A stretch of 64,000 nt of DNA from Cylindrotheca closterium (Eukaryota; Bacillariophyta; Bacillariophyceae; Bacillariales; Bacillariaceae): positions 16,001 to 80,000 of the forward strand of contig CAKOGP040000047.1 in the NCBI GenBank assembly GCA_933822405.4, written 5' to 3'. The position numbers and the translations under genes are program-made. Numbering within the stretch: position 1 is the first letter of the stretch; every line of letters starts with the position of its first letter. Below, piece after piece: positions 1 to 64,000 of the stretch. Under the pieces are notes generated by a model that was not told the DNA's origin, made no database searches, and worked only from the letters and a program-made list of their open reading frames with translations.

Positions 1-601
1 AAAAAGAAACAATTTCTTCAAATTCTGCCTTTGCTTCATCAATACCAGCAATATCATTAAAAGAAATCCCCGTATCAGGTCTTTGATCAAAACGTGCAGG
101 GGATTTACCTAAATTCATTGGCGAATTTCCTGCATTCTGTGAAAAATTTTCAGAGTTTTGGAAGAAAAATATTAGACCAGCAATAAAAATTAATGGTAAA
201 ATTAAATTTGTAGCAATTGTTACTAACAAACTTTTTCGTGGAATTGGATGAGCATCAAAATTAATGTTATAATCTTTTAATTTTTGAATAAGTTGTGAAG
301 CCCCAACGGGAATTTCAACACGAATAGATTGTGGTCGATTTCCCAATTCAGGACTTGAAGCTAAAACAATAGCATTTCTACTATTATCATATAAATCAAC
401 TTGTTTAACCCAACCTAATTCTAAATATTCTAAAAATCTTCCATACGTCATGCGCGAGCTACTTGAATTACTCGTTAATTCTTGTTTTGGTATATCTAAA
501 CTTCCAAAAATACTTGTCAGATTTGATATATGAAGACCAATAAAAATGCAAGCTGATATAAATAATCCAATAAGAATTTTTTGTATTGTATTACGATCCA
601 T
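1..601 (-). CDS. ftsH: FtsH ATP-dependent zinc metalloprotease, N-terminal part
   Basis: Thylakoid membrane protease that degrades damaged photosystem II proteins. Only the first 200 codons are in the window; the AAA+ ATPase and the HEXXH zinc site lie beyond base 1. Translation from the ATG at 601 gives a short N-terminal hydrophobic segment (about residues 5-25), a lumenal/periplasmic-type domain, a second hydrophobic segment (about residues 120-145), then the linker and the start of the AAA domain with the family signature FNDIAGIDEAKAE. Next to psaE, which diverges from it. The order and spacing of the two membrane segments match plastid FtsH. Confidence 0.95.
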   Translation of the reverse strand, partial: MDRNTIQKILIGLFISACIFIGLHISNLTSIFGSLDIPKQELTSNSSSSRMTYGRFLEYLELGWVKQVDLYDNSRNAIVLASSPELGNRPQSIRVEIPVGASQLIQKLKDYNINFDAHPIPRKSLLVTIATNLILPLIFIAGLIFFFQNSENFSQNAGNSPMNLGKSPARFDQRPDTGISFNDIAGIDEAKAEFEEIVSF

Positions 602-777
602 TTTTTTTATTTATTTGTATATTTATAGTAACTATAACACAAAAAATATTTTAAAACCAACACTCTTCAAAATTTTATTAATAAAACTTTTATTAATTTA
701 TTACAATACATATAGCGTAATGATACTTTCAATTATTACGAAAATTTATTAAAATTAATTTTAAAATTGAAAATTTT

Positions 778-978
778 ATGATCAATCGAGGATCAACAGT
801 CCGTATTTTAAGGAAAGAGTCATACTGGTTTAATCAAATTGGAACGGTAGCAACTGTAGATCAAAGTGGAATTCGTTATCCAGTGGTCGTTCGCTTTGAA
901 AATGTAAATTATAGTGGAACTAATACCAACAATTTTGCTTTAGACGAATTAATTGAAATTAACGGAAATCAAGAATAA
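778..978 (+). CDS. psaE: Photosystem I subunit IV (PsaE)
   Basis: Small stromal subunit of photosystem I that helps dock ferredoxin. The 66-aa product starts [19 protein letters not shown] and has the SH3-like beta-barrel sequence with the conserved RGS, VRILR and the central [14 protein letters not shown] motif. Length is normal for the family. No clear Shine-Dalgarno sequence precedes the ATG. Followed by a long inverted repeat shared with the convergent atp cluster. Confidence 0.97.
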
Positions 979-1069
979 TCTTTTAATTTTAAAATTAATA
1001 AATTTTATTTCTTTTAAAATTTTGAGTAAAACGAACTATTTCCATCTGTAATTATATGTTGATATTGCT

Positions 1070-1144
1070 AAAAGAAAATTTTAGCACAACAACTACTTAT
1101 AAAAGTATAATAATAATATAGTTGTTGAACTAAAATTTTCTTTT
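1070..1144. terminator. Long inverted repeat between psaE and atpA
   Basis: Arms 1070-1095 and 1119-1144 pair over about 25 bases with one or two mismatches around a 23-base loop. The arms are AT-rich with A/T runs outside. It lies between convergent psaE and atpA and probably ends or stabilises transcripts from both sides. The rest of the 979-1342 spacer is plain AT-rich sequence. Confidence 0.6.
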
Positions 1145-1303
1145 AAACATTAAATTTTCATTTTGTAATACTATCTATAGATTATTTTTATAATTTGTAA
1201 ATAGTATAAAAATAAAGAAGTAGTGATAAATAGACATAAAAGATAAAACCTCTTTTTACTTCTGAAATTATTTGAATTATCTTTCATAAATTTATATTTA
1301 TTC

Positions 1304-1331
1304 TTTTTATCACTAAGTTTAGTGATAAAAA
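1304..1331 (-). terminator. Hairpin 3' of atpA
   Basis: Perfect 12-bp stem (TTTTTATCACTA / TAGTGATAAAAA) with a 4-base loop, 12 bases downstream of the atpA stop codon on the minus strand. Probable transcript 3' end of the ATP synthase cluster. Confidence 0.6.
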
Positions 1332-1342
1332 TAAATAAGTTT

Positions 1343-2881
<1,539 letters not shown>

Positions 2882-2900
2882 TTAATAGAGTTTTTTACAA

Positions 2901-3464
2901 TTAAATTTCTAAAATAGTATCTAAATGTTTTGCTAACTTTTGTAATTGATTTTTAACAGTAAAATCAATAATTTTTGATTCCGTTTGAATTAAGAAACCA
3001 CCAATTAGACTCGGATCAGTTGTAATTATTAATCTAATTTCACGTGCGTTCGTTAATTCTTTTAATTTCTGAATTAAAGTTTCTTTTTGCGAATTTGTAA
3101 ATTCAGATGCTGTCGAAATTTCGATCATTTTAATTGAAGCAGCTTCATAAACTAATTCTAAATAATTATTAATAATTGTACTTAAAACATTAATCCGATC
3201 ACGATCTACCAAAACCATTAAGAATTTAAAAGTTTCTAGGTTAATCTGGGACTTTAAGATTTTTGATAAAATCTCACGTTTTGAGTTTTTATTTATAATC
3301 GGGTTATTTAGATATCCTGTTAATTCTCTGTTTTCATTAAAGAAAATGTCTAAATTTTGAAAATCTGCTGTGATTTGGTGCATAATGTTTTTTTCAACCG
3401 AAAAATCAAATAAGGCACGTGCATAAGGTTTTGCAACTTTTTCAGTTAATGGATTTCCACTCAT
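2901..3464 (-). CDS. atpD: ATP synthase CF1 subunit delta
   Basis: Stalk subunit (OSCP homologue) that ties the F1 head to the peripheral stalk. 187 aa with the N-terminal helical bundle and the conserved C-terminal segment [20 protein letters not shown]. The start overlaps the atpF stop by four bases (ATGA), suggesting translational coupling. Plastid-encoded atpD is typical of red-lineage plastids. Confidence 0.96.
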
Positions 3465-4000
3465 AATAAATCTCCTTTTAATTTATTAATGGTTTCATTA
3501 ATTAATGTCGCCGCTCGTTCTTTTGATTTAAACGTTTCTTGTACACGACGAACAGTTCGTTGTAAAACAAGACAAACAATTTGGTGTTTAATTTCTAAAA
3601 AGATTTGACGTTCTTTTGATTTAAAAGTTGCTAATGCACGTTCAAAACGAACCGTTAAATCTTTCTTAGCCTGTAACGCATCTGATTCCAATATAACTTT
3701 TTTTGTCATAATGGTTTCATTTTTAATTTCACTAACAATTAAGTTAGCTTGATTTAATTGTTTCTCGGCCTCAACTAAACGTTTTTTAGCTTCGTTTAAA
3801 CGATCTTCTGCATCTTGAACACCTTTTACAATCACAGTTTTTCGCTCTTCTAATAATGATCCTAAAAAATCTTGGCCTGTATAAATTAAAATTGCAACTA
3901 ATGCAAGAATATTAATTAAACCTGTTTCTAGAATATCGGTATTTAAACTAATACCTTCCTGTTCGGCAAGTAATGTAAAAATTTGATCAAAATTTTCCAT
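3461..4000 (-). CDS. atpF: ATP synthase CF0 subunit b (I)
   Basis: Peripheral stalk subunit b. 179 aa: one membrane segment around residues 27-45 ([16 protein letters not shown]), then a long charged helix ([19 protein letters not shown]) able to form the coiled-coil stalk with b'. No intron, unlike land plants. Overlaps atpD by four bases. Confidence 0.97.
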
Positions 4001-4062
4001 GTTTTTAAGTTTTTATATAAACTGTTTACTTATAAAAAGGAAAATTACATATAACAAAAAAT

Positions 4063-4533
4063 TTAAATAGCTAATCGAGTTTCAATATTTTCACATAACG
4101 ATTGAACAACTTCATCTAAACTATTAAAAGCAATATCTTTTTTAGCAAAAAGATCCTTTGTAATAGTATCTAATAAATTATCAATATATTTTTGAGAAAT
4201 ATTTAGTTCAACTTCTAAGATTTCTTTATGAATTTTTTGTGACTTTGTAATTTCTAATTGGGCTTCTCTGCGGACGCTATCTAATTCTTGTTCATAATTA
4301 GTCGTTAATTCATTGGCTTTTGCTAATGTTTCTGACGCTTTACTTAAATTCGTTAGAATGTATTCTTTACGTTCATCAATTACTGTTAATAATGGATTAT
4401 ATAAAATAATATTTAAAATAATCATTAATAATAAAAATTGAATCGCGACTAAAGGTAAAGTTGCATCAAAATCAAATAATCCACCAGGCCCACTAACTTC
4501 TGAACTTGAAATTAATATTGAAAGATTAATCAT
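4063..4533 (-). CDS. atpG: ATP synthase CF0 subunit b' (II)
   Basis: Second peripheral stalk subunit, heterodimer partner of AtpF. 156 aa: a [14 protein letters not shown] segment leads into one membrane span at about residues 30-47, then a charged coiled-coil helix starting [14 protein letters not shown]. This b' type is characteristic of cyanobacteria and plastids. Lies between atpH and atpF in the cluster. Confidence 0.96.
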
Positions 4534-4655
4534 ATAAAATCTATATACTAAAGTATAGAATTAAAATTGGTTAAATAAAAACTCATTACTAGACTTCATG
4601 AGTTTCTACTTATTAAACAATAATTTTTTAAAAAGAGAATTTATTTCTCTTTAAA

Positions 4656-4955
<300 letters not shown>

Positions 4956-4966
4956 TTATAAATATG

Positions 4967-5695
4967 TTACTCAAGAGCTTCTGCAATATATGCAGCAGCT
5001 AATGTTGAAAAAATTAATGCTTGAACTGAGCCAGCAAAAATTCCTAATAACATAATTGGTAAGGGAATTACCAATGGAACTAATGAAGTTAATACGGTAA
5101 CAGTTAACTCATCGGCTAGTATGTTTCCAAATAATCGAAAACTTAACGATAACGGTTTTGTAAAATCTTCTAAAATATTAATTGGTAAAAGAAGGGGAAT
5201 TGGTTCAATATATCGTTTGAAATAACCAAATCCTTTTTTACTTAAACCTGCATAAAAGTAAGCAAATGAAGTCAATAGAGCTAAAGCAACAGTTGTATTA
5301 ATGTCATTAGTAGGTGCAGCAAGTTCTCCTTCTGGTAATTCAATTAATTTCCAAGGAACAATTGCACCTGCCCAGTTACAGCCAAATATAAAGAAAAATA
5401 ATGTGCCAATAAAAGGGATCCATTCTTTATAAAAACTTTCGCCTAATTGATCTTTAGCAATATCTGTTACAAAATCAACAGCGGCTTCCATAAAGTTTTG
5501 GAAGCTATGTGGAATTCGATCAGCATTAGTACTGCCTAAGAATGCTAAGACTAATAAAACTAGTACTACAAACCAAACAACTACTAAAACTTGCCCATGA
5601 ATTAAAAAACCGGCAATATTCCAATAAAAATGCTTTCCAACTTCTGCTTCCGCTAATAGTGTAAACATGTTTGAATAAAAAATTTCTGGGTACAT
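4967..5695 (-). CDS. atpI: ATP synthase CF0 subunit a (IV)
   Basis: Membrane subunit a that forms the proton half-channels beside the c-ring. 242 aa with several membrane spans and the conserved helix containing the key arginine ([19 protein letters not shown]). First gene of the atp cluster; the 126-base spacer to sufC probably holds its promoter. Confidence 0.98.
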
Positions 5696-5821
5696 AAAAT
5701 TTAACTAATTTAGTAAATTACCCAATATTAAAAAATATACAGGAGCAATTAATATTATAATAAGTTTGTCTAAATTTTAGGGTTATTCTTATATTTAAAC
5801 TCTCAATCAATTAAAAACTTA

Positions 5822-6577
5822 CTATTTTAACCATTCATAACCTTTTTTTTCTAATTTTTTAGCTAATTCAGCTGAACCTGTTTTTATAATTTTTCCATTT
5901 TGCATTACATGAACATACGTTGGTTTAACATATTCTAATAATCTTTGGTAATGAGTAATTAACACAATCGATTTTGAAGAATTCATAAAGTTATTAATTC
6001 CTAATGAAATTGTTTTTAAAGCATCGATATCCAGCCCCGAATCTGTTTCATCCAAAATTGCCAATTCAGAATCTAATAAAATCATTTGTAGAATTTCATT
6101 ACGTTTTTTTTCACCACCTGAAAATCCTTCATTAACGTTCCTACTTAAAAATAGTGGTGACATATTAATTAAATTTAATTTTTCATGAATAATAGTTAAA
6201 AACTCAATTGGGTCAACTGTAGGTTTATTATAAAACTTTTGTTTTGCGTTATATGCTAAACGTAAAAAATCTTCATTTGTTACACCTGGAATTTCAATTG
6301 GATACTGAAAAGCTAAAAATATACCTAAATGTGATCGCTCTTCTGGTTCTAATTCTAAAATATTTGAACCTTTAAAAATAACTTGACCATTTGTAATACG
6401 ATAAGCAGGATGACCTGCTAATACCTTTGAAAATGTACTTTTTCCAGATCCATTTGGTCCCATAATGGCATGTATTTCACCTTTATTGACAGTTAAATTT
6501 AAATTTTTTAAAATTTGATTTTCATTAATTGAAACTTGTAAATCTTTGACTTCTAACATAGGTAAATTTTCATTCAT
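5822..6577 (-). CDS. sufC: SufC Fe-S assembly ATPase (Ycf16)
   Basis: ABC-type ATPase of the SUF iron-sulfur cluster scaffold SufBCD. 251 aa: Walker [10 protein letters not shown] at about residues 40-48, Q-loop (LAFQYP), ABC signature (FSGGEKKR), Walker B ([12 protein letters not shown]) and switch histidine (ITHYQR). Its ATG shares one base with the sufB stop (TAATG), so the two genes form a coupled operon. Intact. Confidence 0.98.
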
Positions 6578-8037
6578 TATCCAACACTTCCTTCTAATTT
6601 TAATGTTAATAGTTTATCCGCTTCAGCAGCAAATTCTAACGGTAATTTTGTAAAAATATCACGACAAAAACCACTAATCATTAATTCAACAGCTTTTTCT
6701 AAACAAATTCCTCTTTGTAAGAAGTAAAAAATTTGCTCTTCACCAATTTTAGAAGTGGATGCTTCATGTTCAAGTTTTGTCGTCGAGTTTTGAATCGAAA
6801 TAAATGGAAATGTATTTGCATTTGAAGAATTTCCAATTAATAATGAATCACATTGTGAGTAATTTCTAGCCCCAACAGCTTTTTTAGTCACTTTAATAAA
6901 CCCTCGATAACTATTTTTAGATTGGCCTGCTGAAATTCCTTTTGAAATAACTTGGCTTTTAGATTTTTTTCCAATATGTATCATTTTTGTTCCCGTATCT
7001 GCTTGCTGATAATTATTGGTTAAAGCAACTGAATAAAATTCACCTTGTGACTTATCTCCTATTAATATACAACTCGGGTATTTCCAGGTGATTGCAGAAC
7101 CAGTTTCAACTTGGGTCCATGAGATTTTTGAGCTAGTCCCTGAACATAATCCACGTTTTGTGACAAAATTATAAATCCCACCCTTGCCGAATTCATTTCC
7201 AGCATACCAATTTTGAACAGTTGAATATTTAACATTTGCATTTTCTAATGCAACTATTTCTACAATTGCAGCATGTAATTGATTAGTGTCATATTGTGGG
7301 GCCGTACAACCTTCAAGATAATTAACTTTACTATTTTTTTCAGCAATAATTAAAGTCCGTTCAAATTGTCCCGACATTTGATCATTAATCCGAAAATATG
7401 TTGATAGATCTAATGGACAGATTATATCTTGTGGTATATAACAAAAAGAACCATCAGTAAAAACTGCTGAGTTTAAGGCGGAAAAATAATTATCACCAAC
7501 TGGTACAACTGAACCTAAATATTTTTCAATTAAATTGCTATATTCAGACGTTGCCTCAGAAATGGAACAAAAAATAATACCATCTTTACTTAATTCTTTT
7601 TGAAAGGTTGTTCCAATAGAAACACTATCAAAAACAGCATCAATCGCAACATTTGATAATCGCTTTTGCTCTGTTAATGGAATACCTAATTTTTCAAACG
7701 TTCTTAATAATTCCGGATCAACTTCTTCCAAACTAGTTAATTTTTTCTGTGATTTTGGGGCTGAATAATAAATAATATCTTGATAATTAATCTGAGGAAA
7801 TTTTAGACAAGCCCATTCAGGTTGAGCCATTTTCTTCCACTTTTGATAAGCTTTTAAACGAAATTCTAATAAAAATTGTGGTTCATATTTTTTCTGTGAA
7901 ATTAATCTAATAACTTCTATATTTAATCCTTTTTCAATTATTTCTTTGTCAATTTTTGTTGAAAAACCATATTGATAAGTCTGACTAACTAATTTAGTTA
8001 TATTTGTATTTAAAACTTTATTTGATTGATTAACCAT
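6577..8037 (-). CDS. sufB: SufB Fe-S cluster scaffold protein (Ycf24)
   Basis: Scaffold subunit on which the SUF system builds Fe-S clusters for photosystem I, ferredoxin and other plastid proteins. 486 aa, normal length, with family segments [26 protein letters not shown] and the C-terminal [23 protein letters not shown] block. Diverges from rbcL; the 316-base spacer must hold promoters for both. Confidence 0.97.
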
Positions 8038-8285
8038 AGATTTTAAAAAATAAGTGATGTAATGTATAGATGATTTCTATTAAAATTATTTTATAAATGA
8101 TAAAAGTTCTGATTAGTATTATAAAAAACTTAATTTTAAGATTATATAGTTATCAAAAATTTTTGTAAAAACTATTCTTAATAGTTATATAATTTATTAA
8201 TTATAAATATATTTTAAAATAACGCAAAACCGATTATAATTTATATTAAGGTTGTAAATTAGTAAAATAAAAATTCAACCAACAG

Positions 8286-9826
<1,541 letters not shown>

Positions 9827-9864
9827 TAAATTACTTTTATAAAAATTAAAGGAGTATTTGAATA

Positions 9865-10284
9865 GTGAGACTTACACAAGGTTGTTTCTCGTTTTTACCG
9901 GATTTAACTGATCAACAAATTGAAAAACAAATTAGTTACGCAATCTCAAAAGGTTGGGCAATGAATGTTGAGTGGACAGATGATCCACATCCACGTAACA
10001 ATTACTGGGAATTATGGGGTTTACCATTATTTGATATTAAAGATCCTGCATCTGTAATGTTCGAATTACAAGAAGCTCGTAAAGCTTGTGCAGCTGGTTA
10101 CATTCGTATGAATGCATTTGATGCAAGTTACGGTGTTGAAAGTTGTGTTATGTCATTTATTGTCAATCGTCCAGCTAATGAACCTGGTTTCTACTTAGAA
10201 CGTTCTGAAGGAAAAGGTCGTCAGATTAATTACACAATTAAATCATACAGTGTACAAGCTAATCCAGAGGGTGGTCGTTACTAA
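9865..10284 (+). CDS. rbcS: Rubisco small subunit, red-type
   Basis: Small subunit of form ID Rubisco; 139 aa starting MRLTQGCFSFLPDLTDQQIE. The start codon is GTG at 9865, behind the AAAGGAG at 9848-9854; no in-frame ATG fits. The C-terminal extension (EGKGRQINYTIKSYSVQ) is the red-type beta-hairpin that lines the central pore and is typical of diatom rbcS. 38 bases after rbcL. Confidence 0.98.
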   Translation: MRLTQGCFSFLPDLTDQQIEKQISYAISKGWAMNVEWTDDPHPRNNYWELWGLPLFDIKDPASVMFELQEARKACAAGYIRMNAFDASYGVESCVMSFIVNRPANEPGFYLERSEGKGRQINYTIKSYSVQANPEGGRY

Positions 10285-10300
10285 TTTTAGAAAACCTTAA

Positions 10301-10357
10301 AAAAAAATTATTAGTTCCATATACTATAACTAGATTATACGGAATTAATAATTTTTT
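10301..10357 (+). terminator. Hairpin 3' of rbcS
   Basis: AAAAAAATTATTAGTTCC (10301-10318) pairs with GGAATTAATAATTTTTTT (10341-10358) with one mismatch, 16 bases after the rbcS stop. Probable transcript end and the left border of accessory island I. Confidence 0.6.
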
Positions 10358-10467
10358 TCAAAAAACAACTTATAGAATTATAGTTTTTCTTCAGCAATTG
10401 CCATCAAAAATAAAATATTATATTATAATAATGTAATGTTTTATTTAAAATTCAATTTCAAATATTT

Positions 10468-10575
10468 ATGATCTCAAAAACTACTATCTCAATTCTGGTT
10501 GGCGTGGCGATTGGTTTATCTCCATTAAGAAACTCTAAATTAGCAAAAATATTAATTACAATTACAGGGGGTTAA
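10468..10575 (+). CDS. Short hydrophobic ORF (35 aa), unknown
   Basis: ATG at 10468 opens a 35-codon frame (starts MISKTTISILVGVAIGLSPL) that is mostly one hydrophobic stretch ending GG. It ends one base before the next ORF, so the two look translationally coupled. I do not recognise it. It is too short to be sure of, but coupling and a downstream SD-like AGGGGGT support a small operon at the edge of island I. Confidence 0.35.
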   Translation: MISKTTISILVGVAIGLSPLRNSKLAKILITITGG

Positions 10576-10576
10576 T

Positions 10577-10858
10577 ATGTTTCAAATCTTTTCAAGTGCC
10601 GCTACCTATTTATTTCCTGGTGGTCGAGCATTAAAATTAGTAAAAGATGGAGTCAACATTACTAATTCGACGAATCCATTGGTACTTACGAAGAATATCA
10701 CATTAACTATAGTAGACTGCTGTGCTCTACCCCCAGTAAGATTAGCCTTTCATTGTGCCGGAGTAGTAGCAACAATTGGCGCCTCAATCGCGGCTCCTAA
10801 CCCTGTTACTATTGGTTCTGCGGTTCATTTAATGACTGAAATATACGAAAATTGCTAA
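10577..10858 (+). CDS. Small cysteine-containing hydrophobic protein, unknown
   Basis: 93 aa, start ATG preceded by AGGGGGT. After a GGRALKLVKDGV segment comes a hydrophobic half with cysteines in a VDCCALPP pattern, then FHCAG and a glycine/alanine-rich membrane-like stretch; a last Cys is at the C-terminus. The overall plan (GGR block, then a Cys-rich hydrophobic segment) resembles the 107-aa product at 17975-18298. Function unknown; a secreted or membrane peptide of the mobile element is possible. Ends at a hairpin shared with the convergent rep copy. Confidence 0.5.
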   Translation: MFQIFSSAATYLFPGGRALKLVKDGVNITNSTNPLVLTKNITLTIVDCCALPPVRLAFHCAGVVATIGASIAAPNPVTIGSAVHLMTEIYENC

Positions 10859-10867
10859 TTGATTAAA

Positions 10868-10887
10868 ATAGTGTATAATTACACTAT
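10868..10887. terminator. Palindromic hairpin between the 93-aa ORF and rep copy A
   Basis: ATAGTGTA and TACACTAT pair around TAAT, followed by T-runs. It sits between two convergent genes and probably ends both transcripts. Confidence 0.5.
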
Positions 10888-11799
10888 TTTTTTATATCCA
10901 ATTTATCTAAACAAAAAGGAGTTATTGTACCATCTTCATTATCTTTTCTAAATTTAATAGAGTAATCTGAATTTATATAAAGACGTAACCATCTATCCGC
11001 TGATAATTTTGAAATATGTTCATCTAATTTCTCATTGGTAACTACTAAAATTAATGGAGACTCAAATATAGCCTCAACATACTTACCGTACATTGTATCT
11101 ACTATAAAGGCCATTCTTTATATCTTCAATAGCCGCAAACATATCTTCTAATGATTGATTTTGACCTTTTGTTTTTGTCAAATTGATCATTAACAAGTCA
11201 ACTTCTTGTTCTCGAGTTAGCTTTGTAACAGCTGATCTAAGCCTCTCAACACTACTAACTGGTAATTTTATATCTCTTTGGCCGAGACGAAGACATTTTT
11301 GAAACCGACTCTTCCCAGTACAACCTTTATTATCTTCAACCCATATAATTTTACGATCACGGATAATTGGATTATTTTTATTTACTAAAATAAATTCAAA
11401 GAGTTCTTTTTGCCATTGTCTTAAATTCATAGTGGTGTATTCTTCACTATAATTTTCTTTTTGACCCACATAAAACGGTCCTTTTACCCTACTCTCTATT
11501 TTTGACGCATATTTCATAGCTGCCTTTGAATCATAAGTTTTACTTAATGTTAGACCACTAACATTACTAAATATTTCTTGAAATCGTTCTAGCAATTGTT
11601 TTTTTGAAAGACGTGGCCCTACCAAGGTGAAAGCACCTTGGTAGTGTTCTTTATTTTTCATACTACCACATTCCAGTTGAAAAACACAGATTTCTGTAAT
11701 ATTATTTAAAAAATTTTTTAACTTGACTTCGTTTGGTAATTTTTTCTGAGTCACTGTTGTTCCCCAAGTAAAAGACCAATACTTTGTATTTTTGTGCAT
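10884..11799 (-). pseudogene. CRESS-type Rep, type 1, copy A (frameshifted)
   Basis: Rolling-circle replication initiator with an HUH endonuclease domain and an SF3 helicase domain. From the ATG at 11799: motif I FTWG, motif II KEHYQG, motif III with the presumed catalytic Tyr (KYASK, then ESRVKGP), Walker A GCTGKS and Walker B LLMINLTKTKG. Compared with the near-identical copy B, it has one extra base near 11108. This breaks the frame just after Walker B; the C-terminal part (Walker C, VTNEKL) continues in a second frame to 10884. It also lacks three residues (IAC) after LGQRDI. Unusual for a plastid; no capsid gene is visible nearby. I infer a plasmid or virus-derived replicon. Confidence 0.85.
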
Positions 11800-11825
11800 T
11801 TTTTTCCTTTTGATAATTCGGGGGT

Positions 11826-11851
11826 AAGGGGGTTCTTTGGAGCGCTTCGCT
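11826..11851. other. Partial origin-like element beside rep A
   Basis: Carries the right arm AAGGGGGTTC (11826-11835) and the apical palindrome AGCGCTTCGCT (11841-11851) also found beside rep B and rep D. The opposite arm is missing: sequence identity with the rep B locus stops right after the apical CGCTGT. Probably one half of a rolling-circle origin. Confidence 0.5.
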
Positions 11852-11918
11852 GTTGCTTTAACATATTTTTGTATATAATATACAGTAAATCAATTTTACC
11901 AGTTACTATCCAACAAGT

Positions 11919-13019
11919 ATGTTATATATAAGAATAAGTTCAAATCGTATTTTTTTCGTTAGCGAATATTGGATCCTTTTTCCATTGATAGTATCAATTG
12001 AAATTGCTATTATAGTAAGGATAAGAAAAAATCGTGCCCAACAAGACCTTAAATCAAAAAAATTAAAAAAAGATTTTGTGCGTTGGAAAATATTTAATGT
12101 TGCAATTGAAAATATTTTTAACAGCATATACATAAGGGGGGGCCACGAAACAACCATAATTGATGACTTTGTACATGTTAGTCACGAAAATTGTCTCGTT
12201 CCTCAAGGCGTTCAGTTTTTGGATAATGAGTGGCTGCGCAAGCTACTTTTAGCTCGCTATTCTGATAAAGTAAAAAACGGTATTCTTTATATTACTCGAA
12301 CGGCTCTCTGCCACTTCGCTTCAGAAGTCGGTTTAGGGATCTTGGACAATAAAGTCATTCAAATTTCAGACGTGTTACTGGGTGGAAAAAAAACTTTTGC
12401 AGCAATACTTACATCATTACCAATACCATTACTAGGAATATGGGGAAGAACAACTATACCTGTTGTTTTGAGTTTAGTTACATTTTTATCTGGGGCTAGT
12501 TCTATGTTTTTCTTACGCGAGTCTAGCTTTTTACTTATTAAGACACAAGTTATTGCTGGTCCTATTAGTCATATAGTACAGCGTATACAGGATCGTAAAG
12601 ATGTTGTAGTCATCGATTTACAACCTAGTAATGATAAAGTAAGCATGCGGAAATCCTCAGTGCCATATGAATGTTCACTCCCGGATCAAAGGATTGGAAA
12701 TCCAATATGTGTTCGAGAAGCTGAAATTAACATTAAATCAGGAGATGTCGTAGTCGACATGCCTATTGATTACGACGAAGTTGTTAATATGGAAGATGTC
12801 ACAGGTTTAAGTGGTGAGATAAAATTTTCTGATCAGTTTGAAACTCTAACAATTGAAAACCCAGGTCCTAAAAACTCACAACACAGTAGGATTAACCCTA
12901 ATAAAAGTAGGAAAAGAATTACTAATTTATTAGAAAAATTTGGCGACCCTGACCATATACCAGATAGTGAAACATGGGACATTTCACGAAATACTGAACA
13001 CAATAATCGAAATAAATAA
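11919..13019 (+). CDS. Membrane protein of the mobile element (366 aa), unknown
   Basis: Intact 366-aa frame diverging from rep copy A across the origin-like site. It has an N-terminal membrane segment (about residues 15-35), a basic region (KSKKLKKDFVRWK), a central hydrophobic block of two or more spans (about 155-205, with IPLLGIWGRTTIPVVLSL), and a long polar, acidic C-terminal tail ending in KSRKRI and a DPD-rich region. The plan resembles the 331-aa ORF at 16149. I recognise no family. The ambisense rep/ORF layout around an origin is that of CRESS-type circles, where the second gene is often structural, but no capsid-like feature is seen. Confidence 0.7.
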   Translation: MLYIRISSNRIFFVSEYWILFPLIVSIEIAIIVRIRKNRAQQDLKSKKLKKDFVRWKIFNVAIENIFNSIYIRGGHETTIIDDFVHVSHENCLVPQGVQFLDNEWLRKLLLARYSDKVKNGILYITRTALCHFASEVGLGILDNKVIQISDVLLGGKKTFAAILTSLPIPLLGIWGRTTIPVVLSLVTFLSGASSMFFLRESSFLLIKTQVIAGPISHIVQRIQDRKDVVVIDLQPSNDKVSMRKSSVPYECSLPDQRIGNPICVREAEINIKSGDVVVDMPIDYDEVVNMEDVTGLSGEIKFSDQFETLTIENPGPKNSQHSRINPNKSRKRITNLLEKFGDPDHIPDSETWDISRNTEHNNRNK

Positions 13020-13038
13020 TTGTAGAATTTGTTCTTTT

Positions 13039-13073
13039 TAACTTAAATCAAATCACAGATTTGATTCAAGTTA
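13039..13073. terminator. Hairpin between the 366-aa ORF and rep B
   Basis: TAACTTAAATCAAATC pairs with GATTTGATTCAAGTTA (one mismatch) around a 3-base loop, between two convergent genes. Confidence 0.55.
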
Positions 13074-13081
13074 AATTTATA

Positions 13082-14005
13082 CTATTTTTTTATATTCAGT
13101 TTATCCAAACTAAGAGGAGTTACTGTACCATCCCCATTATCTTTTCTAAATTCAATAGAATAATCATAATTTATATGAAAACGTAACCATCTGTCAGCTG
13201 ATAATTTTGAAATATGTTCATCTAATTTCTCATTTGTAAATACTAAAATTAATGGAGACTCAAATATAGCCTCAATATACTTACCGTACATTGTATCTAC
13301 TATAAAACCATCCTTTATATCTTCAATAGCCGCAAACATATCTTCTAATGATTGATTTTGACCTTTTGTTTTTGTCAAATTGATCATTAACAAGTCAACT
13401 TCTTGTTCTCGAGTTAGCTTTGTAACAGCCGATATAAGCCTCTCAACACTACTAACTGGTAATTTACATGCTATGATATCCCTTTGACCGAGACGAAGCC
13501 ATTTTTGAAACCGACTCTTCCCAGTACAACCTTTATTATCTTCAACCCATATAATTTTACGCTCACGGATAATTGAATTATTTTTATTTACTAAAATAAA
13601 TTCAAAGAGTTCTTTTTGCCATTGTCTTAGATTCATAGTGGCGTATTCTTCACTATAATTTTCTTTTTGACCCACATAAAACGGTCCTTTTACTCTACTC
13701 TCTATTTTTGACGCATATTTCATAGCTGCCTTTGAATCATAAGTTTTACTTAACGTTAGACCACTAACATTACTAAATATTTCTTGAAATCGTTCTAACA
13801 ATTGTTTTTTTGAAAGACGTGGCCCTACCAAGGTGAAAGCACCCTGGTAGTGTTCTTTATTTTTTATACTACCACATTCCAGTTGAAAAACACAGATTTC
13901 TGTAATATTATTTAAAAAATTTTTTAACTTGACTTCGTTTGGTAATTTTTTCTGAATCACTGTTGTTCCCCAAGTAAAAGACCAATACTTTGTGTTTTTG
14001 TGCAT
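13082..14005 (-). CDS. CRESS-type Rep, type 1, copy B (intact)
   Basis: Full-length rolling-circle Rep of 307 aa. I start at the ATG at 14005 (MHKNTKYWSFTWG) because AAAAGGA lies just upstream and copies A and D begin the same way; the open frame extends 48 codons further only through the origin. Endonuclease motifs: FTWG (I), HYQG (II), KYASK with the catalytic Tyr (III). Then ESRVKGPFYVG, Walker A DNKGCTGKS, Walker B LLMINLTKTKG, Walker C LVFTNE and the conserved ADRWLR. It probably nicks the adjacent origin cruciform and unwinds DNA. The most complete initiator in the window. CRESS-type Reps are known from single-stranded DNA viruses and from bacterial, phytoplasma and red-algal plasmids. 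Confidence 0.85.
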   Translation of the reverse strand: MHKNTKYWSFTWGTTVIQKKLPNEVKLKNFLNNITEICVFQLECGSIKNKEHYQGAFTLVGPRLSKKQLLERFQEIFSNVSGLTLSKTYDSKAAMKYASKIESRVKGPFYVGQKENYSEEYATMNLRQWQKELFEFILVNKNNSIIRERKIIWVEDNKGCTGKSRFQKWLRLGQRDIIACKLPVSSVERLISAVTKLTREQEVDLLMINLTKTKGQNQSLEDMFAAIEDIKDGFIVDTMYGKYIEAIFESPLILVFTNEKLDEHISKLSADRWLRFHINYDYSIEFRKDNGDGTVTPLSLDKLNIKK

Positions 14006-14031
14006 TTTTTTCCTTTTGACAATTCGGAGGA

Positions 14032-14078
14032 AAGGGGGTTCTTTGGAGCGCTTCGCTGTCGTTCCGTCGAACCCCCTT
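14032..14078. other. Origin-like cruciform beside rep B
   Basis: Perfect 10-bp arms AAGGGGGTTC (14032-14041) and GAACCCCCTT (14069-14078) enclose a 27-base loop carrying a second palindrome AGCGCTTCGCT (14047-14057). GC-rich in an AT-rich genome and 26 bases upstream of the rep B start. The apical palindrome with the flanking T-G-T is shared with reps A and D. I infer the double-strand origin for type-1 Rep; the nick site is not identified. Confidence 0.6.
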
Positions 14079-14101
14079 ACCCCTTTTTTTATTAATGTGA
14101 G

Positions 14102-14401
14102 TTGGGTTGTAGAATTGATCATAGACAGTTGCAGCGTAAGTTTAAGCACGCTTCTGACTTCAACGTGCTGGGAAACTATAACAAAGAAAATTGTTTACTG
14201 TTTAGAGACAAAATTATAGCTCATATGAAAAATCCTAATACAAAATTAATAGATGGTACATTTAAAGATAAAGAGGTCATTATGTATTTCAATGAAGGAA
14301 CTCGTTTGAACGTAATATTAGACATTGAAGGTAACTTTGTTAGTGGTTGGAAATTATCTAAAGATCAAGTTATAAATGTACGAGATAGAGAAGCTTTATA
14401 A
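14102..14401 (+). CDS. Colicin-D-type tRNase toxin domain
   Basis: About 99 aa matching the C-terminal catalytic domain of colicin D and related polymorphic toxins, which cut the anticodon loop of arginine tRNAs. Visible landmarks: QRKFKHA with the catalytic-type K-x-K-H cluster, the GNYNKEN turn, the TxLNVI-like strand, and NFVSGWKL with the S-G-W motif that is functionally important in colicin D. No ATG is available: the frame opens at a stop two codons upstream and begins with TTG. It therefore looks like the toxic domain alone, without secretion or receptor domains. Its stop shares one base with the immunity gene. A homologous, broken copy lies at 34.9-35.2 kb. Family assignment is by motif recognition. 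Confidence 0.75.
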   Translation: MGCRIDHRQLQRKFKHASDFNVLGNYNKENCLLFRDKIIAHMKNPNTKLIDGTFKDKEVIMYFNEGTRLNVILDIEGNFVSGWKLSKDQVINVRDREAL

Positions 14402-14763
14402 TGAACAATTTAGAAGAAAATCGTATGCTATTGTTGGAAGATTTCAATTTTTGGTCCAATTGTTTTAAGTATGTCGAGTTGATGAAAGAGTTGAAAAATG
14501 GTATTATAAGTATTGAAGAGTTTCATGATCAATTTTGCTACATGTGGAGACTGGATCGTGATAAGGTTAGTCAGTGGTCTGACTTAAAAGCCTTTGAGGT
14601 AGATCGCTTTAAAGGTTTTTCATCTTTGATGTCAAAATTATTCTCAGATTGTGACGCCTTCGAACCTGATCCACTATTAAAAGATAGTTTTAGCATATCT
14701 GGTGAAGAGCTACAAGATTCTATTTTTTATACCTTATCGGAAATTGAAACTCGTTATCTGTAA
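14401..14763 (+). CDS. Colicin-D-type immunity protein
   Basis: Predicted inhibitor that binds and masks the toxin's tRNA-binding face. 120 aa, acidic, with the family pattern LKNGIISIEEFHDQFCYMWR near residue 40 and a later DCDAFEPDPLL followed by ISGEELQDSIFYTLSEIE. This resembles the bacterial self-protective colicin-like immunity family. Starts at TAATG overlapping the toxin stop, the usual toxin-immunity order. Intact, unlike the second copy at 34.6-34.9 kb. Confidence 0.75.
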   Translation: MNNLEENRMLLLEDFNFWSNCFKYVELMKELKNGIISIEEFHDQFCYMWRLDRDKVSQWSDLKAFEVDRFKGFSSLMSKLFSDCDAFEPDPLLKDSFSISGEELQDSIFYTLSEIETRYL

Positions 14764-14825
14764 TATCGTTGTCTTAATTTTGGTCAAAAACTCCCAAACT
14801 TTCAATAGTATATATATTAAAAGAA

Positions 14826-14868
14826 ATAGGTTGATGGATTTACTAGCCGAAGGCTACTATTAACCTAT
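14826..14868. other. Origin-like cruciform upstream of rep C (type 2)
   Basis: Arms ATAGGTTgAT and ATtAACCTAT enclose an apical palindrome AGCCGAAGGCT (14845-14855). Nearly the same 43 bases lie upstream of rep F at 36575-36617. The apical sequence differs from that beside type-1 reps, so origin and Rep type go together. Inferred rolling-circle origin. The rest of 14764-14959 is AT-rich apart from the palindrome at 14893. Confidence 0.6.
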
Positions 14869-14892
14869 AAAAATTTCCTACTCTCTGAATTC

Positions 14893-14920
14893 CGAGTAAA
14901 ATCCTATAGGATTTTACTCG
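14893..14920. repeat. Perfect 28-bp palindrome before rep C
   Basis: CGAGTAAAATCCTA is followed directly by its exact complement. It lies between the origin-like cruciform and the rep C start, so it could be an operator, a terminator for the upstream immunity gene, or a single-strand origin. Not seen upstream of rep F. Confidence 0.55.
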
Positions 14921-14959
14921 CTAAAAGCCAAAAATATTATAATAACTGTTTATTAAAGA

Positions 14960-15837
14960 ATGATACATAGTTTACAAAAACATTAGGTATTCACGTGAAA
15001 CGCCGATTCAAGCGATCGAATTATCGATGTTAACAAATTAAGGGAGCTATTAAATGAGATAGCGAAAGAAGGGGGGTGTTCCAAAAAGAACGGGGCGAAA
15101 AAACTGGTCGTATTCATTATCAAGGTAGGTTTGATTTAAAAGGGCCGCGTATTGGGAAACGTAAGCTCCTGACGATGTTCGAAAAATTAGGTGATACAAA
15201 AAACTTGACATTGAGCCCTGAGAGGTTATATGATTCAACAAGTTATTGTGTTAAAGTCGAATCGCGGGTCGAAGGACCGTGGTTCGTCGGCACACCTCAA
15301 TACAGAAGAAAAAACACTCCGATCAGCCTATCCCTACGCAAATGGCATAAACAGCTCTTAAATGAGCTAAATTCACCCTTAGGTGAAACATTCAGGGACC
15401 GTAAGGTCATCTGGATACAAGATGAAAAAGGTTCGGCAGGAAAATCTACTTTCTTGAAGTATTTATGCTCACAGAAAGAAGGTCTCAATTTTAAGAAACT
15501 GCCATTAGATCGACCAGACCGAATCAGAATGATGGTTTGCAAGATGACCCAGAAAGAAGATGTTGATGCATTCTGCTTCGACTTCACGAGAACACTGGAT
15601 GAGAATACAAGTGTCCGAAGCATGTTCCAAGTCTTGGAAGAAATTAAGAATGGGCACATCGTTTCAGCGATGTTTGGTGCCCCAATGAAGTCTATCATAC
15701 CAAACCCCTTTGTAATTATTTTTACAAACGAGGATGTGTCTAGGTATTATCACTACTTGTCAAAAGACCGATGGCAAGCATACGCGATAATTCAGAATGA
15801 ATTATTAGCGATTACGAAGATTAATTTTTACAAATGA
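14960..15837 (+). pseudogene. CRESS-type Rep, type 2, copy C (stops and frameshift near the start)
   Basis: Aligns with rep F from its start (MIHSLQK). Two tryptophan codons of the motif I region are stops here: TAG at 14984 and TGA at 14996. A frameshift follows at the G6 run 15071-15076. Beyond it the frame is open for 253 codons: motif II IHYQG, motif III YCVKVESRVEGPW, Walker A GSAGKST, Walker B AFCFDFTRT, Walker C VIIFTNED, then LSKDRWQAYA. The C-terminus is fused to a piece of type-1 Rep. Helicase and nuclease core look sound, so decay began at the N-terminus unless the frameshift and stops are bypassed. GC content looks higher than in plastid genes. Confidence 0.8.
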
Positions 15838-15985
15838 AAAACTGGAGGATCATATAACGAGTCTTTCAGCTGATCGTTGGCTAAAATTCAATATAAATTC
15901 TAATTATACAATAGAGCATCGGATAACAAATTCGGATGGAACCGTGACTCCTGTAAATTTAAAAAATTTAAATATAAAAAAATAG
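15818..15985 (+). pseudogene. Type-1 Rep C-terminal fragment fused behind rep C
   Basis: Starting at the Walker C motif (IFTNEKLEDHI) the sequence encodes LSADRWLKF and ends in LNIKK and TAG, as in reps A and B but clearly diverged from them in nucleotides. It overlaps the last codons of rep C in another frame. This is a recombination junction between two Rep lineages. Confidence 0.7.
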
Positions 15986-16043
15986 TAGCCCGTTGGTGCG
16001 AGCTACAAAAAATTGCTAAAAGAAAAAAATATATATCGACGAG

Positions 16044-16087
16044 AATGAAGAAATTTATATATTATTATTATATATTATTTCTTCATT
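16044..16087 (+). terminator. Hairpin between rep C and the 331-aa ORF
   Basis: AATGAAGAAAT pairs perfectly with ATTTCTTCATT around an AT-only loop. It separates the rep C region from the next gene. Confidence 0.45.
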
Positions 16088-16148
16088 TAAGTCAATTTTC
16101 ACAATAGAAAAAAAATATTTTATTATTGTATAAAAAGGAGCTTACTTC

Positions 16149-17144
16149 ATGTATTATCATAATATAATCAAAAAATGGGTTATTGACCCTATTGACGTCT
16201 TTTTGTTAAGTTTCTTTCTTGGCTGTTTATTAGCGTCTTATTTGAAAAATTATTTGAGTGAGGAAGAGGGGGAGAAACGCCTAAAGCGTTCTATTATTAA
16301 AAAATCAGAATTGACATATCAAGGTAAATCCTCTTTAAAGAAATTAAAAAAAATAATGCGAATCTATAAGCTTGCTTTAAATCCGAGAGGCGGATTTGAT
16401 GTGACAAAGGGAAAGCTTGCATCGGAGACTTATGAAATAGCCACGGAAATCAGAAACATTGTCGAACGATTAGTTGTGTTTCTTAAAAAAAATGAGCTCC
16501 GGGGTGTAGCTAAAATTTTTTTTAAAGCCGGCAGATTGATGATTGAGCTAATACTAACTAATGCGTGTAACATTGGTATTAATTATCAGGTATTTGGGAA
16601 TGGTCCCAGTGTGCAAATTATTGTCTTTACTACAGTGGTAGGAACTACTTCAGGCTTCATCACGTCCTGGTTATCCGCTGGTGTAATGCTGTTCGCTCCT
16701 CTAGCATTACTTACACTTTTTGCGGGACGGAGTGTTTACCAGCAGGTAACAGATATCAAGGAAGCCCTTGCCTTAAAAAAATTAGTTGATGAAATATTAG
16801 AAGCAGATGAAGAGACCCGTAAACGGTTGAAAATTCTTTTTGTAGAAGATGAAAATTACACACCTGCGATAATGATGAAAGATCCTGAAGAATTAAATGG
16901 TTTCAAGTATGATTATGAACAACTCGAAAATTCTGATGATCCTATTAAAGATATCTTAGCTAATCAATTGGGCCTTACTGAAGACCCAACTGACGAACAG
17001 ATTAGAGATATCATTTTAAAACCTAAACGAAAACGGAAAGGTAAAACAAAATATTTCGGACAGATTGTTAGTGAAGATTTCGACGGTGATACGGCTATAG
17101 ATGTGGAATTTGAAAAAGTACCCATCAAAGTAAAAAATAATTAA
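16149..17144 (+). CDS. Membrane protein of the mobile element (331 aa), unknown
   Basis: Intact 331-aa frame with AAGGAG (16136-16141) placed ahead of the ATG. N-terminal membrane segment (about residues 14-33), a basic linker (KRLKRSIIKK), a helical charged region, a central hydrophobic block (about 150-205, GTTSGFITSWLSAGVMLF), then a strongly acidic tail and a basic patch PKRKRKGKTKYFG. Same plan as the 366-aa ORF at 11919 though sequence similarity is weak. No recognised family. Ends before a hairpin terminator. Confidence 0.7.
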   Translation: MYYHNIIKKWVIDPIDVFLLSFFLGCLLASYLKNYLSEEEGEKRLKRSIIKKSELTYQGKSSLKKLKKIMRIYKLALNPRGGFDVTKGKLASETYEIATEIRNIVERLVVFLKKNELRGVAKIFFKAGRLMIELILTNACNIGINYQVFGNGPSVQIIVFTTVVGTTSGFITSWLSAGVMLFAPLALLTLFAGRSVYQQVTDIKEALALKKLVDEILEADEETRKRLKILFVEDENYTPAIMMKDPEELNGFKYDYEQLENSDDPIKDILANQLGLTEDPTDEQIRDIILKPKRKRKGKTKYFGQIVSEDFDGDTAIDVEFEKVPIKVKNN

Positions 17145-17175
17145 ATTATTAGTTAATGGTCAACTAACTTTGATT

Positions 17176-17205
17176 AAAAAGGTTACTTTTTTTTAGTAAC
17201 CTTTT
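17176..17205 (+). terminator. Hairpin 3' of the 331-aa ORF
   Basis: AAAAAGGTTACT pairs with AGTAACCTTTT around a T-rich loop, just after the ORF. Typical intrinsic terminator shape. Confidence 0.6.
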
Positions 17206-17312
17206 CTCAGGATCCAGCCCTGATCCAAATCAACAAATTCCTTGTTGCTATAGGCTGAAACAGTCGTGAGGTTACCAAGTTACGTTACCTCTATATATAT
17301 ATATAAAAGGGA

Positions 17313-17360
17313 GTTTGGGGGTGAGGAGAGACAGCGAAGCGCTCATAAAACACACCCACC
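17313..17360. other. Origin-like element upstream of rep D
   Basis: G-rich stretch TTTGGGGGTG and C-rich CACACCCACC flank ACAGCGAAGCGCT, whose palindrome at 17333-17343 is identical to that beside reps A and B. Arms pair imperfectly (8 bases, one mismatch). Lies 57 bases upstream of the rep D start, matching the position beside rep B. Confidence 0.5.
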
Positions 17361-17399
17361 GCCCGCCCTTATAAGTTTTTAAAAGAATAGGAGACCTAA

Positions 17400-17940
17400 A
17401 TGCACAAAAATACAAAATATTGGGCTTTTACGTGAGACACGAATGTGTATCAGAAAAAATTACCCAATGAAACTAAATTAAAAAAATTTTTAAATTTAAT
17501 AACAGACTATTGCACATTTCAACTTGAATGTGGCACCATAAAAAATAAGAACCACTATCAGGGTGCGTTCGTTTTAAGTGGGGCGCGTGTTTCGAAAAAA
17601 CAACTGTTAGAACAATTTCAAGAAATATTTAGTAACGTTAGTGGTTTAACGTTAAGTAAAACTTATGATTCAAAAGCAGCTATGAAATACGCGTCAAAAA
17701 TTGATAGTAGCGTAAAAGGACCATTTTACGTGGGTCGGAAAGAAATTTTTAATGAAAAATAGGCAGCAATGACATTGTGACCATGGCAACAAGAATTGTA
17801 TGATTTCATTTTAAAAAATAAAAATAACTCGGTCATACGAGAGCGTAAGATTATTTGGACTTACCTATACAGCCGTGGCCGTATAGGTAAATCCAAATTT
17901 CAAAAATAACTTCGTTTAGGTCAAAGAGATATAATAATAT
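17400..17940 (+). pseudogene. CRESS-type Rep, type 1, copy D (degenerate)
   Basis: Starts MHKNTKYWAFT like reps A and B, then has TGA (17433) in place of the motif I tryptophan. Motif II NHYQG and motif III KYASK remain, but later there are TAG near 17760, TGA near 17777 (an Arg position) and TAA near 17909 (a Trp position). The Walker A region has been turned into a palindrome with only the final GKS codons left. The C-terminal half is missing. Clearly non-functional. Confidence 0.8.
17853..17898. repeat. Long inverted repeat inside rep D
   Basis: ATTTGGACTTACCTATAC and GTATAGGTAAATCCAAAT pair over 18 bases with one mismatch around AGCCGTGGCC. The right arm is the expected rep sequence around GGTAAATCC; the left arm looks like an inverted copy of it that replaced the codons before the P-loop. 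Confidence 0.7.
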
Positions 17941-17974
17941 ATATTGTAACGGATGTCTATTTGGTATACTAATA

Positions 17975-18298
17975 CTAACCAAACGTTTTAGATATAAGAA
18001 TGCCACAGGCCACACACATAGACGCACTGGCACATGTACCAGCTATAGGTATACACGAAACACATACAACTGTAGTGGCTGCAACCATCGAAGGCTTACT
18101 TTTTACAAACTTTAACCCGGTATTCAATACTTCCTTAGCTGCAAGACGACCTCCTTCTGAAGATACGACTTGTCCAGCCGCGTCAACAGGATCAATCGCA
18201 GAGGCTGAAGGCGTCATCAGACTAAATGTTAAAGCGGCCACACCCACTTTACCAAGATGATTTAGAAAGCGTTTTTTTTTAGCTTGTTTTTCAGTCAT
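17975..18298 (-). CDS. Small secreted-type cysteine-rich protein, unknown
   Basis: 107 aa with a convincing export signal: basic KQAKKKRFLNH, hydrophobic core, and an ASA cleavage motif near residue 34. The mature part has a GGRLAAKEVL segment, a KPSMVAATTVV stretch, and a cysteine cluster (C-x2-C-x6-C-x5-C-x2-C) in a hydrophobic C-terminus. Resembles the 93-aa product at 10577 in plan. It could act in the thylakoid lumen or membrane. No family recognised; a bacteriocin-like or element maintenance peptide are guesses only. No homologue of a core plastid gene. Confidence 0.55.
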   Translation of the reverse strand: MTEKQAKKKRFLNHLGKVGVAALTFSLMTPSASAIDPVDAAGQVVSSEGGRLAAKEVLNTGLKFVKSKPSMVAATTVVCVSCIPIAGTCASASMCVACGILISKTFG

Positions 18299-18392
18299 AA
18301 AATAATCTTTAAAAAATGTTTACTTTAATAATCAAAGTGAGTTTTCTGGCCTGCATCTTTCTCTTGTTTGACTCTCCTTATCAATTTTTGTT

Positions 18393-18430
18393 ATTTTATC
18401 TAACTTAGTTAAATCTAAGTTAGATAAAAT
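18393..18430 (-). terminator. Hairpin 3' of psbC
   Basis: Perfect 16-bp stem (ATTTTATCTAACTTAG / CTAAGTTAGATAAAAT) with a 6-base loop, just downstream of the psbC stop on the minus strand. Marks the right border of accessory island I. Confidence 0.7.
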
Positions 18431-18437
18431 AGTATTA

Positions 18438-19853
18438 TTAATCAATCGGACGCATCGATAAAACAGGCTCATTAGCACGATTAATACCTTTTTCGAAACC
18501 AGCAGCAGCCGCACGAGAACGACCTGAATGCCACCAGTGACCAATTAAAAAGAAAAATGCTAAAAAGAAATGTGAACAACATAACCATGAACGTGGTGAT
18601 ACGTAATTAACAGAGTTGATTTCTGTCGCTACTCCACCAACTGAGTTCAGTGAACCTAATGGAGCATGAGTCATATATTCTGCTGCACGACGTTCTTGCC
18701 ATGGTTGAATATCATTTTTAATTTTATTGATATCTAAACCATTTGGACCACGTAATGGTTCAACCCATGGTGCACGTAAATCCCAGAATCGCATTGTTTC
18801 ACCACCAAAAATAATTTCACCACTCGGAGACCGCATTAGATATTTACCTAAACCAGTTGGACCTTGCGCTGATGAAACATTAGCACCTAAACGTTGATCA
18901 CGTACTAAGAATGTAAAGGCTTGAGATTGTGAAGCTTCAGGACCTGTTGGACCGTATAACTCACTTGGGTAAGCTGTATTATTATACCAAGAATATAATG
19001 ATGCCGTCCAACCCATAAGCGAAATTGCTGCTAAACTGTAAGAAAGATATGCTTCACCAGACCATACAAAAGCACGACGTGCCCAAGCAAATGGTTTTGT
19101 GAAAATATGCCAAATTCCACCGGTAATACATAAAACACCTACCCAAATATGGCCACCAATTACATCTTCCATATTATTTACTGAAACTACCCAACCATCT
19201 CCACCAAATGGAGAACGGAATACATAGCCAAAAATAACGATTGGATTTAAAGTTGGTGTCGTAATATAACGAACATCTCCGCCACCTGGTGCCCATGTAT
19301 CATAGATACCACCTAGATACATTGCTTTGAAAACTAATAAAAAAGCACCACAACCTAAAAGACATAAATGAATACCTAAGATTGTTGTCATTTTATTCTT
19401 ATCACGCCAATCATATCCAAAAAATGGAAACGATTCTTCTAACGTATCTGGACCTAACAATGAGTGATAAATACCTCCAAAACCTAAAACTGCTGAAGAA
19501 ATTAAGTGAAGTACACCTACAGCAAAATAAGGAACAGTACTAACAATTTCACCACCTGGACCAATTCCATAACCTAATGTAGCTAAATGTTGCATGCAGA
19601 TAAAACCTTGTTCATACAAAGGTTTTTCTGGAACAAAATGAGATACTTCAAATAAAATCATTGCACCAGCCCAAAATACCATTAAACCAGCATGGGCTAC
19701 GTGTGCACCTAATAATTTACCTGAAACATTAATTAAACGAGCATTTCCACTCCACCAAGCGAACCCAGTAGATTCGATATCACGGCCTGCTATACTACTA
19801 TTAAAGGGCGTTTCCACGTGGTAATACCTCCTCAGGGAATACAAAGTTTTCAT
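18438..19853 (-). CDS. psbC: Photosystem II CP43 antenna protein
   Basis: Chlorophyll-binding core antenna that also supplies a ligand to the Mn cluster. 471 aa from [15 protein letters not shown]; the frame is open ten codons further up but the family starts here. Six membrane spans with conserved histidines and the large lumenal loop containing [14 protein letters not shown]. The start lies inside psbD (53-base overlap), the conserved plastid psbD-psbC arrangement. Confidence 0.97.
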
Positions 19854-20856
19854 GCGGCTGATCTTGAGCGGCCATCCAAGCACGAATACCTTCGTTTAAT
19901 AAAATATTTTTTGTATAAAATGTTTCAAATTCAGGATCTTCAGCTGCACGCAATTCTTGAGATACAAAATCGTATGCACGTAAGTTTAAAGCTAAACCAA
20001 CAATACCAACTGCACTCGTCCATAGTCCGGTTACTGGTACAAATAACATAAAGAAATGTAACCAACGTTTATTTGAAAATGCTACACCAAAGATTTGTGA
20101 CCAAAAACGATTAGCCGTTACCATTGAGTATGTTTCTTCTGATTGAGTTGGTGTAAAGGCACGGAATGTATTTGCTGCATCACCATCTTCAAATAATGTA
20201 TTTTCTACTGTTGCACCATGGATAGCACATAATAAAGCTCCACCTAGAATACCAGCAACACCCATCATGTGGAATGGGTTTAATGTCCAATTATGGAAAC
20301 CTTGTAAAAATAATAAGAAACGGAAAATTGCGGCTACACCAAAACTCGGTGCAAAAAACCAGCTCGCTTGTCCTAATGGATATAATAAAAAAACTGAAAC
20401 AAATACAGCAATTGGTCCAGAAAATGCAATTGCATTGTAAGGACGGATACCCACTAAACGAGCAATTTCAAATTGACGTAAACAGAATCCGATTAAACCA
20501 AAAGCACCATGTAATGCAACAAACGCCCAAAGACCACCAATTTGACACCAACGTGTAAAATCACCTTGAGCTTCGGGACCCCATAAAAGTAATAATGAAT
20601 GGCCCATACTATTTGCAGGTGTTGAAACTGCAGCTGTTAGGAAATTACATCCTTCAAGATATGAACTTGCTAAACCATGAGTATACCATGATGTTACAAA
20701 TGTTGTACCTGTCATCCAACCACCTGCTGCTAAATAAGCAGTTGGGAATAATAATAAGCCTGACCAACCAACGAATACAAAACGGTCTTTTTTTAACCAA
20801 TCGTCAATTAAATCAAATAAGCCACGTTCTTGGTTTTGCCCAATAGCAATGGTCAT
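19801..20856 (-). CDS. psbD: Photosystem II D2 protein
   Basis: Reaction-centre subunit D2, binding P680, pheophytin and QA. 351 aa starting [18 protein letters not shown], five membrane spans, with the conserved [15 protein letters not shown] and C-terminal [12 protein letters not shown]. First gene of the psbD-psbC operon. Confidence 0.99.
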
Positions 20857-20998
20857 ATTTTAATAATCCTTTAATTTAATTATTGTAAAGAGCAAACTTT
20901 AAGAAAAAATGTTACTCGAGTCTTGTCACCTTTTAATAAGTATTATATAACAATAATCTTAAAAATAATACAAATTAAAATATTACTAAAGTTAAATA

Positions 20999-21109
20999 TT
21001 AGCTAATATCATCAATAGAAATGTATATAAAGAATAATGCCATACTTAAAGCTGGAAATACTAAACCAACCAATGGTACTAAAATTGCGGGTAAAAAAGT
21101 AGCTGTCAT
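20999..21109 (-). CDS. psaI: Photosystem I subunit VIII (PsaI)
   Basis: 36-aa single-span subunit of photosystem I next to PsaL. Sequence starts [20 protein letters not shown] and ends YISIDDIS, typical of red-lineage PsaI. Divergent from psbK. Confidence 0.93.
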
Positions 21110-21267
21110 ATTTTTATTTTATAAAATTATTTATTTACAACTTAATATTATAAATTGTATATGAAAATTAATAATAATAATTAATTTTCATATTAATCAA
21201 AAATTTCTCTACTTTTATAGTAAAATTAATATTATTAAATTTAATACTATTATAAAAATTTTAAAAT

Positions 21268-21411
21268 ATGTTAATTATGGACACCTTATTATTATCTCGT
21301 TTACCAGAATCATATGTTATTTTTAGCCCCATTATAGATGTATTACCAGTGATTCCTGTTTTCTTCTTATTATTAGCATTTGTTTGGCAGGCAGCTATTG
21401 GATTTAGATAA
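21268..21411 (+). CDS. psbK: Photosystem II subunit K
   Basis: 47-aa precursor ending in the conserved [20 protein letters not shown] and FR; the N-terminal part is removed in the mature protein. A second in-frame ATG three codons later (21277) could also be the start. Single membrane span. Confidence 0.94.
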
Positions 21412-21499
21412 TTTAAAAATTATAATCAACCCTAGTCAGTATATAATTATAATTAAACGTTTTTACGTTTTATTATTCAAATTTAATCAAAATATAAAA

Positions 21500-21613
21500 A
21501 TGGTAGAACCGTTATTATCTGGAATAGTTTTAGGCATGATTACTGTATCGGCATTTGGTCTTTTCGTTGCAGCTTTTTTACAATATCGACGTGGTAATCA
21601 ATTTGAAGTTTAA
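21500..21613 (+). CDS. petG: Cytochrome b6f subunit V (PetG)
   Basis: 37 aa, starts [20 protein letters not shown], one membrane span and the end YRRGNQFEV. Required for b6f assembly. The longer open frame upstream (from 21380) has no family support, so the ATG at 21500 is used. Confidence 0.96.
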
Positions 21614-21699
21614 ACGTATAAATCCTATAAATTTAGATTTATAGGATTTACAAATAATTTTTATAACTTATCATAAAATAAAAAACGTAGAAAATTATA

Positions 21700-21728
21700 T
21701 TGACTATCGCACGTAACTTTAGTATAAT
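21700..21728 (+). promoter_or_regulatory. Sigma70-type promoter of trnT
   Basis: TTGACT (21700) and TATAAT (21723) are spaced 17 bases, 34 bases upstream of trnT. Recognised by the plastid-encoded polymerase, whose subunits are encoded at 56-64 kb. Confidence 0.65.
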
Positions 21729-21761
21729 TGTCTATAGGAATTTACTGTTTCTATTTATATT

Positions 21762-21833
21762 GCTGGTGTAGCTCAATGGTAGAGCAACGGATTTGTAATC
21801 CGTAGGTTGGGGGTTCAAATCCCTTCACCAGCT
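21762..21833 (+). tRNA. trnT(ugu): tRNA-Thr (UGU)
   Basis: Cloverleaf with acceptor GCTGGTG/CACCAGC, anticodon loop TTTGTAA (anticodon TGT), and T-loop TTCAAAT. No CCA encoded. Confidence 0.95.
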
Positions 21834-21910
21834 GATTATATTTTTTTATTACAGTACCATGTTCACAAATATAAAGGGGTTTGATTAAAATAGCACAAAA
21901 GATTTAAAAT

Positions 21911-21982
21911 TGGGTTACCTGGGACTCGAACCCAGAACTATTCGGTTAAAAGCCGAGTACTCTACCATTGAGTTAGTAACCC
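21911..21982 (-). tRNA. trnK(uuu): tRNA-Lys (UUU)
   Basis: Acceptor GGGTTAC/GTAACCC, anticodon loop CTTTTAA (TTT), T-loop TTCGAGT. No intron or matK, as in other red-lineage plastids. Confidence 0.95.
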
Positions 21983-22162
21983 ATTCCATATTATTATTAT
22001 TTTATCATGAAACTTTAAAAATAAGAAAGGAGTTCTTATTAAAAATTATTATTAGAAAATAATATTTTACTTTAGTAATTTTAAAGTAAAATTATAAATA
22101 ACATTATTAGTTATTTTATTACTTAAAATTTTATTAAAAATTGATAAATAAGGATTTAAAAA

Positions 22163-22267
22163 ATGATTAATTGGCAAATTATAGGACAATTATTATCAAC
22201 AAGTATTATTATGTTAGCAGGTCCAGCAGTAATTGTTTTATTAGCTTTAAAAAAAGGTAATCTTTAA
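22163..22267 (+). CDS. psb30: Photosystem II subunit Psb30 (Ycf12)
   Basis: 34 aa, [20 protein letters not shown]..., one membrane span and the basic end ALKKGNL. Matches Ycf12/Psb30, a small peripheral PSII subunit. Confidence 0.9.
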
Positions 22268-22320
22268 TTTTACACATATCTTAATTTGATCGTCTATATA
22301 AAAATTTTTCAAAAATATTT

Positions 22321-22506
22321 ATGATAACTGCTTTAACAGTTTTATTAGTGTTAGTTTCATTAGGTTTAGTTGTAACAGTTCCAGTAGCTTTAGCTACACC
22401 AGGTGAATGGGAGACTTCAAAAGATAATTTTACAAAAGTTTTCCAAGCTTGGATAAGTCTTGTAGTTTTAATTGCTGCTGCTGATGGTATTTCTTCTTCA
22501 CTTTAG
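22321..22506 (+). CDS. psbZ: Photosystem II subunit Z (Ycf9)
   Basis: 61 aa with two membrane spans and the conserved lumenal loop [11 protein letters not shown]. Stabilises PSII-antenna contacts. Intact. Confidence 0.96.
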
Positions 22507-22547
22507 AAATTATAGTACAAACTATAATTTCTAAATATTTTAAACTC

Positions 22548-22576
22548 TTGACATTTTAAATTGGATCTTATATAAT
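22548..22576 (+). promoter_or_regulatory. Consensus sigma70-type promoter of trnG-trnE
   Basis: Perfect TTGACA (22548) and TATAAT (22571) with a 17-base spacer, 27 bases before trnG(gcc). Among the clearest promoters in the window. Confidence 0.75.
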
Positions 22577-22603
22577 TAACTAAGAGTTAGTTTTAATCTG
22601 TTA

Positions 22604-22675
22604 GCGGGCATAGCTCAGTGGTAGAGCGCAACCTTGCCAAGGTTGATGTCGCGCGTTCGAATCGCGTTGCCCGCT
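22604..22675 (+). tRNA. trnG(gcc): tRNA-Gly (GCC)
   Basis: Acceptor GCGGGCA/TGCCCGC, anticodon loop TTGCCAA, T-loop TTCGAAT. Confidence 0.96.
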
Positions 22676-22721
22676 TACTGAGAAAGATTTTAACTTATTT
22701 TTTTATACGACTAAAATTTTT

Positions 22722-22794
22722 GCCCCCATCGTCTAGTGGCCTAGGACAGCTCCCTTTCACGGAGCAGACAGGGATTCGAATTCCCTTGGGGGTA
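22722..22794 (+). tRNA. trnE(uuc): tRNA-Glu (UUC)
   Basis: Acceptor GCCCCCA/TGGGGGT with a terminal G-U pair, anticodon loop CTTTCAC (TTC), T-loop TTCGAAT. Besides translation, plastid tRNA-Glu feeds tetrapyrrole synthesis. Confidence 0.96.
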
Positions 22795-22943
22795 ATACAA
22801 TTTATATTTATTATTATTTGGGTAAATCTTGACAAATTTATAATTTTATATAGATCATGAAGAAAGGCTTTATTTTTAAAAACAAATTTTGTATAATTAT
22901 AAAATATTGAAACTTTTAATACAACATATTAATAAAAAACTTT

Positions 22944-24197
22944 ATGTTATATTTTTTTAGACTTTTACTTCTTTTAATTAACATAGACCAAAGGACAGTA
23001 CTAGACTGGTTTGGTATTCGAGATATTAACCGTGGCAGTCAATTTTCTGGAGATAATGTTAATATTTTAGTTGATAAGACTAATGCTAGTTCTTTTATTC
23101 CTATAGAAACTTTAAAATTAATTCTAAAGGAAATTTGGGAGCGAGTTCAAGATGGTTTAACGTTAGCCGATATTGAAAATATTCTTTTTTTTATCCTTTT
23201 TGTCCGCTTTATTATTTTAACGATCCGTTATAATTTAAAAACTTCATTTATTATAACATTAATTGGACTCTTTGCTGGCTATCTATGGTATAGGCATTTA
23301 ATTGATTTAATTTCTATGTATCGAAGTATTTTAATCAAGCTTCCATATTTATACAAATTAGGAATTGATGCTATTCAACTACGAACTATGAATAAACAAG
23401 TTGTCTTAACAGATTTAAAACTTGGTGATAATGTTCATTGGTATAATCCCGGCCAATTAATTTATTATGCGTTTACAAATGGTTTAAAAACACTAAATCA
23501 AGATATAGGCTTAAGTTATTATATTGACCCAATTTCTATGTTTATTTCCAAGTTAACGGAAGAAACTAAAAAAGATTTGTTACCAATTTATTATAAGATT
23601 TATAATAAAATTATTCCTCAATTTTTTGACGCTCTTAGTAAGTTTTGGAATCAGCTTTCTGGTATAGCAGCTTATGCTGTAATTACTCGTATAGGAAAAC
23701 GTTATTGTCCTTATTTAGTTCGCTGGCATTGGACATTTTTATTAATTATTGGTTTTATTGAGCAAGTTCTTGTTTATTTTGTTTATCGAGTTGCGTACTT
23801 TCAAACAAATATTTTAATACCTCAAACACAATCACTAACTTATACTGCTCAAAATATTACTTTACAAGTAAATATCTTAAATAGTTTAATAGCTTTCATA
23901 ATTTCTATGCATTTAAGCTTAATATTTTTTGGATTATTTCATGCAATTTGGGGTCAATATTTTTATTTCCCATTTATAGTTGAAAATACAGAACTTCATA
24001 TTGGTCCACGACCAAAAAATAGTATTTATAGTGGCGGTAATACTGCCTGGCAAGATGAAAAAGAAAAAAATATGCAACGTTTAATACCAAAATTTTGGTA
24101 TGGCTGGCTTGGAAAAGGAACTTCAACTAATAAAAACATTTTATTATTATGTTTTCGTTCGTTAAGAAGAAAAATGAAAAAGATTTGGAAAAAATAA
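22944..24197 (+). CDS. Conserved-type plastid membrane ORF (417 aa)
   Basis: Large intact frame in a gene-dense core region between trnE and psbJ. Hydrophobic N-terminus, paired membrane segments at about residues 78-95 and 98-116, another near 272-292 and one near 320-345, with many tyrosines and tryptophans, and a basic C-terminus (RSLRRKMKKIWKK). AT-rich codon use like its core neighbours. Size and setting fit one of the diatom-specific conserved plastid reading frames (the ycf88/89/90 group), but I cannot say which. Function unknown. Confidence 0.75.
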   Translation: MLYFFRLLLLLINIDQRTVLDWFGIRDINRGSQFSGDNVNILVDKTNASSFIPIETLKLILKEIWERVQDGLTLADIENILFFILFVRFIILTIRYNLKTSFIITLIGLFAGYLWYRHLIDLISMYRSILIKLPYLYKLGIDAIQLRTMNKQVVLTDLKLGDNVHWYNPGQLIYYAFTNGLKTLNQDIGLSYYIDPISMFISKLTEETKKDLLPIYYKIYNKIIPQFFDALSKFWNQLSGIAAYAVITRIGKRYCPYLVRWHWTFLLIIGFIEQVLVYFVYRVAYFQTNILIPQTQSLTYTAQNITLQVNILNSLIAFIISMHLSLIFFGLFHAIWGQYFYFPFIVENTELHIGPRPKNSIYSGGNTAWQDEKEKNMQRLIPKFWYGWLGKGTSTNKNILLLCFRSLRRKMKKIWKK

Positions 24198-24199
24198 TC

Positions 24200-24244
24200 T
24201 TAATTTTGATCAGTTTTTTTATTGAGAAAACTGATCAAAATTAA
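24200..24244. terminator. Hairpin between the 417-aa ORF and psbJ
   Basis: AATTTTGATCAGTTTT and AAAACTGATCAAAATT pair perfectly around a short loop between two convergent genes. Confidence 0.65.
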
Positions 24245-24261
24245 ATCTTATAAATTTATAT

Positions 24262-24381
24262 TTATAATGAAGAACCTAAACCTGAATACGAACCGTAGAT
24301 AAATAAAGAAAGCATTGTGATTACTGCTAACCCACCTACTAAACCTACAAGCCATAAAGGAATTCTACCCGTGTTTGCCAT
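24262..24381 (-). CDS. psbJ: Photosystem II subunit J
   Basis: 39 aa, [20 protein letters not shown]..., single span, ending GLGSSL. Last gene of the conserved psbE-F-L-J operon. Confidence 0.96.
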
Positions 24382-24405
24382 AAAAAAGCTCCTAGTACAT
24401 AAATA

Positions 24406-24528
<123 letters not shown>

Positions 24529-24556
24529 TTACCTCGTATATATCATATAAATTAGT

Positions 24557-24959
<403 letters not shown>

Positions 24960-25031
24960 ATTCTATATATTCCTTTATAAAAAAAGATTGTTGCTCAGTC
25001 ATGTTTTAGTAAATTAGAATAAATCCTTAAA

Positions 25032-25102
25032 AGCGGGCAGGGGGAATCGAACCCCCATCATTAGCTTGGAAGGCTAAGGTTTTACCACTAAACTATGCCC
25101 GC
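25032..25102 (-). tRNA. trnG(ucc): tRNA-Gly (UCC)
   Basis: Acceptor GCGGGCA/TGCCCGC, anticodon loop CTTCCAA (TCC), T-loop TTCGATT. Intronless. Confidence 0.95.
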
Positions 25103-25147
25103 ATGATTATATTATAAAATTATACGGGTATAAAAAGCAATAAAATC

Positions 25148-25693
25148 TTACAAATTTTCTAATTTTAAATCCAGAAATTTTGCTAGACTCGCTGCTTGTT
25201 GTTCTAATTTTGAAATTGAAATTGGTTCTTGAACAGGTGTCAAAGGTATTTTTCGCTCATCTTTTAAACATAAATACATACTGCGTGTTGGATTTAAACC
25301 TTCAGTTATTTTTATTCCAATAGAACGAATATTTGTCAATGAATATGTCAATAAAATTTCACGATTTTTTCCAGGAAATCCTTTTCGAACAATCTTAACA
25401 AGATTTTCTATTTTATTGTATTCATTATACCCACTTCCAATATCTAAAATTACTGTAAGAAAAATATAAATGCTAATACCAAGACTTAGTGTACCGTAGA
25501 ATAACATAACTAACCCTTGAGGAATAAAAACTAATTCTATTGGATTTGTAAACGGAAGAAAATTGATTTTAGAATAACTTGATAATCCTGCTAACAAGAA
25601 TCCAAGACCGCCAAAAAACAAAGAAATTGCCCAGAAATAATTACTGAAGCGTCGTGAACCAACAATTCGATCTTGACGAATTTCACTTTGCAT
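25148..25693 (-). CDS. ycf4: Photosystem I assembly protein Ycf4
   Basis: 181 aa with two N-terminal membrane spans (about residues 22-42 and 62-85) and a stromal domain; family features GSRRFSNYFWA near the N-terminus and FPGKNREILL in the middle. Scaffold for PSI assembly together with Ycf3 (54.7 kb). Confidence 0.96.
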   Translation of the reverse strand: MQSEIRQDRIVGSRRFSNYFWAISLFFGGLGFLLAGLSSYSKINFLPFTNPIELVFIPQGLVMLFYGTLSLGISIYIFLTVILDIGSGYNEYNKIENLVKIVRKGFPGKNREILLTYSLTNIRSIGIKITEGLNPTRSMYLCLKDERKIPLTPVQEPISISKLEQQAASLAKFLDLKLENL

Positions 25694-25713
25694 ATAATCT
25701 AGTTTTATAAATA

Positions 25714-25809
25714 TTAAATTAATTTAATTGATTTTAACCCTAAAAATAATCCTGATGTAAGTGCAAAACAAAAACCTACTAATAAAAAATAATCAATAGC
25801 TACTGTCAT
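25714..25809 (-). CDS. petL: Cytochrome b6f subunit VI (PetL)
   Basis: 31-aa single-span peptide, MTVAIDYFLLVGFCFALTSG..., ending KSIKLI, matching the short PetL (Ycf7) of diatom plastids. 20 bases downstream of ycf4's start side, on the same strand. Confidence 0.75.
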   Translation of the reverse strand: MTVAIDYFLLVGFCFALTSGLFLGLKSIKLI

Positions 25810-25990
25810 AAAATTTTTCTTATGTTATCAAAATGAAGTTTATAAAAATTTTTCTATATATTAATATATATTATATAGTAATCTATATAAAATTTTTGGT
25901 TAGTAAAAATTTTCACAAATTTTAACTTTCCTTATCTTTAACTCAAGTAAAAATTTTCTTATTAATTTAACTAATTTTTAAATTAACTTT

Positions 25991-26443
25991 ATGGCTAATT
26001 TTATTAAACCTTATAATGATGATCCATTCGTGGGTCATTTAGCAACTCCAATTACATCATCAGCAGTTACAAGAGCAATTTTACAAAATTTACCCGCTTA
26101 TCGATTTGGTTTAACTCCATTATTACGAGGGTTAGAAATTGGTTTAGCACATGGTTATTTTTTAATCGGTCCATTTGTCAAATTAGGCCCATTACGTGAT
26201 TCTGATATTGGATTGCTTGCTGGTTTCCTTTCAACAATTGGATTAATCATTATTTTAACATTAGGTTTAACAGTTTATGGTGTTGTAGCTTTTGGTGAAG
26301 AAAAATCCGAAGCTGCCGATAATGATTTACAAACAAAGAAATCTTGGGATCAATTTAAAGGAGGATTTTTTGTCGGAGCATGTGGAAGTGCCAGTTTTGC
26401 TTTCATTTGTCTTTCAAGTATTCCAACCTTTACAACAAATTAA
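25991..26443 (+). CDS. psaL: Photosystem I subunit XI (PsaL)
   Basis: 150 aa; typical start with [14 protein letters not shown], chlorophyll-binding [27 protein letters not shown] region and two to three membrane spans. Mediates PSI oligomer contacts in cyanobacteria. Intact. Confidence 0.97.
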
Positions 26444-26527
26444 TTTTTTATTACTATATAGTTATCAAACTACTTCAAATTAAGGTAGTTTGATACATAA
26501 AATTATTAAATTATAATCAGAATATAT

Positions 26528-27391
26528 ATGGCACCCATAAATTTGCAAGAAGAATACGCTAAAACAGAAATAGCGAAAATTCTAAATCTATTGGATGAAG
26601 AGTTGGTTGGTTTAGCGCCTGTAAAAGCTCGAATTCGTGAGATTGCAGCTTTATTATTAATTGATAAATTACGTAAAAATTTAGGGATTTCTTCTGCAAA
26701 TCCAGGTTTACACATGTCATTTACTGGAAGTCCAGGAACGGGGAAAACAACTGTTGGTTTAAAAATGGCTGATATTTTATATCAACTTGGTTATATTAAA
26801 AAAGGTCATTTATTAACTGTTACTCGTGATGACTTAGTTGGTCAATATATTGGTCATACTGCTCCAAAAACAAAAGAAGTTCTGAAAAAAGCAATGGGTG
26901 GAGTATTATTTATTGATGAAGCATACTATTTATATAAACCTGACAATGAACGTGATTATGGCCAAGAGGCTATTGAAATTTTACTTCAAGTAATGGAAAA
27001 TCAACGGGATGAACTGGTTGTAGTTTTAGCTGGTTATAAAAAACCTATGGATAAATTTTTCGAATCAAACCCAGGTTTATCATCTAGAATTGCAAATCAT
27101 ATTGATTTTCCTGATTATACTGTTGATGAATTATTACAAATTTCTAAAATTATGTTAGATGAACAACAATACCAATTAACTCAAGAAGCTGAAATTGCAT
27201 TAGGTCAATACATTCAACTACGTAAAGAAAAACCATTATTTGCAAATGCTCGAAGCATTAAAAATGCTTTAGATCGAGCACGAATGCGTCAAGCCAATAG
27301 GATTTTTGATAGTCGTGGACAAGTATTGACTAAAAAAGAGTTGGTCAACCTCGAAGCTGAAGATATTTTACAAAGTACAGTTTTTAATTAA
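26528..27391 (+). CDS. cbbX: Red-type Rubisco activase CbbX
   Basis: AAA+ ATPase that removes inhibitory sugar phosphates from form ID Rubisco by pulling on the RbcL C-terminus. 287 aa: Walker [10 protein letters not shown] at about residues 66-74, Walker [11 protein letters not shown], sensor and arginine-finger regions ([29 protein letters not shown]). Functions with rbcL/rbcS at 8.4-10.3 kb. Confidence 0.97.
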
Positions 27392-27399
27392 AGAAAGTT

Positions 27400-28359
27400 A
27401 TGAGTTTACTTATTATTGGTGGAACAGGTACATTAGGGCGTCAAATTGTTTTACAAGCTTTAACAAAAGGTTATAAAGTTCGTTGTCTAGTTCGTAATTT
27501 TAGAAAAGCGAGTTTCTTAAAAGAATGGGGAGTTGAGTTAGTTTATGGTGACTTAACATGCCCAGAAACACTCCCACCTTGTTTACGAGGTATTACAGCA
27601 GTTATTGATGCTTCAACAAGTCGACCGGATGAATTAGATTCATTAAAAAAAGTTGATTGGGATGGAAAATTATCTCTTATTAAGGCTGCAGAAGTTGCTA
27701 ATATTAAACATTTCATTTTTTTTTCTGCACAAAATATTGAACAATTTGAAAATATCCCATTAATGCGTTTAAAATATGGAATAGAACAAAAATTACAACA
27801 ATCAAAACTTCCCTATACTATTTTCAGATTAACTGGTTTTTATCAAGGATTAATTGAACAATATGCAATACCTATTTTAGAAAATTTACCGATTTGGATT
27901 ACTAACGAAAATACTTCGATTTCTTATATAGATACCCAAGATATTGCAAAATTTTGTTTACGCAGTCTTCAAATCCCTGAAACCATTAATCAAACTTTTT
28001 TTTTAAGTGGTTTAAAAGGTTGGGGTTCATCAGAAATTATTAATCTATGTGAACAATTAGCTGGTCAAACAGCCAAAGTTCAAAAAGTTCCAGTAATTCT
28101 ATTAAAACTAGTTAGTAATTTTTTTGGTTTTTTTGAATGGGGTCAAAATATAAGTGATCGTTTAGCTTTCGTTGAAATTTTAAATACTGAAAATAATTTC
28201 TCAAAATCCACTTTTCATTTATATAAAACTTTTAAAATTGAATCAGACGAATTAATTCAACTAGATGATTATTTTTTAGAATATTTTGTCCGCTTACTAA
28301 AACGCCTTCGAGATATTAATTTTGAGGATGTTCAAAAACAGAAAAACTTAATCATTTAA
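27400..28359 (+). CDS. ycf39: Ycf39, NAD(P)-binding PSII assembly factor
   Basis: 319 aa atypical short-chain dehydrogenase with the Rossmann motif GGTGTLGRQIV at residues 7-17 and the NmrA-like layout. In cyanobacteria Ycf39 works with high-light-inducible proteins in chlorophyll delivery to new D1. Eight bases after cbbX. Confidence 0.95.
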   Translation: MSLLIIGGTGTLGRQIVLQALTKGYKVRCLVRNFRKASFLKEWGVELVYGDLTCPETLPPCLRGITAVIDASTSRPDELDSLKKVDWDGKLSLIKAAEVANIKHFIFFSAQNIEQFENIPLMRLKYGIEQKLQQSKLPYTIFRLTGFYQGLIEQYAIPILENLPIWITNENTSISYIDTQDIAKFCLRSLQIPETINQTFFLSGLKGWGSSEIINLCEQLAGQTAKVQKVPVILLKLVSNFFGFFEWGQNISDRLAFVEILNTENNFSKSTFHLYKTFKIESDELIQLDDYFLEYFVRLLKRLRDINFEDVQKQKNLII

Positions 28360-28385
28360 ATGATAAAAATTTCGTTAATACAATT

Positions 28386-28700
28386 ATGGGTGATACAAAT
28401 TATTTTTCGGGAACGGTTAAACTTTTAAATAATCCAACTCAAAAATTAGTTAAAAAGAAATTTTTAATGACTAGGATTTGGGTTGAGATCGCCCAACTTC
28501 GTCAAAATAAAGTTATTTTAGTAGTTTTTTGGGGAAATTTAGGAGATGAAGTAAAACATATGTATCAGGTAAATGATTATATTTTGATGGAAGGATATAC
28601 TTCAATAACAAAGACAAATTCAAAATTAAATAAAATTGTTATTACAGGTTTAAAAGTTTATCCGTTATTTTTTTCAACATCTGGAAAAAATTTAAATTAA
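28386..28700 (+). CDS. ycf41: Ycf41, ssDNA-binding-like protein
   Basis: 104 aa with an OB-fold-like beta-rich sequence (TRIWVEIAQLRQNKVILVVFWG, DYILMEGYTS). Matches Ycf41 of red-lineage plastids in length and position after ycf39; it resembles single-strand DNA-binding proteins. Role unproven. Confidence 0.8.
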   Translation: MGDTNYFSGTVKLLNNPTQKLVKKKFLMTRIWVEIAQLRQNKVILVVFWGNLGDEVKHMYQVNDYILMEGYTSITKTNSKLNKIVITGLKVYPLFFSTSGKNLN

Positions 28701-28793
28701 TTATATTAATAAATTTTATTTAATTAAATAATTTATAATTTTATTATTCTAGTATAATTAATATTATTAAAAGTAATTTTTAAGAAAAATTAA

Positions 28794-28910
28794 ATGTTAA
28801 CTTTAAAAATTTTTGTTTACACAGCAGTTATCTTTTTCGTTTCTTTATTTATTTTTGGACTTCTTTCAGGGGATCCATCAAGAAATCCAAATCGTAAAGA
28901 TTTTGAATAA
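28794..28910 (+). CDS. psbI: Photosystem II subunit I
   Basis: 38 aa, [21 protein letters not shown]..., single span and the conserved tail [14 protein letters not shown]. Confidence 0.97.
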
Positions 28911-29096
28911 GCGAAAATTATCTAAATTTTAAATAATTAAGAGTTGTTTAAAATTTAGATATTATTAACTTCTCTTTATTATTTAAGTTTGTAAAATTGA
29001 AAAGTTTTTTAATAAAAATATACTATAATGTATATTAGTAAATTTAATATTTAAAAGTTTTTTACCAAATTTTCAATTTAAAATTTTGATTTAAGA

Positions 29097-29654
29097 ATGA
29101 AACATTTTAATTTAATCGCGATTATCTCTTGTTTATTAATAATTTTTAGTCCCGGCCAAGTTTGGGCTGAAGTAGGTGGTTTAACTAAATGTAGTGACTC
29201 ACCGGCATTTGCAAAAAGACAAAAAACAAGTGTTAAAAAATTAGAACAACGAATGTCAACTTATCAAGCGGATTCTCCACCAGCTTTAGCATTGCAACAA
29301 CAAATTGATAGAACAAATATTAGATTCGAAAAATATGGCCGCTCGGCTTTATTATGTGGTACAGATGGTTTACCACATTTAATTGCTGATGGTCGATGGA
29401 GTCATGTTGCTGAATTTATTCTTCCTGGTTTTGGATTTATCTATATTTCTGGTTGGATTGGGTATGTTGGCCGTAAATATGTACGAGCAGTAAGTACAGT
29501 AAAAAATCCAGCTGAAAGTGAAATTATTATTAATGTACCTTTAGCTCTAAAAATTATGGTCACTGGTTATGTTTGGCCAATTTCAGCTTGGCAAGAATTG
29601 ATGAGTGGTGAGCTAGTAGTCCCAAAAGATCAAATAACAATTTCTCCACGTTAA
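29097..29654 (+). CDS. psaF: Photosystem I subunit III (PsaF)
   Basis: 185-aa precursor with a signal peptide cleaved after VWA (about residue 24). The mature part has the lysine-rich lumenal helix (KRQKTSVKKLEQR) that docks cytochrome c6/plastocyanin, then the membrane helices (LPGFGFIYISGWIGYVGRKY). Upstream of psaJ as usual. Confidence 0.97.
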   Translation: MKHFNLIAIISCLLIIFSPGQVWAEVGGLTKCSDSPAFAKRQKTSVKKLEQRMSTYQADSPPALALQQQIDRTNIRFEKYGRSALLCGTDGLPHLIADGRWSHVAEFILPGFGFIYISGWIGYVGRKYVRAVSTVKNPAESEIIINVPLALKIMVTGYVWPISAWQELMSGELVVPKDQITISPR

Positions 29655-29702
29655 CCAATTACTCGAATATTTAATAAAACTATTTATCTTAAGTTATTTT
29701 TT

Positions 29703-29828
29703 ATGGAAGATCTTCAAAAATATTTATCAACAGCTCCAGTTCTTTTAACAATTTGGATGACTTTTACAGCGGGTTTCATTATTGAAATTAATCGCTTTTT
29801 TCCAGATATGTTAGGCTTATATTTTTAA
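29703..29828 (+). CDS. psaJ: Photosystem I subunit IX (PsaJ)
   Basis: 41 aa, [20 protein letters not shown]..., single span, ends FPDMLGLYF. 48 bases after psaF, conserved operon. Last core gene before accessory island II. Confidence 0.97.
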
Positions 29829-29921
29829 TAATTAGCGAATCGAAAATTTGGGAATGAACATTCTTAAGTAATTTAATTTTATGTATTAAATGATAGTTTC
29901 AATCCTAGCTCATTAATGAAT

Positions 29922-29950
29922 AAACCTTCTCAAATTTAGGGAAGGTTTTT
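29922..29950 (+). terminator. Hairpin 3' of psaF-psaJ
   Basis: AAACCTTC pairs with GAAGGTTT, followed by a T-run. Classic intrinsic terminator shape about 95 bases after psaJ. Confidence 0.6.
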
Positions 29951-30869
29951 CTAATAATACTTTACGATTATAAGTCTACTCTAATAGTAATAGCATCATA
30001 AGCGTCATTGAGCGGACAAAATTTTTCCGGAATTTCAGCTTCTTCTAAATCTTTGAAAGTTGAAAGTATAGGATCTAAAGTCAGAAAATTTGACTTTCTT
30101 CGCGTTTATTCGAGATTTAGTCTAACTTGTTGTTCTTTTTAGTTCCCTAGTATTATTAATAATTACTTTGTCTGACGCTTTTGATAGGATATAGATTTCG
30201 ATTTGCTGGGTATCATCGTTTCCTGCAGGAGTAAGTTGACCAGTTGATTTATCTCCGTAAATTTTTAAGAAGACGCTCAAAATGATCTTGATAGTTATAC
30301 CCACAATTTTCATTAGCAGATAACTATAATCACAACATCATCAAAATAGCATACTGAAGCCTTTTCAATACGGCGTCTAGAAATTCAAATGCTTCATCTT
30401 CGGATACTCAAGCAAATAATTAAGCTCGATCACTTAATGAATCCACAATATTTCCAATTTTTATAATTAAACTTTGATCATTGCTTAGTAATTTCAAAAC
30501 TAAAAAATGCATCATGTTTGAAGTTAATATTAAATATTGCTTTTCTATTGTTCTAAATTAAAAACCACCTTTATTATCTTTGAGTATTTGACCAAATAGG
30601 CCTTATTATTAGTTAATTATAATTCTATACCTCCTTCTCTTGAATTAGGCATGTTTTTAGCATTTTTTTGATTTTGCTTTTCAATTACTACTTTAACAAT
30701 TTTACATATCGCATAAAATGTCAAAAAATTTAATGCCATTATATACGTATCATTAATTATATATTTTCATGTTAGTATTGTAAAAAATAAAGTTGTAAAC
30801 GAAAATTTTTTTTTAATTTATGACTTTATTCGAAAACTAAAAAAGCAAATGTTTTCTATAAAATACTGA
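29951..30869. other. Degenerate AT-rich stretch at the start of island II
   Basis: No convincing gene. On the minus strand between about 30480 and 30130 short coherent protein-like pieces (EDEAFEFLDAVLKRL; NYQDHFERLLKNL; GDKSTGQLTPAGNDDTQQ) occur in different frames, separated by TAA/TGA codons and frameshifts. This looks like an old, heavily mutated gene of unknown family. The remainder is low-complexity AT sequence. Confidence 0.4.
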
Positions 30870-30960
30870 ACTGCTGTTACGAAATTAACAATGCAAAAAA
30901 ATATAGACTTTTTGATGATAAATCTAACAAAGTCTGAGAGACAAAATCAATCTTTCAAAG
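30870..30960 (+). pseudogene. Scrap of type-1 Rep around Walker B
   Basis: In one frame the bases encode TAVTKLTMQKNIDFLMINLT followed by KSERQNQSFK, matching the segment around Walker B of reps A and B. Neither flank continues the Rep. A relic of another copy, plus-strand oriented. Confidence 0.65.
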
Positions 30961-31205
30961 GTGAGTGGTGATTTATTCGTAAAAGGGTTCATGTTACTTG
31001 CTATTAGTTCTATACTATCGAAATATCGAAATCGTAAATCTCGATGTCGAAATTATAAAACACCAACTCAATTTAAAAATACTAATGACGAACATTTTGA
31101 GCCGGACTCGAATGGTATATTCAAAAAAAGAAGATTTCAAAATAAATTCTGCTATGCTAAGTAGTTCGGAATTTCGGGGAATTGTAATTCAATAACAATA
31201 GATTT

Positions 31206-31458
31206 TATTTCAGAGAAAGTCGATAGAGCACATGAAGTCTACTCATCCTTGCTTAGTTAAGTATAGAAAAATGAAGTATATGATTATTTTAATCCAGATA
31301 CAAAATTAAATGTAATGGTTAATCTAAAAAGTAATAAGTTTGTAAGAAGGGGAACAACTAGAAAACATGATCCGAGAAGGTTGTTTGTAATGAAAGAGAT
31401 AAATAAATTAGAGCTGAAATGTAACATCACATTATCATCATTGGTAAAACCTAAGTGA
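31206..31458 (+). pseudogene. Possible scrap of a colicin-D-like toxin domain
   Basis: A frame with stops near its start (TAA, TAG) encodes YFNPDTKLNVMV, reminiscent of the strand that precedes the S-G-W motif in the toxin domain at 14102, but then diverges (NKFVRRGTT) and lacks S-G-W. Similarity is short and may mean a related nuclease toxin or chance. The rest of 30961-31851 holds only AT-rich frames without support. Confidence 0.3.
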
Positions 31459-31851
31459 TTACACTAAATTATTAAAAGAATTTTTAAATAAATAAATAAG
31501 TAATATGGAATTTGAAACAAGATTTTATGAGATAAGGGACTTAAAATCTCAATAATTCTCTGTACAATTAAATCATTACCTGTCTCAATAAAATTGATTA
31601 CTATTTCAATCTGTAGAGAATCCATTTCAAAGTTAAAATTCTTAACTTTTATACCAGTTTTGAAAGTAAAAAGAAGAACTATATTAATTAAATTTTCACT
31701 TTTCTTAACATTAAGAACATTCAAAGTTTTTTTTAACATAAATTTTTATACTAATAGTCTTGAAAATTTAATAAAAAAGTTGTATGGTATTACCATACTA
31801 CTTTTTTTAGTTGCAACTCTAATTGAGTAATATTATTACTCTTTAAGGGTA

Positions 31852-32467
31852 CTAGGACTCCCAATACGATAGCTCAGCACTAAGTGAGCTATGATTAACT
31901 ATTTTATATATACATAGTCTAGATTTGTTTATAAAACAAGGAGTAATACCTTCAGAAATATTCACAGGCCACTCTTGAAGATTTTTGTCCGAGTCAATTA
32001 CTAATCTAACCAATCTATCTTTAAATAAATAATTTAAATAATTAGAGATTCGTTCATTTGTGAAAACTATCATTAGTAGCGGATCAAAAATAGCTTCTAT
32101 GTATTTACCATACATTACATTCACACAATAACCATCAACAATTCCTTCTATCGCTGAAAATAAATCTTTAAATGATTGCTTTTCTCCTTGAATTATTGTT
32201 AAATTTATCATAAATAAGTCGATTTTTGTTTCACCGGTGATTTTACTAACAGCTGAAATTAAACGTTCTGTTGAACTAAGAGGTCATTTACGAGAAATAA
32301 GTTCTTTTTGCCCCATTCTTAACCATTTTAAGAGAAAGTTAAACCTGAAACGTTTTTAAAATAATCCTCAAATAATTTTAACAAACTAATCTTAGACTGT
32401 CTCGTCCCAGTAAAAGTGAAGCCCACTTGATAGTGAAGTTTTTTCGCTTTGTTACCACATTCTAACT
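31852..32467 (-). pseudogene. CRESS-type Rep, type 1-like, copy E (internal deletion)
   Basis: Reads from QLECGNKAKKLHYQ (motif II region) through a TGTRQSK segment to NVSGLT, then jumps directly to LLKWLRMGQKEL, so motif III and Walker A are deleted. A TGA (Arg/Leu position) follows near 32285. From 32211 the frame is open again: Walker B FMINLTIIQGEKQ, then MYGKYIEAIF and Walker C IVFTNERI. More diverged than A/B, hence an older integration. Its 5' end abuts the pentapeptide gene at a recombination junction. Confidence 0.75.
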
Positions 32468-32880
32468 GATTATCGTTGCATTGAAATTAATACCATGTAA
32501 TTCTGTACCGAAGAATTGACAATTTTCAAGATCACTCCATTTAAGCTTTGTGTTACTAAATCGACAATTATTAAAAGTATGATCATCAAATTCTACTCTT
32601 GAAATATCACAATCTACTATTTCACAATTTTGAAAAGTATATTTCCAAAACTTACATTTCCGTAATAGGCTATTATGAGAATTACAATTTTTAAAAAAAC
32701 AATCATGAAAATGATCACCCAAAAATTCTGTTTCTCCAAATTTAAAATTAGAGATAGTTACTTGATCAAGAATAGCTACAGAAAGTACACAGCCAAAAAT
32801 ACTTTCGTTTAAAACCTGTTGATTTTTAAAGGTTTAACGTTTTGATATTTTTCGATAAGGCTCATTAATTTAATCTGCAT
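32462..32880 (-). pseudogene. Pentapeptide-repeat protein, frameshifted; possible immunity gene
   Basis: Repeating five-residue pattern of a right-handed beta-helix (CEIVDCDISRVEF, FNNCRFSNTKL, WSDLENCQFFG). The frame from 32722 is open; its upstream part starts at the ATG at 32880, behind AGGAG, and is out of frame because of one missing A in the A-run near 32838. The 3' end is truncated where Rep sequence begins at 32467. Pentapeptide proteins are rare in plastids; some serve as immunity or DNA-mimic proteins in bacteria. It lies 21 bases downstream of a toxin-like pseudogene, the position of an immunity gene. Confidence 0.6.
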
Positions 32881-32901
32881 TTATTCAACTCCTAATTCAC
32901 A

Positions 32902-33663
32902 TTAATTTTTTGTTTCTTCATTTAAAAAGACAATATGTTTTGAATGTCCGATTGAATTTATTAGATTTTCTTTGTACTCTAACTCTACCCTTTCATTATT
33001 CATTAGGACTTAATTCCCTTAGATCTACAAGATGTAAAGGAGTTTTTCCAAGACTTCCATGCATGACCTTTGTTTTACTATCTTTTTACCCATCCTTTTT
33101 GTTGTTTATTCCCTTTGCCCCAATTTATTGGAATTTTAACGTCAGCTACATCATAAGGACCAAGTAAAAATCTGCATCAACCTCATTTGATTCAGGCCGA
33201 ACCGCATTATTTATATACCCTTGTCCTTCACCTTCTAAAATACCTAATGCTTCATCTATAGACCCGCCATACCATTTTTCTTCTCCATGCACAATTCTTT
33301 AAACTGTTTCTCCGAACACTTCACATTTGGATTTTTTGTTAACAAAAACTTTTGGCATTCTTCGTTAATATCAATAAACGATTCCGTTCGCCCTCTTCTC
33401 CGACCTACTGATTCAGTATTAAATCGTTGAGAAGAAAATTTGTCTACTTTTGGTTTTCCAAAAAGCAAATTATGAGCTGATTCAATATGTGGAGATCGTA
33501 CTACCGGTTCAACTGGCTGAAAACAAACAGTTTGGTATTTCAACATATATAGCAGACTAAGGAGAAATGCAACATCACTCAATCGACTACCAGCTCTGAC
33601 ATTTTTTATTAATGATTCAGAGTGATATGAAACATAATGTACAGACTCTTCGACCTTATTCAT
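32902..33663 (-). pseudogene. Polymorphic-toxin-like gene, broken by frameshifts
   Basis: The 135-codon frame from 33663 to 33256 has a hydrophobic segment (DVAFLLSLLYMLKY) and a polar domain. Coding resemblance continues downstream in other frames to 32902, with phrases such as IDEALGILEGEGQGY, RPESNEVD, VADVKIPINWG and HIVFLNEETKN that are typical of C-terminal nuclease domains of bacterial polymorphic toxins. At least two or three frame changes separate them. Exact toxin family not identified. Followed by the pentapeptide gene. Confidence 0.45.
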
Positions 33664-33711
33664 ATATATTTTAGAACGACCATACTAATAATTTGAATGG
33701 TCTGAAGTGAA

Positions 33712-33993
33712 GGGGTTTTTGCAGGTCGTCGTATTAAATTTAGAATTAGGCGTGGTATAAAAATTATTGTTATTTCTAATTCACCACCAGTTTTAAAATC
33801 TCTAAATAATGATAGGTGGCAAATAAAAGCTATTTTTAAATCAGTCGATCGAAAAGATCTGATAGTTCAACAAGCTAAAGTTTCAAGTAAAATAATCTTT
33901 GTCGTTCGATCATTTTGTACTTGGCAGAATTTAACGGAAACTGTTATACCTACAAATATACCAGACTCAAAGTCTGGACAATTTTGTTATTAG
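33712..33993 (+). pseudogene. C-terminal fragment of a third Rep lineage
   Basis: One frame reads GVFAGRRIKFRIRRG, then KIIVISNSPPVLKSLNNDRW and QIKAIFK, ending in TAG near 33991. The Walker C pattern IVISN-PP with the downstream L-x-x-DRW is the standard SF3 end of CRESS Reps and differs from the FTNE form of all other copies here. The N-terminal two thirds are absent. Confidence 0.6.
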
Positions 33994-34182
33994 AAATGTT
34001 TTCGAATAATTATAAAAATATGGAGGAAAACAAAAAAAAATTAAAACTATTAAGTGATGATAATAATTATATTCCAGGTATTATGAAAAGTTGGGCCCCT
34101 GAACAAACAGTATAATTATCCAGGCTTCCGCAATATGTTAAACGGCAAGCCCAAAAATTTACATATAATATTAAAATGAAGA

Positions 34183-34611
34183 ATGATTGTATTAACTATA
34201 TTATTATACAGAATATTTTTTCATTTGACTATAAAAATTATTAACAAAAAATCAGTTGCAATTATGATAAAGAAACGTGAAATTGATAAATTTCCTTATG
34301 TCGTTAGTGAAAGATTAAGTGAAAATGAAGCAAAAGACAATATATCTAAAGCGGGAAAAGGTTTATTAAAAATAATAAAAATTTATGGTCCAACAGTTTT
34401 AAGGATTGCACTTGTGGTGTATTTACTTCCTGAATCTTTATTATTAGGTGGAACGCCTAGTTCTCCACCTTCAACAAATCTAACTCCTGGAAGTCAAGTG
34501 GCTCCAGCTTCTCAACCGACAACTGTAAACTTGTTACCAGCAGGAAAAGAACTTTTGGGAATTGGAACTTATTTAATAGTGGTATTAGCAAAAGCAGCTG
34601 GAAAACTCTAA
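34183..34611 (+). CDS. Small membrane protein (142 aa), unknown
   Basis: Hydrophobic N-terminus (IVLTILLYRIFFHLTIKII), a charged helix, a second membrane-like segment (PTVLRIALVVYLLPESLLLG), a Pro/Ser/Thr-rich linker (about residues 96-118), and a third hydrophobic segment at the C-terminus. Two possible starts: the ATG at 34183 or the ATG at 34264 (MIKKRE). No recognised family. Convergent with the truncated immunity gene. Confidence 0.45.
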   Translation: MIVLTILLYRIFFHLTIKIINKKSVAIMIKKREIDKFPYVVSERLSENEAKDNISKAGKGLLKIIKIYGPTVLRIALVVYLLPESLLLGGTPSSPPSTNLTPGSQVAPASQPTTVNLLPAGKELLGIGTYLIVVLAKAAGKL

Positions 34612-34613
34612 TT

Positions 34614-34898
34614 TCAATGAGGAAAAAGGTTGAAAGTGTTAAAAAAAATCCGACGATAGCCGAAGGGTCCCGCTAAATTATAGCTTGTAAAATAAGCATA
34701 TAAAAATAAAACGCTGAAAAGCCAACAGACGGGTGGCTGGCAAAGGTTTAATCTCCACATGTAGCAAAATTGGTCATGAAACTCTTCAATACTTATAATA
34801 CCATTTTTTAACCCTTTCATCAACTCGATATAATCAAAACGATTGGACCAAAAATTGAAGTCTTCTAACAATAACATATTTTCTTCTAAATTATTCAT
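34614..34898 (-). pseudogene. Colicin-D-type immunity gene, copy 2 (truncated)
   Basis: The first 51 codons match the intact immunity protein at 14401 almost residue for residue, through FHDQFCYMWRL. At about 34743 the similarity stops and an unrelated hydrophobic tail follows, so the C-terminal half including the acidic DPDPLL-type region is lost. A recombination junction. Confidence 0.7.
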
Positions 34899-34930
34899 TA
34901 TAAAGCTGCTCTATCTCGCACATTTATAGC

Positions 34931-35197
34931 TTAATCTTTCGCTAATTTCCAACCACTAACGAAGTTACCTGTAGTGTCTAATATTACGTTCAAACTAGTT
35001 TCTTCATTGAAATACATAGTTACCTCTTGAGGTTTAAACGTGCCATTTATTAATTTTGTATTAAGATTTTTCATATGATCTACAATCTTGTCTCTAAACA
35101 GTAAACCATTTTCTTTACTATAATTTCCCAGCACGTCGAAGTCGGAAGCATGCTTAAACTTACGCTGAAACTGTTTAGGATCAATCCTACAACCCAA
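34931..35197 (-). pseudogene. Colicin-D-type toxin domain, copy 2 (nonsense mutation)
   Basis: Close homologue of the domain at 14102: QRKFKHA, GNYSKEN and NFVSGWKLA are all present. A CAA codon near the C-terminus has become TAA (34931), removing the last 11 or so residues, which are still readable down to the overlap with the immunity start at 34898. Begins with the same TTG context GAGTTGGGTTGTAG as copy 1, but here the frame stays open about 22 codons further upstream (GPNDIIEYIKYIREL), showing that the domain was once part of a longer protein. Confidence 0.7.
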
Positions 35198-35470
35198 CTC
35201 CCTAATATATTTAATATATTCAATTATATCATTCGGACCCCTACTATATTATTGTTATTTAAATTTTCTTGTAAAACGGTACTAGAACCTGTAACTGATC
35301 TTGAAACAATACCATAATTAAGACAAATTTGACGCCGAGGTATATTAGTGTATTAGCATTACCAAACCCATAACCATAAACAAACTATGCCTCTATCGGT
35401 TTAATGGAGCTATTTCTGGAGTCAATTCATCACCATATGAAAAAGGATAACCTAAAACCATCGCAACCTC
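35198..35470 (-). pseudogene. Relic of the upstream part of the toxin gene
   Basis: Upstream of toxin copy 2, protein-like text continues in a shifted frame (QICLNYGIVSRSVTG) and, further up, VYGYGFGNANT, with stops between. This fits a linker or repeat region of a larger polymorphic toxin that has decayed. No boundary can be fixed. The rest to 35535 is AT-rich without visible features. Confidence 0.35.
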
Positions 35471-35588
35471 TTTTATTAAAATTTAAAAAATAAACATTGA
35501 CAATTCTACATAATAAGAATTATCACTGTAACTGATTAATGATTTGAGCAGTCTGTTAATCGGGTCACTAAGTAATGCTCAAAGGGTT

Positions 35589-35631
35589 CTCTAAAATGAT
35601 GATCGTATAAATCAATATACGCTAGCTCATT
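35589..35631. repeat. 43-bp direct repeat, left copy
   Basis: Identical by eye to 37670-37712 (begins CTCTAAAATGATGATCG). It lies in the old C-terminal coding frame of rep F. Spacing between copies is 2081 bases. Confidence 0.85.
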
Positions 35632-36470
35632 ATTACTGTGACATATTGTGAATGACTCCCAACGAGGGATAAATAGTCACAAAACTTGCTTATATCTTCA
35701 TTAGTAAATATCAGCACAATCGACGGTTTTAAAAAAGCCCGATTAAAGTTTCCATACATTATATCGACTATAAAAGAATTCTTTAATTCTTCAATCACCT
35801 CAAAAAGATCATTTAATCTTGTATCATCACCTCGTGTTCTTGTAAAATCGAACATATAAACGTCAACATTTTTTCTTTTAGATAATTTTATAACGGCTGA
35901 CCTTACTCGATTAGGTCTATCAATCGGCAATTTCTCAATTCCTATACCTAAAGTTTTTTCATTTGCAGCCAAATATCGAATAAAAGTAGATTTATCTTGA
36001 CCCCCTACCATATCCTCTATCCACACCACTTTTCTGTTTCGAAAATAATTCTGGTACCGACCAGTAATCAGACCCAGTAACTGACTTTGCCATTTTTTTA
36101 ATTCCAGCTTCATCTCTTCTTTTTCCGACAAATAATCTGCTAAACCCGCATACCACGGACCCGCAATACGAGTATCCAATTTTTCACAGTAACTCGAACT
36201 ATCGTAAGCGAGTTCAACTTGAAGAGTCAAGTTTTCCGTTGAAAATATTTCACTGAATATCTTTAGCAAAGCTTTTTTACTTTTCCGACTTAATAATTTT
36301 AAACGACCTTGGTAATGCCTACGATTCGTAGTTTCACCAACCTCGAGCTGAAAAACAGCTTCAGATGCAATATTATTCAGTTTATCCTGAACAGATTTAG
36401 GTGATGGTAATTTGTCGTCTTTATCAGCATTCCAGGTAAAGACCCAACGCTTCTGCAAACTATGTATCAT
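35622..36470 (-). CDS. CRESS-type Rep, type 2, copy F (C-terminus shifted)
   Basis: 282 aa from the ATG at 36470 (MIHSLQKRWVFTWNADK); the open frame extends further up but copy C starts at the same place. Motif I FTWN, motif II RHYQG, motif III YCEKLDTRIAGPW with the catalytic Tyr, Walker A GGQDKST (note Q-D in place of the usual small residues), Walker B VYMFDFTRT, Walker C LIFTNED. Near 35662 about four bases are missing relative to the fragment at 37617-37806, so the last residues are out of frame; the original frame runs on to 35536. The catalytic core is complete, so activity cannot be excluded. Confidence 0.8.
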   Translation of the reverse strand: MIHSLQKRWVFTWNADKDDKLPSPKSVQDKLNNIASEAVFQLEVGETTNRRHYQGRLKLLSRKSKKALLKIFSEIFSTENLTLQVELAYDSSSYCEKLDTRIAGPWYAGLADYLSEKEEMKLELKKWQSQLLGLITGRYQNYFRNRKVVWIEDMVGGQDKSTFIRYLAANEKTLGIGIEKLPIDRPNRVRSAVIKLSKRKNVDVYMFDFTRTRGDDTRLNDLFEVIEELKNSFIVDIMYGNFNRAFLKPSIVLIFTNEDISKFCDYLSLVGSHSQYVTVIMS

Positions 36471-36574
36471 TGTAAGTTTTCTTAATCTTAAACAATAGAG
36501 AAATCTGCTGAAATCTGAATAGATTTCAACAGATCTAAAAATCCTGACAGATTTTAACAAATTCAAAAAATTTA

Positions 36575-36617
36575 ATAGGTTAGTAGTAGCCTTCGGCTAG
36601 TAAATCCACTAACCTAT
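36575..36617. other. Origin-like cruciform upstream of rep F
   Basis: Perfect 10-bp arms ATAGGTTAGT and ACTAACCTAT enclose the apical palindrome AGCCTTCGGCT (36588-36598). About 105 bases upstream of rep F. Almost identical to 14826-14868 beside rep C. Inferred rolling-circle origin of type-2 replicons. Confidence 0.65.
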
Positions 36618-36701
36618 TCTCTCCTATACATTATATAGAAAGTCTGGGAGTTTTGGGAGTTTTTTAACTCATAAGCTTCTATGACGTGCTATAATAGCTT
36701 C

Positions 36702-36740
36702 AAAAAGCTCCCAAGTGCTAAAAAAACTGGGAGTTTTTTT
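36702..36740 (-). terminator. Hairpin 3' of the 287-aa ORF
   Basis: CTCCCA and TGGGAG pair with flanking A- and T-runs, directly downstream of the 287-aa ORF on the minus strand. The related string GGGAGTTTT recurs at 36643-36662. Confidence 0.55.
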
Positions 36741-36756
36741 TTTTTAAACTCAAAAA

Positions 36757-37620
36757 TTAATCAGAGAAAAAATTTTTTATCACAAAATTAAATACTGCTT
36801 TACGAGCAGGTATTTGCTTCCGCTCAGATTCAATTAAAATTTGCCATAAAATTTCTAAATAAGTCTTATAACTGATCCTACCAGTAACACACAAATATTG
36901 TAAATAACGTAACAAATTAATCGCAAAGCCAGGATATTTTACTAAAAGCCCCGTTATAAACAGCACAATACAGGTAAAAAAACCATTTTTTTTCGGATCT
37001 GCCTCAGACAATTTATCATAACGTGTAAGAAGAACCATCCACTCATCGATAGCTTCCTTAAAATCACCGTTATACAACATAAGCTGCAACTCAGTCGTAA
37101 CTGACATACAAACAATACCAATTGGTAAGCCCAATCGCATACGCCTTAAACTAGCTAATATAATTCTATCTTCTTCTGTTAAATTAACCAACCCATAAGA
37201 AATATAAGTAGCCCACCAATCATAGCTAGCTATTCCTCGCATAACACCTAACGTAGCTACAACACCAGATGATACTGCTATTTGCACAGCCCTTTTATAA
37301 ACCCCTGGAACCACTTTACGTATAAAGCAAGTTACCCCCTTAGCTTGACCACCTCTCAAATTATTAGAAATAATTTTAGAGTCAGTAGAGCCAGTACTTT
37401 TTCTATCATTAGCCTGTTTCTTTTGTAAAGTAATTTGTTCTGCAGTTTCAAGAGTAGTCAAAACAAGTGAAAAAACTAGTCTGTAAGTTAAGAACATAAC
37501 TAAAACACCAACATAGAATCTCAAAATATCACTTTTGACCATAAAATAATTAATAATTTTTATAAACTCATCTACAAAATATTGACAATTTGTATTAAAA
37601 TTGTCAGCATCTCTCGTCAA
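36757..37620 (-). CDS. Membrane protein of the mobile element (287 aa), unknown
   Basis: Open frame between the origin of rep F and a duplicated rep C-terminus. It begins with TTG at 37620, overlapping the TGA of the rep fragment; the first ATG is at 37542 (MVKSDILRFYVGVL). Membrane segments at about residues 34-55, 112-128, 163-180 and 212-232; a basic central region (FIRKVVPGVYKRA). The Rep-overlapping start suggests that in the original circle this gene was coupled to the end of rep. No recognised family. Confidence 0.6.
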   Translation of the reverse strand: MTRDADNFNTNCQYFVDEFIKIINYFMVKSDILRFYVGVLVMFLTYRLVFSLVLTTLETAEQITLQKKQANDRKSTGSTDSKIISNNLRGGQAKGVTCFIRKVVPGVYKRAVQIAVSSGVVATLGVMRGIASYDWWATYISYGLVNLTEEDRIILASLRRMRLGLPIGIVCMSVTTELQLMLYNGDFKEAIDEWMVLLTRYDKLSEADPKKNGFFTCIVLFITGLLVKYPGFAINLLRYLQYLCVTGRISYKTYLEILWQILIESERKQIPARKAVFNFVIKNFFSD

Positions 37621-37806
37621 CCATTTGAGCAGTTCTTTAATTTAGTCTTTAGGTACTCCTCAAATGGTACTCTAAAATGATGATCGTATAAATCAATATA
37701 CGCTAGCTCATTGTTTGCATTATATATAGCAAATGCTTCCCAATGATCCAAAGATAAATAATTTGAAAATTTGGTAGTATCTCTATTTGTAAGCATAGTT
37801 AAATTA
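37617..37806 (-). pseudogene. Duplicated C-terminus of type-2 Rep
   Basis: Encodes LTNRDTTKFSNYLSL, then DHWEAFAIYNANNELAYIDL and the rest of the type-2 Rep C-terminus to TGA at 37617. It is the unshifted version of the end of rep F and contains the second 43-bp repeat. Begins right at the Walker C (TN) region, so only the tail is present. Confidence 0.75.
37670..37712. repeat. 43-bp direct repeat, right copy
   Basis: Same 43 bases as 35589-35631, in the same orientation, inside the duplicated Rep C-terminus. Confidence 0.85.
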
Positions 37807-37894
37807 CGAGACTTGTCTGAGTCTATTTTTTAATCGTATAGTGATGAATACTTTATTAATAATAATATTAATTATATTATTATTAAATATATTT

Positions 37895-38023
37895 TTATTC
37901 ACCTTGTACTTTTAACAAAGCAAATCCTAAAGAAAGTCCAAATAAAGTCATTAAAAAGCAAATAACTGTAGTACTTACAATTTCTGGACTTGCATAGGGA
38001 AAGATTTGTCGAATTAATTCCAT
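37895..38023 (-). CDS. petM: Cytochrome b6f subunit VII (PetM)
   Basis: 42 aa, MELIRQIFPYASPEIVSTTV..., single membrane span and the end GFALLKVQGE shared by PetM. Plastid-encoded petM is a red-lineage feature. First core gene right of island II. Confidence 0.85.
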   Translation of the reverse strand: MELIRQIFPYASPEIVSTTVICFLMTLFGLSLGFALLKVQGE

Positions 38024-38062
38024 AAGACTTTGAATTTTAAAAATTATAAAAAGTTTAAATAG

Positions 38063-38152
38063 TTAGAAACCATTTCGAGCCCAAACTGTTAACGCTAATG
38101 AAAACGTAAACATTGTCATTAAACCGGCCCAACCTAAACTGATGATATCCAT
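38063..38152 (-). CDS. petN: Cytochrome b6f subunit VIII (PetN)
   Basis: 29 aa: [20 protein letters not shown] then LTVWARNGF. Single span, near-invariant family. Confidence 0.97.
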
Positions 38153-38225
38153 ATATATATATTTAAATTATGTAAATTTTATAATTTAAAAGGTATAAAT
38201 TACCTTTTAAATCACTTTATTAGTA

Positions 38226-38429
38226 TTATACAATACCATTTGCCCAATCTACATCAACATTTTCAATAATTAATGATGAATTATAGATTTGTAAAATAAT
38301 CAATAAAAATACTAAAAACGCAACCATTACTACACCCATAATTGGAGTAGTCCCCCAACCTGGTGCAACTTTACCATATTCAGCATTTAATGGGCGTAAA
38401 ATTTCACCTAATCTTGTTCGTAATGCCAT
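38226..38429 (-). CDS. psbH: Photosystem II phosphoprotein-type subunit H
   Basis: 67 aa with [21 protein letters not shown] and one span. As in other red-lineage plastids it lacks the extended phosphorylated N-terminus of plants. Divergent from psbN in the conserved psbB-T-N-H cluster. Confidence 0.97.
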
Positions 38430-38512
38430 AAAAATATTTTATATTTTTAATAAATGAATTTTTATAAGAAATGCTATATAATATCATATTGTTAATAATA
38501 ATATTATATCGC

Positions 38513-38644
38513 ATGGAAACAGCAACTATTATTGTAATTTTTGTATCAAGTTTACTTTTAGGGATTACTGCATATTCAATTTATACAGCTTTTGGACCAA
38601 CATCTAAAAATTTGCGCGATCCATTTGAAGAACATGAAGATTAA
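38513..38644 (+). CDS. psbN: PSII assembly factor PsbN
   Basis: 43 aa, [20 protein letters not shown]..., ending [10 protein letters not shown]. Encoded opposite to psbH and psbT, the conserved arrangement. Confidence 0.97.
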
Positions 38645-38668
38645 AAAATAAAACTAATTTATTTGGTT

Positions 38669-38767
38669 TTATTTTCTAATAATACGTGGTGTTTCTCTAA
38701 AAAATACAGCAAAAAAGATTACCATTAAAGTACCAATAAGTAAAAATGTATAAACTAACGCTTCCAT
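38669..38767 (-). CDS. psbT: Photosystem II subunit T
   Basis: 32 aa, [20 protein letters not shown]..., ending [10 protein letters not shown]. 48 bases downstream of psbB. Confidence 0.97.
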
Positions 38768-38815
38768 TATCTGATCCTATTTAAATATAAATAAATTTAA
38801 AAACCTGGCTATATT

Positions 38816-40345
38816 TTACACAGCACCTTGTTTTTTTGTTGATTTGTCACCAAGTTTTTGGAATGCACCAAATTCTACTTGTTCTGTAACTTCTGCTCCA
38901 ATACCTGTGAATACATCACGGAAAATTGTTCGACCACCATGCCATAAATGTCCAAAGAAGAATAATAATGCAAAATTAGCATGACCAAAAGTATACCAAC
39001 CACGTGGACTACTTCTGAATACGCCATCAGATTCTAAACTTGTTCTATCAAATTCAAAAACTTCTCCTAGTTGTGCTTTACGAGCAAATTTCTTAACTGT
39101 TGGTGCGTCTTTAAATGTTTGACCATTTAATTTACCACCATAAAAATCGACAGTGACACCCACTTGCTCAATACTATATTTAGATTCGGCACGACGGAAC
39201 GGAATATCAGCACGGATAATACCATCTTTATCGACTAAAATAACTGGGAATGTTTCAAAGAATGCGGGCATACGACGTACTGTTAATTCCCGACCTTCTT
39301 TATCACGGAAAATTGGATGACCTAACCAAGCTTCAGCAATACCATCTCCTTTATCCATTGGTCCAGCACGGAATAAACCGCCCTTTGCCGGATTATTTCC
39401 AATATAGTCATAAAATGCTAATTTATCTGGAATTCGTGACCAGGCTTGGCTCTCAGATAACCCTTCACTTACAGAGACTTCAACTTGTCGTTCAATTTCT
39501 TGTTGAAAGTATCCACTATCCCATTGATAACGAGTTGGACCAAATAACTCAATTGGTGTTGCTGCAGCACCATACCACATTGTCCCAGAAGTTACAAAAG
39601 CAGCAAAGAAAACTGCTGCAATACTACTCGATAATACTGTTTCAATATTACCCATTCTTAAACCACGATATAATCGTTGTGGAGGACGTACAGTTAAATG
39701 AAAAATACCAGCAAAGATTCCAAAAATACCTGCAGCAATATGATGTGCCGCAATACCACCAGGATTAAATGGATTAAAACCGTCAGCACCCCAAGCCGGT
39801 GCAACTGGTTGAACTTTACCAGTAATACCATAGGCATCTGAAACCCAAATACCTGGTCCAAATAAACCAGTTACGTGAAATGCTCCAAAACCAAAACATG
39901 CTAAACCTGATAAAAATAAATGAATACCAAAAATTTTTGGTAAATCTAAAGCAGGTTCTCCCGTTCTTGGATCACGAAATAGTTCTAAATCCCAATATAC
40001 CCAATGCCAAATTGCAGCTAAGAAACATAAACCCGATAAAACAATGTGTGATAATGCAACACCTTCAAAACTCCAGATACCTGGATTTGAAACACTTTCT
40101 CCAGTAATACTCCAACCCCCCCAAGAATCTGTAATACCTAAACGAGTCATAAATGGCATAACAAACATTCCTTGACGCCACATTGGATTTAAAACAGGGT
40201 CAGACGGGTCAAAAACAGCTAACTCATATAATGCCATTGATCCAGCCCAACCAGCAACTAAAGCTGTATGCATTAAATGTACTGCAATTAATCTTCCAGG
40301 ATCATTTAAAACGACAGTGTGAACACGATACCATGGTAATGCCAT
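38816..40345 (-). CDS. psbB: Photosystem II CP47 antenna protein
   Basis: 509 aa, starts [20 protein letters not shown]; six membrane spans with chlorophyll-binding histidines and the large lumenal loop before the last span ([17 protein letters not shown]). Core antenna of PSII. Intact. The 244-base spacer to rps14 has no ORF. Confidence 0.99.
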
Positions 40346-40589
40346 AGTAATACATTCCTCAATATAAATAATGGGTTTTGACTTTCTTACAACTAAACTA
40401 AAGAAAAGTTAGCTATTATATTATATTATTATAAGCAAAGATCAAGAAAATTACTTAAATTTAATAATTGATAAATGTTTTAGAAAATTCGACTTGTTTA
40501 AATCTTTAAAATAGAGTAAAGTAATAACAACTAAATATAATTATTAACTTTCTATATCATTTTACAAAATTCATTATCTTAAATTTTTT

Positions 40590-40892
40590 ATGGCAAAAAA
40601 AAGTATGGTTGAGCGAGAAAGAAAACGTATTCGCTTAGAGAAAAAGTATGCTACAAAACGAACAACATTATTAAAAAGTTATCAAAAGGAACAAGATTTT
40701 ACTAAAAAATTGAAATTACATTCAAAAATTCAAAAGCTTCCTCGTAATAGTTCCAAAACACGCATACGTAATCGATGTTGGAAAACAGGCCGGCCTCGTG
40801 GCGTATTTCGAGATTTTGGAACCTCACGTCATATTTTTCGAGAAATGGCTCATCAATGTTTATTACCCGGTGTTACTAAATCAAGTTGGTAA
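40590..40892 (+). CDS. rps14: 30S ribosomal protein S14
   Basis: 100 aa with the family C-terminal block [20 protein letters not shown] and ending SW. Long-form (zinc-free) S14. Confidence 0.97.
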
Positions 40893-41036
40893 TTAAAAAT
40901 TCAGTCTTGATTAAAATTAAAAATTTTTGATAATTTAGTTTATAATTATAAACATAAATCTTAGAGAACTCTTTTTCATACTATATTAAATTTTTTAGAA
41001 CTACAATATTTTAAACATAGAATTCAGAAAGGTCAT

Positions 41037-41129
41037 ATGATTTTAGATTCACAAGTTTATACCGCATTATGTATTGCATTATTAGCAGCAATTTTATCTA
41101 TTCAATTAGGGATAACATTATATAAATAA
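41037..41129 (+). CDS. psaM: Photosystem I subunit XII (PsaM)
   Basis: 30 aa, MILDSQVYTALCIALLAAIL..., single span. AAAGG sits five bases before the ATG. Confidence 0.93.
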   Translation: MILDSQVYTALCIALLAAILSIQLGITLYK

Positions 41130-41196
41130 AACTTTTATTGAAAACAATTTTTTAATAATTAAAGAAATTTTATATTTTAATAATCATTTTAAAACT

Positions 41197-42258
41197 ATGG
41201 TAACAAACAATTTAAAAAAATTTAATACTCCAGTTTTTCCATTTACAGCAATTGTCGGCCAAGAAGAAATGAAACTTGCTTTGCAATTAAATGTTATTGA
41301 TCCTAAAATTGGTGGGGTTATGATTATGGGTGATCGAGGTACTGGAAAATCAACTACAATTCGAGCAATTGCTGATTTACTTCCAGAAATTGAAATTGTA
41401 AAAGATGATCCGTTTAATTCCCATAAATCAGATTTGGAGTTAATGGGAAATGAAGTAAAAATGGCAATTCAAAACAATGAAAATTTAGAAACAGAATTGA
41501 TTAAAATTCCAATGGTAGACTTACCATTAGGAGCTACAGAAGATCGGGTTTGTGGAACGATTGATATTGAAAAAGCATTAACTGAAGGTATAAAAGCATT
41601 TGAACCTGGTTTATTAGCTAAAGCAAATCGTGGGTTACTTTACGTTGATGAAGTAAATTTACTAGATGATCATTTGGTTGATATTTTATTAGATTCTGCA
41701 GCTTCCGGTTGGAATACAGTTGAACGTGAAGGTATTTCAATCCGTCACCCTGCTCGGTTTGTATTGGTTGGTTCAGGAAATCCTGAAGAAGGTGAATTAC
41801 GGCCACAATTACTAGATCGATTTGGCATGCACGCAGAAATTCGTACAGTTAAAGACCCAGTTTTACGTGTTAAAGTTGTTGAAGAACGAACATCATTTGA
41901 CCAAACCCCAATGGTTTGGATTGAAAACTATGAAACAGAACAACAAAATTTACGTGATAAGATTATTGCAGCTCAAAAGTTATTACCAAAAGTTGAAATG
42001 GATTATAACCTACGAATTAAAATTTCAGAAGTTTGTAGTCAATTAGATGTGGATGGCTTACGTGGTGATATAGTAACTAATCGAGCTGCTAAAGCACATG
42101 CAGCTTATAATAAACGTGATAAAGTAACTGTGGCAGATATTCAAGCAATTATTACTTTATGCTTGCGACATCGTTTACGTAAAGACCCATTAGAATCAAT
42201 TGATTCCGGTGATAAAGTAGGTAAAGTTTTTGATGAAGTGTTCGAAATGGAGAAATAA
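41197..42258 (+). CDS. chlI: Magnesium chelatase subunit ChlI
   Basis: AAA+ motor of Mg-chelatase, which inserts Mg into protoporphyrin IX for chlorophyll. 353 aa: Walker [11 protein letters not shown] near residue 48, conserved [17 protein letters not shown], Walker [15 protein letters not shown], sensor [19 protein letters not shown]. Intact. Confidence 0.98.
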
Positions 42259-42296
42259 ATAGTTAAAATAAAATTTATTAACTAAAAAAAAAATCT

Positions 42297-42518
42297 ATGT
42301 TAAAAATACTTGGAATTTGTCTAAGTTTTTTTTTAATTGTTATTATTTTTTTACGAATTCCTCAAGAAAATGTTGGACTTGCAAGTTTTGCAAACAAAAG
42401 CAACTTATTAGGTTCACCACGTTCTGCACAACGTTTTTTGAATATTTTAACATTCGTTGGAATTTTTATTTACTTAGGAATAGCTTTTAAGATTAATTTA
42501 TTAAACAATCAGACTTGA
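42297..42518 (+). CDS. secG: SecG-like preprotein translocase subunit (Ycf47)
   Basis: 73 aa with two membrane segments and the SecG signature region NLLGSPRSAQRFLNILTF. Thylakoid Sec translocon subunit. Its 3' end is part of a long inverted repeat shared with petD. Confidence 0.88.
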   Translation: MLKILGICLSFFLIVIIFLRIPQENVGLASFANKSNLLGSPRSAQRFLNILTFVGIFIYLGIAFKINLLNNQT

Positions 42519-42546
42519 TTGTTTAATAAATTAATCTTAAAAGCTT
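42482..42546. terminator. Long perfect inverted repeat between secG and petD
   Basis: About 28 bases (AGCTTTTAAGATTAATTTAT... ) pair perfectly with 42517-42545. It overlaps the last codons of secG and separates it from convergent petD, so it probably ends both transcripts. Confidence 0.65.
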
Positions 42547-42564
42547 TGATAAAAACGTCAATTT

Positions 42565-43047
42565 TTACCAAAAACCTAAGGAAACAGCTTTGTCAATTGG
42601 TAAACATGCTCCAATTCCAAACCAAACAGCAAAAATAAATCCAACAATGAATGTTAGACTTGCTAATGGTCGGCGGAATGGATTTTGGAATTTATTAACA
42701 TTCTCAATAAAAGGTACAGTTACTAAACCAATTGGCACTGCAGCCATTGCTAATACTCCTAATAATTTATTTGGTAGTACTCGTAATAAATTAAATGTAG
42801 GAAAAAAATACCATTCTGGTAAAATCTCTAATGGGGTATTAAATGGATCAGCTGGTTCACCCATCTGTGTAGGAGCTAATGTTGCTAAACCTACACAACA
42901 CATTAACATTCCTAACATTGTTAATGGGAAAATATATAAAATATCATTTGGCCAAGCAGGTTCACCATAGTAATTATGACCCATTCCTTTAGCTAATTTA
43001 GCTCTTAATTTAGGATCAGTTAAATCCGGTTTTTTAATTACTGACAT
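42565..43047 (-). CDS. petD: Cytochrome b6f subunit IV (PetD)
   Basis: 160 aa, starts [21 protein letters not shown], three membrane spans with [13 protein letters not shown] at the Qo site. Thirty bases after petB; no intron. Confidence 0.98.
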
Positions 43048-43077
43048 ACTAAGTTTATTATTATTTTTTTATTTTTA

Positions 43078-43725
43078 TTATAATGGCCCTGAAATACCTT
43101 GTTTACGAATCATTAAAAAATGTGTTAACATTAATACTGCTGCTGCAACAGGTAAAACAAATGTATGAGCACTATAAAATCGTGTTAAAGTCGCTTGACC
43201 AACACTTTCTCCACCACGTAAAATTAAAACTAATGGTGGACCAACAATCGGTACTGCAGCAGGAACACCAGTTACAATTTTACAAGCCCAAAAACCAACT
43301 TGATCCCATGGTAGTGAATAACCCGTTACACCAAAAGAGACAGTGACAACTGATAAAATGACTCCGGTTACCCAAGTTAATTCTCGGGGTTTTTTAAATC
43401 CGCCCGTTAAATAGACACGAAAAACGTGTAATACTAACATTAACACCATCATACTTGCCGACCAACGGTGAAGTGAACGAATTAACCATCCAAAATTGAC
43501 GCTTGTCATAATATATTCAACCGAAGCAAACGCATCAACTACACTTGGACGATAATAGAATGTCATAGCAAATCCAGTTGCAACTTGAATTAAAAAACAA
43601 GTAAGAACAAGACCACCAAAACAATAAAAAATATTAACATGAGGTGGAACATATTTACTAGAAATATCATCAGCAATGGCTTGAATTTCTAAACGTTCCT
43701 CAAACCAATCGTAAACTTTACTCAT
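43078..43725 (-). CDS. petB: Cytochrome b6
   Basis: 215 aa, four membrane spans with the paired heme histidines ([28 protein letters not shown]) and the [10 protein letters not shown] loop. Core of the b6f complex. Intronless. Confidence 0.99.
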
Positions 43726-43790
43726 AAATGAACTTTTACAATATTATTCACGGTTAAGCAATCCTAATTAGTTTACGTCTATTTCATTAA

Positions 43791-43878
43791 AGGCGAGAGT
43801 GGGATTCGAACCCACGGAACCTGCAAAGATTCATCTGATTTCAAATCAGACGCAATCGACCAACTCTGCCATCTCGCC
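43791..43878 (-). tRNA. trnS(uga): tRNA-Ser (UGA)
   Basis: Acceptor GGCGAGA/TCTCGCC, long class II variable arm, anticodon loop TTTGAAA (TGA), T-loop TTCGAAT. Confidence 0.95.
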
Positions 43879-43918
43879 AAAAAGATTAGTTATAAGAACT
43901 AATCTTAAATAATATTAA

Positions 43919-44338
43919 TTAAGCGTCATATGTCGCTATTCCACTAAATTTAATTAAAGCTGGATTAGGATTTTTTCCAATAGAAAAATCACGACTACCA
44001 ACGGAGATTCGACCTGGATTAACTTTTTCAGGGAAAACACCATCTTTCGGATGTAAATATTGAACTTCACCACTTGGAAAAATTCGATAAATTTTATAAT
44101 TATTAATTTTAAAAGTTCGTAATTGAGTTCCAAGTGCTAAACATTGCTCTTTACGAGCTAAATACAACAAATTTTCTCCATTACGCATAATGGCAGCACC
44201 ACCAGTAGGCATTTCAAAGATTTGTTCTTTTGCGCTTGTCCATGTAATAGCATATTTTTCTTCAACTTCAGCTGAGCGTAACCAGCCACCAGTACTACCA
44301 CCAAAAGTTGGAAAAGGTGTTTGTAAATTTAATGTCAT
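43919..44338 (-). CDS. psaD: Photosystem I subunit II (PsaD)
   Basis: 139 aa, stromal ferredoxin-docking subunit; family segments [18 protein letters not shown] and [20 protein letters not shown]. Plastid-encoded in red-lineage algae. Confidence 0.98.
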
Positions 44339-44421
44339 TTTAAAAAATTAATAAATAGTTAATGCTCAGTATGTTATTTTAGCATAAAAACTTTTTTTTA
44401 TTAGATTATTACTTAATCTCA

Positions 44422-44495
44422 TAGCGGAGAATGGATTTGAACCATTGACCTTCGGGTTATGAGCCCAACGAGCTACCAGGCTGCTCTACTCCGCG
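44422..44495 (-). tRNA. trnfM(cau): Initiator tRNA-fMet (CAU)
   Basis: Anticodon loop CTCATAA, CGCGGAGTAGAGCAG 5' half with the unpaired first acceptor base typical of initiators, and three G-C pairs at the base of the anticodon stem (GGG/CCC). Confidence 0.93.
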
Positions 44496-44523
44496 TTAGA
44501 TAAGATATATAGAAATATATCAA

Positions 44524-44578
44524 AATAATAATAAAAATGTCAATTAAATTTGATTTAATTGACATTTTTATTATTATT
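44524..44578 (-). terminator. Hairpin 3' of rpl12
   Basis: ATAAAAATGTCAATTAAAT and its complement pair almost perfectly around TTG; the stem runs into the rpl12 stop codon. Probable transcript end of the rpl11-rpl1-rpl12 operon. Confidence 0.6.
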
Positions 44579-44957
44579 TTAATGATACCTTACCACCAGC
44601 TTCTTCAATTTGTTTTTTTGCATCTTCTGCTGCCTCTTTTGCAATAGCTTCTTGAATTACTTTTGGAGCAGATTCAACTAATTCTTTAGCTTCTTTTAAA
44701 CCTAGACCTGTAATTCCTCGAACAACTTTTAATACTGCAATTTTCTTATCTGCAGGAACTTCATCAAGACTAATATCAAATTCGGTTTTTTCCTCAATTT
44801 CTTCAGCTGGACCAGCCGTAGTCATTACTACGGCTCCACCAACTGCTGCTGAAGCATCAACTCCAAATGTTTCTTCAATTGCAGTTACTAGTTCTGAAGC
44901 TTCTAATAATGTTAATGTTTTTAAATCTTCAATAATTTGATTAATTTTTTCTGACAT
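44574..44957 (-). CDS. rpl12: 50S ribosomal protein L7/L12
   Basis: 127 aa: N-terminal dimerisation helix, alanine/glutamate-rich hinge, C-terminal domain with [20 protein letters not shown]. Stalk protein that recruits translation GTPases. Confidence 0.97.
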
Positions 44958-44999
44958 AATAAACTTTTTTAATAAATATATAGTTATAGTATTTCTGAT

Positions 45000-45692
45000 T
45001 TAAACAAAATTGTTTAAATCCAATTTTATGGAAGGGCCCATTGTCGTACAAATAAATAGGCTTTTAAAATATTTACCTTTTACTCCAGATGGACGATTCT
45101 TCTCAATTGAATTATATAAAGCTTGTAAATTTTCGGCTAATTGATTTTCGGCAAAATTAGATTTTCCAAAACTCACATGAACAATGCCTGTTTTATCAGC
45201 TTTATACTCAAATTTTCCTTTTTTAAATTCTGTAATTGTTTCCTGTAATGTAGAACTAACAGTACCAGATTTCGGGGAAGGCATTAATCCTTTTGGACCT
45301 AAAACGCGACCTAATTTTGCTAGTTTAGGCATCATATTTGGTGTAGTAATTAATAAATCAAATTCAATATTTCCTTTAATAATATTATCAATTAATTCTT
45401 CATTTCCAATAAGATCTGCTCCAGCCGTTTTTGCTTCTTCAAAATTTTCGTCATTTGTGAGAACAGCGATCGTTAATTGTTTTCCAATTCCATGAGGTAA
45501 AGTTACAGTTGTTCGTAATTGTTGATCTGCGTATTTTGGATCGATGTTTAAATTCGCATGTAATTCAACACTTTCAATAAATTTAGTTGTTGCTGTTTGT
45601 TTCAAAACTTTAATTGCTTCTTCTAAATTTGAATAAACTCTATTTTTTGTTATTTCAAGATTTTCGGTTTGACGTCGTGATAATTTTTGCAT
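45000..45692 (-). CDS. rpl1: 50S ribosomal protein L1
   Basis: 230 aa from MQKLSRRQTENLEI; an in-frame ATG four codons upstream (45704) is also possible, but GGAG lies nine bases before the chosen one. Conserved GRVLGPKGLMPSPKSGTV and the C-terminal TTMGPSIKLD. Middle gene of rpl11-rpl1-rpl12. Confidence 0.95.
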   Translation of the reverse strand: MQKLSRRQTENLEITKNRVYSNLEEAIKVLKQTATTKFIESVELHANLNIDPKYADQQLRTTVTLPHGIGKQLTIAVLTNDENFEEAKTAGADLIGNEELIDNIIKGNIEFDLLITTPNMMPKLAKLGRVLGPKGLMPSPKSGTVSSTLQETITEFKKGKFEYKADKTGIVHVSFGKSNFAENQLAENLQALYNSIEKNRPSGVKGKYFKSLFICTTMGPSIKLDLNNFV

Positions 45693-45725
45693 AAATTTCT
45701 CCATTAAAAGTTCGTTAATCTTCAG

Positions 45726-46151
45726 TTAATCTACAATGGAGATACCCATATTTCGAGCAGTCCCTTCAACAATTTTCATAGCACTAGTAAGTTTTGTAGT
45801 ATTTAAATCTGGTAATTTTACATTAGCAATTTCTTCTAGTTGAGCTTTTGTAATCGAACCAACACTTACTCTGTTTGGAGTTGAAGAACCTTTTTTGACT
45901 TTTGCCGCATTAACTAATAATACTGATGCGGGAGGTGTTTTAAGAATGAAAGTATAACTTCTATCTTCATAGACTGAGATTTCGACAGGAATAACCAAGC
46001 CTGATTTATCATTGGTTTTAGCATTATATTCTTTACAAAATGCCGCAATATTGACACCATGTTGGCCTAAAGCAGGTCCAACTGGTGGTGCTGGTGTTGC
46101 TTTAGCAGCTGGTAAAGCAAGTTTAATTAGTGCAGTAATTTTCTTAGCCAT
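45726..46151 (-). CDS. rpl11: 50S ribosomal protein L11
   Basis: 141 aa with the N-terminal [21 protein letters not shown] and the rRNA-binding C-terminal domain ([11 protein letters not shown]). First gene of the L11 operon. Intact. Confidence 0.98.
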
Positions 46152-46287
46152 AAGAATTTAGTTATATAATTTAATTAAAAGTAATTAAAAATTTGTATTT
46201 CAATTAAACCAAAAGATTTATTTGAAATATAAAATTTATAATAGTTCAAATTCTATTGAAATAATTTAACCTCTTTTAAAAGAGAAA

Positions 46288-46360
46288 CGCGTCCTGAAGG
46301 ACTTGAACCCTCGACATCTAATTTTGGAGACTAGCGTTCTACCAACTGAACTAAGGACGC
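46288..46360 (-). tRNA. trnW(cca): tRNA-Trp (CCA)
   Basis: Acceptor GCGTCCT/AGGACGC, anticodon loop CTCCAAA (CCA), G discriminator. Its CCA anticodon reads UGG and would read UGA poorly, relevant to the TGA codons in rep C and D. Confidence 0.94.
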
Positions 46361-46440
46361 CTATATATTATTATAATTTTAATAGAATAAAATTACAAGA
46401 TATTAAAAATCACTTAAATTATATTAAAAAAGGATTTAAA

Positions 46441-47790
46441 ATGAAACAAAAACAAAAATTTATTAAAGAAAATTTGCCTCATAATTTTTTAGCTGAACAA
46501 ATGATATTAAATTGTTTAATTTTAAATCCTGAAACAGTTAAATTAACTGTAAAATTATTGCCCATTGAAGCATTTTATTTTACAAATCATCAACAAATTT
46601 ATAAAATATTACAATTTATGTATAGAAATAAATTATTTATTAATATGCTATCATTAATAATTTTTTTACAAGAAAATAATTTATTAAAAAAAATTGGGGG
46701 TATTAAAGTTTTAATTGAATTAACCAACCAATCTTCAAATTTAATTTATCTAGAAGATTATATCAAACTTGTTAAAGATAAGTTTTTACGTAGATCACTT
46801 ATTAAACTAGGTTATCAGATTAGTAATTCAGGCTATATTACAAATATTCCATTAGAAAAACTTTTATTGCAGCTTGATATTGAAATTTCAGATTTACTTA
46901 GTCAGTTTGAAAATAAATCCATTTTAAGTAGTGCTCAATTATTGAACATAATGTTTTCAGAATTAAAAGAAAAATTTCTAAACCCAAAACTGCCTGGATT
47001 ATCATCTGGTTTTCCAAGTTTAGATAAATTAATACAAGGTTTTCAAAAATCTGACTTAATAATTTTAGCTGGTCGACCCTCGGTTGGAAAAACTGCTTTA
47101 AGTTTGACTTTAGCTTTGAATATTATACAAAGTTCCCAGCTTCCCGTTATTTTTTTTAGTTTAGAAATGTCAAAAGAACAGATTATGTATCGAATTTTAT
47201 CTGTCGAAGCAACAATTTCTCAAATAAAATTGAAAAATGGACAATTAGATCAAAATGATTGGATAAAAATAACAAAAGTAATCAAAATTGTTGCTAAATT
47301 ACCTTTTTTTGTTGATGAAACTGCAAGTTTATCGATCCAAGAGTTGCGTTTAAAGCTCAAAGCAATTTTCCTAAAACAAACTAAAATTGGTGCTGTAATT
47401 ATCGATTATCTTCAGTTAATGGAGACTTCGGATCTTAAAATGGGCAATCGAGTTCAAGAATTATCATATATTACACGTTCGTTAAAAAATTTATCAAAAG
47501 AATTTAATATACCTATCATTGCTTTATCACAATTAAGTCGGAATGTTGATAATCGAATTGATCAGAAACCAATTTTATCTGATTTACGTGAGAGTGGCTC
47601 AATTGAACAAGATGCCGATCTTGTTTTAATGTTGTATCGTTCAAAAATTAATAATACTAATAAAGAAATGAAATCATCTATATCTATAATGGATGTTATT
47701 ATTGCAAAACAAAGAAATGGCCCTATTGGAATTGTTCACTTAGAATTTGACCAAAATTATACAAAATTTGCAGAATTAAAAGTTTCTTGA
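46441..47790 (+). CDS. dnaB: Replicative DNA helicase DnaB
   Basis: Hexameric helicase for plastid DNA replication. 449 aa from the ATG at 46441, preceded by AAGGA; the frame is open further upstream only through trnW. N-terminal DnaB domain, then RecA-like ATPase with Walker A GRPSVGKTA near residue 212, Walker B AVIIDYLQLM and the late DLRESGSIEQDADLVLMLYR. No intein at the usual Walker A site. Plastid dnaB occurs in red and chromist algae. Confidence 0.95.
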   Translation: MKQKQKFIKENLPHNFLAEQMILNCLILNPETVKLTVKLLPIEAFYFTNHQQIYKILQFMYRNKLFINMLSLIIFLQENNLLKKIGGIKVLIELTNQSSNLIYLEDYIKLVKDKFLRRSLIKLGYQISNSGYITNIPLEKLLLQLDIEISDLLSQFENKSILSSAQLLNIMFSELKEKFLNPKLPGLSSGFPSLDKLIQGFQKSDLIILAGRPSVGKTALSLTLALNIIQSSQLPVIFFSLEMSKEQIMYRILSVEATISQIKLKNGQLDQNDWIKITKVIKIVAKLPFFVDETASLSIQELRLKLKAIFLKQTKIGAVIIDYLQLMETSDLKMGNRVQELSYITRSLKNLSKEFNIPIIALSQLSRNVDNRIDQKPILSDLRESGSIEQDADLVLMLYRSKINNTNKEMKSSISIMDVIIAKQRNGPIGIVHLEFDQNYTKFAELKVS

Positions 47791-47799
47791 GACTAAAAA

Positions 47800-47872
47800 T
47801 GCCCAGAACCAGATTCGAACTGGTGACACGAGGATCTTCAATCCACTGCTCTACCAACTGAGCTATCCGGGC
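47800..47872 (-). tRNA. trnF(gaa): tRNA-Phe (GAA)
   Basis: Acceptor GCCCGGA/TTCTGGGC-type stem, anticodon loop TTGAAGA (GAA), T-loop TTCGAAT, A discriminator. Confidence 0.94.
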
Positions 47873-47948
47873 TTATAATAAATTGTATTATAATTCTTAA
47901 GAAATGACAAGGGAATAGTAAAAATTACTACTTTTAAATTTTAGGCAT

Positions 47949-47977
47949 TTGACAAAAAATAAATAATTTTGTAGTAT
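47949..47977 (+). promoter_or_regulatory. Promoter of the SRP RNA gene
   Basis: TTGACA (47949) and TAGTAT (47972) with a 17-base spacer, just upstream of the predicted ffs transcript. Confidence 0.55.
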
Positions 47978-47984
47978 TAACATT

Positions 47985-48094
47985 GGTATAAAGTCTTATA
48001 GATTTTAATTATAACTTATCATGTCAGGACTGTAAGGTAACAGCATCAAGTTACTTTTTAAAATTTAGTATAAACTTTATATCATAAGATTCTT
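47985..48094 (+). ncRNA. ffs: Plastid signal recognition particle RNA
   Basis: The sequence from 48023 reads GTCAGG, a short spacer with AAGG, then AACAGCA, the symmetric and asymmetric loops of domain IV that bind SRP54/Ffh. Flanking bases (AAGTCTTAT and ATAAGATTCTT and the inner TAACTT / AAGTTA) pair to extend the rod. Ends are estimated. Plastid ffs is known from red algae and some diatoms, where cotranslational insertion into thylakoids uses an RNA-containing SRP. Explains most of the 47873-48269 spacer. Confidence 0.7.
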
Positions 48095-48269
48095 ACTGTA
48101 TAATAATAATTTACTTAAAATGATACTAATAAGAAACTTTTAAATTAATTATTAATATTTTTTTATTTAATTTAGTTCTATTTTTTTTTAAAAATTGATA
48201 CAATACTTATTGTAATTAATATTACTATTTTTAACTTTATTATTCTCACAATAAAAAGGAATTTTATAA

Positions 48270-48386
48270 ATGACACCTTCATTAGGAAATTTTTTGTCTA
48301 GTTTAGTTGCAGGCGGAATTGTTGTAATTGCTATCGGTATTGCGTTAATTATTATTAGTAAGTCTGATCGAATTACACGCGCTTAA
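48270..48386 (+). CDS. psbX: Photosystem II subunit X
   Basis: 38 aa, MTPSLGNFLSSLVAGGIVVI..., single span, ending SKSDRITRA. AAAAGGA lies ahead of the ATG. Confidence 0.95.
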   Translation: MTPSLGNFLSSLVAGGIVVIAIGIALIIISKSDRITRA

Positions 48387-48451
48387 TTTTTAAAGATAGC
48401 TTTTTTAGTTAAGCATGTTTTAAGATATAGTAAGTTATAAATTCATGTCTT

Positions 48452-48754
48452 ATGATAAACGTTAGTTTTGGTCCAAATATTTTCTTAGGTATTATTGTAA
48501 GTATTGGGGTATTAATTTTATATTTTCTTCGAAATATTAAACCTGAAGTTGCTCGGGACGAAGATATTTTTTTTGCAACAATTGGTTTTTTATATAGTTG
48601 TATTTTAATGGTTCATGGGTGGCGATTAGATCCAATTCTGTTATTTAGTCAGGTTTTAATAGTTATAACTGTTTTAGTTGCAGGATGGGAAAACATTCGG
48701 CTTCGAGGTTTAATTGCTAATATGGCAAAATTTAAAAACAAAAAAAAAAATTAA
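48452..48754 (+). CDS. ycf66: Ycf66 membrane protein
   Basis: 100 aa with three hydrophobic segments and the family-like phrases YFLRNIKPEVARDEDIFFA and LFSQVLIVITVLVAGWE. Found in cyanobacteria and several plastids; function unknown. Patchy in diatoms. Confidence 0.85.
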   Translation: MINVSFGPNIFLGIIVSIGVLILYFLRNIKPEVARDEDIFFATIGFLYSCILMVHGWRLDPILLFSQVLIVITVLVAGWENIRLRGLIANMAKFKNKKKN

Positions 48755-48808
48755 CTTATTAATCTTAAAAAATCTTGGTTTCAAGTTTGTAAATAATTTA
48801 TTCAAATT

Positions 48809-49300
48809 ATGTTTAAAAAGTATTCACAAATCCTTTTAACAACACTTGTATTTATTTTTAGTTTTTTTGTAACAACAGCTTCAGCTATTGATTTAGATGA
48901 AGCAACAAGAACAGTTGTTGAAAATGGATCAGGAAAAACTGTTGTGTTAACACCAGAACAAGTTAAACGTGGAAAACGATTATTTAATGCAACATGTGGT
49001 GCTTGTCATGTAGGAGGTATTACAAAAACGAATCCTAATGTTGGTTTAGACCCTGAAGCATTAAGTTTAGCAACTCCAAGACGTGATAATATTAATAGTT
49101 TAATTGATTATTTAAAAAATCCTACAACATATGATGGATTAGATTCAATTGCCGAAGTTCACCCAAGTATTAAAAGTGCTGATCTTTATCCACGTATGCG
49201 ATCAGTAACCGATGATGATTTGTACGCAATTGCTGGTCATATTTTATTACAACCAAAAATTGTTACTGAAAAATGGGGCGGTGGTAAAATTTATTATTAA
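48809..49300 (+). CDS. psbV: Cytochrome c550 (PsbV)
   Basis: Extrinsic lumenal PSII protein that stabilises the Mn cluster in red-lineage algae and cyanobacteria. 163-aa precursor with a signal peptide ending TASA (about residue 26), heme site CGACH, and second heme ligand region IKSADLYPRMR. Intact. Confidence 0.97.
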   Translation: MFKKYSQILLTTLVFIFSFFVTTASAIDLDEATRTVVENGSGKTVVLTPEQVKRGKRLFNATCGACHVGGITKTNPNVGLDPEALSLATPRRDNINSLIDYLKNPTTYDGLDSIAEVHPSIKSADLYPRMRSVTDDDLYAIAGHILLQPKIVTEKWGGGKIYY

Positions 49301-49352
49301 ATAAATTATTTCAAAAAGTAACTAAAAGGTTACTTTTTGAAATAATTTATTT
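49299..49352 (+). terminator. Strong hairpin 3' of psbV
   Basis: Perfect 24-bp stem with a 6-base loop directly at the psbV stop codon, with a T-rich right arm. One of the longest hairpins in the window. Confidence 0.75.
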
Positions 49353-49382
49353 ACAAAGAGAAGAAAATTTTTTATAATTAAA

Positions 49383-49451
49383 GCATGTAGCTCAGTGGAT
49401 AGAGCATCAGATTCCGATTCTGAATGTCAAGGGTTCGATTCCCTTCATGCT
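49383..49451 (+). tRNA. trnR(ccg): tRNA-Arg (CCG)
   Basis: Acceptor GCATGTA/TTCATGC with one T-T mismatch, anticodon loop TTCCGAT (CCG), T-loop TTCGATT. An arginine tRNA, the class of molecule cut by colicin-D-type toxins. Confidence 0.88.
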
Positions 49452-49470
49452 TACATATTAAGTACGAATT

Positions 49471-49800
49471 GGGGCTGTTTTGGTTTCGACATTTAAAAAT
49501 AATTTAAGATATGAATCAGGTCGAAGCTTGTATTCTTCGTAAAAACATACAACCTTAAATATAAATGCTAAAACTATTACTTTATCGTTACTTACTTTCG
49601 TAGGTTTTAATACACAAAAGAATAACTCAAATTTATTACAATTTGCACTTTAAATTTATAATAATTATTCACTATTATAGGCTTTTCCATATAGTAGTTT
49701 AGATTAAATTATATTTATATTCTGTTCTGTGGAACTATGCCTGTGAGTAAATATCTTAAAAAAGTTTAAATGGACGTGGGTTCAATTCCCATCAGCTCCA
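49471..49800 (+). ncRNA. ssrA: Transfer-messenger RNA
   Basis: Rescues stalled plastid ribosomes. The 5' end GGGGCTG pairs with CAGCTCC before the final A; GGTTTCGAC and the T-loop GGTTCAATTCC are diagnostic. A tag frame starting at the GCT of AAATGCTAAAAC reads AKTITLSLL... and ends ...LLQFAL before TAA, about 28 residues. This is long compared with bacterial tags but consistent with other long diatom plastid tags. The hydrophobic end LQFAL resembles degradation signals. Confidence 0.88.
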
Positions 49801-49805
49801 TTATC

Positions 49806-49890
49806 GCATTCGTGGCCGAGTGGTTGAAGGCACCGGACTCATAATCCGTTTTCCTCTGGAACATCACTGGTTCGAACCCAGTCGAATGCA
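49806..49890 (+). tRNA. trnI(cau): tRNA with CAU anticodon, probably tRNA-Ile (lysidine type)
   Basis: Acceptor GCATTCG/CGAATGC, D arm GGCCGAGTGGTTGAAGGC, anticodon loop CTCATAA, T-loop TTCGAAC, A discriminator. Acceptor and D-arm match plastid trnI(CAU), read as Ile after lysidine modification. Unusual: a variable arm of about 17 bases with a TTCC/GGAA stem, as in class II tRNAs. It is not the initiator, which is at 44422. Confidence 0.75.
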
Positions 49891-49974
49891 TTATAATTAT
49901 TTTAATATTGTTTTTTTTTTAATCTAATTGTAACATATATAATAAAAAACAATTACATTTAATACGTATAACTT

Positions 49975-50337
49975 ATGGCTAATTTAAATATACAGCAAAC
50001 ACTTACTAATGTAGAAAAAGAATTTTTAAAAGATAATTTACCTATTTTAAGAATTGGTGATAATGTTAAACTCGGCATTAAAATTATTGAAGGAAATAAA
50101 GAGCGAATTCAGTTTTATGAAGGAACAATTATTGCTAAAAAAAATACTTCTATTAATACAACTATTACCGTTCGTAAAACTTTACAAGGTATTGGAGTAG
50201 AACGGATTTTTTTAATTCATTCTCCTAAAGTAAAATCCATTCATGTTTTAAGATCCTCAAAGGTTAGACGATCAAAATTATACTATTTACGTTCATTAAA
50301 AGGAAAAGCAAGCCGTTTAAAGCAAGCTTTTAAGTAG
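49975..50337 (+). CDS. rpl19: 50S ribosomal protein L19
   Basis: 120 aa with RIGDNVKLGIKIIEGNKERIQ, GIGVERIFLIHSPKVKSI and a basic C-terminus (RSKLYYLRSLKGKASRLK). Intact. Confidence 0.97.
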   Translation: MANLNIQQTLTNVEKEFLKDNLPILRIGDNVKLGIKIIEGNKERIQFYEGTIIAKKNTSINTTITVRKTLQGIGVERIFLIHSPKVKSIHVLRSSKVRRSKLYYLRSLKGKASRLKQAFK

Positions 50338-50463
50338 ATTCGTTTGAAAAATAAATAAAATTAATTAAAAAATATTGATTTGTACGAAATTTCCGTAGTA
50401 TAATATAATCTAGTAAAGTATTACGATAAGTTTACTTTATATTTATTAAAAATAAGGAGTTAT

Positions 50464-50763
50464 ATGGTTACTTATAAAGTAACGTTATTAAGTGAAGAAC
50501 ATGATATTGATACAACAATTGATTGTAACGATGATGTATTCGTTTTAGATGCAGCAGAAGAACAAGGAATTGAATTACCGTATTCATGTCGTGCTGGTGC
50601 TTGTTCAACATGTGCTGGTAAAGTAACAGCTGGAGAAATTGATCAATCGGAACAAACTTTCTTAGATGATGATCAAGTAGAATCAGGTTTTGTATTAACA
50701 TGTATAGCATATCCAAAATCAGATTGTACAATTTTAGTACATCAAGAAGATGAATTATATTAG
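50464..50763 (+). CDS. petF: Ferredoxin [2Fe-2S]
   Basis: 99-aa plant-type ferredoxin accepting electrons from PSI. Cluster ligands Cys42, Cys47, Cys50 and Cys80 ([22 protein letters not shown]). Acidic surface and C-terminal EDELY. AAGGAG four bases before ATG; TATAAT boxes at 50399 and 50404 may belong to its promoter. Plastid petF is a red-lineage trait. Confidence 0.98.
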
Positions 50764-50776
50764 TTTGTAATTTAAT

Positions 50777-50820
50777 AAAAAAGTTGAAATGATTTATGTT
50801 TTTTATCATTTCAACTTTTT
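50777..50820. terminator. Hairpin between petF and petA
   Basis: AAAAAGTTGAAATGAT pairs with ATCATTTCAACTTTTT between two convergent genes; likely bidirectional terminator. Confidence 0.7.
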
Positions 50821-50831
50821 ACAGAGATTAA

Positions 50832-51776
50832 TTAAAAGTTTAACTCTGCGGCTTGTACTTTTTCAAATTGTTTTTTCTTTAAAACTAAAAAGATTTGTGT
50901 CATTAATGCACAGAAACAGAAGATCAGATATCCAATGATTCGTAAGGGATCTTGTAATACAATTTCTGATTCTTCCTGTCCAAATCCACCAGCATTTGGA
51001 TCTAAGTTTAATCCTTGATCCGCTTGAACAATATCTCCTACTTTAGCAATTAACGTTAATCCTTCTGGGATAATTTGTGAGGTTTGTGTACCAGTTGAAT
51101 TAATAATCATAACTGTTGTTGCACCTTTATCTGTAGATGTAATTTCGGTAATCTGACCAGCTTGGTTAGCTCCAAATACATTTACATTACTTTTTTCACC
51201 AGTTGGGTAAACTTGTCCACGACCACGGTTTCCACCAGCATAGAATGGGTATGATAAATATTTTACATCAGAATTTTTCTCTGGATCAGGTGCTACTACT
51301 GGGAAGATTAATTGTTGATGTGTTTTTCCTGCAATTGGCCCGACTACGAAGATATTATCAAATTCAGTACTATAAGGAGAAATAAAAACACCTTTATTTT
51401 TTGCTTTTACTTCTGGCGAAATCTGATTCTTTGCAGCTAGTTTGAATCCTTTTGGTAAAATTAAAATCCCACCAACATTTAAATCCGCTTTTTTACCATT
51501 TGCGCCAATTTGTTGTTTACTAGTATCATATGGTACTTTAATTTCTACTTCAAAAACGGAATTTGGAAGAACCGCTTGTGGTGCTTCAATCTCAATCGAT
51601 TTTTGATTTAAATGACAGTTAGCACACGCTAATTTACCATTTGCTGCACGAGGATTGGAATAATTTTGTTGGGCAAAAACTGGATATGCTAATGAACTTG
51701 GAATATAGAAACCAAAAACACCCACACCAATTGTCAAAGCAAGTAAAAGACTTTTAAAAAACTTGTTATTTGCCAT
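50832..51776 (-). CDS. petA: Cytochrome f
   Basis: 314-aa precursor: signal peptide ending SLA before the mature YPVFAQQNY, heme site CANCH, large lumenal domain, and a C-terminal membrane anchor ([20 protein letters not shown]). Upstream of tatC's 3' side on the same strand. Confidence 0.98.
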
Positions 51777-51813
51777 AATTTAAATACTTGTTAAGTATAG
51801 ATTTTTATATAGA

Positions 51814-52554
51814 TTAATTCTTTATTAAAAACAAGATACCTAATCCTGAAAAATATAATAATAATATTGCGACAGATAATAATAACTGTGTTAAAGGATC
51901 AGTTGAAGGTGTTAAAATTGCACCAAGTACAGTTGAAAGTAAAATAACATATCGCCATGCATTTAACATCTGCTTTGGTGACACAATATTTAATAATCCT
52001 AATAAAATTTGGAGAATCGGAATTTGAAAAGCTAACCCAGTACTATAAAATAAAACTAGAATAAATTCAAAATATTGATCAAATGACCAAAATGGTTCAA
52101 GAACTTCTTCGCTATAATTTAAAAAAAAATTTAAAGCAGCTGGAATTAAAGTATAGTAAGAAAAAGCTAAACCGGATCCGAATAAAATTAACGAACTTAT
52201 TAATAACGGTAAAATGATCTTAGTTTCTTTTTTTGTTAACCCCGGTAATAAAAATAAAATTAGCTGACTAATAATAAATGGGCTTGAAAACAATAATCCC
52301 GTGTAAAAAGATATTTTAATTGTTGAAATAAAATATTCTCCAGGCGCAACTTGAAAAAACTTTACATTATTGATTGGTAGTTCTAAAATTTTAACTAAAC
52401 TCTTTACTTCAATGAACGCGAAACAGGTTAATAATAAAATTGTTCCAAATATAAGAAAAATCCGTTGTCGTAATTCTTCCAAATGTTCTGAAAAAGGTAA
52501 TTCTAATGTTATCATAGAATTAGTTGTAAAATTAAAGTTAGAATTAGTTGTCAT
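51814..52554 (-). CDS. tatC: Twin-arginine translocase subunit TatC (Ycf43)
   Basis: 246 aa with six membrane spans and the family N-terminal motif LPFSEHLEELRQRIF and FQIPILQILLGLLNIVSP. Core receptor of the thylakoid delta-pH import pathway. In tandem with petA, 37 bases apart. Confidence 0.96.
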   Translation of the reverse strand: MTTNSNFNFTTNSMITLELPFSEHLEELRQRIFLIFGTILLLTCFAFIEVKSLVKILELPINNVKFFQVAPGEYFISTIKISFYTGLLFSSPFIISQLILFLLPGLTKKETKIILPLLISSLILFGSGLAFSYYTLIPAALNFFLNYSEEVLEPFWSFDQYFEFILVLFYSTGLAFQIPILQILLGLLNIVSPKQMLNAWRYVILLSTVLGAILTPSTDPLTQLLLSVAILLLYFSGLGILFLIKN

Positions 52555-52680
52555 AGAAAAAATTTATCCGCACTAGTCTATAAATTTATAATTATAAATT
52601 GAGTTCAAAACTTTAATAAATAAATTTTGAACTCTCGAATTAATTCAGCAAAATATTTAAAATTAAAACAATGAATTAAT

Positions 52681-53082
52681 TTATGATAAATAATTAATTG
52701 CTTCTAATCTTGCAGTTGCTTTCTTAAGTTCAACAGAGGCATCAAGACGTACTTTACTTGTTTCAGCTTCTTCAACTGCAACCGTTGCTTTCTCTAACTC
52801 TTTTGTAGCACTATTTAATTCAATATCAATTAATTCTTCTACATCATTTACTAGAACTGTTACTCGATTACGATCAATTTCAGCTAAACCACCACATAAA
52901 ATAATAGGCGTCCATTTTTCATTTAACTTTATTCGTAGTAATCCTGTATCTAAAGCTGTAATTAATGCTGCATGACCCTCTAAAACCCCAACTTGACCAG
53001 TCAAACCCGGTAAAACTACTTCATCTGCTGCTGTTGAACAAATTACTCTATCAGGGGTAAGAACGCGAATGTTCATAACCAT
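52681..53082 (-). CDS. atpE: ATP synthase CF1 subunit epsilon
   Basis: 133 aa with the beta-sandwich motifs VVLPGLTGQVGVLEGHA and the C-terminal helical hairpin. Start at 53082 fits AAGGAG eight bases upstream; a second ATG two codons on is also possible. 12 bases after atpB. Confidence 0.97.
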   Translation of the reverse strand: MVMNIRVLTPDRVICSTAADEVVLPGLTGQVGVLEGHAALITALDTGLLRIKLNEKWTPIILCGGLAEIDRNRVTVLVNDVEELIDIELNSATKELEKATVAVEEAETSKVRLDASVELKKATARLEAINYLS

Positions 53083-53094
53083 ATTTGTGACTCC

Positions 53095-54528
<1,434 letters not shown>

Positions 54529-54661
54529 TTAACATATTAAAATATTTTTAAATAAATATACTTTCAAAATTTTACTTGCCAGTTTAAAGACTAATAAATT
54601 TAATAATCATTTATTATTGTACAACAAATTGTAGAAAATTATCGATGATAATATGATTTTG

Positions 54662-55168
54662 TTAATTTCTTTCACGTAGTCGACCTGTAACTTTTAACCA
54701 ATTTCTAGCTCCTGGATAGTTATCGGGAGCTAATTTTAGAGCTTGAATCCAATATTGAGCTGCTTTATCGAATAATTCTTTTGATAATTCAATATATTCA
54801 TCTTCTTCTAAAGTTTGAGCACGTAAAGCTTGAGAATGATAAATTACAGCAATATTATTTAAAGCTTGGGGAAGATTTGAATTTAAAGCTAATGATTGGT
54901 GATAAAATTCTAATGCTTGAGTATATTTTCCTGTATCACCATAAATTAAGCCAATATTATATAAAGTATAACTTCTATCATATGGATCTTCTTCAACTTG
55001 AAGAGCTTCATAATAATTCTGTAATGCTTCGGCATAACGTCCTTTACCTTGTGCGGCCATTCCAGCTCGATAATATGAAAATGCTTGTTTTTCTTGCTTA
55101 CTTGCAGGTAAAACTTTTAGTAAAATATCAGCAATTACGGTAAATGTTTTATCAATAAAATTTCCCAC
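54662..55168 (-). CDS. ycf3: Photosystem I assembly protein Ycf3
   Basis: 168 aa with three TPR repeats ([52 protein letters not shown]). Scaffold for PsaA/PsaB assembly. Intronless. Confidence 0.98.
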
Positions 55169-55241
55169 CTCTTCTCCTTGTAAGTTAAGTTATAAAATTT
55201 AGAGTTATTATTTATTTAATTATATAATAACTCTAGCGGGT

Positions 55242-55460
55242 TTAAATCGAGTTAGAAGCAATAAATGAAAATAATGATAACATTCTAGCTCGTTTTATTG
55301 CTTTTGCTAATTTTCGTTGTTGTTGAATAGTAACACCAGTAGCTCTACGTGGAAGTATTTTACCTTGTTCTGTTACAAATAATCGTAAAAGATCAATATC
55401 TTTATAATCAATTTTTTGATTTAAATTAATTGGAGACGTTCTTTGTTTTTTTGATACCAT
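55242..55460 (-). CDS. rps18: 30S ribosomal protein S18
   Basis: 72 aa with [20 protein letters not shown] and [20 protein letters not shown]. Six bases after rpl33, conserved pair. Confidence 0.96.
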
Positions 55461-55466
55461 AATAGT

Positions 55467-55661
55467 TTATTTTATTTCTTTATGTATTGTTGTTCGATTG
55501 CAATTTGAACAATATTTTTTTAGTTCTAATCGTTCAGGATTATTACGACGATTCTTTTGTGTGTGATAACGAGAAACACCAGCTGAACGTTTATTTAAAT
55601 TTGAACGACATTCTGTACATTCTACCGTAATCAAAATGCGAGTACCTTTATTTTTTGCCAT
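55467..55661 (-). CDS. rpl33: 50S ribosomal protein L33
   Basis: 64 aa, starts [19 protein letters not shown]; zinc-binding C-x2-C ... C-x2-C pattern (CTEC and CSNC). Confidence 0.96.
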
Positions 55662-55831
55662 AGAAATATAAATTTAATAATTTTAACTAATATAGTGCCT
55701 AAAAATTTTTAGCTTATCAAGGGTTAAGCTTATTAGAAAAAATTTTTTATCAAAAACTTTAATTTTTTCTTTAAGTATAATATATTAGAAGAAACATTAA
55801 TTTATAAATTATTATTAAAATTTTTAACAAT

Positions 55832-56119
55832 ATGGCCAATACTAAATCATCAAAAAAACGTATTGATATTAATAAACGAAATCGTTTACAAAATAAATAT
55901 TATAAAACTTCCGTTCGAACTTTAATTAAACTTTTCTTTAAAAACTTAGAAATTTATAATATCTCGAAAAATTTAGAGGACAAAGAAAGATTAAACGAAA
56001 TTTTAAGTTTAGTTTATAGTATGATGGATAAAGGAATAAAGAAAAATATTTTTCATAAAAATATGGTGGCGCGAAAAAAATCTAAATTAGCCTATTATTT
56101 AAAAAAGGGTGCAATTTAA
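55832..56119 (+). CDS. rps20: 30S ribosomal protein S20
   Basis: 95 aa, lysine-rich three-helix protein: MANTKSSKKRIDINKRNRLQ, DKGIKKNIFHKNMVARKKSK. Directly ahead of the rpo operon. Confidence 0.94.
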   Translation: MANTKSSKKRIDINKRNRLQNKYYKTSVRTLIKLFFKNLEIYNISKNLEDKERLNEILSLVYSMMDKGIKKNIFHKNMVARKKSKLAYYLKKGAI

Positions 56120-56262
56120 TTTTTAGTATTATTCTTAATAAACTAAGGAATAAAAAAGATTTAAAATTTTCTTAATCTTTAGTTTATTACTTTTTTTTAA
56201 GTATGTCGTATAAAATAAAAGATATGAATATAATTTGATTATATACCCCACTAACAAAAATT

Positions 56263-59200
56263 ATGACGCAAAGTATGAATTATATTAATGCTCTTCCAGA
56301 TTTTTTAGCGATGCAGAGAGTAAGCTTTTGTTGGTTTATTACTCACGGCTTAAATGAAGAATTAACATTATTTTCTAAAATTTATGATTTTAGTCAAAAT
56401 ACTGAATACCAAATATTCGGAGATGAGTATAGTTTAATAAAACCACCGTATAGTTTATCTATAGCAAGGAAATATAGTGGTAATTATCGAGCACAACTCG
56501 TTATTCCTATCGAAGTTAGAAGTAAAATGAATAATAATATTTGTTACCAAGCTCAATTTCCGATAGTAACATTACCTTTAATGACCACTTATGCAACTTT
56601 TATTATAAATGGGTGTGAACGAGTTGTTGTTAGCCAAATTATTCGAAGCCCAGGGATTTATTTTGAAAAAAATAAAAATCAAAAACGTCAAAATCCATTT
56701 CGACGAAAATTATCTACAGATATAAATAAATTGCGAACATTTTTACCATCAGGTGAAGCATTTGTTTCAGAATTTAACCTTTTTTTTTCAATTCCTATAT
56801 CAACGTATGATAAAATAAAACGTCAAAAAAAACTTATTCCAAATTGGGATAAAAACTTAATTTATTATTATTCAATAAAATCTTTAAAAAACGCTACCAA
56901 AAATTCTTCCACACTTTTTTTAGAATATTTTAGATTTTATCGTTCTATTTCCAAAAAATTAGAGTCAAACTCAAAAAATAAGTTAGTTCAACTTTTTTTT
57001 AAATGGTTAAAATTGAAAACTAAAATTAATTTTTCAGAAACTACTTTAGATAAAAGTAGAATGATTAGTTTATTAAAGTATTTCCAATTTTTATTAAAAT
57101 TTCTAGTAAAGTACCAGTTGTTATTATCAGTGAAATCCATTCCAACAAACTTTAAAAATCACATGATTTTTCCAGAATCATTACGAAATTCTAAAAATCA
57201 CATTAAAAAGATTTTTGAAACCTATGACGAATTAATATACAATTCACAAATATCTATTCAACTTGACTTAAATTATAAATTTGTTGTAGTTACAAAAGAT
57301 TCAAACAATTGGTTTCAAGAACTTAATAACTTTTTATTTTTAACGCAAAGAATAAATAAGACATTAATAACACTTATTGAATTTAATGAAGCATCTAAGT
57401 TTTCTAGTTTTCAACCAACAATTTATTTTTCGATTAGTTTAAAAGACCAATTAAAATATATTTTTGGAAAAAATAAATTTATTGATAAAGCAGAACGTCA
57501 TAATTATTTAAAAACAAAAACTCAATTATTATTATATCGAAAAGATCATGAAATTAAAACAACTTATCATAAAAAGTATGCCGAGAAAGATTTATATACA
57601 GCAACATTAATTCCAGATTATGGGTCATGGATTCGGTTTGGTTTTCAAAAAAATACAAAAATTAATGCTTATAAATATCCAATAAAAAATCAAGAAGATG
57701 AGGTAACAATTCAATTAGATAAGATTAATCATAAACCAATTCTTGGTTTACTTAAAGAAATGGGATTAACAAATTTAGAAATTTATCAAAATTTACATTA
57801 CGCAGACTTTTTCTATTTTGATAAACCTTTATTAATTAATTCAGTTTCCTTAAAACAACCTATTCCACGATTTAATTTAGAATTGGAGTATTTTAAAAAT
57901 ATTTCTGAATTTTCAAGAATATTTGACCCTAATTATTATCGATTAGGTAGAGTTGGGCGACTAAAATTAAATACTAGATTAAATTTAAACATTACAGAAC
58001 ATTTACAAGTTATTACTTATCATGATCTTTTTGCAATTATTGATAAACTAATTAGTCTAACAATTTCAAAAACGGTTCAAGATGATATTGATCATTTAAA
58101 GAATCGACGAGTTCGTTCGGTAGGAGAACTTTTACAAAACTTATTTAGAATTGGGTTTCAAAGACTCGTTCGAAAATTAAGAAACCAGACTAATAAAGTT
58201 GATTCAGTGTATTTACTTAGTTTTAATATTGTTAATGCTACAATTCGAGAATTTTTTGGGTCAAGTCAACTATCACAATATTTAGATCAAACAAATCCTT
58301 TATCTTCATTAACCCATAGACGACGTATAAGTGGTTTAGGACCAGGGGGATTTGACCGTGATCGAATTAGTTTTGCTGTTCGTGATATTCATCCTAGTCA
58401 TTATGGTCGTATTTGTCCAATTGAAACACCTGAAGGACAAAATGTTGGTTTAATTGCCTCATTAACTACATGTGCAAGAGTAAATAAATTAGGGTTTTTA
58501 GAAACACCATTTTGGCGAGTAATAAATGGAAAAGTTATTAAGACAGGAAAACCAGTTTATTTAACAGCTGATATTGAAGATTTATATAAAATTGCTCCCG
58601 CAGATATCTCAACTAATAGCGATAATTATTTGAAAAAACATATTATTCCCGTTAGATATAAGCAAGATTTTATAAATATACCACCTTCTGAAGTAGATTT
58701 TATTGGAATTTCAACTGTTCAAGTGGTTTCTGTAGCAGCATCATTAATTCCATTTTTTGAACATGATGATGCAAATCGAGCACTTATGGGTTCTAATATG
58801 CAACGTCAATCTGTTCCTTTAATTTTCCCCCAAAAGCCAATTGTTGGAACTGGATTAGAAAATCAAATTGCAATTGATTCTGGAATGACATTAAATGCTC
58901 AAATTTCGGGTATCGTAAATGCTGTAACTGCAAATAAAATTATTATTCAAGATAAAAGTGGGAAAAAAATAATTTATAAATTACAAAAATATTTACGTTC
59001 TAACCAACAAACTTGTATTAACCATCGTCCAATTGTATGGAAGGGAGAAAAAATTCAATCAGGACAAATTTTAACTGATGGGCCAGCTATAACAAGTAGT
59101 GAATTAGCATTAGGGCAAAATGTTTTAATTGCATACATGCCTTGGCACGGATATAATTTTGAAGATGCCATTTTAATTAGTGAACGTTTAGTATATAACG

Positions 59201-60438
59201 ATGTTTTTACATCCATTCATATTGAACGGTATAAAATTGAAATTGATCGAAATTCAGAAATGTCAGAACAAACCATGAAAATGATTCCAAATTTAAGTCT
59301 TTCAGAACTTAATCATTTAAATGATGATGGAATTGTAACTGTTGGAACATTTGTAAAACCAGGTGATATTTTAGTTGGTAAAGTTATTTCAAATAATACT
59401 TCTGAACAACTACCAGAATCCAAATTATTACGTGCTATATTTGGAGCGAAAGCAAAAGGTGTCAAAGATAACTCTTATCGAATGCCGCATGGAGAATATG
59501 GTCGAGTTATTGAAACGGTTACTTTTAATCGTCGAACAAAATTAACATATAAATTTGAGAAGATTTATATTTTCATTGCTCAAATCAGAAAAATTCAAGT
59601 GGGAGATAAAATTGCGGGGCGACATGGAAATAAAGGAATTATTTCACGTATTTTACCACGCCAAGATATGCCATTTTTACCAGATGGAACGCCAATTGAT
59701 ATTATTTTAAATCCATTAGGCGTACCGTCTCGAATGAATGTAGGTCAACTTTATGAATGTTTATTAGGCTTTGCGGGTGATAAATTAAATTCTCGTTTCA
59801 AAATTTTACCTTTTGATGAAATGTATGGTTTAGAAATGTCAAGAATTTTAATTAATAAAAAACTTCGTCAAGCTTCGATAAAACGGAATGAGAGTTGGTT
59901 ATTTAATCCTTATACTCCTGGAAAAATGTTATTAATAGATGGTCGAACTGGCAAAGAATTTGAAAACCCAATTACAGTTGGGAATGCTTATATGTTAAAA
60001 CTAATTCATTTAGTAGACGATAAAATGCATGCTCGAGCAACTGGGCCATATTCTTTAATAACCCAACAACCATTACGTGGAAAAGCTCAGCATGGAGGAC
60101 AACGATTTGGAGAAATGGAGGTTTGGGCATTAGAAGGTTTTGGTGCTGCTTTCACATTAAAAGAATTATTAACTATTAAATCTGATGATATGCAAGGTCG
60201 GAATGAAACTTTAAATGCTATTGTTAAAGGGCAACAAATTCCACACTTTGGAATTCCTGAATCTTTTAAAGTTTTGTTACAAGAATTACGATCAATTGGT
60301 CTAGATATGAGTACATATAAAATTGAACGATTTAATTCGTCAAAAAGATATGAAATTGAGGTAAACTTAATTGAAAAGTATACCCCATCGTCAAAAACAT
60401 TTTCACCAACCTCGAATATAAATGATATTTCATTTTAA
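56263..60438 (+). CDS. rpoB: Plastid RNA polymerase subunit beta
   Basis: 1391 aa, somewhat longer than bacterial-type plastid RpoB because of low-complexity, lysine/asparagine-rich insertions in the N-terminal third (about residues 180-480). Conserved blocks: [63 protein letters not shown] and the C-terminal [18 protein letters not shown]. First gene of rpoB-rpoC1-rpoC2. Confidence 0.98.
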
Positions 60439-60444
60439 AGAATT

Positions 60445-62532
60445 ATGATACAATCTACAAAAGAATTTAATTATATTAAAATTAAATTGGCTTCGCCATT
60501 TCGCGTTTTGCAATGGGCAAATCGAAAATTACCAAATGGTCAATTTGTTGGAGAAGTGCAAAAATCAGAAACAATTAACTATCGAACGTTTAAACCAGAA
60601 ATGGACGGCTTATTTTGTGAGCGAATCTTTGGCCCTAGTAAAAGTTTAGAATGTGCTTGTGGAAAATATAAACGAGTTAGATATGAAGGCTTAATTTGTG
60701 AACGTTGTGGTGTGGAATTGACTGAATCACGTGTTCGTCGTCATCGAATGGGGTACATAAATTTAATCTATCCTGTAACTCATGTTTGGTATATTAACAG
60801 TCGGCCAAATTTTATTGCATTATTACTAGAAGTTGAAGAATCAGAAAAACAACTCCAAACAACTTATACTGGTCATTCCGAAGCCTGCAAAAAATGTGAT
60901 GGGTTAAAATTAACCCCATCTACTATTGTTGATTTATGGGATGAGAGAATTAAACGCATTAAACTAGCCTCTTTAGCATATTTTATTGCTGAAGATGAAA
61001 TTTCATTTTACGGTTTGCACTGGGATTTACAGCAATACCGAAAAAGTCGAGAATTAGGCTATAGTGGATATCCATTGAAACCTTATCCAAAACCACAAAA
61101 TCGTCGTTACAATACCCCCAAATATCTCTTACGTTCCACACCAAATTTTTTAATTGGTGCTCCATTAATTAAAAGAGAATTAGAAAAATTAAATTTAAAG
61201 TCAGAAATTTTTCGAACTCGTTCATTTGTTATAATTTGTACTAAAGTATTAAATAAAGAAGATGAACTTTATAACGAATCAAAATGGTTCCGAAAATGGG
61301 AACAGCAGAGAATTTATAAAATTCGTGAACAAGCAATAAAACGAATACGTATATTAGAAAACTTAATTGGAACAGGTTCACGACCATCTTGGATGATTTT
61401 ATCTGTTTTACCTGTAATACCCCCAGCATTACGACCCATGATACAATTAGAAGGAGGGAGATTTGCAACTTCAGATTTAAATGAATTATACCGGCGGATT
61501 ATTACTCGAAATAATCGATTGTTGAGATTACTTGAAATTGATGCACCTCAATTAATTATTCGGAATGAAAAACGGCTTTTACAAGAAGCAGTTGATACAT
61601 TAATTGATAACGGAAAACGAGGTAAAATCGCTTTGAGTGCAAATAATAGACCTTTAAAATCTTTATCCGATATTATAAAAGGAAAACATGGTCGCTTTCG
61701 TCAGAATTTATTAGGAAAACGCGTCGATTATTCAGGTAGATCTGTTATTGTTGTTGGGCCAAGTTTGAAGCTAAATCAATGTGGATTACCTTATGAAATG
61801 GCAATAGAACTTTTTCAGCCATTTATTATTCGTGAATTAATTAATCAAGGCTTAGCAAACAATATGAAGATAGCTAAAAATTTAATTCAAGAAAACGAGT
61901 TTGTTATCGAACCAGTTTTAGAAAAAATTTTAGCAAATCACCCTGTTTTTTTAAATCGTGCTCCAACATTACATCGACTGGGTATTCAAGCATTTGAACC
62001 TATTTTAGTAGTTGGTCGTGCTATTAAATTACATCCTCTTGTTTGTTCAGCTTTTAATGCAGATTTTGATGGTGATCAAATGGCAGTTCATATTCCATTA
62101 TCTTTAAATGCTCAGGCAGAATGTTATATGTTAATGTTAGCACCTTATAATTTCTTATCTCCAGCAAGTGGTGAACCCATTATTATGCCTAGTCAAGATA
62201 TGGTTTTAGGATGCTATTATTTAACAGTTAATAATATTAAAGGTTTACTTGGATCAAATCACTATTTTGCAAATTTAAATGATGTGATTTTAGCTTATGA
62301 ACAAAATAGAATTGAAATTCATACCTCTATTTGGGTTCGCTATCAAAACCTAAATCAAGAATCATCGAATTTAATTAAAATAACAAAATTGGAAGATGGA
62401 AGTAGTGTTCACCATTATAAGAATATGCAAATCAGAAAAACAAAAAATGATGAAACAATTGTTCAATATGTAAAAACGACAACTGGGCGTGTTCTTTTAA
62501 ATTACACAATCCAAAAAACTTTAAAACTTTAA
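60445..62532 (+). CDS. rpoC1: Plastid RNA polymerase subunit beta'
   Basis: 695 aa with the N-terminal zinc site ([20 protein letters not shown]), the [14 protein letters not shown] segment and the catalytic [12 protein letters not shown]. Six bases after rpoB. Intronless. Confidence 0.98.
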
Positions 62533-62573
62533 AATTTTATAAATTATGAAAAAATAAGGAATAAACCTATTTT

Positions 62574-64000
62574 ATGGAAAACTACATTTATCAAAATGAT
62601 TTAATAAGTAAAAAACAGTTACGTCAATTATTGGCTTGGAGTTTCACTAACTATGATTCTATGCAAGCTTGTTCATTAGCAGATGAATTAAAATATTTGG
62701 GATTTAAATATGCGACGCAAGCCGGTATTTCTATTAGTATTGAAGATTTAAAAGTTCCGTTTGTAAAAAATTTAATGTTAAATAAATCAAATCATGAAAT
62801 TCAAAACGCCGAAAAAATTTATTTAAAAGGAAGGATTACACAAAGTGAACGGTTTCAAAAAATTATTGATACTTGGAATTTAACAAGTGAATCATTAAAA
62901 GATCAGATCATTTATTATTTTAAAAATTATGATCCTTTAAATTCTGTTTACATTATGGCATTTTCGGGTGCACGTGGAAATTTATCACAAGTACGTCAAT
63001 TAGTAGGAATGCGAGGATTAATGTCAGACCCAAGTGGCCAAATTATGAATCTACCAATTAAAAAAAATTTTCGTGAAGGCTTAACTATTACTGATTATTT
63101 AATGTCAGGTTATGGAGCTCGTAAAGGAATTGTTGATACTGCCTTAAAAACAGCTAATTCAGGTTACCTTACACGGCGTTTAATCGATGTTGCACAAGAT
63201 ATCTTAATTCGTGAGAAAGATTGTGCAACAACCCATTCTTTTTTATTTTCTGTTGCAAAAAATTCTTCAAACTATGATCAAGTAATTGGACGTATTCTAA
63301 GTCAGAACATTTTTAATCCCAAAACAAATGAAATAATTAGTAATAAAAATACTCAAATAACTCCACAATTAATTAGAAAGTTTCAGATAAAAAATATTAA
63401 ACAGTTTTATGTTCATTCACCCTTAACTTGCTGTTTATACCGAGCAGTTTGTCAAAAATGTTATGGCTGGGATTTAGCTAGTGAAAATTTAGTTGATATT
63501 GGAGAAGCTGTAGGAATTTTAGCTGGCCAATCTATCGGAGAACCTGGAACACAATTAACTATGCGAACTTTTCATACGGGAGGAATTTTTACATCTGAAG
63601 CTCGGCAACAAATTATTAGCCCACTAAATGCAGTTATTCAATTTTATAATATTTTAAAAACTGTTGTTCTACGAACAAATCGTGGAGAAGATGTTTTAGT
63701 TACAAAAAATTCTGGGTCAATTATTTTGATTCCAGATGATAAAACAAAAAGTCTTGTTTCAATTGAGGTTCTACGAAATACGATTTTATTTCCAAAAAAC
63801 AATCAATATGTTACAAAAGATACTGTTATTGGGGAACTTATTAATCAAAATAAACAAATTACAACGGAAATAAAACCAATTTTGAGTAACACATCGGGAG
63901 AAATTTTTATTCCAAGATTAAAACAAAAGGTGAATATTTTAAATAATAATAAATTAATTTGGATTTTATCTGGTCAATTATATAATAGTCCATTAAATGC
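62574..64000 (+). CDS. rpoC2: Plastid RNA polymerase subunit beta'' (5' part)
   Basis: Starts at the ATG at 62574, with AAGGA upstream. The first 475 codons are in the window and the gene runs off the end. Conserved SGARGNLSQVRQLVGMRGLM, GLTITDYLMSGYGARKGIVD, zinc-type cysteines (CCLYRAVCQKCYGWD) and GEAVGILAGQSIGEPGTQLT are visible. Confidence 0.97.
   Translation, partial: MENYIYQNDLISKKQLRQLLAWSFTNYDSMQACSLADELKYLGFKYATQAGISISIEDLKVPFVKNLMLNKSNHEIQNAEKIYLKGRITQSERFQKIIDTWNLTSESLKDQIIYYFKNYDPLNSVYIMAFSGARGNLSQVRQLVGMRGLMSDPSGQIMNLPIKKNFREGLTITDYLMSGYGARKGIVDTALKTANSGYLTRRLIDVAQDILIREKDCATTHSFLFSVAKNSSNYDQVIGRILSQNIFNPKTNEIISNKNTQITPQLIRKFQIKNIKQFYVHSPLTCCLYRAVCQKCYGWDLASENLVDIGEAVGILAGQSIGEPGTQLTMRTFHTGGIFTSEARQQIISPLNAVIQFYNILKTVVLRTNRGEDVLVTKNSGSIILIPDDKTKSLVSIEVLRNTILFPKNNQYVTKDTVIGELINQNKQITTEIKPILSNTSGEIFIPRLKQKVNILNNNKLIWILSGQLYNSPLN

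What the first reader, a model, noticed from the sequence alone, without database searches (positions are those of the whole stretch)
14102..14763. Colicin-D-type tRNase toxin and immunity gene pair inside a plastid genome
The frame at 14102 carries the K-F-K-H cluster and the S-G-W motif of the colicin D catalytic domain. It is followed, with a one-base stop/start overlap, by a 120-aa protein with the pattern of the matching immunity family. Such modules are known from bacterial contact-dependent and bacteriocin systems; I know of none in plastids. The target class, arginine tRNA, exists in the plastid (trnR at 49383). On a replicon this could be an addiction module: loss of the element would leave cells or plastids without immunity. 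The lack of an ATG and of any delivery domain fits an intracellular toxin.
Basis: partly seen in the sequence, partly recalled or inferred. Interest (0 to 1): 0.95.

Follow-up and report, generated by a model that had tools for sequence, protein, structure and literature searches.

The report
Bacterial tRNase toxin–immunity pair in plastid
A toxin domain that in bacteria cuts transfer RNAs sits next to its protective partner inside an algal chloroplast genome, apparently carried there by small plasmids, although this copy of the toxin seems to have lost its normal beginning and may be silent.

Summary
Observation confirmed. Frame 14102-14401 is a Colicin_D tRNase domain (Pfam E 2e-20; model pLDDT 95; best PDB match colicin D, TM 0.89). 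Frame 14401-14763 is a Colicin_immun protein (Pfam E 4e-6; 98% profile-profile match to proteins encoded beside bacterial colicin-D domains). They share a one-base stop/start overlap, as do 4 of 15 bacterial loci examined. The contig is a red-lineage plastid, probably a diatom's. The pair lies among elements with circovirus-like Rep genes. Three further, decayed toxin copies exist in this plastid assembly, and close relatives occur in other datasets. The plastid toxins form one clade (98/99), outside the supported clade of Serratia/Erwinia colicin-D-like domains. New here: the window copy begins abruptly at a junction with the hairpin of a Rep element. It has no ATG, so its expression is doubtful. 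The immunity gene is intact and more strongly conserved between copies 1 and 2 (dN/dS 0.09 over 51 codons, against 0.43 for the toxin). Best reading: a bacterial toxin-immunity cassette became cargo of plastid plasmids, and the window holds a toxin-truncated, immunity-intact relic. A live addiction module is possible but not shown.

The parts
14102..14401 (+). toxin copy 1: colicin-D-type tRNase domain, 99 codons, TTG as first possible start, first in-frame ATG only at residue 42; begins at a junction, probably 5'-truncated
   Evidence: Pfam PF11429 E 2.2e-20; PDB colicin D E 7e-13; model pLDDT 95 and fold match; homology to copy 2 starts at about 14098
14401..14763 (+). immunity copy 1: 120 aa, Colicin_immun family, intact with ATG
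   Evidence: Pfam PF09204 E 4.2e-6; hhalign 98% to bacterial immunity proteins; six other 120-aa relatives of 71-97% identity among nine found
14020..14098 (-). hairpin region upstream of the Rep1 gene; abuts the toxin's 5' end
   Evidence: folds with z -2.5; 79% match over 66 bp to C70:19193-19258, which precedes a Rep start there
13082..14005 (-). Rep1, circovirus-like Rep protein (307 aa)
   Evidence: profile of 16 Reps matches circovirus Rep domain structures 6h8o and 2hwt at E 6e-5 and 7e-5; 97 relatives found
11083..11799 (-). Rep2, tandem copy of Rep1 (DNA 95% over 984 bp), its frame broken near the end
11919..13019 (+). ORF366, flanked by the two Rep copies; probable plasmid cargo of unknown function
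   Evidence: no Pfam match at E<=1
14787..14876 (+). hairpin repeat downstream of immunity copy 1, shared with 36567-36654; possible replication origin (inferred)
   Evidence: 82% identity, same orientation relative to the toxin; z -1.9 and -3.7
15076..15837 (+). Rep3, 43% identical to Rep5; lies after toxin, immunity and repeat
   Evidence: tree
34901..35197 (-). toxin copy 2, 78% identical to copy 1, one in-frame TAA at codon 89
34614..34898 (-). immunity copy 2: matches residues 1-52 of copy 1 with one residue missing (homologous part 34746-34898), then unrelated: truncated
35622..36470 (-). Rep5, upstream of toxin copy 2 on the same strand; its P-loop reads DKS instead of GKS
36567..36654 (-). 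hairpin repeat upstream of Rep5, relative of 14787-14876
31120..31335 (+). toxin copy 3, decayed (profile E 7e-7)
31448..31621 (+). immunity copy 3, decayed (profile E 2.4e-5)
49381..49454 (+). tRNA-Arg(CCG), a possible target by analogy with colicin D; ACG and UCU isoacceptors lie elsewhere in this plastid assembly

Best explanation
A colicin-D-type tRNase domain with its immunity gene, of bacterial origin, became cargo of small circular Rep plasmids that live in, and integrate into, the plastids of (probably) pennate diatoms. On such a plasmid the toxin would cut a plastid tRNA in the anticodon loop and the immunity protein would block it, so that plastids losing the plasmid, or rival plasmids without immunity, would be harmed. 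The copy in the window is a relic of one such integration: the immunity gene is intact, the toxin domain keeps the catalytic histidine and its conserved neighbours, but it begins at a junction with another Rep element, so it has probably lost its 5' part and is silent or made only weakly from a non-ATG codon. Shown: families, toxin fold, linkage, plastid location, several copies, the junction, stronger constraint on immunity than on toxin between copies 1 and 2. Inferred: truncation, plasmid carriage, tRNA cleavage in the plastid, addiction, silence of this copy.
For: Families and fold. Columns K13, K15, H16, S81, G82, W83 are the same in the 14 bacterial domains aligned and in copy 1; H16 aligns with the H of K-Y-K-H in colicin D chains, which I take to be His611. 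The pair is found as a pair in copies 1, 2 and 3. Elsewhere two toxin/immunity pairs of relatives give the same longest-contig length, 3063 (P0002/P0005) and 5128 (P0003/P0010, both short), which suggests but does not prove one contig each. Plastid toxins are one clade, 98/99. Four of 15 bacterial loci examined have the same one-base overlap. Circular-plasmid origin: on C70, Rep residues 55-280, a 144-aa ORF, a hairpin and Rep residues 1-58 follow each other between two stretches of toxin copy 4; copies 1 and 2 read tox-imm-repeat-Rep and repeat-Rep-tox-imm, each on one strand. Junction. Constraint: immunity 9 synonymous against 6 non-synonymous changes (Fisher 4e-5), toxin 12 against 22 (0.039); toxin columns that vary among plastid copies are the more variable ones in bacteria (one-sided P 0.007).
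Against: No transcript, protein or tRNA-cleavage data. No free plasmid contig was found: the Rep and toxin matches reported lie only on C7 and C70, counts being lower bounds. None of the three toxin relatives in the protein database includes the K-x-K-H part, so no plasmid-borne toxin with a start has been seen. Three columns invariant in the 14 bacterial domains differ in copy 1: G21N, Y54F, G97E. Rep3 and Rep5 share only 43%, far less than the toxins' 78%, and the tree does not pair them, so the two copies do not come from one recent plasmid. Toxin dN/dS interval reaches 1.07, and one stop is no fewer than chance would give (P 0.34). The immunity fold was not recovered. Three of nine immunity relatives are short.
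Confidence: 0.62

Rival explanations
1. Live addiction module: the 99-aa toxin is translated in this plastid from TTG 14102 and held in check by the immunity protein; loss of the region would kill the plastid.
For: Open 99-codon frame with the catalytic cluster; intact immunity with TAATG coupling; non-ATG starts seem to occur here (the rbcS frame at 9865 opens with GTG; gene name from recall); fewer amino-acid changes between copies 1 and 2 than a random null (P 0.023).
Against: Begins at a junction, no ATG; no promoter-like excess (7 sites against 4.9 expected in 13900-15100, none on the + strand upstream of the toxin); copies 2-4 decayed.
Confidence: 0.18
2. Immunity alone is kept: a shield against toxin made by circulating plasmids in the same plastid (anti-addiction), while toxin copies decay. 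It concerns the present role and can hold together with the best explanation.
For: Immunity dN/dS about 0.09 over 51 codons; six full-length 120-aa relatives align without an indel, while the three toxin relatives are all partial.
Against: Database bias: gene callers list intact frames and may start toxins late; the comparison is short; three of nine immunity relatives are short and immunity copies 2 and 3 are decayed; no circulating armed plasmid was seen.
Confidence: 0.3
3. Dead foreign DNA: both genes are unexpressed leftovers of a plasmid insertion. It too concerns the present role and can hold together with the plasmid-cargo origin.
For: Higher GC3 (0.26 and 0.33) than rbcL, rpoB and atpA (0.13-0.16); other copies decayed.
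Against: Leaves the strong constraint on immunity between copies to have acted before insertion.
Confidence: 0.3
4. Bacterial contamination or mis-assembly.
For: The families are otherwise bacterial in what I searched.
Against: Plastid genes flank on both sides; a second plastid contig holds another copy; G+C of both genes, 0.31 and 0.33, is near the window's 0.30; the plastid toxins form their own clade and are at most 51% identical to bacterial domains over the whole domain (59% in the best segment of the broken locus L052).
Confidence: 0.03

Closest known systems
Colicin D and its immunity protein ImmD (E. coli; PDB 1v74, 1tfo)
   Same: Same catalytic domain fold (TM 0.89), same K-x-K-H and S-G-W, immunity gene of the same Pfam family directly downstream
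   Different: No receptor-binding or translocation parts, plastid host, and it falls outside the supported clade of Serratia and Erwinia colicin-D-like domains
Colicin-D-family end domains of other bacterial proteins (loci L035-L039)
   Same: Highest identities in the alignment, 42-49%; one-base stop/start overlap in L036 and L037
   Different: There the domain ends long proteins, some with Rhs-like repeats (judged by eye, recall); here only the end domain remains. The tree link to them is weak (79/89)
Type II restriction-modification system in a katablepharid mitochondrion (PMC8099122; passages seen)
   Same: Bacterial toxin-antidote-like selfish element in an organelle, with reduced copies
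   Different: DNA-based, mitochondrial, and shown to be active; ours is an RNase-immunity pair in a plastid, untested
serC/tyrC plasmids of pennate diatoms and their plastid insertions (PMC8070900, PMC9235467; passages seen)
   Same: Plasmid DNA inserted in diatom or raphidophyte plastid genomes
   Different: The Haslea circles are 3.5-4.5 kb with a recombinase gene; here the replicons are Rep elements of about 1.7-2.2 kb (inferred), one kind with toxin cargo
Red algal plasmids with geminivirus-like replicase (PMC4814812; passages seen)
   Same: Virus-like Rep on algal plasmids, with homologues in organelle genomes
   Different: The words colicin, toxin and immunity do not occur in that paper's main text; a different algal group

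Membership tests
Colicin_D tRNase domain | sequence profile above curated cut-off | tested here: met
   73.2 bits against 25
Colicin_D tRNase domain | fold as in colicin D | tested here: met
   TM 0.89/0.85, rmsd 1.9 to 1tfo_A
Colicin_D tRNase domain | catalytic His (611) and neighbouring conserved residues | tested here: met
   H16, K13, K15, S81, W83 present; His611 from PMC9990079, roles of the others recalled; G21, Y54 and G97, invariant in 14 bacterial domains, are changed
Colicin_D tRNase domain | cleavage of tRNA-Arg between 38 and 39 | not testable with these tools
   tRNA-Arg genes exist; other family members cut elsewhere (PMC9990079)
Colicin_immun (ImmD family) | sequence profile above curated cut-off | tested here: met
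   27.7 bits against 22; 5 of the 6 full-length relatives also pass, P0006 misses with 20.2
Colicin_immun (ImmD family) | immunity fold | tested here: inconclusive
   model pLDDT 75, no PDB match at E<=0.001; profile match instead
Toxin-antidote (addiction) module | toxin gene with ordinary start and promoter | tested here: not met
   no ATG, begins at a junction; no promoter-like site upstream on its strand. A non-ATG start is not excluded
Toxin-antidote (addiction) module | immunity neutralises the toxin; loss is lethal | not testable with these tools
   needs experiment
Bacteriocin or contact-dependent effector | delivery domains upstream of the toxin domain | tested here: not met
   nothing upstream in copy 1; only short broken stretches in other copies
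CRESS-type Rep replicon (neighbouring elements) | HUH endonuclease motif H-x-Q, Y-x-x-K and P-loop helicase | tested here: met
   H52, Q54, Y97, K100, G159, K163, S164 invariant in 16 Reps; circovirus Rep domain E 6e-5. Against: Pfam gives one weak match each to Viral_Rep and Replitron_HUH among the 16, and NCBIfam a RadC match far below its cut-off (18.6 against 180 bits)

The most novel reading that the evidence does not exclude
Diatom plastids host a family of small circular Rep plasmids, some armed with a tRNase toxin and its immunity gene, which use plastid tRNA cleavage to enforce their own inheritance or to exclude rivals; the plastid chromosome collects their remains and keeps the immunity gene as protection. 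This would be, as far as my searches show, the first toxin-immunity plasmid system of a plastid.
Probability: 0.35. Interest if true: 0.9.

Novelty: new variant of a known kind. Interest (0 to 1): 0.7.

Why it matters
The katablepharid paper says that toxin-antitoxin selfish elements in organellar genomes had been predicted but not found before its mitochondrial restriction-modification case (PMC8099122, passage). A colicin-D pair on plastid replicons would extend this to plastids and to RNA-cutting toxins, would explain how parasitic plasmids persist in diatom plastids, and gives a concrete test of plasmid conflict within an organelle.

Tried and rejected
Contamination was considered and set aside. 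Red alga as host was considered first; a Rep relative named by nr as Cylindrotheca closterium (P0035, 89% over 70% of the query, 69% in the alignment) and an undivided clpC frame on C70 (clpC is split in chrysophytes and eustigmatophytes per PMC11528492) point to a diatom, but the species is unresolved. IMG/VR scans with the immunity protein, its alignment and Rep1 found no relative. PLSDB plasmids: 53 records match the toxin (E<=0.01), all at under 60% identity; none match the immunity protein or Rep1. The immunity fold search was uninformative. NCBIfam gave no match above a cut-off for six proteins, the toxin included. Counts: one search returned 18 loci from patterns of two stretches; 15 went into (L046, L047, L049 left out as similar Serratia loci) and 14 into alignment A3 (L052 also left out, broken frame). 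Of the 15, 13 have an open frame starting within 20 bases of the toxin's stop; L052's lies 54 bases beyond its broken frame and L040's 68 bases off. Those of L035 and L037 look, by eye, like another family. Only two downstream proteins (L036, L042) were scanned with Pfam; both are PF09204. The Rep tree does not place Rep3 and Rep5 as each other's closest relatives: with P0106 and a long-branched C70 Rep they lie on one side of a supported branch (96/100). The mixed immunity profile A4 finds the colicin D immunity protein at E 5e-17, but it contains bacterial rows, so I do not lean on it.

Full report
What is there. The first is a Colicin_D domain (E 2.2e-20), the second a Colicin_immun protein (E 4.2e-6). 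The toxin aligns with colicin D chains of the PDB along residues 4-88. A model built on 17 sequences has mean pLDDT 95; its five PDB matches at E<=0.001 are all colicin D, and the sixth (E 0.005) is a contact-dependent growth inhibition toxin. The immunity protein is more distant: no significant PDB sequence match by itself, an uninformative fold search, but a 98% profile-profile match to an alignment of 11 proteins encoded next to bacterial colicin-D domains.

Where it is. The window holds plastid genes such as atpA, sufB, sufC, rbcL, rbcS, psbC, psbD and rpoB, named here from recall of their sequences, with tRNAs and a tmRNA. The contig is C7 of an assembly of 47.6 Mb in 572 contigs. C70 of the same assembly also carries plastid genes such as psbA, ribosomal protein genes and clpC (names from recall). 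A Rep relative is named Cylindrotheca closterium in nr, so a pennate diatom is likely, not proven.

The elements. Two gene-poor islands (about 10.3-18.3 kb and 30.9-37.9 kb) hold Rep genes, hairpins and unknown ORFs. Sixteen Reps keep H-x-Q, Y-x-x-K and P-loop positions and their profile matches the circovirus Rep domain at E 6e-5. Rep1 has 97 relatives in the protein database, many with longest contigs of 1.1-2.8 kb. Rep1 and Rep2 (95% over 984 bp) flank ORF366 2.2 kb apart, as a circle inserted beside a resident copy would leave. On C70, Rep residues 55-280, a 144-aa ORF, a hairpin and Rep residues 1-58 follow each other between two stretches of a fourth toxin copy: most simply a permuted circle of about 1.7 kb inserted in a toxin gene. 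In the window, copy 1 reads toxin, immunity, repeat, Rep3, and copy 2 reads repeat, Rep5, toxin, immunity, each on one strand, as two cuts of one circular order would. Against the simplest form of this, Rep3 and Rep5 are only 43% identical and are not sisters in the tree.

Four copies, four states. Copy 1: toxin domain open, immunity intact. Copy 2: one stop in the toxin, immunity cut after residue 52. Copy 3: both decayed, still detectable (E 7e-7 and 2.4e-5). Copy 4 (C70): toxin in two stretches, with an ATG and a short immunity-like start after it by eye, which the profile did not detect. Alignment of copies 1 and 2 shows homology beginning abruptly at about 14098; the bases before it in copy 1 are the hairpin that precedes the neighbouring Rep gene. 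In copies 2 and 4 the frame stays open upstream of the domain, and bacterial relatives are ends of longer frames, so I infer that copy 1 is truncated. The likeness of upstream parts of copies 3 and 4 is weak.

Selection. Between copies 1 and 2 the immunity gene shows 9 synonymous and 6 non-synonymous changes over 51 codons (dN/dS 0.09), the toxin 12 and 22 over 98 codons (0.43; bootstrap 0.20-1.07). A random-change null gives P 0.023 for the toxin's amino-acid changes and 0 of 5000 for immunity; the single stop in the toxin is not fewer than chance (P 0.34). Columns variable among the four plastid toxins are more variable in bacteria (P 0.007). K13, K15, H16, S81, G82 and W83 are kept; G21, Y54 and G97, invariant in 14 bacterial domains, are N, F and E in copy 1. 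The toxin was thus under some constraint in the past; when this ended cannot be told.

Origin. A pattern scan of a collection of 84,980 prokaryote species returned 18 loci. The plastid toxins are one clade (98/99) outside the supported clade of seven Serratia and Erwinia domains (100/99); their link to the other domains is weak (79/89). The bacterial donor is unknown. The one-base overlap occurs in L036, L037, L041 and L045, 4 of 15 examined.

How it most likely works. By analogy with colicin D (tRNA-Arg cut between 38 and 39; His611 as general base; PMC9990079 passages), the domain would cut plastid tRNA and the immunity protein would cover it. Three plastid tRNA-Arg genes (ACG, CCG, UCU) were found. 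Family members with other cut sites exist, so the arginine target is open. On a plasmid the pair would enforce inheritance; in the window, the junction makes the toxin probably silent.

Literature. Searches for colicin D with plastid (5 papers), toxin-antitoxin with red alga, plasmid and plastid (6), colicin with chloroplast genome and immunity protein (0), diatom with plastid genome and toxin-antitoxin (2), polymorphic toxin with chloroplast genome (0) showed, by title and start of abstract, no such plastid report. The library is open-licence PMC only. Papers seen in passages: PMC4814812, PMC9235467 (with outline), PMC8099122, PMC9990079, PMC11528492, PMC8070900.

Verdict. Observation confirmed; family reading right; plastid setting real and unreported in what I could search; the live-addiction reading is not shown and is weakened by the junction. 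Interest 0.7.

Noticed in passing
window 32465-32782 minus: Remnant of a pentapeptide-repeat protein in the second island (Pentapeptide_4 E 1e-12); a 135-aa frame upstream of it (33256-33663) has no Pfam match at E<=1.
   Followed up: partly
L024/L025 (G000:C70:18997-20674): Circularly permuted Rep element of about 1.7 kb between two stretches of a decayed toxin copy: sequence evidence that these replicons are circular.
   Followed up: partly
window 10577-10858, 17975-18298; C70:19412-19846, 21277-21675: Small hydrophobic, cysteine-containing ORFs near Rep genes; the first three have no Pfam match above a cut-off, the fourth was not tested. Possible alternative plasmid cargoes.
   Followed up: no
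window 19223-19409: Rfam IsrR antisense RNA match (E 6e-37) lying opposite a psbC-like reading frame; probably reflects isiA/psbC sequence similarity, but not tested.
   Followed up: no
window 10879-14059: Rep1 and Rep2 are 95% identical over 984 bp and flank ORF366, like a single-crossover plasmid insertion.
   Followed up: partly
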